A stretch of DNA of 60,944 nucleotides from Desulforegula conservatrix Mb1Pa (GTDB lineage Bacteria; Desulfobacterota; Desulfobacteria; Desulfobacterales; Desulforegulaceae): the NCBI RefSeq assembly GCF_000426225.1, contig NZ_AUEY01000020.1, positions 1 to 60,944 of the forward strand, written 5' to 3'. The notes beneath the pieces are model-generated. The model was not told where the DNA came from and ran no database searches. It saw only the letters and a list, made by a program, of their open reading frames with translations. The position numbers were made by a program, and so were the translations under genes. This document shows, in pieces, positions 1 to 60,944 of this stretch (position 1 is its first letter; every line of letters starts with the position of its first letter).

Positions 1-456
1 TATAACGTTCTTTCCAGTCAAATAAGCCAAGCTGCTTCATTATCTAATTTACTCTCCATATAAATGAGTTAACTTGGCTTATATATATCATATTATTACT
101 TATATAGTAATATATTTTTGATTTTTAGAGGATCCCTTTAGTGTTACAGAGTGTAACGAGACACTTTGTAATATGTTACACATTGTATTTAGCCATCTCT
201 TTATTAATTCTGCATAAGTAATTGTAATTTAAACTTGTTTCTATTTTAGAGCAGGCAGGCCCAAATTTTGCTTGCTGAGCCAATGGAGAATCTGGGGGCA
301 CCGGCTCAGGGCAGATTGATAATCTTGTAAATAAAAAAGGCTGATCAGATGGTTATTGAAATTATATCAGATAATTGTTCTCAGGGACCATATACCATCG
401 TCCTGACTATATTTTTTTGATACGCGCCGCCTAATAAGAAAGGAAATGAGTTTATA
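1..456. other. AT-rich leader upstream of the sulfotransferase gene, no gene seen
   Basis: No convincing reading frame is present. The stretch is AT-rich. It contains an inverted pair CTGAGCC (275-281) and GGCTCAG (303-309) that could fold into a hairpin, and several copies of a GTTACA-like word around 140-182. A purine-rich GAAAGGAAATG stretch at about 439-449 could serve as ribosome binding site for the gene at 457. I compared the region by eye with c-di-GMP, TPP and SAM riboswitch cores and saw no match. Promoter elements could not be fixed with confidence. Confidence 0.5.
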
Positions 457-1311
457 ATGACAGGTAGTTTTCATTTTATTTCAGGGCTTCCAAGATCAGG
501 TTCAACCCTGCTCGCAGCCCTACTTTTGCAGAATCCGAAGTTTCACGCAGGAATGACAAGCCCTGTGGGATCTCTTTTCAAGGGAATGATAAACCAGCTC
601 GGCGCTGGCAGCGAATTTGGCTCGGTTGTTACCACAGATCAGCGAAAACGTCTTGTTCACGGAATTTTTAATTCCTATTATGCTGATCATGCTGACAAAG
701 AAGTGATTTTCGACACAAACCGCATGTGGTGCGCCCATCTTTCAGTTTTGAAAGATCTTTTTCCTGAATCAAAGATCATTGCCTGCGTGAGAAATGTAGC
801 CTGGGTCATGGACAGCATAGAGCGCCGGTATCGTTCCAATCCATATGAAATAACCCGCCTTTTTAATGATGACAATGAAAGAAGCACTGTCTACAGCAGG
901 GTCGAAACGCTTGCCCAGCGCAACAGACTTGTCGGATATCCATGGACTGCCTTGAAAGATGCATTTTATGGAGAACACGCAGAATCCCTTCTTTTGGTGG
1001 ATTATGACCTGCTTGCCCAGGCTCCGGGAAAAGTTCTGCCCCTGATTTATCAATTCATAGGGGAAGAATATTTTGAGCACGATTTTGAAAACGTGTCCTA
1101 TGACGCCCCGGAATTCGACTCATCCCTCGGTCTCCACGGCCTGCACAAAGTAAGATCCAAAGTTGGTATAGATATCCGTCGCACCATACTCCCGCCCGAT
1201 CTTTTTGAACAATACAGCCAGTTATCATTCTGGAAAGACACAGCAAACAGCCGCGTGAACGTGATATCAGCACGCATGCCGGATAAAAACGCACAAGGAG
1301 AGACCGTATGA
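457..1311 (+). CDS. Sulfotransferase family protein
   Basis: This 284-residue protein has the PAPS-binding P-loop of sulfotransferases near its N-terminus (GLPRSGSTLL, residues 10-19). A second segment, ACVRNVAWVMDSIERRYR near residue 110, resembles the 3'-phosphate-binding region. Family members transfer sulfate from PAPS to a hydroxyl or amine. The substrate cannot be read from the sequence. There is no signal peptide, so it should act in the cytoplasm. The stop codon overlaps the start of the giant surface protein gene by 4 bp (ATGA), so the two are probably translationally coupled, which suggests a shared task such as sulfation of the exported protein or a glycan on it. That role is inference. 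The family call is solid. Confidence 0.85.
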   Translation: MTGSFHFISGLPRSGSTLLAALLLQNPKFHAGMTSPVGSLFKGMINQLGAGSEFGSVVTTDQRKRLVHGIFNSYYADHADKEVIFDTNRMWCAHLSVLKDLFPESKIIACVRNVAWVMDSIERRYRSNPYEITRLFNDDNERSTVYSRVETLAQRNRLVGYPWTALKDAFYGEHAESLLLVDYDLLAQAPGKVLPLIYQFIGEEYFEHDFENVSYDAPEFDSSLGLHGLHKVRSKVGIDIRRTILPPDLFEQYSQLSFWKDTANSRVNVISARMPDKNAQGETV

Positions 1312-4300
1312 CAGTTTTACAAAATCAGTTTGAAAATAATATTTTTGAAATTAAGCAGGCAGATTCTTCGGCTCACAGGGTTGAGGTCGTATTTGTCGAC
1401 AGCCGTGTAAGTGATGCCAAGAATCTTCTTGCCGGGCTTTCTCCTGACTGCACTGCTGTTTTCATTGATGCAGGAAAAGACGGACTATCCCAGATGGCCG
1501 ATTATCTTTCGGCGCATCCAGGAGCAGACGCGGTTCACATACTTGCCCACGGCTCAGATGGTAATCTTTTGCTTGGATCCACCTTTCTTGATTCTGACTC
1601 AATCAAAGGCAAGGCCGATGATCTTTCAAAAATAGGCGGCCTTCTTTCAGAAGAAGGAGATATTCTTATTTACTCCTGCGGATTCGGGGCAGGGGACAAA
1701 GGCGCTGCCCTTGTCGGAACCCTTGCTGCCATGACCGGCGCTGATGTAGCGGCATCGGACGATCGCACAGGAAAAGGCGGAGACTGGGATCTTGAGATAA
1801 GATCAGGAAAAATAGATGCAGACCTTCCTTTCTCTTCCCAGGCTGTTTTAAATTATGATCATGATCTTGTGCGTCTTCCTGTAATAATCACTGTCACGAA
1901 CAATAATGACAGCGGAGCCGGAAGTCTGCGCCAGGCCATTTCAGACTCGATGGACGGTGATACCATAACCTTTGCCTCGGGCATGACCATAAATCTTTCT
2001 ACAAAGGCATTAGACAATTCCGGTGTCAATGACGACAGTATGCTGGTTATTAACAAAGGTCTGACCATAGACGGGGACCTTGACAATGACGGCACTCCTG
2101 ATGTTGTCCTTGATGCAGACTATAATGGCCGTGTTCTTAAGATAGAATCTGGAACAGTTACCCTCGATGGCCTGACCCTCACCAACGGCTTATTGTCTGG
2201 TGACGGTGGTAACTATGACTCGCCTGGCGGTAGCGCCCTTGGAGCAGCCATCTATAATGACTCTACCCTGACCATCCTGAACAGTAATATCACAGGAAAC
2301 ACCGCCACTGGCGGCGGTGGTGGTGGTGGTGCCTATCATGGTGGTGCTGCTGCTTATGAAGGTTTTTTGGGATTTGGTGGTGGTGGTGGAAGCGGAATTT
2401 CAGGTCATGGCGGTGCAGCGGGTGGTAACAGTTTAAATTCTAACGGAGCAGCTGGCGCTAATGGCAATGGTGGAGGTGGTGCTGGTGGTGCAGCTCCTGG
2501 TATTTCTTCTGATCGCTCTTATACTCCAGCCAATGGCTCTGCAGGTGGCACCGTATCTTGGACTTACCAAGGAAACAATTATTCTGGCACAATAGGGGGC
2601 GACGGAGGAACCAGCAGCGGTGGGGGTTACGGCGGTTATGCTTTTATTTTAGATAGTGGCGGTTATGGAGGGAGTGTCACAGGAGCAGGAGGAGGTGGAG
2701 GTGGTGCCGGTACGGCTACCGGAGCTATCGGTGGATCGGCTGTGGGAGGGATTTACAATAAAGGCACCCTTAATATTGCCTCAACCAATTTTATCCTGAA
2801 TCAGGGGGCCGGTGGCGGTGGTGGTGGTGGTCGTGGAGCCGGAGGAACAGGAACTGGTGCTGTGTATAATGAAGGTACGCTCAATTATAACAACACAAGC
2901 ACAACCTTTAATATCAATAATCTTGGAGCTGGTGGCTTTCAAGGAAATAATTCAGTGCAAGCAGCAAGCGTTAACGATATCGCCGGCACTGCTGCGATAG
3001 TTTCAGACTGGGACAAAGGACCATATGTAACTTCTGTTAACTCATCCACAGCCAATGGCAGATACAACGCCGGAGACGTGATAAGCATACAGGTGGTTTT
3101 CAGCGAAAATGTCGATGTGGCAGGAACGCCAACTCTTACACTTGAAACAGGTACAACAGACCGTGTAGTCGACTATTTTGAAGGTAGCGGCACAAACACT
3201 CTGACATTCAAATATACTGTCCAGACAGGCGACGCATCGCTGGATCTTGACTATGCAAATATAAACGCCCTGGATCTTAATGGCGGAACAATAACGAGCG
3301 CAACTAAAGCAAATGCAAATTGCAATCTGCCATCTCCGGGGATGGCAAACTCGCTTGGAGCGAACAAGGCCATCGCCATAGGCCCTGCGGCTTCAATCAC
3401 AGCCCCGGGCACGTTCAGCGTGACAGAAGATGTTTCAGCTGCCATCGCAGGCATCAGTTTTGCCGATGCAGACGCAGGCGATTCCATAGAGACGGCTACG
3501 CTCTCGGTAAATAGCGGCACTCTGACCGCCACCACAGGAAATAACGTAACAGTTGGCGGCACTGCCCAGGCACTCACGCTCACCGGCAAGATAGCTGATA
3601 TCAATGCCTTTGTTGCGGCACACAGCGTGACCTTTACCACGGCCCAGGATGCTACAAGTGATGTCTCGCTCGGCCTTGGATTAATAAATAACGGCGGTTC
3701 ACAGATTGTCAGCAAAACAGCGACCATTACAGTCGCGGCAGTTAACGACGCGCCTGTAAATAACGTGCCTGCTACCCAGACTGTCATGGCTGGCAGTTCA
3801 CTTGCCTTCTCCAGCGCCAATAACAACCTGATCAGTGTCACGGATGTCGATGCCGGCGATAGTCAAAACATGACCGTTGAAGTAAGATCCACAGGCGGCA
3901 CCCTCTCCTGGGCGATTCCAGGAACCAGTAACTTTTGGGGCGCTCAAGCAAAATTGAGCACTTTAAATCAGTTTTATTTGAGTTCTCTGAGCTTTACTCC
4001 CGATTCTGGTTTTACAGGCCAGGCCAGCATTAAAATAACCACCACCGATTTGGGGAATACTGGCACTGGCGGAGCTTTGACTGACATTGACTTCATCTAT
4101 ATAAACGTAGACGGGACAGCCCCAACTCTTGCTGCAAGCGGATCAACACCTGCTGACAACGCAACCGTAGTCAGCCTGACAGCTTCTCCGCAGATAAAGT
4201 TCTCAGAGAACATTAAATTCGGAACATCTGGAAGCATAGTTCTTTATAATGTCACAACAAACGCTGCAGTAGAAACCTTTGACATCGCGACTGCCCAGGG

Positions 4301-6974
4301 CGCTGGCAACGGCAAGGTTTCCATTTCAGGAAACACACTTACTGTCAATCCGACCGCTGATCTGGCCCTTAATACCGAGTACGCCATCAAAATCAGCGGA
4401 GATGCCATTAAAGATATTCCTGGAAACAGTTTCGCCGGAATTTCGGATAATATTACCTATAATTTCAAGACAGATTTCGCTCCTGTCATCACCTCCAACG
4501 GCGGCGGAGCCACAGCAGCCGTCAATGTTGCGGAAAACACCACAACAGTTACGACCGTGACTTCCACAGATTCCGATCCTGGCCAGATAACTCTTTACTC
4601 CATTACAGGCGGAGCGGATGCTTCAAAATTCAGCTTAAACGCTGGAACAGGCGTATTGACCTTCAGGTCTGCCCCTGATTTTGAAGCTCCACAGGACACA
4701 AACAGCGACAATATTTATGTGGTTGAAGTGACGGCGGACGACGCGAACGGGGGAAGGGATCTTCAGGCAATATCTGTTACAGTGACAGATGTGAATGAAA
4801 CCGTGACACCTCCTCCGCAGCCGCCTGCACCACCACAACCGCCCCAGCCACCACAACCGAATGTAATTCCTCCTGTCAATCAGTGGGGCAATTATCCAGA
4901 CAATGACCATGACGGCATCCCTGAAACAGTTGAAAAACAGGTGCCAGGCCTTACGGGCGGTGTAACAGGAGACGGAAACGGTGACGGCATACAAGATACT
5001 GCGCAAAAAGGCGTCAGTTCCATTCCTTTTGACTACACCTCTGGAAATGGCCAGTCATCCCAGGCATTTCTCACGCTTGTGGGTGGAGCAGAGGAAGGAA
5101 AGATCAAGGACGATGCCGGACAGCCTGTTGTTCTCCGTGAGGTTCATCATGAGGATGCTCCAGCTAATCTTCCGTCAGACGTATCCATGCCATTCGGAAT
5201 GATAAGCTTCAAGGCAGACGCGCCTTCGGCAGGTTCTTCAGTCGGTTTCAGCATTTACGTTGACGGAAGTGTTCCTGTGAACGGTTACTGGAAGCAGGAC
5301 AAAAACGGCAACTGGGTGAACCTCGCAAGTTCTGCAATGGGTGGCCAGGTCATTACTGAAGGCGGAAAGACAAGGCTCGACTTTTTGATTACAGACGGAG
5401 GAATATTCGATAAAGATGGAAAGGCCGACGGAGTCATAACAGACCCAGGTGCTCCTGGATGGCGTGATTTAGCCACCTCCTTTGATGAGAATTATTATCT
5501 CGAAAGCAAGCTTGCGGAACTTAAGGCCGACGGTTACACCCAGTACACCACGACTCAGCAGGTAAAAGACGGCATTATACAGGCAGGCCTGACAGTGCTT
5601 CAGCATTTTCAGCTATGCAGCCTTAAAGAAGGAACAAATCCAAACCAGTTTGTAAATACAGCCGAATATCTCCAGGCCAAGGCTGTTCAGCTGAATCAGG
5701 CAGGATTCGGAGGAAGAACAGACTGGTCAGCCGATGATGTGAAAAATGGTCTTCTTGCCGCAGGTTTCACAAATGTGGTCGATCATTTCAAGAGTTCAGG
5801 CTGGCTTGAGAATATCAATCCATCCAACAGGTTTGATATCAGCGAGTACTTGAAAACAAATGGAGAGGTTCGCGGCCTTAGCGTGGATCAGATAATTGAA
5901 GGATTAAAGACTGATGGACTCGATCCTCTGGAACATTATGTAAAAGACGGCCAGAATAAGCCAGGAATTACGATTTCTGCAGTCTCTGGAGCAGAAAGCG
6001 TGAGGACGGATTATGTGAATACTTCTGTCTTTAATGAAAACTACTACCTTCAGAGCAAATATCTCCAGCTTCAGGCAATTGGCGTAACAGCAAGCATAGG
6101 TGAGATATCCGCCGGAATAGCGAATAGCGGAATGACATTATTCGAGCATTTTCAGAAATACAGCCTTGCTGAAGGAACGGATCCGAACCAGTTCTTTGAT
6201 ACTTCCGAATATCTGCAGGCAAAGGCTGGCCAGATGAATGCCGCTGCATTCGGAGGAAAAACAAACTGGACAAGCGCAAATGTAAAGAGCAGCATGCTCG
6301 AAGCCGGATATACCACTGCCATGGATCATTTCAAGACATATGGCTGGCTTGAGGACGTCAATCCTTCCTCAAGATTCGATGTCAGTACATATCTTGAGAC
6401 CTGGGCAGCGCATTCAGGCACGAGTGTGGATAATGTTAAGGCAACATTCAAACAGCAAGGATTCGATCCTGTTACCCATTACCTTAACTATGGCCAGAAC
6501 GAATCCGGCATAACAGTCAAAAATGCGGCAAGCAGATCCTTCGGCGCTGACAAGTCTCTGATAGATGACAGCAATGGCGTTATTTATGGCGGCACGGGTA
6601 ATGATGTCTTTGTATCTGGCTCTGGTTTAAACGCAATATCAGATCAGGGTGGAATTGATACGCTCAGGTTCGATGAAGGCATAACAAAAGACAGCATAGC
6701 CCTTTTTAAAACAAGCTCAGGTACAGATCTTATCTGGGATATGGGGGGGGCTAATCAAATTAAGGTTCTTAACCAGACATCTGCTGCCTCGGCAGTGGAG
6801 GAATTTGTAACAAAAGATGGCTACTGGCTTTCATCTACAGATGTCAATAAAGTGCTTCAGGACATGACGACATTTGCGAGCAATAATGGTATTGCCATGA
6901 CAAACATCAATGATGTAAGAAATAGTCCTGATCTGATGAACGTCATAAACACGGCATGGCACGCTCCTGCCTGA
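1308..6974 (+). CDS. Giant DUF4347 / cadherin-like / RTX-like secreted surface protein, probable type I secretion substrate
   Basis: A protein of 1888 residues without an N-terminal signal peptide. Visible order: DUF4347 domain (about 23-184); a parallel beta-helix-like segment beginning with a GAGSLRQAI motif (190-300); a Gly-rich stretch with long glycine runs (298-520); several Ig/cadherin-like modules (568-1056, including an SbsA-type Ig module near 936); a cadherin repeat (1058-1164); a Pro-rich linker (1165-1188); calcium-loop motifs DNDHDGIPE and DGNGDGIQD (1195-1230); a choice-of-anchor-U-like domain (1232-1385); two long repeats starting FDENYYL and FNENYYL (1390-1555 and 1572-1740); and a C-terminus with an RTX-like GGTGNDVF motif (1745-1888). 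DUF4347 proteins are commonly exported by type I systems, and TolC, ABC and HlyD genes follow directly. Likely a calcium-stabilised adhesin or biofilm protein; its ligand is unknown. Confidence 0.85.
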   Translation: MTVLQNQFENNIFEIKQADSSAHRVEVVFVDSRVSDAKNLLAGLSPDCTAVFIDAGKDGLSQMADYLSAHPGADAVHILAHGSDGNLLLGSTFLDSDSIKGKADDLSKIGGLLSEEGDILIYSCGFGAGDKGAALVGTLAAMTGADVAASDDRTGKGGDWDLEIRSGKIDADLPFSSQAVLNYDHDLVRLPVIITVTNNNDSGAGSLRQAISDSMDGDTITFASGMTINLSTKALDNSGVNDDSMLVINKGLTIDGDLDNDGTPDVVLDADYNGRVLKIESGTVTLDGLTLTNGLLSGDGGNYDSPGGSALGAAIYNDSTLTILNSNITGNTATGGGGGGGAYHGGAAAYEGFLGFGGGGGSGISGHGGAAGGNSLNSNGAAGANGNGGGGAGGAAPGISSDRSYTPANGSAGGTVSWTYQGNNYSGTIGGDGGTSSGGGYGGYAFILDSGGYGGSVTGAGGGGGGAGTATGAIGGSAVGGIYNKGTLNIASTNFILNQGAGGGGGGGRGAGGTGTGAVYNEGTLNYNNTSTTFNINNLGAGGFQGNNSVQAASVNDIAGTAAIVSDWDKGPYVTSVNSSTANGRYNAGDVISIQVVFSENVDVAGTPTLTLETGTTDRVVDYFEGSGTNTLTFKYTVQTGDASLDLDYANINALDLNGGTITSATKANANCNLPSPGMANSLGANKAIAIGPAASITAPGTFSVTEDVSAAIAGISFADADAGDSIETATLSVNSGTLTATTGNNVTVGGTAQALTLTGKIADINAFVAAHSVTFTTAQDATSDVSLGLGLINNGGSQIVSKTATITVAAVNDAPVNNVPATQTVMAGSSLAFSSANNNLISVTDVDAGDSQNMTVEVRSTGGTLSWAIPGTSNFWGAQAKLSTLNQFYLSSLSFTPDSGFTGQASIKITTTDLGNTGTGGALTDIDFIYINVDGTAPTLAASGSTPADNATVVSLTASPQIKFSENIKFGTSGSIVLYNVTTNAAVETFDIATAQGAGNGKVSISGNTLTVNPTADLALNTEYAIKISGDAIKDIPGNSFAGISDNITYNFKTDFAPVITSNGGGATAAVNVAENTTTVTTVTSTDSDPGQITLYSITGGADASKFSLNAGTGVLTFRSAPDFEAPQDTNSDNIYVVEVTADDANGGRDLQAISVTVTDVNETVTPPPQPPAPPQPPQPPQPNVIPPVNQWGNYPDNDHDGIPETVEKQVPGLTGGVTGDGNGDGIQDTAQKGVSSIPFDYTSGNGQSSQAFLTLVGGAEEGKIKDDAGQPVVLREVHHEDAPANLPSDVSMPFGMISFKADAPSAGSSVGFSIYVDGSVPVNGYWKQDKNGNWVNLASSAMGGQVITEGGKTRLDFLITDGGIFDKDGKADGVITDPGAPGWRDLATSFDENYYLESKLAELKADGYTQYTTTQQVKDGIIQAGLTVLQHFQLCSLKEGTNPNQFVNTAEYLQAKAVQLNQAGFGGRTDWSADDVKNGLLAAGFTNVVDHFKSSGWLENINPSNRFDISEYLKTNGEVRGLSVDQIIEGLKTDGLDPLEHYVKDGQNKPGITISAVSGAESVRTDYVNTSVFNENYYLQSKYLQLQAIGVTASIGEISAGIANSGMTLFEHFQKYSLAEGTDPNQFFDTSEYLQAKAGQMNAAAFGGKTNWTSANVKSSMLEAGYTTAMDHFKTYGWLEDVNPSSRFDVSTYLETWAAHSGTSVDNVKATFKQQGFDPVTHYLNYGQNESGITVKNAASRSFGADKSLIDDSNGVIYGGTGNDVFVSGSGLNAISDQGGIDTLRFDEGITKDSIALFKTSSGTDLIWDMGGANQIKVLNQTSAASAVEEFVTKDGYWLSSTDVNKVLQDMTTFASNNGIAMTNINDVRNSPDLMNVINTAWHAPA

Positions 6975-6996
6975 TTTAAAGATAGATGAATGAATA

Positions 6997-7029
6997 CCGG
7001 GTTCCTTTAACGGGAACCCGGCTTTTTTG
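6997..7029 (+). terminator. Rho-independent terminator after the giant surface protein gene
   Basis: A 10-bp stem (CCGGGTTCCT pairing with GGGAACCCGG, one G-T pair) has a 5-nt loop and is followed by a run of six T residues at 7023-7028. It lies 22 bp after the stop codon at 6974. Confidence 0.92.
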
Positions 7030-7030
7030 T

Positions 7031-7361
7031 GAATATATACTAAAAACGGGCATAATATGAGACTTTTATTTTCTTCTCCAGTTTTGGTAATACTTTTGAA
7101 TTAAAAAAATGTAGGTTGTGCTAAGCTTTAGCGAAGCCCAACATGAGAAAGAAATCCTTCCGTACCAGTCGAGCTTCGGCAAAGGACGCCCCAGCGTGAC
7201 CTAAGCCTAATTCGACAATATTGAAGGGCAGGAGGTGATGGGTATTGGTTGATTTTAGCCCTTAATACAAGCCTTTTCCCCCGAAGTTGTTGAGACGTAA
7301 CTGAGTTTGAAACCTCAATTTGTGACCATATGCATTACAAAAAATCTGAAGTTTTTTATTT
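7031..7361. other. Intergenic region before tolC-like gene with a palindromic repeat
   Basis: No gene is seen. An imperfect hairpin, GTTGTGCTAAGC (7115-7126) facing GCGAAGCCCAAC (7131-7142), resembles the short palindromic repeats common in proteobacterial intergenic DNA. A GC-richer stretch at 7160-7215 interrupts otherwise AT-rich DNA. A promoter for the exporter genes probably lies here because a strong terminator precedes it, but I could not assign its boxes. Confidence 0.5.
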
Positions 7362-8675
7362 ATGAAGAGATTTACATTTTTAACAGTTTTTGTGTTTGCA
7401 GTGTTTTCAGCCTGTCTTGTCCATGCGGAAAAGCTCACCTATGATGATATTCTGAAAGACGCTTTAAACAATTCCCTCGAAATCAAATCCGCAAATATTG
7501 AAAAAGACATAAGGAAAGAGGCTGAAAAAGAAGGACGTTACGGCCTTTATCCGGATTTGAGCCTGAAATTCAACTCGGAATATACTGACAATTTCACGGA
7601 CGGCATGGGTGACATTGCAATCGGCGACACCATGATTTCCGGTTCCACAAGATATCAGAACGCCCTTTCCGTGAATCTCATGTATCCCATCATAGACTAC
7701 GGCGGCGCGGCCAACAGGCTTGAGATAGCAAAGACAGAGGCAGACCAGGGCGAAAATATGCTTGCCAAGACAAAAATGGATCTGGAAACCTCTGTTCTTG
7801 AAAAATATTCCAGCCTTTTTGCTTTTTATTCAGAAGCTGCAAAGAGGCGCGAGATCATCTCCATCCATGAAAAGATTGCTGAAGCAGAGAAAAGATCAGG
7901 CGTGGCAGGCCTTTCAGGAAAGCACGATGTTTTATATCAGGACATTCTTCTTGCCGAAGAAAAAGAGAAGCTGGATGTTCTGAAAACCCAGATTTCAGTG
8001 GCTCTGAACGAACTTGAGTATTTCACAGGTAAAAAATATTCTTCTGAAAACCTCGAAGTTGAAAGGCTTCCTGAGAAAAATGATCTTGAAGAGATAAATA
8101 AATCTGAAAATTCAGATCACACGACAAATCCCGAATACAAATATTTCACAGCTGAAAAGAAAAAAAAGCAGATAGAAAACGATATTGTCAGAAGCGAGTT
8201 CTATCCCAAGCTGAACGTATATGCCCGTTACAATTTTTATAGCTCTGCAAATGATTCCCAGGATTCCTTCGACAATATCAGGGAAAAAGGCTATGCAGTC
8301 GGGCTTTTCACAAGCTTTCCCATCACGGAAAACCTTAAGAGAGTCCATTCCCTTGAAAAATCGAGGTTGTCGGTAAATAAAGCTGATACAGAAGCTTCAA
8401 AAAAACTTGCAGAAATTGAGAGGGATTTTTCAAAGTTAAGCGAGCAGTATCAATATTTGAAAACAGATGTCGAAAAAAAGAAAACAAGGCTTGGTATGAT
8501 AAATTCCAGGCACGAAATGATAAAACGCCTTGAGTCTTCAAAAGTTGTGGCAAAAAAAGATCTGCTCGAAGAAATGATCATGCTCGCCACAAAAGAAATA
8601 GAGCTTGAAAAGCAGATAACAGATCAAACCATGGCAATGAAAAAAATCATCATACAGATGAGAGGTGGAAACTGA
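7362..8675 (+). CDS. TolC-family outer membrane efflux protein of a type I secretion system
   Basis: A 437-residue protein with a Sec signal peptide (positively charged start, hydrophobic core, likely cleavage after VHA at residue 22). The rest is long, polar and alpha-helical with coiled-coil heptads, and has the two-fold repeated layout of outer membrane efflux proteins (LTYDDILKDALNNSLEIKSA at the mature N-terminus). In the family it forms a trimeric channel and periplasmic tunnel. Its stop overlaps the ABC transporter start by 1 bp (TGATG), so the two are co-translated. With the ABC protein and the HlyD-type adaptor downstream it completes a type I secretion system, and the giant protein encoded upstream is the obvious cargo. 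Confidence 0.88.
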   Translation: MKRFTFLTVFVFAVFSACLVHAEKLTYDDILKDALNNSLEIKSANIEKDIRKEAEKEGRYGLYPDLSLKFNSEYTDNFTDGMGDIAIGDTMISGSTRYQNALSVNLMYPIIDYGGAANRLEIAKTEADQGENMLAKTKMDLETSVLEKYSSLFAFYSEAAKRREIISIHEKIAEAEKRSGVAGLSGKHDVLYQDILLAEEKEKLDVLKTQISVALNELEYFTGKKYSSENLEVERLPEKNDLEEINKSENSDHTTNPEYKYFTAEKKKKQIENDIVRSEFYPKLNVYARYNFYSSANDSQDSFDNIREKGYAVGLFTSFPITENLKRVHSLEKSRLSVNKADTEASKKLAEIERDFSKLSEQYQYLKTDVEKKKTRLGMINSRHEMIKRLESSKVVAKKDLLEEMIMLATKEIELEKQITDQTMAMKKIIIQMRGGN

Positions 8676-10774
8676 TGCAGACAGGCCTTGTTTGCCTTGA
8701 ACTGATAGCAAGGATTAACGGAGTCGATTTTGACGCAAGGGCTGCTGTAAGAGAATTTGGCATAGCAGACGCTGAAACGACCGTTGAAGAGCTTGTGAGG
8801 ATAGCCAGAAAGAACAAATTCAGAACCAAAATCAAGAAAAATCCGATTACGGATCTTCATGGGAAATATCCTTTTCCTGTAGTGGCAGAGCTTAAAGAAG
8901 GCGGCTTTTTCGCTGTTCTGAATCTGGACGTTGAAAAAGCCCGGGCTCTGATTTTTATACCCGGCCAGAAAAATGCCTCTGCCATGCCTTTTACGGAATT
9001 AGATGAAAAAATTACAGGAAGGTTTCTGGTTTTCAAGCACAGAGAATCCGTGGACAATGTAAAGTTCGGATTCAGATGGTTTTACAGAGAGATTCTGAAG
9101 TACAGAAGGATCATATTTGAAGTCCTGATCGGATCTTTTGTGATCCAGCTTTTCGGGCTTGTGACTCCGCTTTTCACCCAGGTCATTCTTGACAAGGTAA
9201 TAGTCCATAACAGCATGTCCACACTCGACGTTCTTGGCGTAGCATTCATTGCAGTGGCTGGCTTCGAGTTTTTGCTGAACATATCCAGGCAGTATATCTT
9301 CGTTCATACGATAAGCAAGATAGACGCAAGGCTTGGAGCAAAGCTTTTCAAACATCTTCTCAAGCTTCCATTTGTTTATTTCGAGCATCGCAAGGTTGGT
9401 AATATTGCGGCCCGTGTCAGGGAACTGGATAACATAAGGGAGTTCATTACCAACAAGTCTGTCAGTGTTCTGATTGACCTTTTTTTCTCCCTCGTGTTTG
9501 TGGTCATGATGTCCCTTTACAGCATCAAGCTGACGTTCATAGTTGCGGTCTGTGTGTTTCTGATTTCTGTACTTTACGTGACGGTCACCCCTGAACTGAG
9601 AAGGAGGCTTGAAAGCAGATTCCAGATGGCTGCCGCGTCAAATTCCTATCTTGTCGAGTCTGTCACAGGCATCCAGACAGTGAAATCCCTGGCCATAGAA
9701 GGCAAGATGCAGAAAAACTGGGAAGATCATCTTGGCAGATATGTCAACGCCAGCTTCAGGCTTCTCAATATGTCCAATGCCGCAGGTGCGCTTGCCAATC
9801 TTTTTCAGAAGGCCATGACCATCTCCGTGCTTTATCTTGGCGTGCGGCTTGTTATGGAAAACAAGCTTACAATCGGCCAGCTGATTGCGTTTCAGATGTT
9901 CACAGGTCAGTTTACAGGCCCGATTTTAAGGCTTGTGAGTCTTTGGAACGAATTCCAGCAGGCGATTCTATCCGTTGACAGGATTGGTGACATTCTTAAT
10001 CATCCTGTGGAAATCCAGACTGATCATGCAATCACCCTTCCTGAGCTTAAGGGCTTTGCAAAATTCGATAATGTTTCTTTCAGATATTCTCCGACAGGCC
10101 CATTTGTTCTGGAAAATATAAAATTCCAGATTCAGCCCGGCATGAAGGTCGGCATAGTAGGAAGAAGCGGAAGCGGCAAGAGTACCTTAAGCAAGCTTGT
10201 TCAGCGGCTTTATATTCCAAACGACGGGGCTATTTATATAGACAATATCGACATAAGACATCTTAATCCGCTCTGGCTCAGGCACAACATAGGAATGGTT
10301 CTTCAGGAAAATTATCTTTTTTCAGGAACCATACGTGAAAACATAGCAATGCCAAGGCCTGATGCTCCCATTGAAATGATAATTCAGGCTGCTGCAATGG
10401 CTGGAGCCCATGAATTCATTTCCCAGCTTCCTGACGGATATGACACTCTGGTGGGCGAAAGAGGAAGTTCGCTTTCAGGAGGGCAGAAACAGAGGGTTGC
10501 CATTGCAAGGGCGCTGATCACTAATCCGAGAATCCTGATTTTTGACGAGGCTACTTCTGCCCTTGATTATGAGTCCGAATCCGTGATTCTGAAGAACCTT
10601 GAAGTGATATCCAAGGGCAGGACAGTATTCATAATTTCCCATAAGCTGAACATCGTCAAAGACTGCGATCTGATCATAGCTATGGACAGAGGCAAGATTG
10701 TCGAGATGGGAAGGCCGGATGATCTGTTGCAAAAAAATGGCTATTACAGGCATTTGCATTCGTTTCAGGCTTGA
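8675..10774 (+). CDS. Type I secretion ABC transporter (HlyB/LapB-like) with inactive C39-like domain
   Basis: This 699-residue inner-membrane exporter fuses permease and ATPase. Residues 1-125 form a C39-peptidase-like domain, but the catalytic Cys position is a Thr (MQTGLVCLE), so it should bind rather than cleave substrate, as in HlyB. The transmembrane part spans about 150-430. The ATPase shows Walker A GRSGSGKST (496-504, Lys502), signature LSGGQ (600-604), Walker B ILIFDE (Asp624, Glu625) and the switch His in IISHK (His656). A ribosome binding site AGAGGTGG (8661-8668) lies inside the preceding gene. It would power export of the DUF4347 protein. A probable terminator and a repeat-rich gap separate it from the adaptor gene. 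Confidence 0.92.
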   Translation: MQTGLVCLELIARINGVDFDARAAVREFGIADAETTVEELVRIARKNKFRTKIKKNPITDLHGKYPFPVVAELKEGGFFAVLNLDVEKARALIFIPGQKNASAMPFTELDEKITGRFLVFKHRESVDNVKFGFRWFYREILKYRRIIFEVLIGSFVIQLFGLVTPLFTQVILDKVIVHNSMSTLDVLGVAFIAVAGFEFLLNISRQYIFVHTISKIDARLGAKLFKHLLKLPFVYFEHRKVGNIAARVRELDNIREFITNKSVSVLIDLFFSLVFVVMMSLYSIKLTFIVAVCVFLISVLYVTVTPELRRRLESRFQMAAASNSYLVESVTGIQTVKSLAIEGKMQKNWEDHLGRYVNASFRLLNMSNAAGALANLFQKAMTISVLYLGVRLVMENKLTIGQLIAFQMFTGQFTGPILRLVSLWNEFQQAILSVDRIGDILNHPVEIQTDHAITLPELKGFAKFDNVSFRYSPTGPFVLENIKFQIQPGMKVGIVGRSGSGKSTLSKLVQRLYIPNDGAIYIDNIDIRHLNPLWLRHNIGMVLQENYLFSGTIRENIAMPRPDAPIEMIIQAAAMAGAHEFISQLPDGYDTLVGERGSSLSGGQKQRVAIARALITNPRILIFDEATSALDYESESVILKNLEVISKGRTVFIISHKLNIVKDCDLIIAMDRGKIVEMGRPDDLLQKNGYYRHLHSFQA

Positions 10775-10813
10775 TGAGTTCTTGATTGTAACTGTTCACC
10801 AGAATTGAAAAGT

Positions 10814-10841
10814 GATCTTTTTTATGAAAGGTCGCTTTTTT
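10814..10841 (+). terminator. Probable terminator after the ABC exporter gene
   Basis: GATCTTTT (10814-10821) can pair with GAAAGGTC (10826-10833) using two G-U pairs, followed two bases later by a run of six T (10836-10841). It starts 40 bp after the exporter stop codon. The stem is modest, so readthrough into the adaptor gene is possible. Confidence 0.5.
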
Positions 10842-10981
10842 GAAAAAAAGCTTGGCAAAAAACTTATGGTTTTTATGGGATGCTCTACTACATCTTCAAC
10901 CAGCAATATAGTGTCATAAAGTGCAGCACATATCCTGAACAGGAGATAGGCACCAAAATCCAAAAGTTTTGGGGAAAGGTT

Positions 10982-11296
10982 TGGAAAACACCTTTTTCAA
11001 AGGCTATGTTCCCCTTAGATGTTGAAAAGCGAGATAATAATTCTTTTTGGACTTATGGATCTTTTTGTAAAAAGTTCCTTAAGTCCCCTCAAAAACTTTA
11101 TGTTTTTATTATGATCAGACGCAAATGCTCTAAAATTGTGGATGCACTGTCTAATTACCTGAAAGTTTTTGCGGAGCTTTTTTCAAAAAGCGACCCGCCG
11201 GAGGCCGCTTTTTATTAAAAGTATTAGTTTTAGCTATTGGAATGATAAAATATTCCACATTTAACGGGAACAGAGCTTTTTCAAAAGGGGTTTTCC
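10982..11296. repeat. Composite inverted repeat inside the secretion operon gap
   Basis: Two arms of about 45 bp (10982-11026 and 11253-11296) are near reverse complements. Translated in opposite directions they give WKTPFSKAMFPLDVE and WKTPFEKALFPLNVE. They flank a copy of a second dispersed repeat (11162-11205). The short reading frames through this DNA come from the repeats and are not real genes. The whole 640-bp gap between the ABC and adaptor genes (10775-11437) is otherwise empty. Confidence 0.75.
11162..11205 (+). repeat. Dispersed repeat family 2, copy 1
   Basis: The core TTTTTGCGGAGCTTTTT is followed by CAAAAAGCGACCCGCCGG. The same text recurs at 43663-43705 and 60422-60465. The centre can fold as GCTTTTT facing AAAAAGC. 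All three copies are between genes. Confidence 0.8.
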
Positions 11297-11437
11297 AAGG
11301 ATAAGTATAGCAAGTTGAATAGTTGCTTTTGATTTTAAACTTAGGGAGAGTCGCGCTTCTCCACGCACCACAATGTAAATGGTTCGTGTAGGGACGGTAC
11401 ACGCCTACAGTTTTATATGTGTTTTTTAGAGGTAATA

Positions 11438-12769
11438 ATGGATTTTAAAAAATTAGGGTTTTTCAAAAAAAACGACGACACCCACGAGTTTCAGCCGATT
11501 CTTGCTGAAATAGAGAATTCTCCTTTGAATCCAATGGGCAGGTCGGTTTTCTATATTCTGGTTGCCATCATTATTTTTTCCTGTCTTTGGCTTTTTTTCG
11601 GCAAGATCGACATTGTGGTTACGGCAAGGGGCAAGGTCGTTCCTGACGGCGAGATAAAGATCGTGCAGCCCCTCGATACAGGTGTAATCAGCGTGATAAA
11701 TTTCAAGACCGGGGATTTTGTCAAAAAGGGAGACCCTCTTGTCGAGATAGATCCTTCAACAACAGAGCCTGTTGTCGAGTCAGTGAAAAAGAATCTGAGC
11801 CTGTTCAAGATAGAAGTCGAAAGAATAGAGGCTCTTCTTTCTAGTAAGCCCTTTAATCCTGATGTCGAAGCTTATGGAGCCGATCTTGTAAAGGTTCAGA
11901 CAGATTATTTCAATGCGTCAAGGGCGTCCCATAACAAGCAGGTGGAAGCTCTGAAACAGGAAATTGAAAAAATCATGCAGAGAAGTCAGTCCATGGCTGC
12001 TGAACATGACAAGGCAGTTTCCCTGTATGCCATCAGCAGCAAGCGTCTTGCGGATATCGAGTCTGTCAAAGATATAGTTGCTTCGTCCACTCTTGAAGAT
12101 GCCAGGAAAGAGGCTGTTTCGAGTGAAAAGAACCTTGAATCCATAAAACATCAGATGTCCGAGCTTGATCATGAAAAAGAAAAGCAGCTTAAAGAGATTG
12201 GGCATATCAAGGAAAGTTTCCGTGACGTTCTGCTTAAAGAGCTTTCAGAGAAAAAACGTCAGGTCGCGGATCTCGAGGCAGAGATCGGCAGAGTAAGCTT
12301 CATGAATAAGAAAAAGGTGATTGTTTCTCCGGTAAATGGTCACGTGAACGAGCTTTTTGTAAACACGGTCGGAGGAGTCGTCACCCCTGCCCAGAAGCTT
12401 TTGTCCATAGTGCCAGCTGAGACTCCCCTCGTGATAGAAGCCCTTGTCCAGAACAGGGATATTGGCTTCATAGAATCAGGAATGGATGTGCTTATAAAAA
12501 TCGACACATTTGATTTTCAGAAATACGGAATGCTCAAAGGCAAAGTCAAAAAGATCTCACACGACAGCATAAATGATGAAAAGCTCGGCCCTGTTTATAA
12601 AATTCAGGTCGAGCCCCTTGAAAAGACCCTCATGGTAGAAGGCAAAGAGACAGCCATGAGTTCCGGCATGACCGTAAGCGCTGAAATCAAGGTCGGAAAA
12701 AGAAGGATAATAGAGTTCTTCGTTTATCCGCTTATAAAATACCTGCATGAGGGGATGAGTGTGAGGTAG
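11438..12769 (+). CDS. HlyD-family periplasmic adaptor (membrane fusion protein) of the type I secretion system
   Basis: A 443-residue protein with a short cytoplasmic N-terminus and one membrane anchor (about 36-54). A lipoyl/barrel-sandwich half follows (VVTARGKVVPDGEIKIVQP, GDFVKKGDPLVEIDPS). Next is a long coiled-coil hairpin (about 125-285), then the second sandwich half and a beta-barrel region. Adaptors of this class bridge the ABC protein and TolC. The start at 11438 is preferred over the in-frame ATG at 11417 because AGAGG (11428-11432) sits 5 bases before it. It lies 660 bp beyond the ABC gene, unusually far for a type I operon, with repeats in between. Confidence 0.9.
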   Translation: MDFKKLGFFKKNDDTHEFQPILAEIENSPLNPMGRSVFYILVAIIIFSCLWLFFGKIDIVVTARGKVVPDGEIKIVQPLDTGVISVINFKTGDFVKKGDPLVEIDPSTTEPVVESVKKNLSLFKIEVERIEALLSSKPFNPDVEAYGADLVKVQTDYFNASRASHNKQVEALKQEIEKIMQRSQSMAAEHDKAVSLYAISSKRLADIESVKDIVASSTLEDARKEAVSSEKNLESIKHQMSELDHEKEKQLKEIGHIKESFRDVLLKELSEKKRQVADLEAEIGRVSFMNKKKVIVSPVNGHVNELFVNTVGGVVTPAQKLLSIVPAETPLVIEALVQNRDIGFIESGMDVLIKIDTFDFQKYGMLKGKVKKISHDSINDEKLGPVYKIQVEPLEKTLMVEGKETAMSSGMTVSAEIKVGKRRIIEFFVYPLIKYLHEGMSVR

Positions 12770-12844
12770 GCTCGGATCATGGCGGTTTTCACAGGTCATT
12801 ATGTGCAGAAAAAGGACAAGAACCACGTAGTTTTGGTTATATTT

Positions 12845-13000
12845 GATTATCTCGCAAAAAAGTCAAAAAAGGCGTCGGCGTCATGCATGACTTGATCCGC
12901 CATTATTGTATTTTCAATTACTTCTGGATTCCGGCTCCCGGTTTTCACCAGGACAGGCCCCGCAGAAAAGACAGGAATCGGCCTTTTTGAAAGACCATCA
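12845..13000 (+). repeat. TIR element, copy A
   Basis: Copy of the window's main dispersed element. Its left end (CTCGCAAAAAAGTC) and its internal words GGCGTCGGCGTCATG and TTCTGGATTCCGG match the other copies. The right end is degraded. It carries an extra CACCAGGACAGGCCCCGC segment also found in copy G at 39334. Confidence 0.85.
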
Positions 13001-13045
13001 TATTTGCATCTTTACACAATTTTACCCCGGGTCTATCTTAAATCC

Positions 13046-13912
13046 ATGAAAATCATAGACTTCCATACCCATATTTTTCCTCCTGCACTAATCAGGAAGA
13101 GGCATGAGCTTGTTCATGAAGAATCCGCTTTTTCTCTTCTCTATTCATCTGACCAGTCAAAGCTTATAACTGCGGACGAGCTCATCAAATCCATGGATGA
13201 AAATGAGATAGATGTGTCTGTGGCTGTTGGGTTTCCCTGGAAGTCAAAAGAGATTTTCAGGGCGCACAACGACTATCTTCTTGAGACGAGAAATAAATAC
13301 CCGGACAGACTGAAGGTACTGGTCTGTTTTGATCTTTCTGTGAAAGGTGTTGCTGTCGAGTTTGAAAAATGTGTCAAAGACGGAACTTCAGGAGCAGGAG
13401 AGCTTGCCTTTTATAATGAAGCTCCTGACGATCTTGCCTTGGAAAATCTTGATGCAATAATGACTGTCTCAGCAAGAAATAAGCTGCCCGTGCTTATCCA
13501 CGCTAATGAGCCTGTGGGCCATGCGTATCCCGGCAAAAACAGCTTTACTCCTGCTCCTGCGTATGATCTTGCAAAAAAATATCCTGAAAACAAAATCGTG
13601 TTTGCGCATTGGGGTGGCGGACTTTTCTTTTATAATCTCATGAAAAGGGAGGTCAAAGATGTTCTCAGGAATGTCTATGTTGACACCGCGGCCTCTCCTT
13701 TTCTTTATGATCCAGATATTTACAGGATAGCGTCCGAAATATTCGGTTCCGAAAGGATTCTTTTTGGCAGCGATTATCCCCTGATAAGGCCTTCAAGATA
13801 TTTTGAGGAAATGAAAAAATCAGGAATTTCTGAAAAAGACCTGATCAGAATAAAAGGCGAAAACGCTTCATGTCTTCTTGGTATATCTGAAAATCAGGTT
13901 CTTGGGCTGTAG
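13046..13912 (+). CDS. Amidohydrolase-2 family metal-dependent hydrolase
   Basis: A 288-residue TIM-barrel hydrolase of the amidohydrolase-2 (ACMSD-like) group. The N-terminal metal motif is DFHTHIFPP (His7 and His9). Further metal or catalytic residues are seen in VLIHANEP, IVFAHWGGG and the late Asp of FGSDYP. Family members hydrolyse C-N bonds or decarboxylate aromatic acids; the substrate here is unknown. I chose the ATG at 13046, since an earlier in-frame ATG at 13004 would add residues overlapping a repeat and lacking similarity. Its 3' end overlaps the convergent FRG-domain gene by 19 bp. No terminator is apparent between the two genes. Confidence 0.82.
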   Translation: MKIIDFHTHIFPPALIRKRHELVHEESAFSLLYSSDQSKLITADELIKSMDENEIDVSVAVGFPWKSKEIFRAHNDYLLETRNKYPDRLKVLVCFDLSVKGVAVEFEKCVKDGTSGAGELAFYNEAPDDLALENLDAIMTVSARNKLPVLIHANEPVGHAYPGKNSFTPAPAYDLAKKYPENKIVFAHWGGGLFFYNLMKREVKDVLRNVYVDTAASPFLYDPDIYRIASEIFGSERILFGSDYPLIRPSRYFEEMKKSGISEKDLIRIKGENASCLLGISENQVLGL

Positions 13913-14682
13913 TGGCGTTTGAGCCATTTACTCAGCCCGTCAAGCCCGGGGAAAAGAACCCTCTCCGTTATATTTGCCTGATCCAGCTTATCCCTTATTT
14001 CCCACTTCAGTTCCGCAGGGATTATGATTTTTCTCCATATTTCAGGATGCTCATGCAGCCAGGAATCAAAGGTGGAATGGGGATTGGACATTACGGAAAA
14101 AAGCGCATACTGGTTTACGATCCTGTCATCCATTGACGGCGGCTCGAAAAAAAGAGCGAAAGCGCACCTGCTGAGCTCTTCAAGTTCCCTGAAAGACGCC
14201 ACTCTTTCAGAAAGCATTTTTACGGTAAAGACATTGGCACCTTCCGAATCAAGCTCGTTTTTCAGCTCAGCAGGTATGAGCCTGTGAAGCTTGAGATAGT
14301 TTACGGCCCAGATAGCACCGTCAATATGGACTTTTTCAATATTGGCGGTTGCAAAATGCATGGCGATAAGGGGAGAATATGTCCAGTCGAGAAGCCTTGT
14401 GGGGAGTCCGTAATGCTGGGCAACAGATACCCAGTGCCACACAGAATCTCCCTGGGCCATATTTCTATGCGCGTACTTGATGAAGTTACGCATCAGATGA
14501 CGTTCAAGAATGGCAAAATCTCCGCCCATTCTCATCAGGGTGGTTTCCAGTTTGTATGAACAATCCGAAAGTCCCCTGAAAGCATATCTTGATCTAAACC
14601 TGCCGATGTCCTCGCTCCAGGAGTCCTCGAAAATAAGCTCCTGGAGATGATTCCAGCTTTCAGCCTTGATTTCAATAACCAT
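13894..14682 (-). CDS. FRG domain-containing protein
   Basis: A 262-residue protein with the FRG signature near the N-terminus (YAFRGLSDCSYKLETTL) followed by HYGLPTRLLDWTYSPLIAMHFA, the typical second conserved block. FRG proteins are soluble, of unknown biochemical activity, and occur in phages, mobile regions and some defence loci. The gene starts 3 bp after the TerC stop. An ATG at 14682 is used, with a TTG just before it. There is no strong ribosome binding site, which suggests translational coupling to terC. Nothing in it indicates a membrane or export signal. Function unknown. Confidence 0.8.
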   Translation of the reverse strand: MVIEIKAESWNHLQELIFEDSWSEDIGRFRSRYAFRGLSDCSYKLETTLMRMGGDFAILERHLMRNFIKYAHRNMAQGDSVWHWVSVAQHYGLPTRLLDWTYSPLIAMHFATANIEKVHIDGAIWAVNYLKLHRLIPAELKNELDSEGANVFTVKMLSERVASFRELEELSRCAFALFFEPPSMDDRIVNQYALFSVMSNPHSTFDSWLHEHPEIWRKIIIPAELKWEIRDKLDQANITERVLFPGLDGLSKWLKRHYSPRT

Positions 14683-14685
14683 CAA

Positions 14686-15444
14686 TTATTTTTCCATTAT
14701 GTCAATGTCTGACTTGCGAAGCTGGACAGGCGCGTTTGTAAGGCCAGCCCTGAGACGGATATTGATGAATTCCACGCCAACTGAAAAAGCCATGGCAAAG
14801 TAAACATAGCCTTTTGGAATATGAAGACCGAAGCCTTCTCCCACAAGGGTCATGCCCACAAGAATCAGAAAGCTCAAGGCAAGCATTTTGAGGGTCGGAT
14901 GCTTGTCAACGAAATCTCCTATAGGCTTTGCAGCAAACATCATGACGCAAACAGACGCGACAATGGCCATAATCATGACCATGACATGACTTGCAAGACC
15001 AACTGCGGTTATGACCGAGTCAAGGGAAAAGACTATGTCTATGATGGCAATCTGCACTAAAATGCTTATGAAGCCAGCGGCAGCTTTTTTTGGAGTGCTT
15101 GCATGCTCAGGGCCTTCAAGGCTTGCGTGGATTTCATGGGTGCTTTTGGCAAGGAGAAAAAGGCCTCCGCCTATTAGTATAATGTCCCTTCCCGAGATTC
15201 CTTTTTCAAACAAGGTGAAAAATGGCTTGGTGAGCCCCATTATCCATGTAAGGGAAAGAAGAAGCAGAATTCTTGTTATCATGGCAAGGCCGAGTCCTAT
15301 GACCCTTGCCTTGTCTTTCTGGGAATCAGGAAGCCTTCCCACAAGAATCGTTATGAATATGATGTTGTCCACTCCAAGGACTATCTCAAGAATTGTAAGC
15401 GTTGCAAATGCGATCCATGCCTGGGGGTCATATATCCATTCCAT
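14686..15444 (-). CDS. TerC-family integral membrane protein
   Basis: A 252-residue protein with about seven membrane segments and the TerC hallmark acidic motifs within helices (LEIVLGVDNIIFI near residue 18 and IIDIVFSLDSVITAVGL near 130). TerC proteins are linked to tellurite resistance and to metal export, particularly manganese, in several bacteria. The start is set at 15444 because AAAGGAGA lies just before it; the TTG further upstream would place that site inside the gene. It heads a two-gene unit with the FRG protein. Specificity cannot be read from the sequence. Confidence 0.88.
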   Translation of the reverse strand: MEWIYDPQAWIAFATLTILEIVLGVDNIIFITILVGRLPDSQKDKARVIGLGLAMITRILLLLSLTWIMGLTKPFFTLFEKGISGRDIILIGGGLFLLAKSTHEIHASLEGPEHASTPKKAAAGFISILVQIAIIDIVFSLDSVITAVGLASHVMVMIMAIVASVCVMMFAAKPIGDFVDKHPTLKMLALSFLILVGMTLVGEGFGLHIPKGYVYFAMAFSVGVEFINIRLRAGLTNAPVQLRKSDIDIMEK

Positions 15445-15469
15445 ATTATCTCCTTTCAAACGGTTATTT

Positions 15470-15601
15470 GATGGCTTTGCAAAAAGTCAGAAAAGGGCTT
15501 CGGCGTCATGCGGATTTAATCCGGCATTTTGTATTTTCAGGCACTTCTGGATTTCGGCCTTCGTCGGAATGACGGAAATCAGACTGTTTGCGACCTTGTA
15601 A
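15470..15601 (+). repeat. TIR element, copy B
   Basis: Same element as at 12845. It contains TTGCAAAAAGTC, TTCGGCGTCATGC, ATCCGGCATTTTGTATTTTC and GGAATGACGGAAATC, and ends in TTGCGACCTTGTA. It lies just upstream of the terC ribosome binding site. Confidence 0.88.
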
Positions 15602-15665
15602 ATCCTGGGCAATAATACTGATAAGTTCGGGCCAAAATATTTTTGATGATACTTTATTAAATATT

Positions 15666-16901
15666 TCATGGCTTAAGGACAAGAAAATAAAGATCTCCGT
15701 TGTTTTTCATATGGCCAGCGGCAGTACGGGCGTATTCTCCGCTGCCCCAGAAAAAGTCGGCGCGGCCCGGCCCTTTTATGGCGCCCCCTGTATCCTGATT
15801 ATAAATGAATCTGGAAAATGGTTCCCATTTTTTTACCTTGCCATCTCCTTCAACAACGGGTTTTTCCGTTGATACAAATGCAAGGCCAGCGTCAGGATAT
15901 ACGCTTCTGTCAAGGGCCAGGGACCTTCCAGGGGTTATTTTTACGTTCAGGCATCCTATTGGGCCGTCCGGCTCTTCCTTGAAAAAGACATAGCTTTTAT
16001 TGTATCCAAGCACTTCGGAAATTTTGTCCGGATGAGAAAGCATCCATTCCCTCATTTTTTGCATGGATATTTCTTCTTTTTTAAAAATGCCCTTTTCCAT
16101 GAAGTATTTACCTATGCTGCTGTATGGGTGTCCATTTGACTCATGGTAATGAACCTTCATGTTTCCGCCTGATTCAAGAAATATGACCCCTGACCCCTGA
16201 ACCTGGAGAAAAAAAAGATCAATTCTGTCGTCAACCCAGACAAGCACTTCGGCCTTGTCCTCAAGCGCTTTTTTTTCTTCTATGGCGTATCTGTCGTAAT
16301 ATGGCTCCAATGTGTCGCCGTTAAGTCTTGCCTTGATTTTTTTGCCCTTGAATTCATAACCGAATCTTGAAAGATCTATGATGAGAAGATCGCTGGGTTT
16401 TGTGTATACGGGATATTTGTAACGCGCCGTTTTTTTGAGGCTTCCTTTGAGAAAAGGTTCATAATATCCTGTAAACAGAACCTTGCCTGTCTCGGGAGCT
16501 CCCGCAGCCTTGTATACAATGAAGTTCTTTTTTATGAACTCATTCATTGCCGAATGATTTGGTTTTGAGGATACGAAATCCCTGAATTTTTTCACCGAAG
16601 ACCTGAGCTGGAGAGCTGTATAGGAATCAGGGCCATACTGAAAGATTCTGGAAGCAGGAATTTTATTCAGATAGTCCAGGGTTTTGGTCGTTGATTCAGC
16701 TATCTGGGCAAAATTCATATCATCCCTGAAATCCGGGTAGTCACCCGGAGAGAGTCGTGAAAGACTTTCGGTCATGGTCTTGCCGGGCTGCTTGTCCTGG
16801 ATTTGATCGGATTCAATCGGTTTGTGTTTCATGCCCGCACAGCCGGATAAAAAAATGGCGGCAAGAATCAGAATCAATGCTTTTTTATAATAATCAGTCA
16901 T
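15666..16901 (-). CDS. mltA: Membrane-bound lytic murein transglycosylase A
   Basis: A 411-residue lipoprotein with lipobox LSGC (Cys21). MltA domain: GKVLFTGYYEPFLKGS, then VLVWVDDRIDLFFLQVQGSG. The C-terminal 3D domain carries the catalytic Asp region in NQDTGGAIKGPGRADFFWG. It cleaves the glycan strand between MurNAc and GlcNAc to give 1,6-anhydroMurNAc, acting from the outer membrane inner leaflet. The start has AGGAATATAA just upstream. It is a single gene with repeats on both sides. A size near 400 residues is normal for deltaproteobacterial MltA. Confident call. Confidence 0.93.
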   Translation of the reverse strand: MTDYYKKALILILAAIFLSGCAGMKHKPIESDQIQDKQPGKTMTESLSRLSPGDYPDFRDDMNFAQIAESTTKTLDYLNKIPASRIFQYGPDSYTALQLRSSVKKFRDFVSSKPNHSAMNEFIKKNFIVYKAAGAPETGKVLFTGYYEPFLKGSLKKTARYKYPVYTKPSDLLIIDLSRFGYEFKGKKIKARLNGDTLEPYYDRYAIEEKKALEDKAEVLVWVDDRIDLFFLQVQGSGVIFLESGGNMKVHYHESNGHPYSSIGKYFMEKGIFKKEEISMQKMREWMLSHPDKISEVLGYNKSYVFFKEEPDGPIGCLNVKITPGRSLALDRSVYPDAGLAFVSTEKPVVEGDGKVKKWEPFSRFIYNQDTGGAIKGPGRADFFWGSGEYARTAAGHMKNNGDLYFLVLKP

Positions 16902-16971
16902 TTATATTCCTGTTTTATTAAGGGATACCAAGATAATGAAGAATTTTGTCCGAAGACGGTAAAATAATGTT

Positions 16972-17106
16972 GATTGTCTCGCAAAAAGTCAAAAAATGGC
17001 CTTAGCTTCATGCCTGACTTGATCCGGTATCTTTGTAATTTCAGCCGCTTCTGGATTTTGGCCTGCGCCGGAATGACGGGAACCGGACTTTTTGTGACCT
17101 TGTCAA
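16972..17106 (+). repeat. TIR element, copy C
   Basis: Left end GATTGTCTCGCAAAAAGTC, right end GGACTTTTTGTGACCTTGTC. Internal words ATGCCTGACTTGATCCGG and GCCGGAATGACGG match the family. Confidence 0.9.
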
Positions 17107-17365
17107 TGTTGAGTTATTTAACGCCGGGGCATTTTTTAGTCAAGGATGCCTGATGTGATTTTTGCGCTGGTTGAAAAATATCATACATACCATATTAATA
17201 GTGTCCATTGCCTCAGCGCATGAGACCTTGATCAATATTAAAAACAAGGTTCTATTAAAAAACATAGAATTAGTATTCTCAAGGGATGAGCAGAATTTTT
17301 TTTGTTTTATGACTCTGATTTCTTGACTGTCAGATTTGATTCGACTATAAACCCATGCTTATGTC

Positions 17366-17408
17366 AGGCTAGTTAACCAAAGATCTGGGGGGATCGGTTA
17401 ACTAGCCT
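17366..17408 (+). promoter_or_regulatory. Perfect 13-bp hairpin upstream of the SulP gene
   Basis: AGGCTAGTTAACC (17366-17378) and GGTTAACTAGCCT (17396-17408) are perfect reverse complements around a 17-nt purine-rich loop, followed by TTCTTAT. It has the form of a weak terminator or attenuator, or an operator, placed in the SulP leader. No gene reads into it from upstream on this strand, so an attenuator or mRNA 5' stabiliser is more likely than an ordinary terminator. Confidence 0.6.
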
Positions 17409-17534
17409 TTCTTATACCAAAAATAACGCCGGGCTGTAATGGCAGGCGAAATATTAGGTTTGGGGGAGGTACGTGGATTTTTTGAAGCGTCCTCATTTAA
17501 TTACCAAAAAAATAGGTATGGGAAATTAGTTAGT

Positions 17535-19694
17535 ATGCTGGCAAAAATCTTTCCTTTTATCACGTGGTTTGAGGGCTACAATTCCAGTAAATTCAAGCTT
17601 GACCTTGTTGCTGGTATCACTGTTGCTCTTGTTCTTATTCCTCAGTCAATGGCTTATGCCAAGCTGGCGGGTCTTCCGCCATATTACGGTCTTTACGCCG
17701 CTTTTCTGCCTCCGATGATAGCCGCTCTTTTTGGGTCTAGCAGACAGCTTTCCACAGGGCCGGTTGCGGTTGTGTCTCTTATGACGGCTGCCTCCCTAGA
17801 AACACTTGCCACAGCCGGGAGTAAGGAATTCATCGCCTATGCCATCATGCTGAGTCTTACGGTCGGTATTTTCCAGCTAATATTGGGTGTTTTCAGATTA
17901 GGACTAGTAGTAAATTTTCTTTCCCATCCTGTTGTAAACGGTTTCACAAATGCTGCTGCCATAATCATCGCTACATCCCAGCTTGGAAATATGTTCGGTG
18001 TATATGTTGACAATGCCGAGCATCATTATGAAACAATCATGAGGGTATTTGCGGCTGCATACCACTATCTGCATATTCCGACCCTCGCGCTCGGGATTCT
18101 CGCAATTTTGATCATGGCTGTTCTGAAAAAAATAAATCCGAGGATACCCAATGTTCTTGTGGCTGTTGTTGTCTGCACTCTCATTTCATGGGCAACCGGA
18201 TTCAACAAGGACGCAAAGATTGCCCTCGACAGCATAAAATCTCCTGAGGTTGTTCAAGATATTGCGGCGTTCAATATGGAAGTTAAAGCAATAAAGGATG
18301 CCTCTACCCAGAGAGTCACAGTCATGGACGAAAAGGAAAAAGCCCATGCTGAACATGATAAAGTCAGGGAGATAGACGCGGATCATCAGGCTGCCCTCAT
18401 AGAAAACAAGATTTCATCTTCAAAGAAAAAATCCGGAGAATTAAGGGCAAAACTAAGGGAATATCTTCTGACAGGTGTTGAAGCAGACGGTGCTGGGAAA
18501 GTTTTCTTTCTGAAAAATGCTCTTCCTGAAGGAGCCAAAACAGATGGCCGCACCTGGAGAGTAAGGGTTGGAAACAGTGAGATAAAAGACCAGGAAGTTA
18601 CGGTCATGGGTGCAGGCGCAATCCTTGGGGAAATACCGCCAAAGCTGCCCGAGCTATCCATACCCAAGATGAGCATGAAGATGTTTCTCAAGCTTCTTCC
18701 TTATGCTGTAATCATCTCCCTCCTCGGATTCATGGAGGCCATCTCAATTGCCAAGGCGCTTGCAGCCAAAACAGGCCAGAAACTTGATCCGAATCAGGAA
18801 CTGGTAGGCCAGGGACTCGCCAATATCATAGGTTCATTTGGTCAGAGTTATCCTGCTTCAGGATCCTTCTCAAGATCGGCAGTAAACCTTCAATCCGGTG
18901 CTGTTACCGGATTTTCAAGCGTAATCAGTTCATCCATAGTTGTTATTACCCTGCTTTTCCTTACCCCGCTTCTTTATAATCTGCCCCAGTCAGTTCTTGC
19001 TGCCATAATAATGATGGCGGTTGTAAGTCTTATAAACGTTGATGGTCTCCTGCATGCTTGGAAGGCAAAGCGCTCTGACGGCATCATCACGCTTATCTCC
19101 TTTGTCTGCACACTGATTTTTGCTCCCCATCTTGACAAAGGGATTATGGTCGGTGTCGGTCTTTCACTGGGTGTTTTTCTATATAAATCTATGAAGCCAA
19201 GGGTTGCTATTCTTGCAATGAGTGCGGACAACCGCCTTGTTCATGCTGAAAAGCATGGGCTCAAGGAGTGCGACAAGGTTGCGGTTACAAGATTTGACGG
19301 GACTCTGTTTTTTGCAAATGCCAGCTATCTTGATGATGTGATTTATGAAATCAGGGTTGAAAAGCCAAACCTCAAGCATGTTATTCTTGTTTGTGACGGT
19401 ATCAACGACATAGATGCATCAGGTGAAGAATCACTTTCCATGATCATTGACCGTACAAAGGCCGCAGGCATTGATATTTCCCTGGCAGGCGTCAAGGAAG
19501 CTGTTATGGCTGTTCTTGAAAGAACCCATCTCATAGAAAAAATCGGAGAACGTAATATTTATTCTACCAAGGAAATAGCTGTTCAGTGTGTTTATGAAAA
19601 AACACACCTTACAGATGACGAAAGAATGTCGTGCCCGCTTGTCTGCTATATACCTGAAAAGCAAGACAGCTCATGCATTGCTCAGGCCTGCTGA
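17535..19694 (+). CDS. SulP-family anion transporter with STAS domain and a large charged insert
   Basis: A 719-residue inner-membrane protein. The N-terminal SulP core shows DLVAGITVALVLIPQSMAYA, PPYYGLYAAF and the HPVVNGFTNAAA helix. A C-terminal STAS domain follows (about 565-690, VILVCDGINDIDASGEESL). SulP proteins carry sulfate, bicarbonate or other anions. Between membrane segments, residues 228-375 form a highly charged, helix-rich insert (many Lys, Glu and Asp, e.g. MDEKEKAHAEHDKVREIDAD) that normal SulP proteins lack. The start is uncertain: an in-frame ATG at 17439 adds 32 residues, but family similarity begins after 17535. It heads a cluster with a beta-helix protein and signalling genes. 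Confidence 0.88.
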   Translation: MLAKIFPFITWFEGYNSSKFKLDLVAGITVALVLIPQSMAYAKLAGLPPYYGLYAAFLPPMIAALFGSSRQLSTGPVAVVSLMTAASLETLATAGSKEFIAYAIMLSLTVGIFQLILGVFRLGLVVNFLSHPVVNGFTNAAAIIIATSQLGNMFGVYVDNAEHHYETIMRVFAAAYHYLHIPTLALGILAILIMAVLKKINPRIPNVLVAVVVCTLISWATGFNKDAKIALDSIKSPEVVQDIAAFNMEVKAIKDASTQRVTVMDEKEKAHAEHDKVREIDADHQAALIENKISSSKKKSGELRAKLREYLLTGVEADGAGKVFFLKNALPEGAKTDGRTWRVRVGNSEIKDQEVTVMGAGAILGEIPPKLPELSIPKMSMKMFLKLLPYAVIISLLGFMEAISIAKALAAKTGQKLDPNQELVGQGLANIIGSFGQSYPASGSFSRSAVNLQSGAVTGFSSVISSSIVVITLLFLTPLLYNLPQSVLAAIIMMAVVSLINVDGLLHAWKAKRSDGIITLISFVCTLIFAPHLDKGIMVGVGLSLGVFLYKSMKPRVAILAMSADNRLVHAEKHGLKECDKVAVTRFDGTLFFANASYLDDVIYEIRVEKPNLKHVILVCDGINDIDASGEESLSMIIDRTKAAGIDISLAGVKEAVMAVLERTHLIEKIGERNIYSTKEIAVQCVYEKTHLTDDERMSCPLVCYIPEKQDSSCIAQAC

Positions 19695-19795
19695 TCAGGA
19701 GCGGATAGATAATTCGATGGGCTGCTTTTTCGGAATACCGGGCAGCCCTTAAAAAGCCTGATAGGAAATAATGTTTTCGATATAGGGGATAGTCG

Positions 19796-21226
19796 ATGCT
19801 GGAACTTGAAAAGCTCATACGCAGGATAATAACCCGAGTTAATGTAAATCTCAGGGAATTCAACTTCAAGGTCGATTCATACGCAGAGGTTTTGCCTCTT
19901 GAACAGCTTATGAAATTCTATGCTTTCTATGGGGTTACAGGAGATCACCCTCTTTATTTCAATTTTGAGAAATCAAATATCGGGGGAAGCTATTTTCTTG
20001 GCAAATGCCAGATAGATCATTCCGTACTCTACAAGTGTGACATAAGGGGAGACGAGCTGAAGAGGAAGGGGGATGTTTTTATATCGGGCGAAGATCAAAT
20101 ACTAATAGATGAAGACGAATCAATAAGAATAAGAGACAGTCTGCTTGTAAAAACCCTCGTGCACAGCCATTCTTTTGACCCTGAAAATCTCGAAGAATTT
20201 TTGATACAGAACACAATTTCTGCCCATTATGCCAATATCCACGGCTCTCCAATGGAAGGGTGTTTCCTCGGAACCTTTGCAACTGTTGATAAAACAGCCC
20301 TGCACAGCTGCAAGATAGGAGCGTTTGCTTACGTTAACACAGGAGAGCTTTACCATCGCGAGGTTCTTCCCGGCAAGGTATGGATAAAGGGCAGTGGATA
20401 TGAGTTTATCTATAATCATGAGCGTGATGTTCTTGCAAAATACATAAACCGTCCTGTTCCTGGAAAAATGCCTGAGGGCGAAATCATGGACTTTGTCGAA
20501 TCCCGCAAAAAGGAATTCCAGACAGCATTTGACACCATTGCTATTGGCCAGCCTGTAATTGTGCCCCAGAATACTGCCCTTAGCCGTTATGCTGTCGTAA
20601 AGGGAGATACAAGACTAAGCGAGAATGTTCTGATCTGCCAGAGGGCTTATCTTGATAATGCATGGATGGGCCCGGGAACTAATGCCCAGGAAAATGCCTA
20701 CATAGTGAATTCAAAACTCGAAAAGAATGACATCACTGCCCATGGAGCAAAAATAATAAATTCCCATCTTGGAGAAAAAATTTTTGTGGGATTTAATTCA
20801 TTCATCCGTGGATCTGAGGTAACTCCTCTTGAAATTGGCGACAACTGCATAGTAATGCCCCATACCATAATTGATCTTGCTGGCCCCCTTGAAATTCCGG
20901 CCAACACAATCGTATGGGGTCTAATAAAATCAAAGTCGGATCTGTCTGAAAACAGCATACAGATTAAAGAACTTGAGATGGTTTCAAGGGTTTCAGGCAT
21001 TTTACGGAAAGGGCGTATGACCTTTGAGGGAAGCGGGGCAAAGTTTGTTGAAGCCTTTGCACATAGAATTGAGCATATTCTTGAGGCAAACGGAGCGTAT
21101 TTCAGCGGCCAGAGTGGCAGTAGAGGTCATGCCCAGGCAGGTCAGGTAATAGCTTATAACATCATACAGCCCTATCTCACAGGACGGTTTCAGGGGCTTT
21201 TCCCGACCATGGATATCAAGCCATAA
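19796..21226 (+). CDS. Left-handed beta-helix (hexapeptide-repeat-like) protein, transferase-like
   Basis: A 476-residue soluble protein with repeated short beta turns of the kind seen in hexapeptide-repeat acyltransferases (GGSYFLGKCQIDHSVLYKCD, then LSENVLICQRAYLDNAWMG and IEIGDNCIVMPHTIIDL-type runs). It matches no characterised enzyme that I recognise. A GGGGATAG ribosome binding site precedes the ATG. It lies 101 bp after the SulP gene on the same strand, with a 7-bp GGGCTGC/GCAGCCC hairpin in the gap. The two are probably co-transcribed, so a role linked to the transporter is plausible. No active-site residue could be assigned. Confidence 0.65.
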   Translation: MLELEKLIRRIITRVNVNLREFNFKVDSYAEVLPLEQLMKFYAFYGVTGDHPLYFNFEKSNIGGSYFLGKCQIDHSVLYKCDIRGDELKRKGDVFISGEDQILIDEDESIRIRDSLLVKTLVHSHSFDPENLEEFLIQNTISAHYANIHGSPMEGCFLGTFATVDKTALHSCKIGAFAYVNTGELYHREVLPGKVWIKGSGYEFIYNHERDVLAKYINRPVPGKMPEGEIMDFVESRKKEFQTAFDTIAIGQPVIVPQNTALSRYAVVKGDTRLSENVLICQRAYLDNAWMGPGTNAQENAYIVNSKLEKNDITAHGAKIINSHLGEKIFVGFNSFIRGSEVTPLEIGDNCIVMPHTIIDLAGPLEIPANTIVWGLIKSKSDLSENSIQIKELEMVSRVSGILRKGRMTFEGSGAKFVEAFAHRIEHILEANGAYFSGQSGSRGHAQAGQVIAYNIIQPYLTGRFQGLFPTMDIKP

Positions 21227-21325
21227 GGCCACTTCCGGTGCGGGTGAAAGGATAAGACATAAGGATCAGAAAGCTCCTGGATAATGGCAGCAGGTATTAA
21301 AATCCGGGGCATTCTTTTTAAGAAT

Positions 21326-21458
21326 GATGGTCTCGCAAAAAGTCAAAAAAGGCGTCAGCGTCATGCCTGATTTGATCCGGCATCCAGTATTTTCAGATAG
21401 TTCTGGATTCCGCATGGGCCGGAATGACGAAAATTGGACTTTTTTGCGACCTTGTCAA
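21326..21458 (+). repeat. TIR element, copy D
   Basis: GATGGTCTCGCAAAAAGTC at the left, GACTTTTTTGCGACCTTGTC at the right, with GGCGTCAGCGTCATGCC and TTCTGGATTCCG inside. It sits between the beta-helix gene and the sensor kinase gene. Confidence 0.92.
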
Positions 21459-21499
21459 GAATGATGAATTAAACAGAACGCTGAAGAAGGAAAATATAA

Positions 21500-23227
21500 A
21501 TGTACAAGTTTGCCAAGACACCTTCATGGCTATACCTGTTCAAGCCGCCTTCGGAAAAATCACCGGCAGCAAGGTACAAAAAAATGAGAATGAATATGGT
21601 TGTAATCACATCCATAGTCACAGTGCTGCCTTTGTTTTTCATGTTCGTCGTCAACTCCTGGCAGTATTATAAAAGTTCAAAAAATGAATCTCTTGCCTCT
21701 CTTCAGGTTCTTGAAGACAAGACAAGGCATTCCATAGAGCTTTTTCTTGAGGAACGCCTTTCAACAATAAGATTCATCTCATCTGCCTATTCTTATGAAG
21801 AACTTGAAGATCCACAGAAAATACTCAGAATTTTTTCTGTTCTCAGAACAGAACTTGGCGGATTCATTGATATTGGCCTTATTAATGATACTGGAACCAT
21901 GATAAGTTATGCTGGCCCATACACCCTTCTTGGCAAGGATTATGGGCAGCAGCCCTCATTTCAGAAGGCCATTCTTAAAGGCCAGTACATCAGCGATGTT
22001 TTTATGGGTTACAGGGCTTTCCCCCACATTGTCCTTGCAACCCACCACATAAATGAAAATGGCAAGGGATGGATAATACGGGCGACCATAGATACCAGCA
22101 GCATTGATGAAATAGTAAGGTCAATGGGGCTTGACTCCAGAAGTGACGCATTTCTTGTAAACAGCGATGGTATAATCCAGACGAAATCCCTCTCTCATGG
22201 CAAGATACTCGAAAAATGCACCATAAACCTGCCCCAGTCCACGGACAAAACCCAGACAATTGAAGGCGTGTCTTCATCAGGTGAAGACTCGATTGTGGCT
22301 TTTACAAGAGTTAAAAACACAGATTTTACACTTGTGACTGTTGTGCCCAGAAAGAGCCTTTACAAGGAGTGGCATAGTCTTAAGGTCGATATGCTGATAG
22401 TTTTTCTTGTAAGCGCGTTTCTGATTGTCATAACTATTTTCAAAATTTCAAAGATACTTATTCATCAGGTTCAGGTTGCCGACTCAAAAAGGGAAAGCGC
22501 ATTCAGGGAGCTCCAGCATTCCCAGAAACTGTCATCAATAGGCAGGCTTGCGGCAGGAGTGGCCCATGAAATAAACAATCCTCTTGCCATTATAAATGAA
22601 AAAGCCGGACTAATGGGCGATCTTATGGAGTTTGAGCCAGAATTTAAAAACAAGACCAAATTCATGGATCTTACAAGCGCCATAACCAAATCTGTTGAAA
22701 GATGCAGAAGCATAACGCACAGACTTCTCGGCTTTGCAAAGAGAATCGATGTGAAGATAGAGTTGCTGGACATAAACGAAGTCATCAAGGAGGTCATTGG
22801 TTTTGTGGAGAGGGAAACCCTTTACAGGAAAATTGATCTTCAGCTGGAACTCAAACAGCCAATTCATCTTATTTCTTCTGATCACGGCCAGCTTCAGCAG
22901 GTTTTTCTGAACATACTCACAAACGCCATAAACGCTGTGACTGATCATGGAGTAATATCAATAGAGACCCGGTCTGAAGAAGACGGCGGTGCAAGTATCA
23001 CAATAAAAGATAATGGATGCGGAATGAATGCGGAAACCCAGAAAAGAATTTTTGATCCTTTCTTTTCCACAAAAAAGGAGCTCGGCACCGGGCTTGGATT
23101 ATCCATAACCTATGGAATAATCAAAAAGCTTGGCGGTGAAATCAGTGTTGAAAGTAAAGAAAACGAAGGTTCCGCCTTTACCATAATTCTCCCCAAGGAA
23201 CCACTAATTACAGAGGAGGAGCAATGA
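21500..23227 (+). CDS. Membrane sensor histidine kinase with periplasmic Cache-like domain
   Basis: A 575-residue kinase. Two membrane segments (about 33-52 and 297-315) enclose a periplasmic Cache-like sensor domain (SFQKAILKGQYISDV, FLVNSDGII). The cytoplasmic part has the H-box SIGRLAAGVAHEINNPLA with phospho-acceptor His356, an N-box region (QVFLNILTNAINAV), and G-boxes DNGCGM and GTGLGLS. All catalytic motifs are intact. A GAAGGAAAA ribosome binding site lies upstream. The stop overlaps the next response regulator gene by 4 bp, so that regulator is the natural partner. The ligand is unknown. The SulP transporter upstream makes an anion or a transport-derived signal a reasonable guess only. 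Confidence 0.9.
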   Translation: MYKFAKTPSWLYLFKPPSEKSPAARYKKMRMNMVVITSIVTVLPLFFMFVVNSWQYYKSSKNESLASLQVLEDKTRHSIELFLEERLSTIRFISSAYSYEELEDPQKILRIFSVLRTELGGFIDIGLINDTGTMISYAGPYTLLGKDYGQQPSFQKAILKGQYISDVFMGYRAFPHIVLATHHINENGKGWIIRATIDTSSIDEIVRSMGLDSRSDAFLVNSDGIIQTKSLSHGKILEKCTINLPQSTDKTQTIEGVSSSGEDSIVAFTRVKNTDFTLVTVVPRKSLYKEWHSLKVDMLIVFLVSAFLIVITIFKISKILIHQVQVADSKRESAFRELQHSQKLSSIGRLAAGVAHEINNPLAIINEKAGLMGDLMEFEPEFKNKTKFMDLTSAITKSVERCRSITHRLLGFAKRIDVKIELLDINEVIKEVIGFVERETLYRKIDLQLELKQPIHLISSDHGQLQQVFLNILTNAINAVTDHGVISIETRSEEDGGASITIKDNGCGMNAETQKRIFDPFFSTKKELGTGLGLSITYGIIKKLGGEISVESKENEGSAFTIILPKEPLITEEEQ

Positions 23228-23589
23228 GACCAAAAAAAATTCTTCTTGTGGATGATGAGGCGGAGTTTTCATCCACCCTCGCAGAGCGCCTTACCTTAAG
23301 GGGCTTTGAGTCGGACACGGCTCCTGACGGAGAAAGCGCGCTGGTTAAAATAGAAGAGGAAGAATGGGGCGTTGCTGTTGTTGACCTCATGATGCCGGGC
23401 ATGGGAGGGCTTGCCGCGCTTAAAAGAATCAAGGCCATGAGGCCCGATCTGCCCGTGATTTTACTTACCGGCCATGGTTCTACAAAAGAAGGCATGGAAG
23501 GGATGAGTCTGGGCGCTTTTGATTATCTTATAAAGCCGCTCGCTATAAATGAACTTATTGAAAAAATATATGAGGCCCTTGCAGGATAA
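23224..23589 (+). CDS. Single-domain response regulator (CheY-like)
   Basis: A 121-residue receiver domain alone. Acidic pocket Asp10/Asp11 (LLVDDE), phospho-acceptor Asp54 (VVDLMMPG), conserved Thr in LLTGHG and Lys in LIKPL. There is no output domain, so it must act through protein contact or phosphorelay. The start overlaps the kinase stop (ATGA), and the kinase-like gene follows 3 bp after its stop. A partner role with the intact sensor kinase is strongly suggested by this coupling. Confidence 0.92.
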   Translation: MRPKKILLVDDEAEFSSTLAERLTLRGFESDTAPDGESALVKIEEEEWGVAVVDLMMPGMGGLAALKRIKAMRPDLPVILLTGHGSTKEGMEGMSLGAFDYLIKPLAINELIEKIYEALAG

Positions 23590-23592
23590 TTT

Positions 23593-24258
23593 ATGGAAAA
23601 TACAAATCGACAACTTCGTTTTTTCGGAAATATTACAGCAGGAGCGACGCATGAAATCAATAATGTCCTTTCTGTAATAAAGGAAAATGCAGGGCTAATC
23701 GAAGATTTATTCATGATGGCTGAAAAGCAGGGCATGATTATCCCTTTTGAGGAAAAGATTAAGAAATCAATATCTTCGATTAAAGAAACCGTTAAGAAAG
23801 GGGCCCAGGTCACTTCTGATCTTAACGCTTTTGCCCATATCCCTGATCATGACACAAAAACGGTAAAAGTCTCTGAAGCTGTAAAAATGATAGCCCGTCT
23901 AAATAACAGGAAAGCTTCGAGGCTGGGCATAAAAATAGAGGTGGCTGACAAGCCGGAATCGATGGAGGCTGTTCTTTCTCCGGTCTTATTTCATAAAATC
24001 ATTCAGATAGTCATTGGTATACTGATGGACTCCGCGGAAAATGGGTCCGTGATTCGTATTTCCAGCGGAATTAATGATTCAGGCTCAAGCAGAAAGCTAA
24101 AAATAAATTTTGCCTTCGAAGATCCGGGAACCTTACTTAAGGACAGGCTTGTATCCCATCCTTCATATCAGGATGTTGCTGAGGTTGCGGAGCAGATGGC
24201 CGCAGAAGTGAGTGCTTCAGAAGAAGGGATAATTCTCTGTTTCGACCAGATTCAATAA
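23593..24258 (+). CDS. Kinase-like protein keeping the H-box but lacking a recognisable ATP-binding half
   Basis: A 221-residue protein resembling the dimerisation domain of histidine kinases. FFGNITAGATHEINNVLSVI contains His20 in the canonical HEINN context, followed by two long helices. The C-terminal part (about 100-221) occupies the place of the ATPase domain, but the DxGxG and GxGLGL motifs are missing. It could act as a phosphotransfer protein or as a decoy that binds regulators. The gene starts 3 bp after the receiver gene stop and probably belongs to the same operon. The function is inferred from the pattern only; it may be a diverged kinase rather than a new class. Confidence 0.65.
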   Translation: MENTNRQLRFFGNITAGATHEINNVLSVIKENAGLIEDLFMMAEKQGMIIPFEEKIKKSISSIKETVKKGAQVTSDLNAFAHIPDHDTKTVKVSEAVKMIARLNNRKASRLGIKIEVADKPESMEAVLSPVLFHKIIQIVIGILMDSAENGSVIRISSGINDSGSSRKLKINFAFEDPGTLLKDRLVSHPSYQDVAEVAEQMAAEVSASEEGIILCFDQIQ

Positions 24259-24259
24259 A

Positions 24260-24369
24260 GACGGACTCGCAAAAAGGCAAAATGCCATGCAGACTTGATC
24301 CGGCATAAGGTTTTTAAAGGGACAGGCCCGCCGGGATAACGGAAACCGGATTTTTTGCGGCCTTGCCAA
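24260..24369 (+). repeat. TIR element, copy E (short)
   Basis: The shortest copy, about 110 bp. GACGGACTCGCAAAAAGGC at the left and TTTTTTGCGGCCTTGCCAA at the right flank a reduced interior that keeps ACTTGATCCGGCAT and GGACAGGCCCGCCGGGATAAC. Confidence 0.85.
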
Positions 24370-24480
24370 TTAAGAGCAAAGTCTTTTAAATATATGAAAA
24401 TGAAATAAAAGCAGCGTTACTGCTGAAAATATCAATTAATTAAAAATAGACACAGGAAAAATCTTATAACAGGAGACCCC

Positions 24481-25704
24481 ATGACTGCCATATCCATGCA
24501 TAGCGGAGTATTCACCAATGGCCACGCAATCGCAGAAATAGTTTCCAAGGAAACAGGCTTGAAGCTTATTCTGGATAAAGACATCTACGAAAAAACAGCT
24601 TCGAGGTATTCCCTGAAAAAGGAGACTCTTGAAAGGGCAGTTTCTGGCAAAGCCTTTGTTTTCAACTCTTTTACCCATGAAAAAGAAAGAGCCATCGCCC
24701 ATCTTAAAACAATTGTGGCAGAAAAACTTAAAGATGAGCCAAACAGCATTTTTTTCGGATACCTCGGGATGCTGATTCCTGAAAATATCCGTCATGTACT
24801 CAGGGTTTTAAGCATTTCAGATACCCGCCACAGGGTTGAGACAGGAAAAGCAAGGGGCCTGACCGAAAAGGAAGCCCTGAAAAAAATTCATTCCGGAGAT
24901 GAAAAAATCTTCAACTGGACGCAGTATCTTTTTCAGAAAGAACCCTGGAGTCCGGCTCTTTACGATATAGTCATTCCTGCGGACAAGATGGAAGTGGATG
25001 CAGCAGCGCGTCTGATCATTGATAATATTGGAAATCCTGCTGTAAAGGAAACCCAGGATTCTCTTCAGAGGGTCAATGACTTCATACTTGCGGCCTATGT
25101 TGAAAAAGAACTGACTGGCAAGGGTCACTGCGTAACCGTTGACGCCGACAAGGACAATGTAACCATAATCATTGACAAGAAAGTCATTCTTCTTTCGCAC
25201 CTTGAAGATGAACTTAAAAGCATTGCCAAGTCTGTGCCAGGGGTACAGTCCGTAACCACAAAAATCGGAAAGAACTACTACAAGGCCGACATATACAGAA
25301 AATTCGATTTTGAGCTTTCATACAAGGTTCTCCTTGTGGATGACGAACGTGATTTTGTTCAGACCCTTTCCGAAAGACTTCATATGCGTGATGTTGGAGC
25401 CCATGTTGTCTACAATGGTCAGGAAGCCCTTGAATTTGCTGACAGCGAGGATTTCGAGGTCATGGTTCTTGACCTTAAAATGCCTGGAATCGATGGTTTT
25501 GAAACCCTCAGACAGGTCAAGCAGAATCATCCTGATATTGAAGTCATCATACTCACCGGACACGGTAACGAAGACGACAAGAAGAAATGTCTTGAAATGG
25601 GTGCGTTTGCCTATCTTCAGAAACCGGCTGATATTGACATCCTGACCCAGACCATGAAGGATGCGTATGCCAAGGTTCGTCTGAACAAGGAAAAAAAGGC
25701 GTAG
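24481..25704 (+). CDS. Cytidylate-kinase-like domain fused to BON-like and receiver domains
   Basis: A 407-residue fusion. Residues 1-200 resemble the cytidylate-kinase-like family, but the P-loop position reads SGVFTNGHAIAE and lacks the Lys needed for nucleotide phosphate binding. About 205-265 looks like a BON-type alpha/beta domain (VDADKDNVTIIIDKKVILLS). From 280 to the end is a receiver domain with acidic pair VDDE, phospho-acceptor Asp331 (VLDLKMPG), LTGHG and LQKPAD. The protein is probably a regulator in which phosphorylation controls the degenerate kinase-like module. It follows the kinase-like gene and a repeat, and precedes another receiver gene. Confidence 0.75.
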   Translation: MTAISMHSGVFTNGHAIAEIVSKETGLKLILDKDIYEKTASRYSLKKETLERAVSGKAFVFNSFTHEKERAIAHLKTIVAEKLKDEPNSIFFGYLGMLIPENIRHVLRVLSISDTRHRVETGKARGLTEKEALKKIHSGDEKIFNWTQYLFQKEPWSPALYDIVIPADKMEVDAAARLIIDNIGNPAVKETQDSLQRVNDFILAAYVEKELTGKGHCVTVDADKDNVTIIIDKKVILLSHLEDELKSIAKSVPGVQSVTTKIGKNYYKADIYRKFDFELSYKVLLVDDERDFVQTLSERLHMRDVGAHVVYNGQEALEFADSEDFEVMVLDLKMPGIDGFETLRQVKQNHPDIEVIILTGHGNEDDKKKCLEMGAFAYLQKPADIDILTQTMKDAYAKVRLNKEKKA

Positions 25705-25731
25705 GAACGTTTTCGTTTTGACCCGGATTTT

Positions 25732-25764
25732 GCCCTTACAGGCAGGTAATCTGCCTGTAAGGGC
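25732..25764 (+). promoter_or_regulatory. Perfect 14-bp hairpin between receiver genes
   Basis: GCCCTTACAGGCAG and CTGCCTGTAAGGGC are perfect complements around loop GTAAT. No T-run follows, so it is more likely an mRNA processing or stability element, or a pause site, than a terminator. It lies between the fusion regulator stop (25704) and the ribosome binding site of the next receiver (25794). Confidence 0.7.
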
Positions 25765-25803
25765 GGGGCTATTTGAGCACACAGCAATTAAATGGAGGTT
25801 CGC

Positions 25804-26220
25804 ATGGGAATTAAAGTGCTTTTGGTGGATGATGAAAAGGAATTTATAGACGCGCTGGCCCAGAGACTCGAATTGCGTGGATATGACGTGCAAATAGCCT
25901 ATTCTGGCATCGAGGCCATTGGCATAATCACTGAAAAAGATGTTGATGTCATTGTTCTTGATATAAAAATGCCTGGTATGGAAGGCATAGAAGCCCTTGG
26001 AAAGATCAAGGCGCTGAAACCTGGAATAGAAGTGGTAATGCTTACAGCCCACGGATCTCTCAGCGAAGCTATGACTGCAATGAAGAAAGATGCCCACGAC
26101 TTCATCATGAAACCGGCTCCCATAGATGTAATCATTGATAAGATTACAACTGCTTATGAAGTAAAGACCCTAAATGAGCAGAGAAATAAGGTTGGAAAAC
26201 CGAGCAAAGCAGATTCTTGA
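25804..26220 (+). CDS. Single-domain response regulator
   Basis: A 138-residue receiver with VDDE acidic pair (Asp9/Asp10), phospho-acceptor Asp53 (VLDIKMPG), LTAHGS and MKPAP. A short basic tail follows (NEQRNKVGKPSKADS). The start is set at 25804 because GGAGG (25794-25798) precedes it correctly; an ATG at 25792 would overlap that site. It is the last gene of the signalling block and converges on rmuC. It has no output domain. Confidence 0.92.
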   Translation: MGIKVLLVDDEKEFIDALAQRLELRGYDVQIAYSGIEAIGIITEKDVDVIVLDIKMPGMEGIEALGKIKALKPGIEVVMLTAHGSLSEAMTAMKKDAHDFIMKPAPIDVIIDKITTAYEVKTLNEQRNKVGKPSKADS

Positions 26221-26403
26221 AATAATCGAAATGACTTTATATTTTAGAAAGTACAATAATTGGAATTGTGCCTTCGTCAGGTTTTTTAATTTTTGAATTT
26301 GGATTTATATTTGATCATGTCCGGCTAATATTTCAAAAATCATGTGCCTTACATGCACTAAGGATAAGCCATGACTTTGGAATATGATTTAGGAATTGTA
26401 ATG

Positions 26404-27795
26404 CTATTCTGAAGGTTGCTCATCCAGCATCCTTGCCTTTACATCTATTTTTTGACTCTCATCCTTCATATCAACTGAAGATAGCCCAAGGCTCTGAAAT
26501 TTTCTGGCAGTCACAAACACCCTTCTTTCAAGGGAACCTACAGCCTGATTGTAGGTGTCAGCGCATTTTTCTATATCTTTACCAAGCCTGTTTACATGTA
26601 TGGCAACGGACTGGATTCGTTCGCAAAGCTCTCTTCCCATTTCCATTACAGTTTTAGCGCTCCTTGCCACGGAATCTTCGCGCCAAGCATAGGATACGGT
26701 TTTAAGAAGGGATATGAGAGTCGACGGAGTTGCCAGAACTACGCCTTTTTCTGAAGCTGTTTCCATTAAATCAGGCTGCTCAGTCAGGGCTGCACTGAAA
26801 AAATTTTCTCCAGGAATGAATAAAACCACAAATTCAGGAGAAGGTGAAAACTGTTTCCAGTAATTCTTCTGGGAAAGCTTCAAAACATGGGTGGAAACCT
26901 GACGGGCATGGTCTTTTAAAAAAGCGGCCTTTTCTTGGTCATTCTCAGCTTCAACAGCGTCTATGTATGCGGCAATCGGTGTCTTGGCATCGACCACTAT
27001 GTTTCTGCCTCCGGGAAGCCGTATGAGCATATCAGGCCTTAACCTGCCGTCTTCTCCACCACCAGAAATCTGCTCCACAAAATCACAGTGTTCTGCCATG
27101 CCAGCCATTTCAGCTGCTCGCTTCAGGGTCATTTCTCCCCATCTTCCGCGAACATGGGGCTGCCTGAGAGCTTTTACAAGTTTTGCCGTTTCTTTTTCAA
27201 GTGTCTGCTGCCCCTTCGCAAGTGAAGTCACCTGTTCGGAAAGACTGCCATAAGCCTTGGATCTTTCAGTTTCAAGCGCCTTTCCTGAAGAGTCAAATCT
27301 GTCAAGAGCCTCTTTCACGGGCTGAATCATGCCTTCGACGGCCTTGTCCCTCTTGTCCAGCTCTACCTTTGCGGAATCGAAATATCTGGAAAGGGTCTGG
27401 CCAGCCATATCCATGAAGCTTTTGCTTGTTTCCCTGAAAATTTCAGCTGATAAAGTCTTGAAAGAATTGGACAGGCGATCCCGGTCTGCCATCATGATTT
27501 CGTTCTGTCTGCCTGCGGCCTCTATTTCAGCTGTTGTTTTTGCGAGAGACTGGGCCGTTTCATGATATTTCTGTCTTATTTCCTCTATTTTTTCTGACAG
27601 AGCTACGTTTTCAGCTGATTTCATGGAAAGGGCAGATTCAGAGACAGCCAGGGCTGACCTTGCATCTGCAATATCGACGGATAATATCCTCTGGGCCGAA
27701 TTTCTTCCTGAAATCCTTCCGGCAACCAGGCCTATGATGAATCCGGCAAATCCAAGGATTACACCCAGTAACAGAGCATCATTCTGAAGATTCAT
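26404..27795 (-). CDS. rmuC: RmuC-family DNA recombination protein
   Basis: A 463-residue protein. N-terminal membrane anchor (about 6-24, [19 protein letters not shown]), a long coiled coil (about 40-190), then the RmuC nuclease-like core with [38 protein letters not shown] (Asp and Lys of a PD-(D/E)xK-like fold) and [11 protein letters not shown]. RmuC limits inversions at short inverted repeats in E. coli, which is notable given the many inverted repeats here. The ATG overlaps the moaC stop by 4 bp, so it is the last gene of the mobA-moaE-moaC-rmuC unit. Confidence 0.92.
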
Positions 27796-28268
27796 GATCT
27801 CTTGAAATCCCCGCTCTTGCCCCCGCTTTTTTCAACGAGCATGATGCCAGAGATGATCATGGATTTGTCTATGGCCTTGCACATATCATAAATTGTGAGA
27901 GCTGCCGCACTGACCGCTGTCAAAGCTTCCATTTCAACGCCTGTCTGCCCCGGAGTACGCACAGAAGCGAAAATCTCAAGGCTTAGGTTTGTTTCATCAG
28001 GCGTGAAGTCCACCTGGATATGGGTGAGCATGAGTGGATGACAAAGCGGAATTATTTCAGACGTGCGCTTTGCTGCCATAATTCCTGCAATTCTTGCGGT
28101 TTCAAGCACATTGCCCTTGACGATTTTATTCTGCATCACTGCTTTGAAAGCTTCTTCGGACATTGAAATACGTCCCTTTGCAAGAGCTCTCCTGTCAGTC
28201 TGTTTTTTTTCAGTGACATCAACCATCCTGGCTGTGCCTTCTGAATCTATGTGAGTTAAAGATGACAT
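27792..28268 (-). CDS. moaC: Cyclic pyranopterin monophosphate synthase MoaC
   Basis: A 158-residue protein of standard MoaC size. Motifs: [18 protein letters not shown] at the N-terminus, [18 protein letters not shown] in the centre, [28 protein letters not shown] and a terminal Gly/Lys loop. It converts the MoaA product to cPMP in molybdopterin synthesis. The start at 28268 follows AAGGAATA; a TTG 30 bp upstream is less likely. It is co-transcribed with a MoaE-like gene and mobA, and overlaps rmuC by 4 bp. moaA is not in this window. Confidence 0.95.
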
Positions 28269-28287
28269 ATTATTCCTTGCTATTAAG

Positions 28288-28650
28288 CTATTTTTCAAAA
28301 AATTCTGTCTTGCTCGTCACAGCAGACTTAATCTCGTTCAGGCAGTCTTCGAGGGTCTTTATTACATTTTCCCTTATATCACCTGCAACACCAAGATACA
28401 TGACATCGTCACCTATTTTAAGTTCCACTCCTGAATTTATCACTGCCCTTACATCGACTATGCCGGGCTTTTGCCTGTATTTTTCAAGAATGGAATCAAG
28501 GAGAGGAATGTCCGCTTTTACACTAAGCCCTGTAACTTTTCTTCCATCCCTTGACGTTTCCCTTACTATGCCGTTATGGAAAAGAATCATGCCCGCTTTT
28601 GCAAGTTCAGGATTTTTTTTGAATTCTGAAATGAAATCATCTAATTTCAT
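28288..28650 (-). CDS. MoaE-like molybdopterin synthase catalytic subunit (short form)
   Basis: A 120-residue protein whose middle and end match the MoaE pattern ([44 protein letters not shown], equivalent to the RIGxxxxGD segment). It is shorter than the usual 140-150 residues. The usual PxWK active-site end is replaced by SKTEFFEK, so the catalytic Lys is not certain. MoaE transfers sulfur from thiocarboxylated MoaD to cPMP. Its position between mobA and moaC supports a Moco role. No moaD gene is seen nearby. Confidence 0.75.
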
Positions 28651-28666
28651 GGCTTTTTCCTGTTAT

Positions 28667-29287
28667 CTATTTTGTTTGACCTGTTATTTGTTTGAGTAGA
28701 TTATTAGCCGTTTCAAGATCTTCGGCCGTATTGACATTGAAAAACGAGACCAGCTCAGGATCGGCTTTTCTCAGCTTCTCTTCGGAAATCGGTATCAGCC
28801 TTCTTTCTGCAAGGGCGTCTCTAATGGTGAAAATATCATTTGAAAGACTTTTTTCAAAAACCTTGACCAGTTTTCTTGAATAAGCCGCGCACAAAGGCTC
28901 GTAAAAACCATTCCCATGCATAGGCATCACAGCATCATAATGCGGCTTCATATTGGACAAGACAAGCTTTATCATGGATTTTTGAAGAAAAGGAGAATCA
29001 CATGCAGACACGAAGGCCATGTCGTTTCTGGCAAAAAAAAGCCCTGAGTGCAATCCTGTCATTGAGCTGCGTTTTCCGATAATATCAGGAACTATGGTCG
29101 CATCAATGTGAATAAACTGTGCTGGCGTGTTTGTAACAATCACGATGTCGTCGAAGAACTCTCTGTATACATCCAGAAGTCTTTCAATCATCTGCTGCCC
29201 GCCGACTTCAAGGAAAGCTTTTTCCTGACCTCCCAGCCTCAAAGCATTTCCTCCTGCCAGAATAATTCCTGAAAATCTGTAATTCAT
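28667..29287 (-). CDS. mobA: Molybdenum cofactor guanylyltransferase MobA
   Basis: A 206-residue nucleotidyltransferase with the GTP-binding motif IILAGGNALRLGGQEKAFLEVGG at residues 8-30 and the metal-binding Asp in FVSACDSPFL. It attaches GMP to molybdopterin to form the dinucleotide cofactor used by DMSO-reductase-type enzymes such as formate dehydrogenases. GGAGA four bases before the ATG at 29287 supports that start over the longer frame from 29323. It is the first gene of the minus-strand unit, divergent from pyrR across about 180 bp. Confidence 0.92.
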   Translation of the reverse strand: MNYRFSGIILAGGNALRLGGQEKAFLEVGGQQMIERLLDVYREFFDDIVIVTNTPAQFIHIDATIVPDIIGKRSSMTGLHSGLFFARNDMAFVSACDSPFLQKSMIKLVLSNMKPHYDAVMPMHGNGFYEPLCAAYSRKLVKVFEKSLSNDIFTIRDALAERRLIPISEEKLRKADPELVSFFNVNTAEDLETANNLLKQITGQTK

Positions 29288-29471
29288 TTTGTCTCCGGGT
29301 TTCGCTGCCTGATCAGGCGGCATCAGTACGGGCTTTTTAAATGTTGGCTTTTTAAATTGCCATAAGAGAAATAATATGTAAAATCAAGTCTGCACCTGAA
29401 TGGTTGTCGAAAACCGTTTTATCAATATTATGATCCTGCCACCAGCTTCCAAAAAAATAAATGGTGAAAAT

Positions 29472-30002
29472 ATGACTACTGAAAAAACAGCTTTGTCAGC
29501 GGACGATATAAACAGAGTCCTTACCAGAATGGCATATGAAATCATGGAAATCCACAAGGGTGTAAAAAATCTTGCCCTTGTTGGAATACAGACCCGCGGG
29601 GTTTATCTTGCAAAGCGTCTGAAAGCCAAAATAAAGGAAATAGAAGGCGAAAGCCCTTTGATTGGTGAGCTTGACATTAATCTGTACAGGGATGACTGGA
29701 CCCAGATAGGCCATAGCCCTGTTGTAAAACCCACAGAAATCAATTTTTTCGTTGAAGGCAGAAAAATTATTCTTGTTGATGACGTTCTTTTTACTGGCAG
29801 AACTGTCAGGGCGGCAATGGACGCTCTCATGGATTTCGGAAGACCGGGCAAAATCGAGTTGGCTGTGCTGATTGACAGGGGGCACAGAGAGCTCCCCATA
29901 GAAGCCAATTATGTCGGCAGATTCATAGATACCCTGCAGACAGAGACTGTAAACGTGATGCTCACAGAACATGACGGCGAAGACAGGGTAGTAGTGAAAT
30001 GA
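29472..30002 (+). CDS. pyrR: Bifunctional PyrR regulator / uracil phosphoribosyltransferase
   Basis: A 176-residue protein of normal PyrR length when started at 29472 (frame begins earlier at 29400 but without family similarity). It has the PRPP-binding loop [13 protein letters not shown], the DINLYRDDW segment and the C-terminal [14 protein letters not shown] block. PyrR binds UMP and controls pyr mRNA in many bacteria, and has uracil phosphoribosyltransferase activity. It is 4 bp-overlapped with moaB downstream. No PyrR-binding loop was recognised in the window upstream of carA or carB, so its targets are unclear. Confidence 0.93.
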
Positions 30003-30505
30003 GCTTCTTCCAGCATAAAAAATCAGCGCCTGAGCGGGTGAAAACGGCTATTTTGACTGTTTCCACTACAAGAACCAAGGAGACGGACACAAGCGGCAAA
30101 TGGATGATCAAGGCCAATAAAAAGGAAGGTCATCTGCTTACAGCCTACAGAATCGTGCCGGATGATGTTTATCAGATCAAGCAGGCGGTTCTTGGCATTC
30201 TGAATGATATAACCCCTGACGCCATCATCGTTTCGGGCGGTACGGGAATTGCTGATGCGGACGTGACAATTGAGGCCATCAAGCCTCTTTTCAGAAAGGA
30301 ACTGACTTCTTTCGGCCCGATCTACGCCCAGCTGAGTTTCAGTGAGATAGAATCATCCGCTATCCTTTCAAGGTCAACAGCCGGAATAATTGATGACACA
30401 GTCGTCTTCTGCATTCCTGGAAGCCTTAATGCATGCAAGCTGGCCTGCATGGAGCTGATTTTCCCTGAACTTGGCCATATCGTTAAGCATCTTAGAACCG
30501 GATAG
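29999..30505 (+). CDS. moaB: MoaB/Mog-family molybdopterin adenylyltransferase-like protein
   Basis: A 168-residue protein with the molybdopterin-binding fold: [20 protein letters not shown], then [23 protein letters not shown] (the GGTG substrate loop) and the C-terminal [13 protein letters not shown]. Relatives adenylate molybdopterin before metal insertion; in organisms using tungsten, MoaB performs this step. Whether it is MoaB or Mog cannot be decided by eye. Its ATG overlaps the pyrR stop (ATGA), so the two genes are translated together, an unusual partnership. Confidence 0.88.
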
Positions 30506-30599
30506 TTTTCATTGATGGATTGTTATTAAGAACTAACACACACCACTTGACATAAAAAACAAATTAATGTTTATCACCTGAAAAACAATAGTAAATTAC

Positions 30600-30695
30600 G
30601 GTCATCTACGTTCGGTAGTCGACTGAAAATGCCGCCACATCCGGCAGCTTTTATTGCCTTTTGTCAATAAGCCGGGTAGGGTGGTTTTTTTATGT
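30600..30695 (+). promoter_or_regulatory. Possible structured mRNA leader of the polyamine genes
   Basis: Three consecutive short hairpins can be drawn: CTAC/GTAG (30606-30618), TGCCG/CGGCA (30630-30646) and GCTT..ATTG/CAATAAGC (30647-30672). A GGGTGG stretch and a run of seven T (30685-30691) follow. This leaves about 70 nt to the start at 30760. I could not match it to a named riboswitch. It may be an attenuator, or simply chance folding. Confidence 0.4.
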
Positions 30696-30759
30696 GAAAA
30701 TATTTAGCTGATTTCCTTGGGAATCATCATCAGAATAACACCTAATTAGGAGGCGAGCC

Positions 30760-31938
30760 ATGTCCCGCGTGCTTATAATTGGTGCAGGAGGCGTTGGTCA
30801 GGTCGTAACGCACAAATGCGCCCAGGTCCCTGAGGTTTTCACCGAAATCTGCCTTGCGAGCAGAACGGTATCAAAATGTGAAAAAATTGCGGCCCAGCTC
30901 AAGCGCCCGATAAGAACGGAAAAGCTTGATGCGGACAATGTGGCTGAAACAGTTGCGCTTATAAAAAGCTTTAAGCCGGATCTTGTGATAAACGTGGCTC
31001 TTCCTTATCAGGATCTTGCCATTATGGACGCATGTCTTGAAACAGGCGTTGATTATCTTGATACAGCCAATTACGAGCCGCCGGACGAGGCAAAATTCTG
31101 CTACAGATGGCAATGGGAATACCAGGAAAGATTCAAAGAAAAAGGCATAATGGCTCTCCTTGGAAGCGGATTTGATCCTGGAGTAACCAATGTGTTCACT
31201 GCGTATGCGGCAAAACATCATTTTGACGAAATCCATGAACTGGACATCATTGACTGCAATGCAGGAGATCATGGTCAGCCATTTGCCACAAACTTCAATC
31301 CTGAAATAAACATCAGGGAAGTCACGGCCAAGGGTAAGTATTATGAAGACGGTAACTGGATAGAGATCGATCCGATGTCCATTTCAGACACCTATGATTT
31401 TCCTGAAGGCATAGGCCCCAAAAAGATTTATCTCCTTTATCATGAAGAACTTGAGTCTCTGGTTAAATTTTTTCCAAGCATCAAAAGGGCGAGATTCTGG
31501 ATGACCTTTTCCGATAACTATCTCAAGCATCTTGAGGTTCTTCAGAATGTAGGAATGACCAGAATAGATCCTGTAAATTACAATGGTCAGGAAATAATTC
31601 CGCTCCAGTTTCTGAAGGCTCTTCTTCCTGATCCAGGATCACTTGGGCCGCTCACAAAAGGCAGGACGTGCATCGGTTGCCTCATTAAAGGCGTGAAAGA
31701 CGGAAAAGAAAAAACATATTTTATTTACAACATCTGCGATCATGCAAAATGCTACGAGGAAGTCGGTTCCCAGGCCATCTCATACACAACCGGCGTTCCT
31801 GCCATGATAGGCGGCATGATGATGCTGACAGGCAAATGGCGCGGCAAAGGCGTATTCAACATGGAACAGATGGATCCTGATCCATACATGGAAAAACTTA
31901 ATATACACGGATTACCATGGACAGAAGTATTCCTGTAG
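30760..31938 (+). CDS. Carboxynorspermidine/carboxyspermidine synthase (saccharopine dehydrogenase family)
   Basis: A 392-residue enzyme with an N-terminal Rossmann motif (VLIIGAGGVGQVV) and saccharopine-dehydrogenase-type body (LVINVALPYQDLAIMDACLE, GVDYLDTANYEPPDE, GSGFDPGVTNVF). Relatives reductively condense aspartate semialdehyde with putrescine or diaminopropane using NADPH. Directly downstream, with 22 bp overlap, is nspC, the matching decarboxylase, which fixes the pathway. TAGGAGGCGA is a good ribosome binding site. It is the standard polyamine route in bacteria lacking SpeDE. A lysine-biosynthesis role is less likely given the partner gene. Confidence 0.9.
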   Translation: MSRVLIIGAGGVGQVVTHKCAQVPEVFTEICLASRTVSKCEKIAAQLKRPIRTEKLDADNVAETVALIKSFKPDLVINVALPYQDLAIMDACLETGVDYLDTANYEPPDEAKFCYRWQWEYQERFKEKGIMALLGSGFDPGVTNVFTAYAAKHHFDEIHELDIIDCNAGDHGQPFATNFNPEINIREVTAKGKYYEDGNWIEIDPMSISDTYDFPEGIGPKKIYLLYHEELESLVKFFPSIKRARFWMTFSDNYLKHLEVLQNVGMTRIDPVNYNGQEIIPLQFLKALLPDPGSLGPLTKGRTCIGCLIKGVKDGKEKTYFIYNICDHAKCYEEVGSQAISYTTGVPAMIGGMMMLTGKWRGKGVFNMEQMDPDPYMEKLNIHGLPWTEVFL

Positions 31939-33077
31939 GACTTGACCCTAAAAGGGTTCAAACTCCATGTTTTGTTGTTGATGAAAGCCTGATCAGGCGC
32001 AATCTCGAGGCTCTGGCTGCTGTCAGGGCCAGAACAGGCTGCAGTATTCTGCTTGCGCTCAAGGGCTTTGCCATGTTCAGCCTTTTTCCTGTAATAAACA
32101 AGGTATTGCAAGGAACATGCTCAAGTTCTCCGCATGAGGCGAGACTTGGCAGGGAAGAATTTGGCGGCGAGGTTCATGCTTATGCAGCTGCTTTCAGCGA
32201 ATCCGACGTAAGAGAGCTTGTGACCCTCGCAGATCACATGGTTTTTAATTCATTTAACCAATGGAAGCGTTTCAGGCCGATCGTAGAGTCCTGCGGGCGG
32301 CATATAAGCTGCGGAATCAGGGTCAATCCTGAAAAATCCGTTGGCCATACTGAGATATATGACCCTTGCGCCAAGGGAAGCAGGCTTGGTGTGAGATTTT
32401 CTGAATTTGAGCCTGATTCCCTCGATGGAATAGATGGTCTTCATTTTCATGCTTTATGCGAGCAGAATTCCACTGATCTTGAAATGGTTCTTGATGCTTT
32501 TGAGGAAAAGTTCGGCAAGTTTCTCAAAGGCATGAAATGGGTCAATTTTGGCGGAGGCCATCACATAACAAGACCTGACTATGACGTGGACAGGCTCTGC
32601 TCTCTGATTGAGCGAGTCCAGTCCAGATATGGAGTTCAGGTCTATCTGGAGCCTGGAGAAGCTGTCGCGCTTGACACTGGGGCGCTTGTAGCGACTGTTC
32701 TTGATGTTATTAAAGGCAGCGACACGGACATAGCCATACTCGACACTTCTGCCGCCTGTCATATGCCTGACGTCCTTGAGATGCCATACAGGCCAAGAAT
32801 AGTCGGAGCAGGAGAGATCAAGGAAAAGAAATACGACTACAGGCTGGGCGGGCTATCATGCCTTGCCGGAGACATAATCGGTGAGTATTCATTTGACGAG
32901 CCGCTTGAGATTGGCTCAAAGCTGATGTTTCTGGATATGGGACATTATTCCATGGTCAAGACAAATACCTTTAACGGAATAAAGCTGCCTTCCATAGCTA
33001 TTTTCAGACCAGAAAAGGATGAACTGGAAATTGTCAGAACGTTCGGCTACGAGGATTTTAAAAGCAGGCTTTCCTGA
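31917..33077 (+). CDS. nspC: Carboxynorspermidine decarboxylase
   Basis: A 386-residue PLP enzyme of the alanine-racemase-like fold. PLP Lys49 in LALKGFAMF, glycine loop in NFGGGHHITRPDYD, and the catalytic Cys region DTSAACHMPDVLEMPYRP. It decarboxylates carboxynorspermidine or carboxyspermidine to the triamine. The gene start overlaps the preceding dehydrogenase gene by 22 bp in another frame, so translation is coupled. A bidirectional terminator follows at 33111. Confidence 0.95.
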   Translation: MDRSIPVGLDPKRVQTPCFVVDESLIRRNLEALAAVRARTGCSILLALKGFAMFSLFPVINKVLQGTCSSSPHEARLGREEFGGEVHAYAAAFSESDVRELVTLADHMVFNSFNQWKRFRPIVESCGRHISCGIRVNPEKSVGHTEIYDPCAKGSRLGVRFSEFEPDSLDGIDGLHFHALCEQNSTDLEMVLDAFEEKFGKFLKGMKWVNFGGGHHITRPDYDVDRLCSLIERVQSRYGVQVYLEPGEAVALDTGALVATVLDVIKGSDTDIAILDTSAACHMPDVLEMPYRPRIVGAGEIKEKKYDYRLGGLSCLAGDIIGEYSFDEPLEIGSKLMFLDMGHYSMVKTNTFNGIKLPSIAIFRPEKDELEIVRTFGYEDFKSRLS

Positions 33078-33103
33078 TTTTGAGGAAAAGCTTATTGCAG
33101 AAT

Positions 33104-33137
33104 AAAAAAAGCCCGGGATGATTTCCCGGGCTTTTTT
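33104..33137. terminator. Bidirectional rho-independent terminator
   Basis: GCCCGGGA (33111-33118) pairs with TCCCGGGC (33124-33131), flanked by seven A on the left and six T on the right. It ends nspC transcription rightwards and, on the other strand, the small gene at 33151-33411. Confidence 0.95.
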
Positions 33138-33150
33138 ATGAACTGATTAT

Positions 33151-33411
33151 TTATACGGCTTTGATATAAGATTCAACCTTGACAAATCCTTCATCTACGG
33201 CCTTTTTGTAGTTTTCCCTGCCTTTTTTAAGCAGATTTGACACTTCATGGAAAACTTCATTGTTTCCGCCGAAAGCAAAACCCATTTTTTCGACAATGCC
33301 AAGAGCCGCTTTTTCAGTTTCTTCAGTGAATCTTGAATATGCACCATAAAGATTTTCATGGGCGGTTCTGTTATAATTAACTATTTGCTTCATATATTTT
33401 AAAGGTTCCAT
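33151..33411 (-). CDS. Small phasin-like helical protein
   Basis: An 86-residue, wholly alpha-helical, charged protein with a GGAGGCAGAC ribosome binding site. The sequence (NRTAHENLYGAYSRFTEETEKA, then NLLKKGRENYKKAVDEGF) resembles phasin-family proteins, which coat storage granules, and ends in a short C-terminus. It has no signal peptide and no cysteines. It is a single gene closed by the shared terminator. No polyhydroxyalkanoate gene is visible nearby, so the granule role is uncertain. Confidence 0.6.
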   Translation of the reverse strand: MEPLKYMKQIVNYNRTAHENLYGAYSRFTEETEKAALGIVEKMGFAFGGNNEVFHEVSNLLKKGRENYKKAVDEGFVKVESYIKAV

Positions 33412-33613
33412 AGTCTGCCTCCATTGTTTTTATTGTTGTGGTTGTCAATCTCTTAACTTGAACATAAGTTAAAACACACATGGTCTTTGTCAAGGGTGAA
33501 TTGTTGTGTCGCACAATTTTTTTATAAAAGGCTTCTCTGGGTTTTAATTAAATAAAAACAAGTGTTTTTTAGCTTGTGGCTTGCTTTATGATGTATCTTA
33601 TTGATACGTTGCG

Positions 33614-33994
33614 TTATGTTTCTGTAAAATAAGTGGCGCAGGCATCATCGGATTCCCACACAGTTATTCTTGAAACCTTAACACCCGGCTCCTCAATCCT
33701 TTTCTGAAGCTCTTCAGCAATGTATATGCAGATTCTCTCTGATGAAGAATTGTTTTCAAGAAAAGGAGTCAGTTCATTGAGATATTTATGGTCAAGTTCC
33801 TCAAGAATTGCCCTGAGATATTTTTTAAGAATGCCGAAATCTATGAGAACTCCGGCGTTGCTCAGACCACTGCCTTTTACGCATGCCTCAACCTTCCAGT
33901 TATGGCCGTGAAGATTCTCGCATTTTTTTGCCACCATCTGGAGTTTGTGGGCAGCTGCAAAGCTTCCTGTTACTTTTAATTCAAAAAAAGACAT
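33614..33994 (-). CDS. queD: 6-carboxytetrahydropterin synthase QueD
   Basis: A 126-residue protein of the PTPS family. Zinc ligands are in FAAAHKL and ENLHGHNW, with catalytic Cys in KKCENLHGHNW and further residues in DHKYLNE and the final WESDDACATYF. It converts dihydroneopterin triphosphate to CPH4 in queuosine synthesis. It starts 4 bp after the dnaJ stop, so the two are likely transcribed together. No queC or queE lies in the window. Confidence 0.93.
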   Translation of the reverse strand: MSFFELKVTGSFAAAHKLQMVAKKCENLHGHNWKVEACVKGSGLSNAGVLIDFGILKKYLRAILEELDHKYLNELTPFLENNSSSERICIYIAEELQKRIEEPGVKVSRITVWESDDACATYFTET

Positions 33995-33998
33995 ATAT

Positions 33999-35099
33999 TT
34001 ATAATCCTAGGAAATTTTTCAGTTTGTTCGTGAATGATTCTTCGGCAAGGCTGTCAAATTGCTTAAGTAGTTCCTCCTGTTTTTTACTCATATTGACAGG
34101 AGTTTTTATGTCAATTTTAATGATCTGGTCACCCCTGTAGCCTGTTCTGAGTGACGGAGCTCCCTTGCCCTTGAATTTGAAAGATTCTCCGTACTGCGTG
34201 CCTTTGGGAATCTTAAGGGTTTCTTCACCATCAATTGTGGGAACTGTGATTTTATCACCCAAGGCTGCCTGCACAAAAGATATTTCCATTACACAGATCA
34301 GGTCGTTTTCCTGTCTGTGGAAAAATTCATGGGGCTTGACTTTCAAGAATACATACAGATCGCCAGGAGGTCCCCCATTGGGGCTTGATTCGCCTTCGCC
34401 GGTAAGCCTTAGCCTTGAGCCGTTATCAACTCCGGCAGGCACTTTGAGGGATACTGTTTTTTTCTGGGTAATCTGGGCTCTTCCACGGCATGTCGAGCAC
34501 GGAGATTTGATTGTCTGGCCAGCGCCCCTACAGTATGGACAGGTGGTGCGGACTGTGAAGAAGCCCTGGCTCTGGGAATACTGGCCTGTTCCCTTGCAAT
34601 GCTGACATCTTTCTGCGGATGTTCCTGGTTCGGCTCCTGTTCCGGCGCATGTTGGACATGTTACTGCTTTTTCAATGTCCATTTCTTTCTCTGTGCCAAA
34701 AATGGCTTCAGAAAACTCAAGGGTGATTTCATATTTGAGATCCGCGCCTTTTCTTGCCCTGGCCTTGCCGCGCCTTCCGCCGCCTCCGCTGAAGCCGAAT
34801 ATATCTTCAAAAATATCGCCAAAACCTGAAAAAACGTCTTCAAAATTTGACGCTCCTGAAAAACCGCTTCCCTCAAGTCCGGAATGACCATACTGATCAT
34901 AAATCTGGCGTTTTTTGGGATCAGACAGAACCTCGTATGCTTCTGTCGCTTCTTTGAATCTGTCTTCAGCTTCCTTGTCATCCGGGTTCTTGTCCGGATG
35001 ATATTTTATGGCGAGCTGTCTGTATTTAGATTTGATTTCATTCGCGTCTGCGCTCTTGGAAGCACCCAGGATTTCATAGTAATCGCGTTTTTCAGTCAT
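33999..35099 (-). CDS. dnaJ: Chaperone protein DnaJ
   Basis: A 366-residue co-chaperone. J domain with HPD at 35-37, a Gly/Phe-rich region (about 75-110), a zinc region with four Cys repeats ([32 protein letters not shown]), then the C-terminal substrate-binding domains ([20 protein letters not shown]). The fourth repeat departs from the CxxCxGxG form at its last residue. It stimulates DnaK and holds unfolded proteins. dnaK and grpE are not in the window. It is upstream of queD with a 4 bp gap. Confidence 0.95.
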
Positions 35100-35313
35100 C
35101 TGTCATTCCAAATCAGGTTAAAATCAGAGTTCCTCTTCAATATTTCAAAGCATTCTAACCAGAACTATAATAAAAATTATGACCTGCCAAATAATTATCA
35201 AGAGTTTGCTGTAAAAAACGCAGGTCTTATGTTAGTTTTTACAGGTTTTTAATGATGTTGATATTATTGATATTATCAACCCGGTCAAAATAATACATGA
35301 TGTGGAATTGTCA

Positions 35314-36024
35314 ATGAAGAATGCCGAGTTACCATTTATAAAAGATATGTTCAACAATATTGCTCCGATGTATGATTTTCTGAACAGGCTGCTGTCACTC
35401 AAGCGTGATGTGAAATGGCGCCGGAAAATGGTAGCGTCCCTTGATACTCCTCATGGAGGAGCCTCTTTTCTGGATGTTGCCTGCGGAACCGGAGATGTTC
35501 TTTTTGAGATTTACAGGCAGAAAGGGATATCGTCTAAGGTTACGGGTCTTGATTTTTCAAAAAACATGCTTGATATTTCAAATGACAAGATCCGCAAATC
35601 AGCTTACGGAAAAACTTCCCTCATATGCGGCAACGCATTGACCCTGCCATTTGCGGACGGAGAATTCGACGGCCTGACTATAGCATTCGGCATTAGAAAC
35701 ATAATAGACAAGAAAACAGCCCTGCTGGAATTTTTCAGATGTCTGAAACCAGGAGGCAGCCTTGCAATTCTTGAACTGACAGCGCCTGAGAATGTTTTTC
35801 TGCACCATCTTTATATGCTTTATTTTGAGAAGGTGTTGCCTGAAATCGGCGGATTTTTTTCAAAAAATATAGATGCTTATTCTTATCTGCCCCAATCTGT
35901 GCTAAAATTTCCAAAAAACAGTGAATTCGCCGCCACCATTGAAAACTCAGGCTTTGAAAAAGTCTGCTGGGAGCAACTGACACTCGGAGTCTGTACTCTT
36001 TTCAAAGCACGAAAACCTCTTTAG
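35314..36024 (+). CDS. menG: Demethylmenaquinone C-methyltransferase (UbiE/MenG)
   Basis: A 236-residue SAM methyltransferase. FIKDMFNNIAPMYDFLNRLLS is the UbiE N-terminal signature, DVACGTGDV the SAM loop, and IAFGIRNIIDKKTALLEF the conserved central block. It methylates demethylmenaquinone, the last step in menaquinone synthesis; ubiquinone is not expected in an anaerobe. The ATG at 35314 is used; a GTG at 35302 in the same frame is an alternative. It is followed 9 bp later by the PilZ protein gene. Confidence 0.92.
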   Translation: MKNAELPFIKDMFNNIAPMYDFLNRLLSLKRDVKWRRKMVASLDTPHGGASFLDVACGTGDVLFEIYRQKGISSKVTGLDFSKNMLDISNDKIRKSAYGKTSLICGNALTLPFADGEFDGLTIAFGIRNIIDKKTALLEFFRCLKPGGSLAILELTAPENVFLHHLYMLYFEKVLPEIGGFFSKNIDAYSYLPQSVLKFPKNSEFAATIENSGFEKVCWEQLTLGVCTLFKARKPL

Positions 36025-36033
36025 CAGGATGAT

Positions 36034-36696
36034 ATGGATAGAAAACTGATCATTTTAGCGCCTCCTGGTTCTGCAAGGGAACTGTACATTGCCGCAGTCC
36101 TGAAAAGCGGCATTGGTGCAGATGTTGTTTCCACATGTCAGGAAATGTTTGATAGTATGGCAAAAAATCCATACTGCGGAGCGCTGCTTGATTTTTTTAC
36201 AAAGATGAAGTCATCAAGCTCCGAAAAAAAGGTTCTTGCCGAAATATCCGAAGGTTTTCCGATGATGATTGTCAAGACCGCTCCCGAGCCTGGACAGATA
36301 CAGGCGTTCAGTTTTTCTGACGTAAAAAAAGGCGAGACAATTGAAAGCTTTATACTGAAGGAATGCCTTGCAGTAAAACCAAGGACCATCAGGGCCAGTG
36401 AAAGAAAGAACCTCATTTTCAATGTCATTGTTTCTGACAATCCTAGATTTTCGGCTGAGGGACTGGAGCGTACAGTAACTGTCAATGTTTCTGCAAGCGG
36501 GTGTTTTGTTTTTTCAGTGGTGGAAAGGGTAGTTGATTCGACTGTATGGATAATATTTCGTGAAATAGAAGACAAAACACCAATAAAGGCGGTTGTTAAG
36601 GAGGTTCTTCCCTGGGGACAGAAAAGACGCTTTCCTGGCTTTTGCCTGGAGTTTGAAACCATAAAGGAAAATCAGCTCAAGGAAATATGGAGATAG
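36034..36696 (+). CDS. PilZ-domain protein with an N-terminal receiver-like region
   Basis: A 220-residue protein. The C-terminal half shows the c-di-GMP-binding PilZ motifs: RxxxR (RASER, near 121) and later NVSASGCF, the (D/N)xSxxG box. The N-terminal half looks like an alpha/beta receiver fold (LIILAPPGSARELYIAAVLKS) but lacks a conserved phospho-acceptor Asp in the expected place. It probably binds c-di-GMP and acts through partner contact, perhaps on surface attachment. It lies downstream of menG on the same strand and converges on nadB with a 15 bp gap. Confidence 0.72.
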   Translation: MDRKLIILAPPGSARELYIAAVLKSGIGADVVSTCQEMFDSMAKNPYCGALLDFFTKMKSSSSEKKVLAEISEGFPMMIVKTAPEPGQIQAFSFSDVKKGETIESFILKECLAVKPRTIRASERKNLIFNVIVSDNPRFSAEGLERTVTVNVSASGCFVFSVVERVVDSTVWIIFREIEDKTPIKAVVKEVLPWGQKRRFPGFCLEFETIKENQLKEIWR

Positions 36697-36711
36697 CTGC
36701 TTGTTTATGAA

Positions 36712-38325
36712 TCAGCAGCAGCTTTTCCTGAGAATTGTGTTTTTCTTTAGTGAATCATCTTTTTCTGGATGATCCTGATTAAAATGGAGTCCTCTGCTTT
36801 CCTTTCTCATTGCTGCCGAAGTCATTATCATCTCTGAAATTTCAGCTATGCTCCTTAGTTCGGCAGTGTGGGAATTTATTGCTTTTGTATCAAAAAGCTC
36901 CGTTGCCTGCTTTCTTAAACCCCTGATTATTTTAAGTCCTTCTGCCAGTCCCTTGTCAGATCGCACAATCCCGGCATAATTCCACATTGTGTCCTTTATG
37001 GCCGTTTTTATTCTTTCCACTTCGGTAATTTCTGCGTGTCTCATATTTTTTCTTTCAAATCGTTCCAGAGCATCATGCAGCAGGCTTCCTGCCTTAATTT
37101 TTTCAGCTTCCTCACATGCGGACAGATCCGCTTCATGGGCATAAACAAGTGCCTCAAGAAGGGAGTTGCTGGCAAGGCGGTTTGCTCCGTGCAGACCTGT
37201 GCAGGCGGCTTCTCCTATGACGTAAAGTCTTTTTATGTCTGTCTGTCCTTTCCTGTCTGTGATAACTCCTCCGCACATATAGTGAGCGGCCGGAACCACA
37301 GGAATAGGTTCTTTTGTCATATCAAAGCCCATTTCAAGGCATTTTTTGTATAAATTCGGGAAACGCTTTTTGACGAATCCGGGATCTTTGAAAGAAATGT
37401 CCAGAAAAATTTTCTCGCCGTTTTTCAGCTCGGAATGGATTGCCCTGGCTACAATATCCCTGCAAGCAAGATCTTTCAAAGGACTGTATTTGTGCATGAA
37501 CGGGTTGCCAGATGAGTCTTTCAGAATTCCGCCTTCTCCCCTTACTGCTTCTGAAATAAGAAAACAGCGGCCATCGCTGTTGCACATGCATGTAGGATGA
37601 AACTGCATGAACTCGAGGTTCGCAACACTTGCTCCGGCCCTGTAACCCATGGCAATGCCGTCGCCAGTTGCTATATCAGGATTGCTTGTGTATGGATAAA
37701 CGCTTCCAGATCCGCCTGCCGCAAGAACGGTGATTTTTGATAAAAAGGATTTAATTTCAAGGCTTGTCGAATCAAGGGCAATGACTCCGTTACAGGATAT
37801 CATCCCATGACTTTCTTTTGAATCTGTTATGAAATCAAGGGCAAGGTGATTTTCAAACACTTTTATCCTCGGGTGGGTTTTCACAAGTTTAGATAGGACT
37901 GTTTCGAGTTCATGGCCTGTCATATCAAGGGCATGGACTATTCTTTTTCTGGAGTGACCTCCCTCAAGACCAAGATCAAGACTGAATTCAGCCTCGTTTT
38001 CGCTTTCTGAAAAAGGCTTGGTATCGAATTTTACTCCAAGGCTGATTAGCTCTCTTATTCTTGCAGGCCCGTTTTTTACAACTAGTGTTGCGGCATCCTT
38101 GTCAGTAAGGCCGCACCCTGCTTCAATCGTGTCCCTGATATGCAGTTCGAAAGAATCCTCAAGATCAAAGACAGATGCTATTCCTCCCTGGGCATGCAGG
38201 GTGTTGCTGTCCTTGATATTCTTTTTCGTGATTATGGAAACATTTCCATGCTCAGCCGCTTTAAGGGCATAGAAAAGCCCTGCCACTCCGCTTCCTATTA
38301 CAAGAAAATCAGTATTTGAACGCAT
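36712..38325 (-). CDS. nadB: L-aspartate oxidase
   Basis: A 537-residue flavoprotein with FAD-binding VIGSGVAGLFYALKAAEHG, HAQGGIASVFD, the substrate-binding HPTCMCN and GEAACTGLHGANRLASNSLLEALV, and a C-terminal helical domain. It oxidises aspartate to iminoaspartate, using fumarate as acceptor in anaerobes, for NAD synthesis with NadA. Those signatures favour NadB over fumarate reductase or succinate dehydrogenase FrdA. nadA and nadC are not in the window. It is a single gene with a GGGACAAAATG start context. Confidence 0.94.
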   Translation of the reverse strand: MRSNTDFLVIGSGVAGLFYALKAAEHGNVSIITKKNIKDSNTLHAQGGIASVFDLEDSFELHIRDTIEAGCGLTDKDAATLVVKNGPARIRELISLGVKFDTKPFSESENEAEFSLDLGLEGGHSRKRIVHALDMTGHELETVLSKLVKTHPRIKVFENHLALDFITDSKESHGMISCNGVIALDSTSLEIKSFLSKITVLAAGGSGSVYPYTSNPDIATGDGIAMGYRAGASVANLEFMQFHPTCMCNSDGRCFLISEAVRGEGGILKDSSGNPFMHKYSPLKDLACRDIVARAIHSELKNGEKIFLDISFKDPGFVKKRFPNLYKKCLEMGFDMTKEPIPVVPAAHYMCGGVITDRKGQTDIKRLYVIGEAACTGLHGANRLASNSLLEALVYAHEADLSACEEAEKIKAGSLLHDALERFERKNMRHAEITEVERIKTAIKDTMWNYAGIVRSDKGLAEGLKIIRGLRKQATELFDTKAINSHTAELRSIAEISEMIMTSAAMRKESRGLHFNQDHPEKDDSLKKNTILRKSCC

Positions 38326-38372
38326 TTTGTCCCGATTCTTTTATTGGGCCTGTTTTAGGATTAATCAACTTT

Positions 38373-38505
38373 GATGGACTCGCAAAAAGTCCGATTACCG
38401 TCATTCCGGCGAAGGCCGGAATCCAGAAGTAATTGAAAATACTGGATGCCGGATCAAGTCCGGCATGACTCCGATGCATTTCTTGACTTTTTGCAACCTT
38501 GTCAA
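38373..38505. repeat. TIR element, copy F, with interior reversed relative to its ends
   Basis: The ends read as in other forward copies (GATGGACTCGCAAAAAGTC at the left, GACTTTTTGCAACCTTGTC at the right). The interior runs in the opposite direction (CCGTCATTCCGGCGAAGG at the left, GGATCAAGTCCGGCATGAC at the right). Confidence 0.92.
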
Positions 38506-38560
38506 CTTTCATATAGGTGATTATTTTTATTTTGGCAGCATTTAGAATGACAGCCATCAA

Positions 38561-39208
38561 CTAGTAATATCGGCTTTTGTGCCTTGTATTAATTCCGAGA
38601 AACCAACCGAGAAGGAGCACCGCAGCACCCGCCAGAAACCATCTTACACCCTTGGCGACTATTTTTTTATCCATTTCGTCAATGGTTTTATTCAGATTAT
38701 CTATCTCTGCAAGGGCTTTTTCATGTTCCGGTTTTATAGTCTGGCAATCCGAGGTTTCTTTCTTTAATGCCTCAAGCTGCATCGTAACTTCATCAAGCTG
38801 TAATCTGAGGCTCTGGATTTCCTGTTCGGGATTAAGGGCTTCGACAGCTTTTGACGCATCAGCAGGCGCAGGAACAGATTCCTTTTGAGGAGGAGGTGTC
38901 ACGGTTTCTGCTTGTTGGTTTTCTTCTTTTTCCTCTTTCTTGACCTCTGGTGTGCCTTTGGTTTTTGTCAGGAATTTTTTATTGATCCAGCCCTGTTTCC
39001 CATCGGAATCAGATACCTTTACCCAAATTTCTCCATCTTCAATCACGTTAAGCTGTTTGCCTGATCTTACAACCGCAATGGCCTGGCTTTCAGTACCTTT
39101 TCCTGATCTTAGATTGACATCAGAAGTTGTTTTTACAGTATACGATGCCAGCGCCATATTGCCTGATACAAGCATAAAAATTGTCGCCGCAGCTATTGCC
39201 GTTCTCAT
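38561..39208 (-). CDS. SH3-domain periplasmic protein with coiled coil and C-terminal membrane anchor
   Basis: A 215-residue protein: signal peptide (cleavage near ALA at residue 21), bacterial SH3 domain (about 25-85, VNLRSGKGTESQAIAVVRSG), a Pro/Glu-rich linker, coiled coil (about 125-175), and one C-terminal membrane helix (WFLAGAAVLLLGWFLGI) with basic end. This is the TIGR04211-type, YgiM-like arrangement. The SH3 domain probably binds peptidoglycan. CAGGAGGAAATAA is a strong ribosome binding site. A single gene; function otherwise unknown. Confidence 0.85.
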   Translation of the reverse strand: MRTAIAAATIFMLVSGNMALASYTVKTTSDVNLRSGKGTESQAIAVVRSGKQLNVIEDGEIWVKVSDSDGKQGWINKKFLTKTKGTPEVKKEEKEENQQAETVTPPPQKESVPAPADASKAVEALNPEQEIQSLRLQLDEVTMQLEALKKETSDCQTIKPEHEKALAEIDNLNKTIDEMDKKIVAKGVRWFLAGAAVLLLGWFLGINTRHKSRYY

Positions 39209-39333
39209 TTATTTCCTCCTGAAGGTCGTTTTTTGCCGCCGGATATTGTTATTTTGTATATAAATTCATATCAAAAGGCTTCTGTCTATTCCGAAGCCTT
39301 TAGTCAGTCATTTTTACCGGCCTTATAAATTCT

Positions 39334-39488
39334 GATGGACTCGCAAAAAATAGAAAAAGGCAACGGCGTCATGCCGGACTTTATAAGGCATCCAGTGTTC
39401 TCAGATATTTCCGGATTCCGGCTCCAGGTTTTCACATGGACAGGCCCCGCCGGAATGACGGTAATCGGACTTTTTACGACGTTGTCAA
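39334..39488 (+). repeat. TIR element, copy G
   Basis: GATGGACTCGCAAAAAATAG at the left and GGACTTTTTACGACGTTGTC at the right. It has the longest interior, containing CACATGGACAGGCCCCGC as in copy A. Confidence 0.9.
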
Positions 39489-39663
39489 ATCTAAAAAAGA
39501 CAGAAACGTATTAACCTTTTTTGTCAAATGCCTCAATCTGTTTCTTTTTTTCTGTTTCAGAATATTAGGTTTTCTTTATCAATTTGTTTTTTGTTAGCTA
39601 TTCCTGGATTGCAATCAAGTAGCTTTTAAAGTTTTTTGATAAAATTTCCATGTATTTATGCTT

Positions 39664-39796
39664 GATAGACTCGCAAAAAGTCGGAAATAGGCGTCGGCGT
39701 CGTGCCGGATTTGATCCGGCATCTTTGTATTTTCAGATACTTTTGGATTTCGACAAGGTGCGGAATTTTCGGTTGTTTCCATTCCGGCCTTGTCAA
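39664..39796 (+). repeat. TIR element, copy H
   Basis: GATAGACTCGCAAAAAGTC at the left. The right end is diverged (TTCCATTCCGGCCTTGTC). The interior keeps GGCGTCGGCGTCGTGCCGG and TTTGATCCGGCATC. Confidence 0.88.
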
Positions 39797-39989
39797 CATT
39801 CACTTTACAATGAAAGCCATTGGCATTAGTTTATTCGGAATGCAGGGTGCACAAGGAAATATTTGCAAGTAATGACACCTCTGCGTCTGCAATTTGCAGA
39901 GAAGAATATTTTTGCGGCATTTTTAAAGGCCGCGATTCAGAATCAATACTTTTGAGGGATTCTGTATAAACTTAGTTTGGATGAAATTT

Positions 39990-40436
39990 ATGATCGCTTT
40001 TGACTTATGCTGCTCCCAGGGGCATTCCTTTGAAGGCTGGTTTGAAGACAGTGCAGCCTTTGATTTACAGATGCAGAAAGGCCTTATTAACTGCCCTGTT
40101 TGCGATGATTGCAATGTGAGGAAGCTGCTTTCACCCGTTGCCATTCGAAAGAGCTCGCCTTCAGGAGCATTTCCTCATATGCCAAAGTCTCCTGAAGAAG
40201 GTCTTAAGATACTCGAACAGGTTGGAAGAGAGCTAAAGGAATTTGTAGAAAAGAATTTTGAGGATGTTGGGACTGATTTTGCCAGAGAAGCTCTTAAGAT
40301 GCACTACGGTGTTGAAGAGCCTCGAAATATCAGGGGCGTCAGTTCCGAAAATGATGAGGACGTGCTTAGAAATGAAGGTATAGCTTTTTTTAAACTGCCT
40401 TCGTTTGACTGGCCAGATCAGGAGTCTGATGAATGA
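39990..40436 (+). CDS. DUF1178 family protein
   Basis: A 148-residue protein with the family's Cys-containing start (MIAFDLCCSQGHSFEGWF) and CPVCDDCNVRKLLSPVAI, forming a likely zinc knuckle. The C-terminal part is acidic and helical. Start at 39990 gives the typical family N-terminus; an ATG three codons upstream (39981) is possible. The function of DUF1178 is unknown. It precedes a Nudix hydrolase gene by 18 bp on the same strand and is probably co-transcribed. Confidence 0.85.
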   Translation: MIAFDLCCSQGHSFEGWFEDSAAFDLQMQKGLINCPVCDDCNVRKLLSPVAIRKSSPSGAFPHMPKSPEEGLKILEQVGRELKEFVEKNFEDVGTDFAREALKMHYGVEEPRNIRGVSSENDEDVLRNEGIAFFKLPSFDWPDQESDE

Positions 40437-40454
40437 TATTCAGGAGTAAATAAT

Positions 40455-41126
40455 ATGGATATGCAAGATCTTGAAACCCTTAGACTCAATCTTCCGGAGC
40501 ATCCCGGAATTCATGGCAGGGAAAATTATTTCAACGCAGCTGTGCTCATCCCTCTTGTAAATATTGACGGCGAGCTGAATTTTCTTTTTGAGAAAAGGGC
40601 AAAGGGAATACGTCAGGAAGGCGAAGTCTGCTTCCCTGGAGGCAAATACAGCCGGAAAACTGATAAAACACGGCTTGAAACTGCTCTGCGCGAGACCCAT
40701 GAAGAGCTTGGCATTTCAGGGGACAGGATTTTTCCTTTGGGCCAGATGGATTCCCTCATAGCTCCCGTGCTTGGGGGGGTTATCGATCCATTTATTGCTG
40801 AAGTAAAAATAAGCGGGATAGAAGATCTGACTCTTCAGAGCGACGAAGTTGAAAAGGTCTTTTTTGTACCGGTATCCTGGTTCGAGCAGAATCAGCCCGA
40901 AATTTATCATGTCAGGATCGAGGCTCATCCGAGAATAAAAAAGGAAAACGGCGAGATTGAAACACTTCTCCCGTCCATAGAACTCGGGCTTCCGGACAGT
41001 TATGCCCAGCCCTGGGTAGGCAGAAAGCATAGGGTTCTTGTTTACAGGGTTGCTGGTGAGCTTGTCTGGGGACTCACTGCTGAAATGGTCAATGCCGTTG
41101 TGAATAAATTCAAAAGGCAGGATTAG
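40455..41126 (+). CDS. Nudix hydrolase, CoA pyrophosphatase-like
   Basis: A 223-residue protein. The catalytic Nudix half RETHEELGI is intact (Glu residues that bind metal) after GGKYSRKTDKTRLETAL, and EVCFPGGK precedes it as in CoA diphosphatases of the NudL/YeaB type. It would cleave CoA or related nucleotide diphosphates. The first Nudix Glu position is not conserved, as in other CoA-type members. Downstream of a DUF1178 gene; convergent with the ABC-F gene. Confidence 0.85.
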   Translation: MDMQDLETLRLNLPEHPGIHGRENYFNAAVLIPLVNIDGELNFLFEKRAKGIRQEGEVCFPGGKYSRKTDKTRLETALRETHEELGISGDRIFPLGQMDSLIAPVLGGVIDPFIAEVKISGIEDLTLQSDEVEKVFFVPVSWFEQNQPEIYHVRIEAHPRIKKENGEIETLLPSIELGLPDSYAQPWVGRKHRVLVYRVAGELVWGLTAEMVNAVVNKFKRQD

Positions 41127-41197
41127 AAAATGCTTTTTCAGAATCCTGCCCATGATTTAAGCAATTATCTTAATCTGGTGCTTTGAATTGAACCGGT

Positions 41198-42817
41198 TTA
41201 TTTTCCAACCTTGCTCAGATAATACTCATACCCGCCTTCGTAGCTTGTCATTTCTCCATGATCAATCTGGAAAACCCTTTTGACGAGGGATCTCAGGAAG
41301 TACCTGTCATGGCTTACAATAACGACTGTGCCGTTGAATTCCTGAAGAGCTTCAAGGAGAATTTCCCTTGACTGGATGTCGAGGTGGTTTGTCGGTTCGT
41401 CAAGAATAAGGAAATTGACAGGTTTTGATAGGAGTGTCGCAAGAACAACACGGCTTTTTTCTCCGCCTGATAGTTTGTCTATTCTCTTATGAACATCATC
41501 GCCCTGGAAAAGAAAGGCTGCGCAAAGATTTCTGATAATTCCGATCCCGGCATGTGGAAGTGCATCCTGAACAGACTCAAAAACAGTTTTTTTAGGATCA
41601 AGAAGATCCATGGAATGCTGGCTGAAATAGCCGACGTTTACTGAAGCTCCAATCACGGCGCTGCCGGATGTAGGCGTTGTCTGTTCTGCGAGAACCTTTA
41701 GGAATGTGGATTTTCCGGCGCCATTTATTCCGACCACCGCAATCTTTTCCCTGCGCCTTATCATTCCTGAAATTCCGCCAAAAACAGACTTCTGGCCACC
41801 ATCAGGAAGTTCCCATACTTTTCCGAGGTTTTCCATGACAACAACGTCGTCACCTGAACGCGGAGGCTCTGCAAATTCAAACTTGATTTTCTTTTGTTCC
41901 GGTGGAAGCTCTATACGTTCAATTTTTTCTATCTTTTTCACCCTGGATTGAACCTGGGACGCATGGGAAGCTCGGGCCGCAAATTTTGCAATGAATTCCT
42001 CTTCCTTTGCCAGCATTTCCTGCTGTCTGCGGTAACTTGCCATTAGCTGTTCGCGCCTGACCTCTCTTTCTCGAAGATAAAAATCATAGTTGCCTGTGTA
42101 CGTTGTGGCTGTTCTATTGGCAATTTCTATGGTTCTTGAAACTATCCTGTTCATGAAATCATGATCATGGCAGGTCATGAGAAGCGCGCCCTTGAATTCG
42201 TCAGCCAGCCATTCTTCAAGCCATACGATGGATTCAACGTCCAGATGGTTTGTGGGTTCGTCAAGGAGAAGGACATCAGGATTTACGGTCAGAATTTTTG
42301 CAAGCGCTATACGCATTTTCCAGCCACCGCTGAATGACTCAACTGGCCTGTCGTAAGAGTCAGGGCCAATGCCTAAACCTGTCAGAACTGCCTGGGCCCT
42401 TGATTCAAGATCATATCCGCCCTGGTGCTCGAACTGGTCAACCGCATTGCCGTATTTTTCGAGCAGGTTGGCCATATCATCATCAGACATTGGTTCTGCC
42501 ATTGCAGCTTCCATTGTCCTTATTTCTTCGCCAAGCCTTACAACGTCCTGAACCGCAGACATTACCTCTGCGAGTGCCGATCTGCCGGACATATCTCCGA
42601 CGTCCTGGGAAAAATAGCCTATTCGTGTTTTTGAGGCTTTGGTGATCTCTCCGCTGTCAGCCTCTTCTTCACCTGTGATAAGCCTGAAAATGGTTGTTTT
42701 GCCCGCACCGTTGGGGCCTACAAGGCCTGTTCTGGTAGAAGGAAGTATCTGAAGGCTGGCGTTCTGGAAAAGGATCTGCGAGCCATGCTGTTTTGTGATG
42801 TTGCTCAAATGTATCAT
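41198..42817 (-). CDS. ABC-F family ATPase
   Basis: A 539-residue soluble protein with two ABC domains and no membrane segment. Walker A motifs GPNGAGKTT (near 37) and GINGAGKST (near 350); signature SFSGGWKMR and LSGGEKSR; Walker B LLLDEPTNHLD and LILDEPTNHLD. The interdomain linker is helical and charged (about 240-310). ABC-F proteins act on the ribosome in translation control or antibiotic protection. AGGAG before 42817 supports that start. It is not clear which ABC-F subgroup this belongs to. Confidence 0.92.
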   Translation of the reverse strand: MIHLSNITKQHGSQILFQNASLQILPSTRTGLVGPNGAGKTTIFRLITGEEEADSGEITKASKTRIGYFSQDVGDMSGRSALAEVMSAVQDVVRLGEEIRTMEAAMAEPMSDDDMANLLEKYGNAVDQFEHQGGYDLESRAQAVLTGLGIGPDSYDRPVESFSGGWKMRIALAKILTVNPDVLLLDEPTNHLDVESIVWLEEWLADEFKGALLMTCHDHDFMNRIVSRTIEIANRTATTYTGNYDFYLREREVRREQLMASYRRQQEMLAKEEEFIAKFAARASHASQVQSRVKKIEKIERIELPPEQKKIKFEFAEPPRSGDDVVVMENLGKVWELPDGGQKSVFGGISGMIRRREKIAVVGINGAGKSTFLKVLAEQTTPTSGSAVIGASVNVGYFSQHSMDLLDPKKTVFESVQDALPHAGIGIIRNLCAAFLFQGDDVHKRIDKLSGGEKSRVVLATLLSKPVNFLILDEPTNHLDIQSREILLEALQEFNGTVVIVSHDRYFLRSLVKRVFQIDHGEMTSYEGGYEYYLSKVGK

Positions 42818-43024
42818 TTTAATAACTCCTAAAAAAAACGGACTATTACCACGGAGGAGACTGCCCGGCAAGAGTATTTTTATTAATATGAAAATACCGT
42901 AGAGGCTTTTGTGAAATCTGTTTTCATACTCTGGATAGTCATGTATTATTGCATCGTCTTGGCGTTTTTATCTGAAACGTTTTTTTCAAGACGATTCCTG
43001 CTTACAATTAAAAAAAGAGCCTCA

Positions 43025-43615
43025 ATGCTGAAAAAAACACTTCCGCTTATTGCAATTGTTCTCTTTGTTTCTTCTTATTCAGCAGCCTCTTCTTTTCGCT
43101 GCAACGGAAGAGTTGTATCAGAAGGGGATGCCAAGTATGATGTTCTCATGAGATGCCAGCAGCCCTATCTTTCAGACACTACAGAGAAAGAAATCATAAG
43201 AAAGGTGACTCCATCGGAATGGAGAAAATATCAGGTTAAAAGAGAAAACTGGCTTTACAATTACGGCCCGTCCAATCTGATGAGGCTCATGGTGTTTGAA
43301 AATGAAAAGCTGCTGGAGATACGGAGTCTTGGTTACGGATACATGGACGGAGATATCGGCAGATACGCCGGAGATTCTTCAAAACTGACCACGGGCATGA
43401 CTTCGGTTGAGGTTCTGATGCACTGGGGCAGACCGTCATACAGGTCTGACAGGAATGAGGAACGAATCATTAAGGTTGATGATAATAATTATATGAAAAC
43501 CTATGTCACTGTCTCAGATTGGATCTATAACCTCGGTCAGAACCGGCTTACCAAGACCCTTGTATTCGAAGCAGGAGAACTCGTCGAAGTTAAAGACGGG
43601 AATTATGGGATGTAA
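43025..43615 (+). CDS. DUF2845 family secreted protein with internal duplication
   Basis: A 196-residue protein with a signal peptide (MLKKTLPLIAIVLFVSSYSA). Two halves repeat the same pattern: DVLMRCQQPYLSD ... NWLYNYGPSNLMRLMVFE ... EIRSLGYG and EVLMHWGRPSYRSD ... DWIYNLGQNRLTKTLVFE ... EVKDGNYG. The frame is open from 42911, but the family and signal peptide begin at 43025. Related proteins are periplasmic and uncharacterised. The gene is alone, divergent from ABC-F. The two Cys residues (RCNGR, MRCQQP) may form a disulfide. Confidence 0.82.
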   Translation: MLKKTLPLIAIVLFVSSYSAASSFRCNGRVVSEGDAKYDVLMRCQQPYLSDTTEKEIIRKVTPSEWRKYQVKRENWLYNYGPSNLMRLMVFENEKLLEIRSLGYGYMDGDIGRYAGDSSKLTTGMTSVEVLMHWGRPSYRSDRNEERIIKVDDNNYMKTYVTVSDWIYNLGQNRLTKTLVFEAGELVEVKDGNYGM

Positions 43616-43662
43616 TCCTGTTTTAAATGGGAATTTCGAATTTGAGAGAAGCAAGTATTCGG

Positions 43663-43705
43663 AAATTTTTTGCGGAGCTTTTTTTCAAAAAAGCGACCCG
43701 CAAGG
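43663..43705 (+). repeat. Dispersed repeat family 2, copy 2
   Basis: TTTTTTGCGGAGCTTTTT followed by CAAAAAAGCGACCCGCAAGG; compare 11162 and 60422. Confidence 0.75.
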
Positions 43706-43839
43706 TACACGCATCTGGTGTGCAAGTCTTAGAGCTTGAGCACCCTACGAATCGGCCTTTTTTTACGGCAAATTAACCATACAAGGTTGATCTTAAAGAG
43801 GATAATAGCACAAAAGTTCGGGTTAGCTTGGAACGGGCA

Positions 43840-45066
43840 TTAATCGTTCTTTTTAAGAATAAATTCCCTTATCCTGTTGCCTTCTTTTTCCTTAACTATT
43901 GCAAGGTATTTCCCAATGGTTATTTTTTCTTTCTCCCTTGGGATTCTTCCAAGCTTTTCAAGGATGAAGCCAGAGAATGTATCATATTCTCCATTCTCTT
44001 CTATATTGATATCAAAGGCCTTGTTAATGTCGTAGATGCTGATCCCACCCTGTATGATCCATTCGTTGTTCTTTGTCTGGACTATGTCCGGAATTTCCTG
44101 ATCTGTTTCGTCTTCTATGTCTCCGACAAGTTCTTCGATGACATCCTCGAGTGTGATGAGACCTGCTACACCACCATATTCATCCACAACAATGGCCATA
44201 TGGTGGCGCCTTTTCTTGAACTGGCTCAGAAGGGTGTTGATGGTCTTGTTTTCTGGAATGAAATAGGGCTTCCTCAGGATAACCTCAATATTCAGCTCTC
44301 CAGGGCATGTCGCCTGCTGCCTGAACAGATCACTTACGTGTATGGCTCCGATTATGTTGTCAATCGATCCCTTATAAACCGGAACCCTTGAAAATCCAGC
44401 CTTGAGTATATTAATCAGGTCAGTGGGCTTTTCTATATCTATGGCAAACATGTCTCCGCGCGGGGTCATTATTTCGGAAGCTCTGGTATCGTCAAACTCG
44501 AAAACATTCTGGATCAGCTCTTTTTCTTCTTCCCTGATTTCTCCTTCCTCTTCGCCCATCTCGACAATGGTAATCAGTTCTTCCTCTGTAACGCTAGGAT
44601 TGGAAACATTCATTCTGCCGGCTAATTTGGGTACAAAGTCCAGAATCTTTATGACAGGAAAAAGAATTACCGAAAACCAGAAGATTGGAATTATGGAGAG
44701 CCTTGAAATCACGATGTTATTTTTTGCCGCTATTGATTTCGGCATTATCTCGCCAAAAACAAGAATCAGAAATGTCATGACTCCTGTTGCTATTCCAACG
44801 GCATTTTCGGAAAATGATTTGATCATTACTGCTGTGGCAAGGGATGAAGCGGCAATGTTTACAAGTGTATTACCGATGAGGATTGTGGATAAAAGGCGAT
44901 GGTGGTCATCCTTCATTTTTTTTATGAGGGAATCCACCTTGCTCCCGCTTTTTGCCATATGCATTGCCTTTGCTCTGCTTATGGTGAACAGGGCAGTCTC
45001 TGCGGACGAAAAAAAACCGGACAAAAGTAGAAAAACTATGAGTATTATAATTTCTTGTATAGGCAT
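43840..45066 (-). CDS. CNNM/CorC-family membrane protein with CBS domains
   Basis: A 408-residue protein. N-terminal membrane domain (about 1-185: LIVFLLLSGFFSSAETALF, the CNNM signature), paired CBS domains (about 195-320; MTPRGDMFAID, VVDEYGGVAGLITLEDVIEE), and a C-terminal CorC/HlyC transporter-associated domain (about 325-408, GEYDTFSGFILEKLGRIP). Relatives export magnesium or cobalt, or were called hemolysin C. The ATG at 45066 follows AGGGAACAATT; an upstream frame extends to 45120. Single gene. Confidence 0.92.
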   Translation of the reverse strand: MPIQEIIILIVFLLLSGFFSSAETALFTISRAKAMHMAKSGSKVDSLIKKMKDDHHRLLSTILIGNTLVNIAASSLATAVMIKSFSENAVGIATGVMTFLILVFGEIMPKSIAAKNNIVISRLSIIPIFWFSVILFPVIKILDFVPKLAGRMNVSNPSVTEEELITIVEMGEEEGEIREEEKELIQNVFEFDDTRASEIMTPRGDMFAIDIEKPTDLINILKAGFSRVPVYKGSIDNIIGAIHVSDLFRQQATCPGELNIEVILRKPYFIPENKTINTLLSQFKKRRHHMAIVVDEYGGVAGLITLEDVIEELVGDIEDETDQEIPDIVQTKNNEWIIQGGISIYDINKAFDINIEENGEYDTFSGFILEKLGRIPREKEKITIGKYLAIVKEKEGNRIREFILKKND

Positions 45067-45187
45067 AATTGTTCCCTGCGCATGCGGGGAAAAAGGGTTA
45101 AAAAAGGTAAATATGAACATTAATGAATTTTTTGTTTAAGATCTACATTTTTTATTCCTTGCCAATAAATTTAATCTAACTGCAGAG

Positions 45188-46204
45188 TCATATGCCGCAA
45201 GGGTCAATCTCTTTTTTGATCAGGCAGCATGCAATCCTTGATGCAGGTGTACCGTCAGACTTGTATTCAATATTGCCTGGCTGGATCATTCTGTTCATCA
45301 CGCAGCCTTCAGGGATGGAAAGCCCGAAAAAATTATCCTCGTTAAGAGGCGGCTGTTTCACTATTTTCCCATCTATGAATTCCAGGGCATGAACCGGGAA
45401 ATCCTCGCAAAGAGGGCATCTGTAGACCCTGCCGTTGGGAAATATGAAATAGTTTTCAGCCTCTGTTCCGCCGCACTCAAAAGTATCATCCGGCTCAAGA
45501 AACACCTTGGGATAAGTAACCTTTATGCCGTATCCAGCTGTTTTTTCCGCTACTGGCGGAATTTTCATGAGCCACTCGTTTTTGGATATCTGATTAGATA
45601 TTTGGGTGGTTTCTTTTCTGTCATGGGCTGCTTCGCCCCTTATGCCTATCACCTGGATGAAAAAATGCTTTATTCCGAGATCTCGTACAAGCTCAGGCAT
45701 AAATTCAAGCTCATGGATATTCGCTCTGCTGACCGTGAATATGGCGCTCGTGTTGAACCCTTTTTCCACGGACGATTTTATCCCTTTTATGCAGGTTTCG
45801 TAGCATCCAATGCCCCTCAGTCTGTCATTGGTCTCCATCGTTGCCCCGTCCAGGCTGAAGCTGAGAAAATCAAGCTCAGAAGGAGATATTCTGTCCAGAA
45901 ATTCATTGAACAGATAGCCGTTCGTATCGACTGTGATTGACTGATAGCCTATGGATCTTGCGAATCTGATCGCTTCAGGAAGATCAGGATGGAGGGTCGG
46001 CTCGCCTCCAAGAAATATGACGTTCGCTTTTTTACTTTTATCTGAAAAGGCTGAAAGCCATTCCTTGATTGTGGACAGTGGAAGGGTATTATGGCCGTGC
46101 TGCTTCGGGTTGATGTAGCAATGGGCGCATTTGAGATTGCATGCGGTCAGTATGTGAAAAAAAACATTGACCGCATTTTTTGAAAAACTGACTGTTTTAT
46201 TCAT
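45188..46204 (-). CDS. Radical SAM protein
   Basis: A 338-residue enzyme with the [4Fe-4S]/SAM motif CNLKCAHC (residues 22-29), GGEP (VIFLGGEPTLHPD) and a TNG motif (TVDTNGYLF). A C-terminal region with several Cys (CPLCEDFP, CVMN, ACC) may bind an extra cluster as in SPASM-type enzymes. The substrate is unknown. It starts 3 bp after the stop of a cyclic-nucleotide-binding protein gene, forming a two-gene unit. No peptide precursor gene was found beside it. Confidence 0.85.
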   Translation of the reverse strand: MNKTVSFSKNAVNVFFHILTACNLKCAHCYINPKQHGHNTLPLSTIKEWLSAFSDKSKKANVIFLGGEPTLHPDLPEAIRFARSIGYQSITVDTNGYLFNEFLDRISPSELDFLSFSLDGATMETNDRLRGIGCYETCIKGIKSSVEKGFNTSAIFTVSRANIHELEFMPELVRDLGIKHFFIQVIGIRGEAAHDRKETTQISNQISKNEWLMKIPPVAEKTAGYGIKVTYPKVFLEPDDTFECGGTEAENYFIFPNGRVYRCPLCEDFPVHALEFIDGKIVKQPPLNEDNFFGLSIPEGCVMNRMIQPGNIEYKSDGTPASRIACCLIKKEIDPCGI

Positions 46205-46207
46205 CAG

Positions 46208-46735
46208 CTATGAAGAACCCTTTATTTCAAGATGCTCCTTGAGAAATTTTACTTTCTGTTTCGACCTTACTAGCTCATCATTGGCGAGCCTTAGTCTTGC
46301 AGACATGAATTCCGCAAAAATTCTGTAAAGAAGTAGTAGGAAGTCCAGTCTTTCATCCCTTGTGTCATCATCTGCTAACCTTGATCTTGCAGAAGTGTCA
46401 ACTGCAAGGCATGTAACTTTGCCGGATGCATAAACAGAGGCGGATCTGCTCTTGCTGTCTATGACCCTCATTTCGCCGAATATTTCACCGATTCTGGATA
46501 TTGAGGCTATCTCATGTCCTTCCTTGGTGATTTTTATTGTACCGGACAGGAGAAAATAGAGCCATGGATCCATATCTCCCTCGCGGATAATTGCTTCTCC
46601 GTCCTCATATTCTCTCATCTTGCTGAGCCTTAAAAGCTTTCCAAGGTTTTGAGCCTCGAAATTTTTGAGCGCAGGAATAGTAAGGAGCTTTTGTATGTTT
46701 GAGATATTATCCTTGAGGTATTTGGTTTCTATCAT
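46208..46735 (-). CDS. Cyclic nucleotide-binding domain protein without DNA-binding domain
   Basis: A 175-residue protein. A CAP-type cyclic nucleotide-binding domain covers about 15-130 (EDGEAIIREGDMDPWLYFLLSGTIKI, GEIFGEMRVIDSKSRSASVYASGKV). The usual phosphate-binding RxA region is KSRSASV. The C-terminal part is a long helix ending in a basic stretch, with no helix-turn-helix. It may sense cAMP or a related ligand and regulate a partner, possibly the adjacent radical SAM enzyme. It lies 132 bp downstream of purF. Confidence 0.78.
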   Translation of the reverse strand: MIETKYLKDNISNIQKLLTIPALKNFEAQNLGKLLRLSKMREYEDGEAIIREGDMDPWLYFLLSGTIKITKEGHEIASISRIGEIFGEMRVIDSKSRSASVYASGKVTCLAVDTSARSRLADDDTRDERLDFLLLLYRIFAEFMSARLRLANDELVRSKQKVKFLKEHLEIKGSS

Positions 46736-46867
46736 GCTGCCTCCGCTGGACGATCGGGCCTAAGTTTTCAGGTAATGAATCTTATGGTAAGGCCTCCCGG
46801 GTTTTCCGGAAGGCCGACAGCTTCAAATTTATGGCGTGATACAACCTTACTTTTTTGAATATAGTCT

Positions 46868-48286
46868 CTAACGGCTTTCAAGACAAGCTTTTGAAACATT
46901 TTCACTGAATTTGACAGGATAATTGCCGTCAAAACAGGCCTTGCAGTAATTATTTTCAGGGTCAGGCGTTTTTGTAGACTCAAGAAGCCCTTCAATGGAA
47001 AGGTAATGCAATGAATCGAGACCAAGATAATCCCTCAGTTCTTCGACGCTCATCCTTGACGCGATCAGCTCTCCCTTGCTGGAAAAATCTATGCCGTAGT
47101 GGCAAGGGAATTTATGTGGAGGACAGCTTATCCGCATGTGAACCTTATTGACACCAAGCTCACGAAGCGCCTTTATTCTCGTCTTGGCGGTGGTTCCTCT
47201 TATTATGGAGTCTTCAACTATTATAATATCTTTGCCTTTAAGAAGCTCTTTCACTGGGTTCAGCTTCACCCTCACGCCAAAGTCGCGCATTCCCTGGGTT
47301 GGTTGTATGAATGTTCTTCCCACATAATGATTTCTTATCATTCCCATTTCAAAAGGAATTCCGGATTCTTCGGCGTATCCGATTGCAGCATAGCTTCCTG
47401 AATCAGGGAAAGGCATTACAAGATCTGCCGGAACATGGCTTTCACGTGCCAGTCTTCTTCCATGATCCTTTCTTGTAAGATATACGTTTTTGCCGAAAAT
47501 TGTGCTGTCTGGGCGGGCAAAATAAATATATTCGAAAATACAGACAGATTTTTTTTCTATCTTTTCAGGCATAATGCTTCGTATGCCTTCATTGTTTATT
47601 ATGACTATCTCGCCTGGTTCAAGCTCTCTGATGAATTCGGCCTGGATAAGATCAAGGGCGCATGTCTCGGATGCAAGGACATACGAGCCGTTGAGCATTC
47701 CAAGACAAAGAGGTCTGAATCCGTTGGAATCCTTGATTCCTATAAGATCCCCTTCGCTTGTCAGGGCAATAAAGGAATAAGCGCCTTTTAATCTTTGCGT
47801 TGCTTTTTGAAGAGCTTCATCAAAACCGAACTTCAGATTTTTTATGAAAAGATGAATCGCAACTTCTGTGTCCATTGTAGTCTGGAAAATTGAGCCTTCA
47901 TTTTCGAGTTCAGATTTGATTTCATAAGCATTGACAATATTGCCGTTGTGAGCCAGGGCATAGCTTCTTTTTTTGTGTCGCGCCACAAATGGCTGGGCAT
48001 TTGCAATATTGGAGCTTCCTGTTGTGGAATATCTGACATGGCCGACGGCGCAGTTGCCTTTCAGATTTTTAAGTTCTTCCCCTCGGAAAACCTCATTTAC
48101 CAGACCCATGCCTTTGTGACCATCAAGATTTCCATCGTTTGCCACCACAATCCCCGCGCTTTCCTGGCCTCTGTGCTGGAGAGCGTAAAGACCGAAATAT
48201 GTCAGGGTTGCCGCATCCGGATGTCCGTGGATCCCGAATACGCCACATGCTTCTCTTGGTTTTTCAGACTCAAAAATATTATACAT
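46868..48286 (-). CDS. purF: Amidophosphoribosyltransferase
   Basis: A 472-residue enzyme with a 13-residue propeptide and catalytic Cys14 (REACGVFGI). PRPP motif [13 protein letters not shown]. The C-terminal [13 protein letters not shown] pair fits the iron-sulfur ligands of the Bacillus-type enzyme, so an oxygen-sensitive [4Fe-4S] cluster is expected, in line with an anaerobe. It makes phosphoribosylamine from PRPP and glutamine in purine synthesis. It starts 8 bp inside the end of carB, so the genes are translationally linked. Confidence 0.95.
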
Positions 48287-51200
48287 GATACTCCTGCAGC
48301 GTTTTTACTGCCATATCTCTGGCCTTTAATGTGATGACAGCATCACATATGGCCTGGGCGCTTGACATTGTTGTGGTGTAAGGAATGTTGAATTTAAGGG
48401 CGGCCCTTCTTATCTGGAATCCGTCCTGTTTTTCGTCGCTTCCTGATGGCGTGTTTATTATAAGATCAATTTCACTGTTCATGATGGCGTCGACAACATG
48501 GGGACGTCCAACAGAAACCTTGTTGATCATCTTATTCTCTATGCCTTTTTCTTTAAGAAAAGCTGATGTGCCCCTGGTTGCCACTATTTTGAATCCAGCG
48601 TCTATAAACTGTTTCGCGATTTTTTCAGCGGCAGGTTTGTCTGAGTCCTTGACACTTATGAAAAGCGTTCCGGTTACAGGCAGATGGTTACCCGATGCTG
48701 ACTGGGCCTTGGCAAAAGCCATGGCGAAATCATCGTCAACGCCCATTACCTCGCCTGTGGATTTCATCTCAGGGCCGAGAAGGGTATCAACGTCCGGGAA
48801 TCTGTCAAACGGAAGAACAACTTCCTTGACAGAAGTGTGGGGCGGCACCGGATCAGCGTGAAGCCCAAAATCATCGAGGGTTTTTCCAAGCATGATTTTT
48901 GTGGCTATTTTTGCAAAAGGAATTCCAGTAGCCTTGCTAACAAAAGGAATTGTTCTCGAGGCCCTCGGATTTACTTCGATTACATATAATTTGTTGTCTT
49001 TCACAGCATACTGGACGTTCATTAGGCCGACAACATTAAGTTCCTTTGCCATTGCCCTTGTAGCCACCCTCATCTCTTCGAGCATTGAATTGTCTGCCGT
49101 ATGCGGAGGAAGAACGCAGGCCGAATCTCCTGAATGGATTCCCGCTTCTTCGATGTGCTCCATCATTCCGGCGATAATTGTTCGTTTGCCGTCTGATATT
49201 CCGTCAACATCGAATTCTGTGGCGTCTTCAAGGAATTTGTCTATGAGGACAGGATGATCAGGAGATACATCAATCGCTATTTTTGTGAAATTTCTCAGCT
49301 CTTCAGGATTATAAACAATCTTCATTGCTCTTCCGCCAAGCACGAATGACGGGCGGACAATCACAGGGTAACCTATCTCCTCGGCAACCTTTTCAGCTTC
49401 AGCTATATTCATCGCAGTGCCGTTGGGCGGCTGGACAAGTCCCAGCTTGTTAAGCATTACCTGGAAGAGCTTTCTGTCTTCTGCCATTGCAATGCTTTCG
49501 GCTGATGTTCCAAGAATCGGCACTCCAGATTCAGCCAGCTGTCCAGCAAGATTTAGAGGCGTCTGGCCTCCGAATTGGATTATGAGACCGTCTGGTTCTT
49601 CGTTTTCAATTATATGAAGAACGTCTTCCCTGGTCAGAGGCTCAAAATAAAGCTTGTCCGAGGTGTCATAGTCCGTACTTACAGTCTCGGGATTAGAGTT
49701 GACCATGATGCTTTCAACGCCTTCTTCTCTAAGCGCCATTGAAGCATGAACACAGCAGTAGTCGAATTCAATTCCCTGGCCTATTCTGTTCGGACCGCCG
49801 CCAAGAATCATAACCTTTTTTCTGTCAGATACCCTGGATTCGTCTTCTGTTTCATAGGTCGAATAATAATATGGAGTGGCTGCATAAAATTCTGCGGCGC
49901 AGGTATCAACAAGTTTATAAACCGGCTTCATACCGAGAGACTTGCGGTATTTTTCAACTTCTCTGTCAGTGGCTTTTGTCAGATAGGCGATCTGTCTGTC
50001 TGAAAAACCAAGACGCTTTGCTTTATAAAGAACATCTTCGGGAAGCAGTTTGCCTTCGAATTTTTCAATCTCGGACTCAAAGGAAACAATCTGATTTATC
50101 TGATTAATGAACCAAGGATCTATTTTTGTCAGCTCATGTACTTCATTCTCGGACATTCCGGACTTGAGCGCATAACGTAGATAGAATATTCTTTTTGAGT
50201 TAGGAGTCACAAGGTGATGAAGAATTTCCTGCTTAGTGGGCTGTTTTCCGGTGGTGTCTATGACATCCTTGCCGTCGGCACCCATTCCTGCGCGGCCCGT
50301 CTCAAGCGACCTGAACGCCTTCTGGAAAGCTTCTTTGAAGGTTCTTCCTATGGACATGGCCTCGCCGACCGATTTCATGGCCGTTGTAAGATAATCCTGG
50401 GTTTCAGGGAATTTTTCAAATGTCCATCTTGGAACTTTTACAACACAGTAGTCTATGGTCGGCTCAAATGATGCCATGGTCTGGCCGCCGGTTATGTCAT
50501 TGGGCAGCTCGTCGAGGGTATAGCCCACGGCAAGTTTTGCGGCTATTTTAGCTATCGGGTATCCTGTCGCCTTTGAAGCAAGGGCTGAACTTCTTGAAAC
50601 CCTTGGGTTCATTTCGATGATGACCATTTCACCATCTTCGGGATTAACGGCAAACTGGACATTTGATCCGCCTGTATCGACTCCGATTTCCCTAAGAATT
50701 GCGATGGCAGCATCGCGCATGACCTGGAATTCCTTGTCTGTCAGGGTCTGGGCAGGAGCCACTGTTATGCTGTCTCCTGTGTGGACACCCATGGGATCAA
50801 GGTTTTCAATGGAACAGATTATGATTACGTTGTCTTTTTTGTCTCTTACAACCTCAAGCTCATATTCTTTCCAGCCGAGAATGGACTTTTCTATCATGAC
50901 CTGGGAAATGAGACTCGCGTCAAGCCCTGCCTTTGCAATCAGCTCAAGCTCTTCAGGGTTGTATGCGACTCCGCCGCCTGTTCCTCCAAGCGTGAAGCTG
51001 GGGCGTATGATCACGGGAAAACCGATTGCGTCTGCAACTTCCCTAGCCTGGGTCATGTTTTTTGCAAAACCGCTTTCAGGAATCTTGAGGCCGATTTTGG
51101 TCATGGCATCGCGGAAAAGTTCCCTGTCTTCAGCTTTTTTGATGGCGTCAAGGGATGCACCGATCAGTTCCACATTGTACTTTTCAAGAACACCCATTTC

Positions 51201-51509
51201 CGCGACTTTTACGGCAGTATTGAGGCCTGTCTGGCCACCGAGGGTCGGGAGAAGGGCATCAGGTCTTTCCCTTTCGATTATTTTTGCCACTATTTCGGGA
51301 GTGACAGGCTCTATGTAAGTTCTGTCAGCGGTCTCCGGGTCTGTCATGATTGTGGCTGGATTGCTGTTTACGAGTATTACCTCGTAGCCTTCCTCCTTGA
51401 GGGCTTTGCATGCCTGGGTTCCTGAATAGTCGAATTCGCAGGCTTGTCCGATTATTATCGGGCCCGCGCCTATGATCATTATTCTTTTTATGTCTGTTCT
51501 TTTCGGCAT
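48279..51509 (-). CDS. carB: Carbamoyl phosphate synthase large subunit
   Basis: A 1076-residue protein of standard length. Two homologous halves each begin with a [17 protein letters not shown]-like motif (near 15 and 560) and hold ATP-grasp motifs ([25 protein letters not shown]). The C-terminal allosteric MGS-like domain is about 940-1076 ([20 protein letters not shown]). Together with CarA it makes carbamoyl phosphate for pyrimidine and arginine synthesis. It lies 81 bp downstream of carA and overlaps purF by 8 bp. No pyrR-type leader was recognised. Confidence 0.97.
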
Positions 51510-51590
51510 TTTTCCGGACTTATGTATTGAGGTTTTTATAAAAGCTCAAGTCTGTGACCAATTCAAATCTGGCGAAATCAAAATCAGGCT

Positions 51591-52751
51591 TTAGCATGCA
51601 GTTTTGGGATCAGCTTCAAACGCTTTTACCGCTTCTGCAAATTCTTCAAACAGATATCCCGAATCATGAGGCCCTGGTGAAGCCTCCGGATGGTGCTGAA
51701 CCGTGAATATAGGCAATTTTTTGTGCCTGAAACCCTCAAGCGTATTGTCGTTCAGATTCATATGCGTTATTTCGAGGTCATTCACATCAAGGCTGTTCAG
51801 ATCAACGGCAAAACCGTGATTCTGGGATGTAATTTCAATCCTGCCTGATTTTCTGTTCTGAACAGGCTGGTTTCCGCCTCTGTGACCGAACTTGAGTTTG
51901 AATGTCTTTCCGCCCATGGCAAGTCCGAGGAGCTGGTTGCCGAGGCAGATTCCGAATATTGGTCTGAATCCGATGAGGTCGCGGATGGTATTAATGGCAT
52001 AATTCAGAGGCTCAGGGTCTCCGGGGCCGTTTGACAGGAATATAGCCTGGGGTTCTATTCTTTTTACGGCTTCCGCAGACGTGAATGCAGGCACAACAAG
52101 GACTGTGAATCCGGCCCGTTCAAGCGAACGAAGAATATTGAATTTTATTCCAAAGTCAAATGCCACAAGAGTAAGCTTTTTGTTTTCAGGCCAGATTTCA
52201 GGCCCAGCTTTTTCAATGTCTGCTTCTATGGTTTTGGAAGCTCCGCCTATCCAGAAATATGGCTTTGCTGTGGTCACATCTTTCACAAGATCCTGACCTG
52301 CCATTTTGGGAATGGACCGAGCTTTTTTTACAAGGGACTCTGGATCAAGATCAATTGATGAAATTACGCCCCTGAGCGCTCCGTTTGTTCTGAGGTGTTT
52401 GGTCAGAGCCCTTGTATCAAGCTCGTCTATTCCCATTACACCGTATGACTTAAGATAATCAGCAAGGGTCGAAGTTGATCTGTAATTGCTTGGAAAATCC
52501 TGATATTCGCGCACAATAAAGGCAGCAACATGGATGGAGGCCGATTCGATATCTTCAGGATTTATGCCGTAATTACCAATCAAAGGATATGTCATGGTAA
52601 CCATCTGGCCTTTGTATGAAGGATCTGTCAGGACTTCCTGATAGCCAGTCATACTGGTGTTGAAAACAGCTTCGCCCGAAGTCTCGCCGGGCCCGGTGAA
52701 TGATCGGCATGGAAAAATTCTGCCGTCTTCCAGGGCAAGTAATGCTTTCAT
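51591..52751 (-). CDS. carA: Carbamoyl phosphate synthase small subunit
   Basis: A 386-residue protein of standard length. Class I amidotransferase nucleophile Cys in GICLGNQLLGLA, with HHPEASPGPHD supplying His and Glu. The N-terminal domain starts ALLALEDGRIFPCRSF and includes TSMTGYQEVLTDPSY. It hydrolyses glutamine and channels ammonia to CarB. GGAAGG precedes the ATG at 52751. Confidence 0.97.
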   Translation of the reverse strand: MKALLALEDGRIFPCRSFTGPGETSGEAVFNTSMTGYQEVLTDPSYKGQMVTMTYPLIGNYGINPEDIESASIHVAAFIVREYQDFPSNYRSTSTLADYLKSYGVMGIDELDTRALTKHLRTNGALRGVISSIDLDPESLVKKARSIPKMAGQDLVKDVTTAKPYFWIGGASKTIEADIEKAGPEIWPENKKLTLVAFDFGIKFNILRSLERAGFTVLVVPAFTSAEAVKRIEPQAIFLSNGPGDPEPLNYAINTIRDLIGFRPIFGICLGNQLLGLAMGGKTFKLKFGHRGGNQPVQNRKSGRIEITSQNHGFAVDLNSLDVNDLEITHMNLNDNTLEGFRHKKLPIFTVQHHPEASPGPHDSGYLFEEFAEAVKAFEADPKTAC

Positions 52752-53082
52752 TTTTTGCCTTCCTAAAAAGGTTCAGGCCGGACGCACGTCACCTTTCCGA
52801 GTGGTGAGTGTTCCCGGCATGTTTGTATTTTATAAACTTTCAGGTTTTTTGCCTGCTGAGAATTCTTATTGCCATTTCATTCTGTAATATGCAAGCAAAT
52901 CCGTCAGAAATTTTCAACGGCTTTGAAGTATTGATTTATATTGTTTTCCTTGAACAATTTCTTCTAAATGAAAAATTAATTTTTTAGAGGTGGCCTTTAG
53001 GTTTAGGCCGTAAAGCAAGAGAGGGCTTAAAAAGCCCCCTCTTTTTCTAAAGCATATTTTTTAAAACGCTATGGAAGATTCA
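52752..53082. other. Intergenic region between carA and the glutamate synthase genes
   Basis: No gene is seen. It must hold the carA promoter (minus strand). A hairpin near 53020-53045 may end the glutamate synthase transcript. A small GGCCT/AGGCC hairpin is at about 52992-53008. Confidence 0.55.
53018..53046. terminator. Probable terminator hairpin
   Basis: GAGGGCTT pairs with AAGCCCCCTC with one bulged base, followed by TTTTT on the plus strand. It lies about 35 bp beyond the stop of the glutamate synthase gene on the minus strand. The T-run suits the plus strand better, so its use in ending the minus-strand transcript is uncertain. Confidence 0.5.
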
Positions 53083-55410
53083 TTATTCCAGAGGCGAATT
53101 CACCGTAAGATTCCATATCCCGCATGGACAGGCTCCGGCGCAGAATCCGCAGGCAATACATTTGTCGGCATTGACCCTGTACTCAAAGTCGCTGAATCCG
53201 ATCTGTTTTCTTGAGATTGCGGCCTCAGGGCAGACCGCGACACAGATTCCGCAGTCCCTGCATTTTCCGCAGGATGCGCATTCTGCTCCGCACTGCTCGT
53301 TGTCACCGTACTCGAGAATCCTTGGATCATAGTATTCAAGTTTGATTCTGTTTTTGTCTATCATCAGCCTTGTGTCTGACTGGGGCCGTTTGCCTCCGAT
53401 TATGTCAGATATTGCATTGGCTGATATGCGTCCGGCTCCTATGGCATCTGTGATGAGACCGGCTTTTACGATGTCGCCTATGGCAAAAATTTTGGAATCT
53501 GTGGTCTGAAACACATCATTTACTGTGATGAGACCTTTTTCGACCCTTATTCTTTCGGGTAGGAAGTCAAGATCAGCAGCATCGCCAATTGAAACAACAA
53601 CTGTGTCAGCCGGAATTATTTCGCCTGTCGTGAGCTTCACGCCTTCAGAAGTGATCTCGCTTGTAAAGCAAGGATACCTGAAAATTGCGCCCACATGTTC
53701 AGCTTCTTCCTTTTCCTTGCCGAAAGCAGCTGGCTTCTGAACGTCGATGAGGGTGACTGTCTCTGCGCCAAGGCGTTTTGCCTCGGTTGCGACATCGCAA
53801 CCTACGTTTCCTGCTCCTATTACAACAACGTTTTTTCCTGGCTTGATCGCGTTTGCCTTGGATTTCAAAAGAAAATCAAGGGATGTGACGAGCCTTTCCT
53901 TGCCCGGAACAGGAAGGGTCCTTGGTTTCTGGGCGCCTGTTGCAATTATTACAAAATCGTATTCAGCCGCGATCTTTTCAAATTCAGCTTTTGTTATTTC
54001 CGATGTCTGGACATGGCCGACGACGTCCCTCACCCTTTCAAGTTCCTTGGAGATTACTTCCTTTGGAATTCTTGTGTTAGGAATGACAGAAGTTATTTTT
54101 CCGCCTATTTCTTCAGCATTGTCGAAAATAAACACTTCGTGACCAGCCTGTCTGAGTTGCCATGCCGCTGAAATACCGGCAGGGCCACCGCCTATGATGG
54201 CGACTTTTTTACCCGAAAGCTCTGGCAGTTTTGGAGTTTTTGCCTTTATGCTTGCTTTTCCAAGAAGCGTAATGTCAACCGGAGCCATTCCTGCGTCTGC
54301 CTTGGTACATGCTCCCATGCACGGATTCGGGCAGAGATATCCGCAGACAGTGGCAGGGAATGGAGAATACGCAAGGGCCATGTCAACGGCCTCGTCGATT
54401 CTTCCTTCACGAACAAGTCTCCAGCGTTCCTGGACAGGAATACCTGACGGGCAGGTTGCCTGGCATGGAGCCATGTATTTGTCGTTTTCCCACACAGGCA
54501 CGTATCTTCTTAGATCTCCTGTTGTAATCAGTGGGATTGGACTCATGTCCATGTCCGAAAGATCGCCTATGAGGCCGCCTTTCCCAAGTTCGGCATTCCA
54601 TACGTTCTTATGAAAGTCTGACATGGACATTCTGTTTGAACCGCCTTTTTCCTGCGGCCCTTTGGCAGTTATCTTACGCCAGTCTGATCTTACTGACATT
54701 GGATCAAGAAGTTCTTGTCTGCTTATTTTTTCAAGATAGGCTTTTAAATTTGATGTCAGCCAGTTCCAGTCTTCGTCTGTTATTTCAACTTCCTTGGCGT
54801 CTGCCTTGCTGTATCCGTCGAAAGGCCCTCTGACATATACTGTTCCGCTCACCATTCCAACCAGCGGACGGTATCCGAGAACATTTTGCGGAGACTGTGA
54901 TTTCCAGCCGCAGATTACGGCTATGCCGCCTGCCATGAACTCGCCGAAATAGTCTCCAACGCTGCCGAGTACCCATACTTCAGGAGGCTCGAATCGCGGA
55001 TTCTTTTTGGTCATGGTCATGGCTCTGGAGCCGGTATTGCCCGCTATATAAAGCTTTCCCTGGGCCATTGCGTTGGCGGCTCCGTTGCCAGCGTTGCCGT
55101 GGACAATTATTTCAGCTCCTGCATTGAGCCAGCCCAGATCTTCCGAGACAGGGCCCATTATTTCTATGGTGGTGTTCGGATACGCAAATGACCCGAGTCT
55201 CTGACCCGGAGGTCCGACAACCTTTATATAGACCTTTTCTGCTCCGGCCTTCCAGAGTCTGCCTCCGATTCCGTGCTGGCCGAAGGCGTCGACCACTATG
55301 TTTCTGTGGCCATCTTCAATGGCTTTTTGTATTCTTTCTTCAAGCAGTCTGGAGTCAATCCTGATTCCATTTTCCTTGCCTGAAATTGTATAAGCTGGTG
55401 TCTTGCTCAT
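53083..55410 (-). CDS. Glutamate synthase subunit: GXGXG domain fused to NADPH/flavin reductase and ferredoxin
   Basis: A 775-residue fusion. Residues 20-230 are the GXGXG domain of the large glutamate synthase subunit (HGNAGNGAANAMAQG). About 310-680 is a GltD-like FAD/NAD(P) reductase with FAD motif VAIIGGGPAGISAA, NAD(P) motif VVVIGAGNVGCDVA and N-terminal Cys clusters. About 700-770 holds two [4Fe-4S] sets (CGKCRDCGICVAVCPEA, CIACGFCAGACPCG). It passes electrons to the FMN subunit. Together with the two genes upstream it forms a split glutamate synthase of the kind seen in archaea and sulfate reducers. CGGAGAAAAG precedes the ATG. Confidence 0.88.
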   Translation of the reverse strand: MSKTPAYTISGKENGIRIDSRLLEERIQKAIEDGHRNIVVDAFGQHGIGGRLWKAGAEKVYIKVVGPPGQRLGSFAYPNTTIEIMGPVSEDLGWLNAGAEIIVHGNAGNGAANAMAQGKLYIAGNTGSRAMTMTKKNPRFEPPEVWVLGSVGDYFGEFMAGGIAVICGWKSQSPQNVLGYRPLVGMVSGTVYVRGPFDGYSKADAKEVEITDEDWNWLTSNLKAYLEKISRQELLDPMSVRSDWRKITAKGPQEKGGSNRMSMSDFHKNVWNAELGKGGLIGDLSDMDMSPIPLITTGDLRRYVPVWENDKYMAPCQATCPSGIPVQERWRLVREGRIDEAVDMALAYSPFPATVCGYLCPNPCMGACTKADAGMAPVDITLLGKASIKAKTPKLPELSGKKVAIIGGGPAGISAAWQLRQAGHEVFIFDNAEEIGGKITSVIPNTRIPKEVISKELERVRDVVGHVQTSEITKAEFEKIAAEYDFVIIATGAQKPRTLPVPGKERLVTSLDFLLKSKANAIKPGKNVVVIGAGNVGCDVATEAKRLGAETVTLIDVQKPAAFGKEKEEAEHVGAIFRYPCFTSEITSEGVKLTTGEIIPADTVVVSIGDAADLDFLPERIRVEKGLITVNDVFQTTDSKIFAIGDIVKAGLITDAIGAGRISANAISDIIGGKRPQSDTRLMIDKNRIKLEYYDPRILEYGDNEQCGAECASCGKCRDCGICVAVCPEAAISRKQIGFSDFEYRVNADKCIACGFCAGACPCGIWNLTVNSPLE

Positions 55411-55594
55411 GACTTTTCTCCGAAAAACGGTTATGCCCTTTATTTGGGCAGTTTCGGCTCTGTATATTTTTGATTTTTGATCGGTGATTTTTGAATTATT
55501 TGGCCTGTTCTCCTAAATCAAAAATTCAAATTCAAAAATCAGGGATTGTCGGATTACGGACAAAGGACGTCCTATCCGATTTTTCACAACTGGC
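55411..55594. promoter_or_regulatory. Hairpin-bearing gap between glutamate synthase subunit genes
   Basis: TGATTTTTGAATT (55487-55499) and AATTCAAAAATCA (55529-55541) are a perfect 13-bp inverted repeat. Directly after lies a palindromic repeat (55548-55580) that also occurs at 60478. The pair could attenuate or process the transcript between the FMN subunit gene and the reductase fusion gene, or mark an internal repeat insertion. Confidence 0.55.
55548..55580. repeat. Short palindromic repeat, copy 1
   Basis: GTCGGATTACGGACAAAGG followed by ACGTCCTATCCGA; matches 60478-60511. The GTCGGATTA/TAATCCGAC palindrome is a common proteobacterial intergenic repeat type. Confidence 0.75.
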
Positions 55595-57229
55595 CTACAC
55601 CACATATCTTATCTTGAGACGTTCCGCCGCGTTGAAGTCGCTGATTGCAAGGGCGTCTGACATGCCTATCGGCAGTGATGTCGATCTGCCCAGCGGAGCC
55701 ATGATTTTCTTCAGTTCAGTATCGAATCTCAGATACATGTCAACAAGGCGCTCGGCAACTTTTTCTGCGTCCAGTCTGCGGAAAATCCTCGGATCCTGGG
55801 ATGTTATGCCCTTTGGACACTGGCCTATGTTACAGATGTTGCAGCGCTGGGTTTCGGACCCCACACATCCTGCAGCTGCCTGCATCACATATTTACCTGT
55901 CTGGACTCCGCTTGCTCCAAGCATTATAAGAGCAGCCGCATTTGCCGCAAGATTGCCGTTTTTGCCTATTCCGCCTCCCGCAAAGAGAGGGATTTCATTT
56001 TCCTTGCCTATGGTCAGAAGGTTGTTGTAGCAGTCACGGATGTTGCTAGCTATCGGATGCCCCATATGATCCATGGAAACATTGTAGGCAGCTCCTGTTC
56101 CGCCGTCTTCTCCGTCTATTGCAAGACCCGCCGCATATCTGTTTCTGGTCAGATTGTTAAGAACTGCCAGAGATGTCGAAGATGCAGAAATCTTGGGATA
56201 AACCGGAACCCTGAATCCCCAGGCCATGGACATGGACTGAATCATTTTTGCCACGGACTCTTCAATTGAGTACTGGGTCTGATGTGTCGGCGGGCTAGGA
56301 AGGTTAACGCCCCTCGGAACCCCGCGTATTGCAGATATCAACTTGGTGACCTTGTTCCACATGAGAAGGCCGCCGTCACCTGGTTTTGCGCCCTGACCGT
56401 ATTTGATCTCGATGGCACACGGATCTTCCTTCATTTCAGGAATGGCGTGGATGATTTCATCCCATCCGAAATAACCGCTGGCAATCTGAAGAATTACATA
56501 TTTGATGAATCTGCTTCTGAGAAGTCTTGGAGGACATCCTCCTTCACCAGTACACATACGCACAGGCATTCCAAGCTGTTCGTTGAGATACGCAACACCC
56601 ATCTGAAGACCTTCCCACATTGGCGGTGAAAGGGCTCCGAAGGACATTCCGCCTATCACAAGCGGATAGATTTCACGCACCGGTGGTGTCCAGCCTTCTT
56701 CCCTGAGCATTTTCATGTTTTCCTCAGGAGGAAGAACACGGCCAAGAAGCGTATTAACCTGGAACTCGTGACGTCCTGCATCAAGAGCCGGGTCTGTAAG
56801 CATGGATATTCTTACAAATTTGATCTGGTCAAGAAGGCTTCCGGAATCGTTTCTGCGTCCGCCTCGTCTTGGAGGCTGGCCTCCCTGGTCTATGTGGAAA
56901 CGCTGCTTGTCGCCTTCGTCATTTCTCATGCTGATTATGGCATTATTGGGACATACCATATTGCACATTCCGCAGCCTATGCATGCATATGCAGGAGCTG
57001 TTCTCTGGCGAATGCCGTAGAAAGTTTCATAATTGTTAGAAGGTACGAATCCTTTTGAAAGGCCGACCTTGATGTCTCTTTTTCTGAAAACCCCGAGTTC
57101 AATGGCGTTTACAGGGCAGACAGAGGTGCATCTTCCGCAGAGGGTGCATTTTTCCTTGCTCCAGTCAATCTGCCAGTAAAGATCCTTGACGCTTAGGGTT
57201 GAAGGGGTAATTTCTCTGTTTGCCGCCAT
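55595..57229 (-). CDS. Glutamate synthase FMN/iron-sulfur catalytic subunit with ferredoxin domain
   Basis: A 544-residue protein. The N-terminal ferredoxin domain has CTLCGRCTSVCPVNA and CIGCGMCNMVCPNNA. The main TIM barrel of glutamate synthase binds FMN and oxoglutarate (GEGGCPPRLLRSRF, EIKYGQGAKPGDGGLL, GRTGAAYN-like DGGTGAAYN). A later cluster, CVGSETQRCNICNIGQCPKG, fits the 3Fe-4S ligands. It converts 2-oxoglutarate plus ammonia to glutamate using electrons from the reductase fusion. The gene overlaps the amidotransferase gene by 37 bp. AGGAGGT precedes the ATG. Confidence 0.93.
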   Translation of the reverse strand: MAANREITPSTLSVKDLYWQIDWSKEKCTLCGRCTSVCPVNAIELGVFRKRDIKVGLSKGFVPSNNYETFYGIRQRTAPAYACIGCGMCNMVCPNNAIISMRNDEGDKQRFHIDQGGQPPRRGGRRNDSGSLLDQIKFVRISMLTDPALDAGRHEFQVNTLLGRVLPPEENMKMLREEGWTPPVREIYPLVIGGMSFGALSPPMWEGLQMGVAYLNEQLGMPVRMCTGEGGCPPRLLRSRFIKYVILQIASGYFGWDEIIHAIPEMKEDPCAIEIKYGQGAKPGDGGLLMWNKVTKLISAIRGVPRGVNLPSPPTHQTQYSIEESVAKMIQSMSMAWGFRVPVYPKISASSTSLAVLNNLTRNRYAAGLAIDGEDGGTGAAYNVSMDHMGHPIASNIRDCYNNLLTIGKENEIPLFAGGGIGKNGNLAANAAALIMLGASGVQTGKYVMQAAAGCVGSETQRCNICNIGQCPKGITSQDPRIFRRLDAEKVAERLVDMYLRFDTELKKIMAPLGRSTSLPIGMSDALAISDFNAAERLKIRYVV

Positions 57230-58323
57230 ACTTTGACCTCCTGGCGATCCGGATCAATAATTACTGTATCCAGATGCATTGGCTGAAAATCCTTGGTTTT
57301 GTCTCTGTCAGGAACAACTGCGTCCAATCCGCATATTTCCGATGAGAAAGCGTAAATTCCGGGCTTTCCGCCCACGACTCCCGGTCTCAGTTTTTTTCTG
57401 TCCTGGACCATGAACATCGAATTGTTGGGCAGACAGCCTATGACACAGTTGGGGCCGTCTATTATCAGTCTGCGGCAGGTCTGCTTAAGATTTTTGAGCA
57501 GCGTCTTGTCGGGATGATTTTCAAGCACATCACCCTCTAATGGAGTGATTATGTGTTTGTATGCCTCGATGCCAAGACCTAATTTCTTGTACATATAATG
57601 AAGGATCTGCACAAAGACTTCGGAGTCGGACTGAAATCCCATATAGCCAGGATTGCCTCTGGTCTTTAAGTATTCCATTATCGGAACAAAAGCCGTGTTC
57701 TCTCCGTTTGTCATGGTGGCAAAGCCTTCAAGGAAGAACGGATGGCATGCATACAGATTGATGGCATAGTTGGTGTTCTGCCTTCCCTGCGCCATGATTA
57801 TTCTTGCGCTCAGTTCCTCTCTTGCGAGCTTGAGGTATCTGCCGACTGTTAGAGGATCACCGATTTCCTTGATCATTGCAACATCTGGCCAGAAAGAAAA
57901 GACGATCATGTCGCCCTTTTCCTCGCCCATTTTTCTTATTTCAAGTCTTATATCCCTCAGGCGCTTTCCGCGCTCTTCATCGCTCAGGCCGTCCCATGAC
58001 TCAGGATATTCATAAGCCCTTATCAGGTATATGTCCCTCTTCGGCGTTCCTTCCGGCGGATTTTTATCCAGCTTGAAGGTTACTTTGTGCTTGGTCATGA
58101 AGCCTTTGTCCATCATGAGGGCATCCAGCTTTTTAAGACCGCCTTCGCTGAATATGCCGGACATGATCGGCGCGCCCTTGAAATCCTCGAAAGGGCCGCC
58201 CAGGTCTTTCAGAAAAAGACCAACGCCGGAGCCATCGTGTCCTTCACGCATGACATCCAGGGCCTCGAGCGCCAGCATTGGAGAAAGAGGGGTTTTACTG
58301 GTTACAGCAAACAATCGACACAT
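57193..58323 (-). CDS. Glutamate synthase glutaminase subunit (class II amidotransferase)
   Basis: A 376-residue Ntn-type amidotransferase with the catalytic Cys2 directly after Met (MCRLFAVTSK), so removal of Met exposes it. It has MREGHDGSGVGLF and TNGENTAFVPI typical of the fold, and conserved late loops. It hydrolyses glutamine and feeds ammonia to the FMN subunit. TAAGGAGAAAATAAAAAATG is a strong ribosome binding site. It heads the three-gene unit, divergent from the regulator gene at 59002. Confidence 0.9.
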   Translation of the reverse strand: MCRLFAVTSKTPLSPMLALEALDVMREGHDGSGVGLFLKDLGGPFEDFKGAPIMSGIFSEGGLKKLDALMMDKGFMTKHKVTFKLDKNPPEGTPKRDIYLIRAYEYPESWDGLSDEERGKRLRDIRLEIRKMGEEKGDMIVFSFWPDVAMIKEIGDPLTVGRYLKLAREELSARIIMAQGRQNTNYAINLYACHPFFLEGFATMTNGENTAFVPIMEYLKTRGNPGYMGFQSDSEVFVQILHYMYKKLGLGIEAYKHIITPLEGDVLENHPDKTLLKNLKQTCRRLIIDGPNCVIGCLPNNSMFMVQDRKKLRPGVVGGKPGIYAFSSEICGLDAVVPDRDKTKDFQPMHLDTVIIDPDRQEVKVWRQTEKLPLQP

Positions 58324-59001
58324 TTTTTATTTTCTCCTTAGGTATAGCTCGTTTCCGGTTTGATCCGGACATTTCAGGTCACCGAATTATTAATTTACGG
58401 TTTTCTGTATAATGCAAAGATAATGCCATATCTTTTTATTGTGTTTCTTGGATTAAGCAGGTAAAAAATATATTGATATTTAAAGTATTTCCGGATTATG
58501 GCATGTTTCTTTGGTTGTCATAAAATTTCAAAAATGTAATTTTAATTACAATAATGTAATGTTTGTGGAGTTAGATGAATTTACTTAATAAATCTCATGG
58601 ACAATATCGGTCTACTCTAATTATGCCAGGGGCTGGTGAATTTGTTTTCAGACCAAGACCTCCCTTGTCAATGGGGTAACACTGATATATTATTGATTTT
58701 TTTACAATGCAATAATGTTTTTTCAAGAAAAGATTCTTGACTGATGACGCCCTTTTTTATGGATAATGAATGATTGGCAAGGTCGCAAAAAGTCTGATTT
58801 CCGTCATTTCGGCGTAGACCGGAATCCAGAAATGATAGAAATTAATGGATGCCGGATCAAGTCCGGCATGACGCCGACGCCTTTTTTTGACTTTTTGCGA
58901 AACCATCAATGATTGAGGGCCTTACAAATATCTTTTTTTGATTTTTTACGTAGCCCGTATAAAATATGGGTGTTCATGAATCTTCAATATCCGGAGCTGT
59001 A
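58324..59001. other. Long divergent promoter region upstream of the glutamate synthase unit
   Basis: No gene. It is AT-rich and holds a GTAATT-TT-AATTAC inverted repeat (58536-58549) and repeat copy I. The promoter for the minus-strand glt unit should lie within 58330-58700. The regulator gene start at 59002 lies beyond the repeat. Confidence 0.6.
58774..58909 (-). repeat. TIR element, copy I (inverted)
   Basis: A complete copy in the opposite direction to most copies. TTGGCAAGGTCGCAAAAAGTC at its left end and GACTTTTTGCGAAACCATCAA at its right, with GCCGGATCAAGTCCGGCATG inside. Confidence 0.9.
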
Positions 59002-60315
59002 ATGATTATTGAAAAAATACCTGTAAATTCAGGCGTTGAGCGTCTTGATTCGCTTCTTGGAAACATATACATTGGAGACAATGTCGTATGGTATGATGAT
59101 GCCGGTTCTCTTGCCACAGTTTTCTGCCTTAATTTCATGAAGATATCCCAGAAGGAGAACAAGCCTCTGGTTTATGTCAGTTTTGACAGATCTCCGAAAA
59201 ACCTTCTGGACAAACTTGGATCCCTTGCAAAAAATTCAAATCTTACAATTCTGGATTGTTTTACGGATGGGAAGGGAGAAGGCGCAGACATTTTTCGGAG
59301 GTTCTATGAAGCAAAGGCTGACCGCCTTCCATGCAAGGTGGTCAGGGTGGAGCATCCTGAAAAACCCGAGGTTCTTGCAGAAAGCCTTGAGTCCGCATAT
59401 TCGGAATTTGGTGGAAGCGATGTCCGTTTTATAATTGAGAGCATCACAGGAATGCAGGATTTATGGGGCGGAGAGGAACAGGTTCTGAAATTTTACACCC
59501 ACTCATGTCCGCGCCTTTATGAGCTGAATACAATTGCGTTCTGGATAATAGAGAAAAAGGCTCATTCCCAGAGACTCAGGGCAGGAATAAACCAGATTGC
59601 CCAGGTTGCAATGGAGCTAACCCTTAAAAGGGGTAAAACATTTCTGAGCATTCTGAAAGCGGAAGGCAGGGATATAGAAACCCTGAACAGGCCTTATAAT
59701 TATGCGGTCAGGGGCCTTGATGTCATAATGGAAGGCAAGCGCCAGCCTTCTGTATATAATGATATAGGAGCCCAGCTCAAGGAATACAGAACGAGCCGAG
59801 GTTTTTCCCAGACAGAGCTTGCAAGGCTTGTTGGTGTCACTCCGAGCACAATTTCCCAGGTCGAGGGCGGCCAGATTCTGCCTTCTTTGCCCGCGCTTCT
59901 GAAAATGGCAGAAACCCTTTCCGTTGACGTGGCATCTTTTTTTCAGGGCCAGCTCCCAGGTCAGGATAAGGTCGTGTATTCATCTGATTCTCGCATCAAT
60001 GTAAACGCGGAAAATACTGCAAAGGATCAGATAATGATCAGCCTTCTTGCTCCTGACGCCATAACCTCCAGCGCCATTCCTTACATTGTGGAAATCCCTG
60101 AAAACACAGAGATAACAGGCCATTTTTTCTATCACAAGGGAGAAGAGATGGGCTATGTGCTTGATGGAGATGTTCTTCTTAAAACCGACGCCGGAGTGTT
60201 TGGCGCAGGAAAAGGGGATCTTATCCATTTAAAGACAGACACTCCCCAGTGGTGGAAAAGTCAGCCCGGTAGTACCGTAAAAATGCTCTGGATAAAAATC
60301 AAGAGCGGACTTTAA
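59002..60315 (+). CDS. Regulator with degenerate RecA/KaiC-like domain, XRE helix-turn-helix and cupin
   Basis: A 437-residue protein. The N-terminal 220 residues follow the KaiC/RAD55 pattern, but the Walker A region reads DDAGSLATVF, losing the Lys and Gly needed for ATP binding. Residues 253-313 are an XRE-type helix-turn-helix (SQTELARLVGVTPSTISQVEGGQILPS). Residues 361-437 are a cupin domain (HKGEEMGYVLDGDVLL). The start at 59002 is supported by GGAG at 58993. It probably represses or activates nearby genes in answer to a small molecule bound by the cupin. The divergent glutamate synthase unit is the natural candidate target, by position only. Confidence 0.82.
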   Translation: MIIEKIPVNSGVERLDSLLGNIYIGDNVVWYDDAGSLATVFCLNFMKISQKENKPLVYVSFDRSPKNLLDKLGSLAKNSNLTILDCFTDGKGEGADIFRRFYEAKADRLPCKVVRVEHPEKPEVLAESLESAYSEFGGSDVRFIIESITGMQDLWGGEEQVLKFYTHSCPRLYELNTIAFWIIEKKAHSQRLRAGINQIAQVAMELTLKRGKTFLSILKAEGRDIETLNRPYNYAVRGLDVIMEGKRQPSVYNDIGAQLKEYRTSRGFSQTELARLVGVTPSTISQVEGGQILPSLPALLKMAETLSVDVASFFQGQLPGQDKVVYSSDSRINVNAENTAKDQIMISLLAPDAITSSAIPYIVEIPENTEITGHFFYHKGEEMGYVLDGDVLLKTDAGVFGAGKGDLIHLKTDTPQWWKSQPGSTVKMLWIKIKSGL

Positions 60316-60421
60316 AAGAATAATGTGCTTATGCTCAATTCTCAGTAACATTTGAAAGTTCATGGGCTTAACATTTTTAAAACTCTAAAATTATCAGTTT
60401 TTTGCCTACTAACAAAACCAT

Positions 60422-60465
60422 AAAGTTTTTGCGGAGCTTTTTACAAAAAGCGACCCGCCGGAGGC
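60422..60465 (+). repeat. Dispersed repeat family 2, copy 3
   Basis: TTTTTGCGGAGCTTTTT followed by CAAAAAGCGACCCGCCGG; nearly identical to 11162-11205. Confidence 0.85.
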
Positions 60466-60477
60466 ACTCGGCTTAAC

Positions 60478-60511
60478 GTCGGATTACGGACAAAGGGCGT
60501 CCTAATCCGAC
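60478..60511. repeat. Short palindromic repeat, copy 2
   Basis: GTCGGATTACGGACAAAGGG followed by CGTCCTAATCCGAC. Its outer parts are a perfect GTCGGATTA/TAATCCGAC inverted repeat. Confidence 0.8.
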
Positions 60512-60766
60512 CTGATATGGTTGTCACCAGTCAAGAGAATAATAATCTCCCATCCACTTTTTTAGTGGCGGCAATGGACATTATGCCCAGAGCATAGGCA
60601 GAGGCGAAACAGGTTAAGCGACGATTGTGGATACCGCATGACAAGACTTCATCGCGGAGTTGCCTCATTCTACGAACGGGAGTTCGGCAAGCCTTATCCC
60701 AAGGTCGGGTCGAGGATTCTCCTTCGTTTGTTGCGCCCCTGCCTATAGTCTGGAACAGATTTTGAT

Positions 60767-60791
60767 AAATATCTTTCAATGAAAGATATTT
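60767..60791. promoter_or_regulatory. Perfect 12-bp palindrome over a putative start codon
   Basis: AAATATCTTTCA (60767-60778), one spacer base, then TGAAAGATATTT (60780-60791). The ATG at 60779 of the partial reading frame lies at its centre. It has the form of an operator or a hairpin that would hide the start codon. Confidence 0.5.
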
Positions 60792-60944
60792 TAAGGCTTA
60801 TCCGTCTGGCAGCCAAACCTGTCAATCTGAATGGTCTGTCAAGGCTGCGAAGCACCGAGCTTGCGAGGCTTGGCCTTGACGGGCCGGGCAGATTGACAGA
60901 TGCTGTCCCTGACGGCATGAGCCATCTTGTAAAAAATCAGTTTA
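60779..60944 (+). CDS. Partial reading frame running off the window, unknown protein
   Basis: The frame is open to the end (55 residues seen): MKDILRLIRLAAKPVNLNGL near the start, then RSTELARLGLDGPGRLTDAV. It has no clear ribosome binding site. Upstream in the same frame is a TAG at 60746-60748, with no earlier start codon after it. I do not recognise a family. The start codon sits in a perfect palindrome. It could be a genuine gene start or chance. Confidence 0.4.
   Translation, partial: MKDILRLIRLAAKPVNLNGLSRLRSTELARLGLDGPGRLTDAVPDGMSHLVKNQF

Follow-up and report, generated by a model that had tools for sequence, protein, structure and literature searches.

The window, by which we mean the whole stretch of 60,944 nucleotides that was analysed, is contig C20 of its own genome (G000; 178 contigs, 4.47 Mb). 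It carries a nadB-like gene and, on the same strand, a gene for an SH3-domain protein; between the two lies a short element, hereafter copy F, bordered by a direct repeat. The features needed for the following are listed below.

36712..38325, reverse strand: nadB-like gene (FAD_binding_2 and Succ_DH_flav_C domains), with 47 bp from its start to F
38367..38372, no strand: left target duplication of F, AACTTT, matching the right one
38373..38503, forward strand: copy F, a 131-bp non-autonomous mobile element, non-coding, its interior reversed relative to its ends
38373..38391, forward strand: L-type terminal inverted repeat of F, GATGGACTCGCAAAAAGTC
38400..38426, forward strand: P arm of F, hairpin GTCATTCCGGCGAAGGCCGGAATCCAG, adjoining the L end in F and the R end in standard copies
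38442..38469, forward strand: Q arm of F, hairpin, reading GTCATGCCGGACTTGATCCGGCATCCAG on the reverse strand, adjoining the R end in F and the L end in standard copies
38485..38503, reverse strand: R-type terminal inverted repeat of F, reading GACAAGGTTGCAAAAAGTC on the reverse strand
38504..38509, no strand: right target duplication of F, AACTTT, matching the left one
38561..39208, reverse strand: SH3-domain protein gene (Pfam), on the nadB strand, F lying between the two genes
26404-27795, reverse strand: RmuC gene (PF02646, E 6.4e-97)

The two ends of F are of different types: positions 38371-38391 read TTGATGGACTCGCAAAAAGTC, the L-end type, and the reverse strand of 38485-38505 reads TTGACAAGGTTGCAAAAAGTC, the R-end type with one mismatch to the R pattern that was searched. 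At its nine outermost positions the L end reads TTGATGGAC, conserved in 149 ends, and the R end TTGACAAGG, conserved in 119 ends and differing from L at five adjacent positions; the corresponding letters of F are identical to the L and to the R consensus respectively. The inner parts of the L and R ends are the same. In the standard layout, L-Q-P-R, the Q arm (GTCATGCC..) lies next to the L end and the P arm (GTCATTCC..) next to the R end. In F the breakpoints of the flip fall inside the inner portion of each end, which reads TCGCAAAAAGTC at the left and TTGCAAAAAGTC at the right. A sequence-only reading of this DNA had proposed that the outer ends of F are as in the forward copies and its inner part their reverse complement, and both the end types and the order of the P and Q arms bear this out; its view that an exchange within the inverted ends would give such a layout also holds, be it by recombination, gene conversion or template switching. 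That reading had placed the copy at 38373-38505: a copy does lie there, but its last position is 38503, the outermost TT and AA being part of the 6-bp target duplication. The strand is predicted to fold with its two ends paired in a stem that carries two hairpins (z -5.1), and Rfam at gathering scores gave 0 matches across the whole window.

F belongs to a large family. The L-end pattern, TTGATGGNNTCGCAAAAAGTC, has 85 exact matches in its own genome and 215 with at most one mismatch, and the R end has 248 with at most two; the patterns read backwards gave 0 in each case. With F as a query we obtained 594 first-look candidates, 40 of which were scored, and a profile search of the own-genome loci collected 175 different near-full-length copies. 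Typing by weight matrix settled both ends of 138 copies: 94 are standard (LR), 21 flipped (RL; one of them, L175, is poor and its class doubtful), 18 have two L ends (LL) and 5 two R ends (RR), the remaining 37 being not typed at both ends; flipped copies are over-represented in this set, since two of the searches aimed at them. The tiles of C1-C4, the four largest contigs (710,893 bases), hold 74 copies, namely 42 LR, 3 RL (the doubtful one counted), 6 LL, 1 RR and 22 with at least one end untyped. Once C12 and the window are included, both known beforehand to contain flipped copies, the tiles amount to 850,812 bp and 92 near-full-length copies: 51 LR, 5 RL (the doubtful one again included), 8 LL, 2 RR and 26 not typed at both ends. 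The flipped form is the rarer of the two arrangements of middle and ends. Other copies in the window are the following:

12846..12999, forward strand: long-loop copy with two L-typed ends, duplication ATATTT on both sides
15470..15600, forward strand: standard copy (L-Q-P-R)
16972..17104, forward strand: standard copy (L-Q-P-R)
58776..58907, reverse strand: standard (L-Q-P-R) copy in reverse, its interior on F's strand and its ends swapped

A shortened and degenerate copy, with most of one hairpin arm gone, is found at 24260-24367. Elsewhere in the collected loci, an R end is followed by a single-hairpin interior (L069, position 1501), and a lone L end stands beside an unrelated short palindrome (L187, reverse strand, position 18491); these odd interiors suggest that the interior may be replaceable cargo. 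The window also contains a second repeat family, AAGTTTTTGCGGAGCTTTTTTCAAAAAGCGACCCGC, hairpin-like by eye, with three copies listed (11157-11205, 43658-43706 and 60417-60465), and a direct repeat of 253 bp (5590-5842 and 6133-6385; 71% identity, start-to-start spacing 543).

F is a copy of a MITE-like family of non-autonomous mobile elements: it has terminal inverted repeats, a target duplication, a length of 131 bp (within the 50-500 bp range of such elements), no transposase gene and many copies. With the boundary set at GATGG...GTC, an exact 6-bp direct repeat borders 54 of 145 copies, against a mean of 2.1 (and at most 7) over 500 shuffles; when one mismatch is tolerated it borders 80 of 145, against 15.4. 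Eight other boundary registers gave an exact 6-bp repeat in just 0 or 1 of the 145 copies. The exact duplications follow a rule, their first base being A in 52 and their last base T in 53 of the 54. A target duplication of 2 bp had been considered (19/40 copies against 3.1; 58/105 against 10.6), and was replaced by the one of 6 bp once the boundary was moved two bases inward. Only 3 of the 92 tile copies have their midpoint in an ORF of at least 150 aa, though such ORFs cover 79% of the bases. Exact duplications are found in 10/21 flipped and 41/94 standard copies (Fisher p 0.81); they are scarcer in LL (2/18) and RR (0/5), 2/23 together against 51/115 in LR and RL.

Among the 40 candidates that were scored out of 594, the best other match to F is C1:65601-65733, 98% identical over the 133-base query. 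This copy lies on another contig and has its own duplication, AAAATT; since it is flipped too, the flip of F is probably older than its insertion. A third copy, at C12:29702, matches F at 98% over bases 1-97, its right end departing from the element. More generally the flipped copies cluster. By interior, the nearest neighbour of 14 of the 21 flipped copies is itself flipped, against 3.1 when labels are shuffled (maximum 11 in 1000); in a restricted set of 104 copies, from which the LL and RR copies, those that the F query alone had retrieved, and the poor copy L175 were left out, the same holds for 15 of 19, against 3.3 (a value that 0 of 5000 shuffles reached). On a tree built from 138 rows and 95 columns, the flipped label needs 12 changes, against 19.8 when shuffled (0 of 500 as low); as 1 of its 134 inner branches is starred and most branches are unsupported, the clustering is firm and the number of flips is not. 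A nadB scan of the genome contigs gave 18 loci, all at 49% identity or less.

From these sequence comparisons, the flip most likely predates the insertion of F at nadB. We consider it very probable that a flipped lineage kept transposing, and that F landed upstream of nadB in an already flipped state. In an ancestral copy the interior would have turned round between the inner end sequences, which are inverted repeats of each other; the likeliest routes are template switching during replication and recombination between short inverted repeats, and the same process could also yield copies with two like ends (LL or RR). The flipped form, still a substrate of the transposase, would then have spread as a minority lineage, one member of which, F, would have inserted upstream of nadB with the flip already present. 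The re-sorting of end types and interiors across the family suggests that its transposase tolerates either end on either side. A passage of PMC8604942 describes in yeast how template switching between short inverted repeats leads to homogenisation of the arms and inversion of the spacer; LL and RR copies on the one hand, RL copies on the other, would then be the equivalents in this family. What is inverted in yeast, in that passage, is a spacer of a few bases, whereas the interior in the family of F measures about 93 bp, so that the parallel is one of analogy. Besides, the paucity of duplications in LL and RR copies indicates that switching need not have produced all of these, some of which may have decayed, recombined or been mistyped.

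The clustering leaves room for several founders. Recurrent flipping, in which interiors were inverted or ends exchanged independently in different copies, each event spreading a little and with no single founder, has in our estimation a chance somewhat short of even. The flipped copies span all three classes of interior length (14 standard, 4 long and 3 short among 21), as do the copies of standard layout (77, 11 and 6 among 94). The long-loop flipped copies have, by eye, the loop of the long-loop standard copies, and all four are bordered by perfect 6-bp duplications. The occurrence of flipped copies across loop classes suggests at least two flips, or loops exchanged later. Flipped C12:76437 is nearest to a standard copy at 95% and flipped C4:144439 at 92%, and the 12 changes taken by the unconstrained tree go in the same direction. 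Against this, a single clade of flipped copies is not rejected (AU p 0.165) on a tree whose branches are mostly unsupported, and loops passed from copy to copy by gene conversion would look like recurrent flipping. Tentatively, and with some hesitation, the family could be viewed as a natural record of the repeated inversion of an interior of about 93 bp, in which several copies would have flipped independently, the flipped forms staying fully mobile, and like-ended copies would be by-products of template switching. If so, a single genome would let inversion be counted against arm homogenisation in bacteria.

The interior might never have been inverted at all, the end types being swapped singly by gene conversion between dispersed copies. 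The existence of LL and RR copies (18 and 5) is what such a process would leave; we nevertheless hold it to be unlikely, as copies with both ends changed are more frequent than would follow from single exchanges made independently, both in the C1-C4 tiles (42 LR, 6 LL, 1 RR, 3 RL; Fisher p 0.014) and with C12 and the window added (51 LR, 8 LL, 2 RR, 5 RL; Fisher p 0.0024), these values being inflated because the flipped copies share descent, and one RL copy being doubtful. The exact duplications, seldom seen in LL and RR copies, also argue against ends exchanged one at a time.

Very improbable is the inversion of F's interior in place, in living cells, through its inverted ends, which would make it a small phase-variable switch at nadB. 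The sequence-only reading had taken the flip to imply invertible DNA or gene conversion at this position, between the nadB and SH3 genes; that the flip took place here, or still does, is not supported. Inverted repeats do stand on both sides of the interior, and inversion is reported for Correia elements, which form a comparable class (a passage of PMC10969869, citing its reference 52). That reading had also invoked RmuC as limiting inversions between short inverted repeats: the gene at 26404, within the window, is indeed RmuC by PF02646, but no link between it and F was found. According to PMC10270631, RmuC-domain proteins were initially linked to the rate at which short inverted repeats invert, their role being not clearly defined. 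The flipped state of F is however common to a near-identical copy elsewhere and to a clustered set, so that a flip at this site need not be supposed. No gene resembling a recombinase was noticed by eye among the ORFs of at least 90 aa at 35500-41500, of which nadB and the SH3 gene were examined with Pfam. The two strands of a copy are predicted to fold about alike (means of -40.9 and -39.8 kcal/mol for LR, -45.2 and -43.5 for RL), so that flipping should change little, and a promoter scan stayed at chance (1 found, 0.8 expected). A terminator scan gave 2 matches for 0.5 expected, one of them being the Q hairpin on the minus strand. On the Q-first strand the mean predicted fold is stronger in flipped than in standard copies (-45.2 and -40.9 kcal/mol respectively), which may reflect age or sampling. 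We saw no sign that the way the interior faces matters for nadB. F need not be a local genetic switch. Finally, that the ends are too alike for any orientation to be read, which the sequence-only reading had itself named among the outcomes that would refute its claim, is hardly credible: the inner end parts are identical and 37 of 175 copies are not typed at both ends, but L and R are distinguished by five adjacent diagnostic positions, each end type is conserved over more than 100 ends, and the nine outer letters of F fit at both ends.

Ends of this kind also occur in other genomes. The L-end pattern, with at most one mismatch, is present in 33 of 58 genomes, the own genome included, hence in 32 of the 57 others searched, all of them listed only as being of the same order; at least one match, in G050, looks like chance and lies inside a gene. 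In these relatives an A stands four bases before TTGATGG in 22 of 25 L ends; this A is the first base of the duplication and agrees with the same target rule. Short matches spanning about the P arm only (query 27-54) were found in G018, G020 and G044. G016 holds an element that is mostly 154 bp long (e.g. L245, L246 and L248), with near-identical ends and an unrelated interior, bordered by an exact duplication of 6 bp in 10 of 11 copies and of 7 bp in one; six of the stretches retrieved run into a contig end inside the element. All 11 copies read are in a single orientation, which indicates that the re-sorting of ends and interiors is not universal.

No autonomous element with F-type ends was found in the own genome or in the relatives examined. 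In 9-14 genomes, such ends were not found paired around the transposase at the loci inspected for NF033563 (4/4 matches), NF033594 (15/15), NF033593 (10/10) and PF01609 (DDE_Tnp_1; 30/38). A search for orphan ends left 43 of 252 ends without a near partner, and no transposase-like frame was noticed by eye; sixteen G016 stretches at unpaired end matches showed copies of 154-155 bp or 114 bp, or contig ends, and no long element. Among the candidates set aside are IS30, the end scan at four IS30 loci being empty; an ISNCY-type transposase gene (G000:C177:133-1194, L262; 338 bits, over the cut-off), which has other ends, none of F's element being found there; and a transposase remnant in G044 (L313), the end near it more likely coming, at a guess, from an element of about 310 bp.

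Altogether the grounds for seeing a DNA switch at nadB fall away, and a family-wide re-sorting of end types and interiors takes its place. Its very many re-sorted copies are material for measuring the inversion and the homogenisation of short inverted repeats in bacterial chromosomes.

The P and Q arms are each hairpins that we take to be REP-like, after the palindromic repeats of the REP/BIME type; the family of F differs from these in being bounded by transposon-like ends and target duplications. Our search of the open-access literature returned nothing on a MITE whose internal region is in inverted orientation, and we noticed nothing there on the family of F. Bacterial MITEs, to which the review PMC10969869 gives 50-500 bp, resemble this family by their small size, terminal inverted repeats, target duplication, numerous dispersed and mostly intergenic copies, and absence of a transposase gene. 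The family of F departs from them in having an interior made of a pair of palindromic hairpins, found in two orientations relative to the ends, and a parent insertion sequence that was not found. Chunjie of Geobacter uraniireducens (178-235 bp) is, by its description in PMC10969869, a comparable MITE family with conserved ends, variable size and mostly intergenic copies; the passage on it makes no mention of a flipped class, unlike what we see here. The Correia elements, or NEMIS, of Neisseria are of comparable size (about 107 and 155 bp, in the part of PMC2229807 that describes them) and have terminal repeats as in the family of F, and their inversion, as said above, is reported in PMC10969869. 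By description the two are set apart by their termini: TA in Correia elements (Table 1 of PMC2229807), where a TA duplication is expected, and in the family of F a duplication of 6 bp, A(A/T)NNTT.
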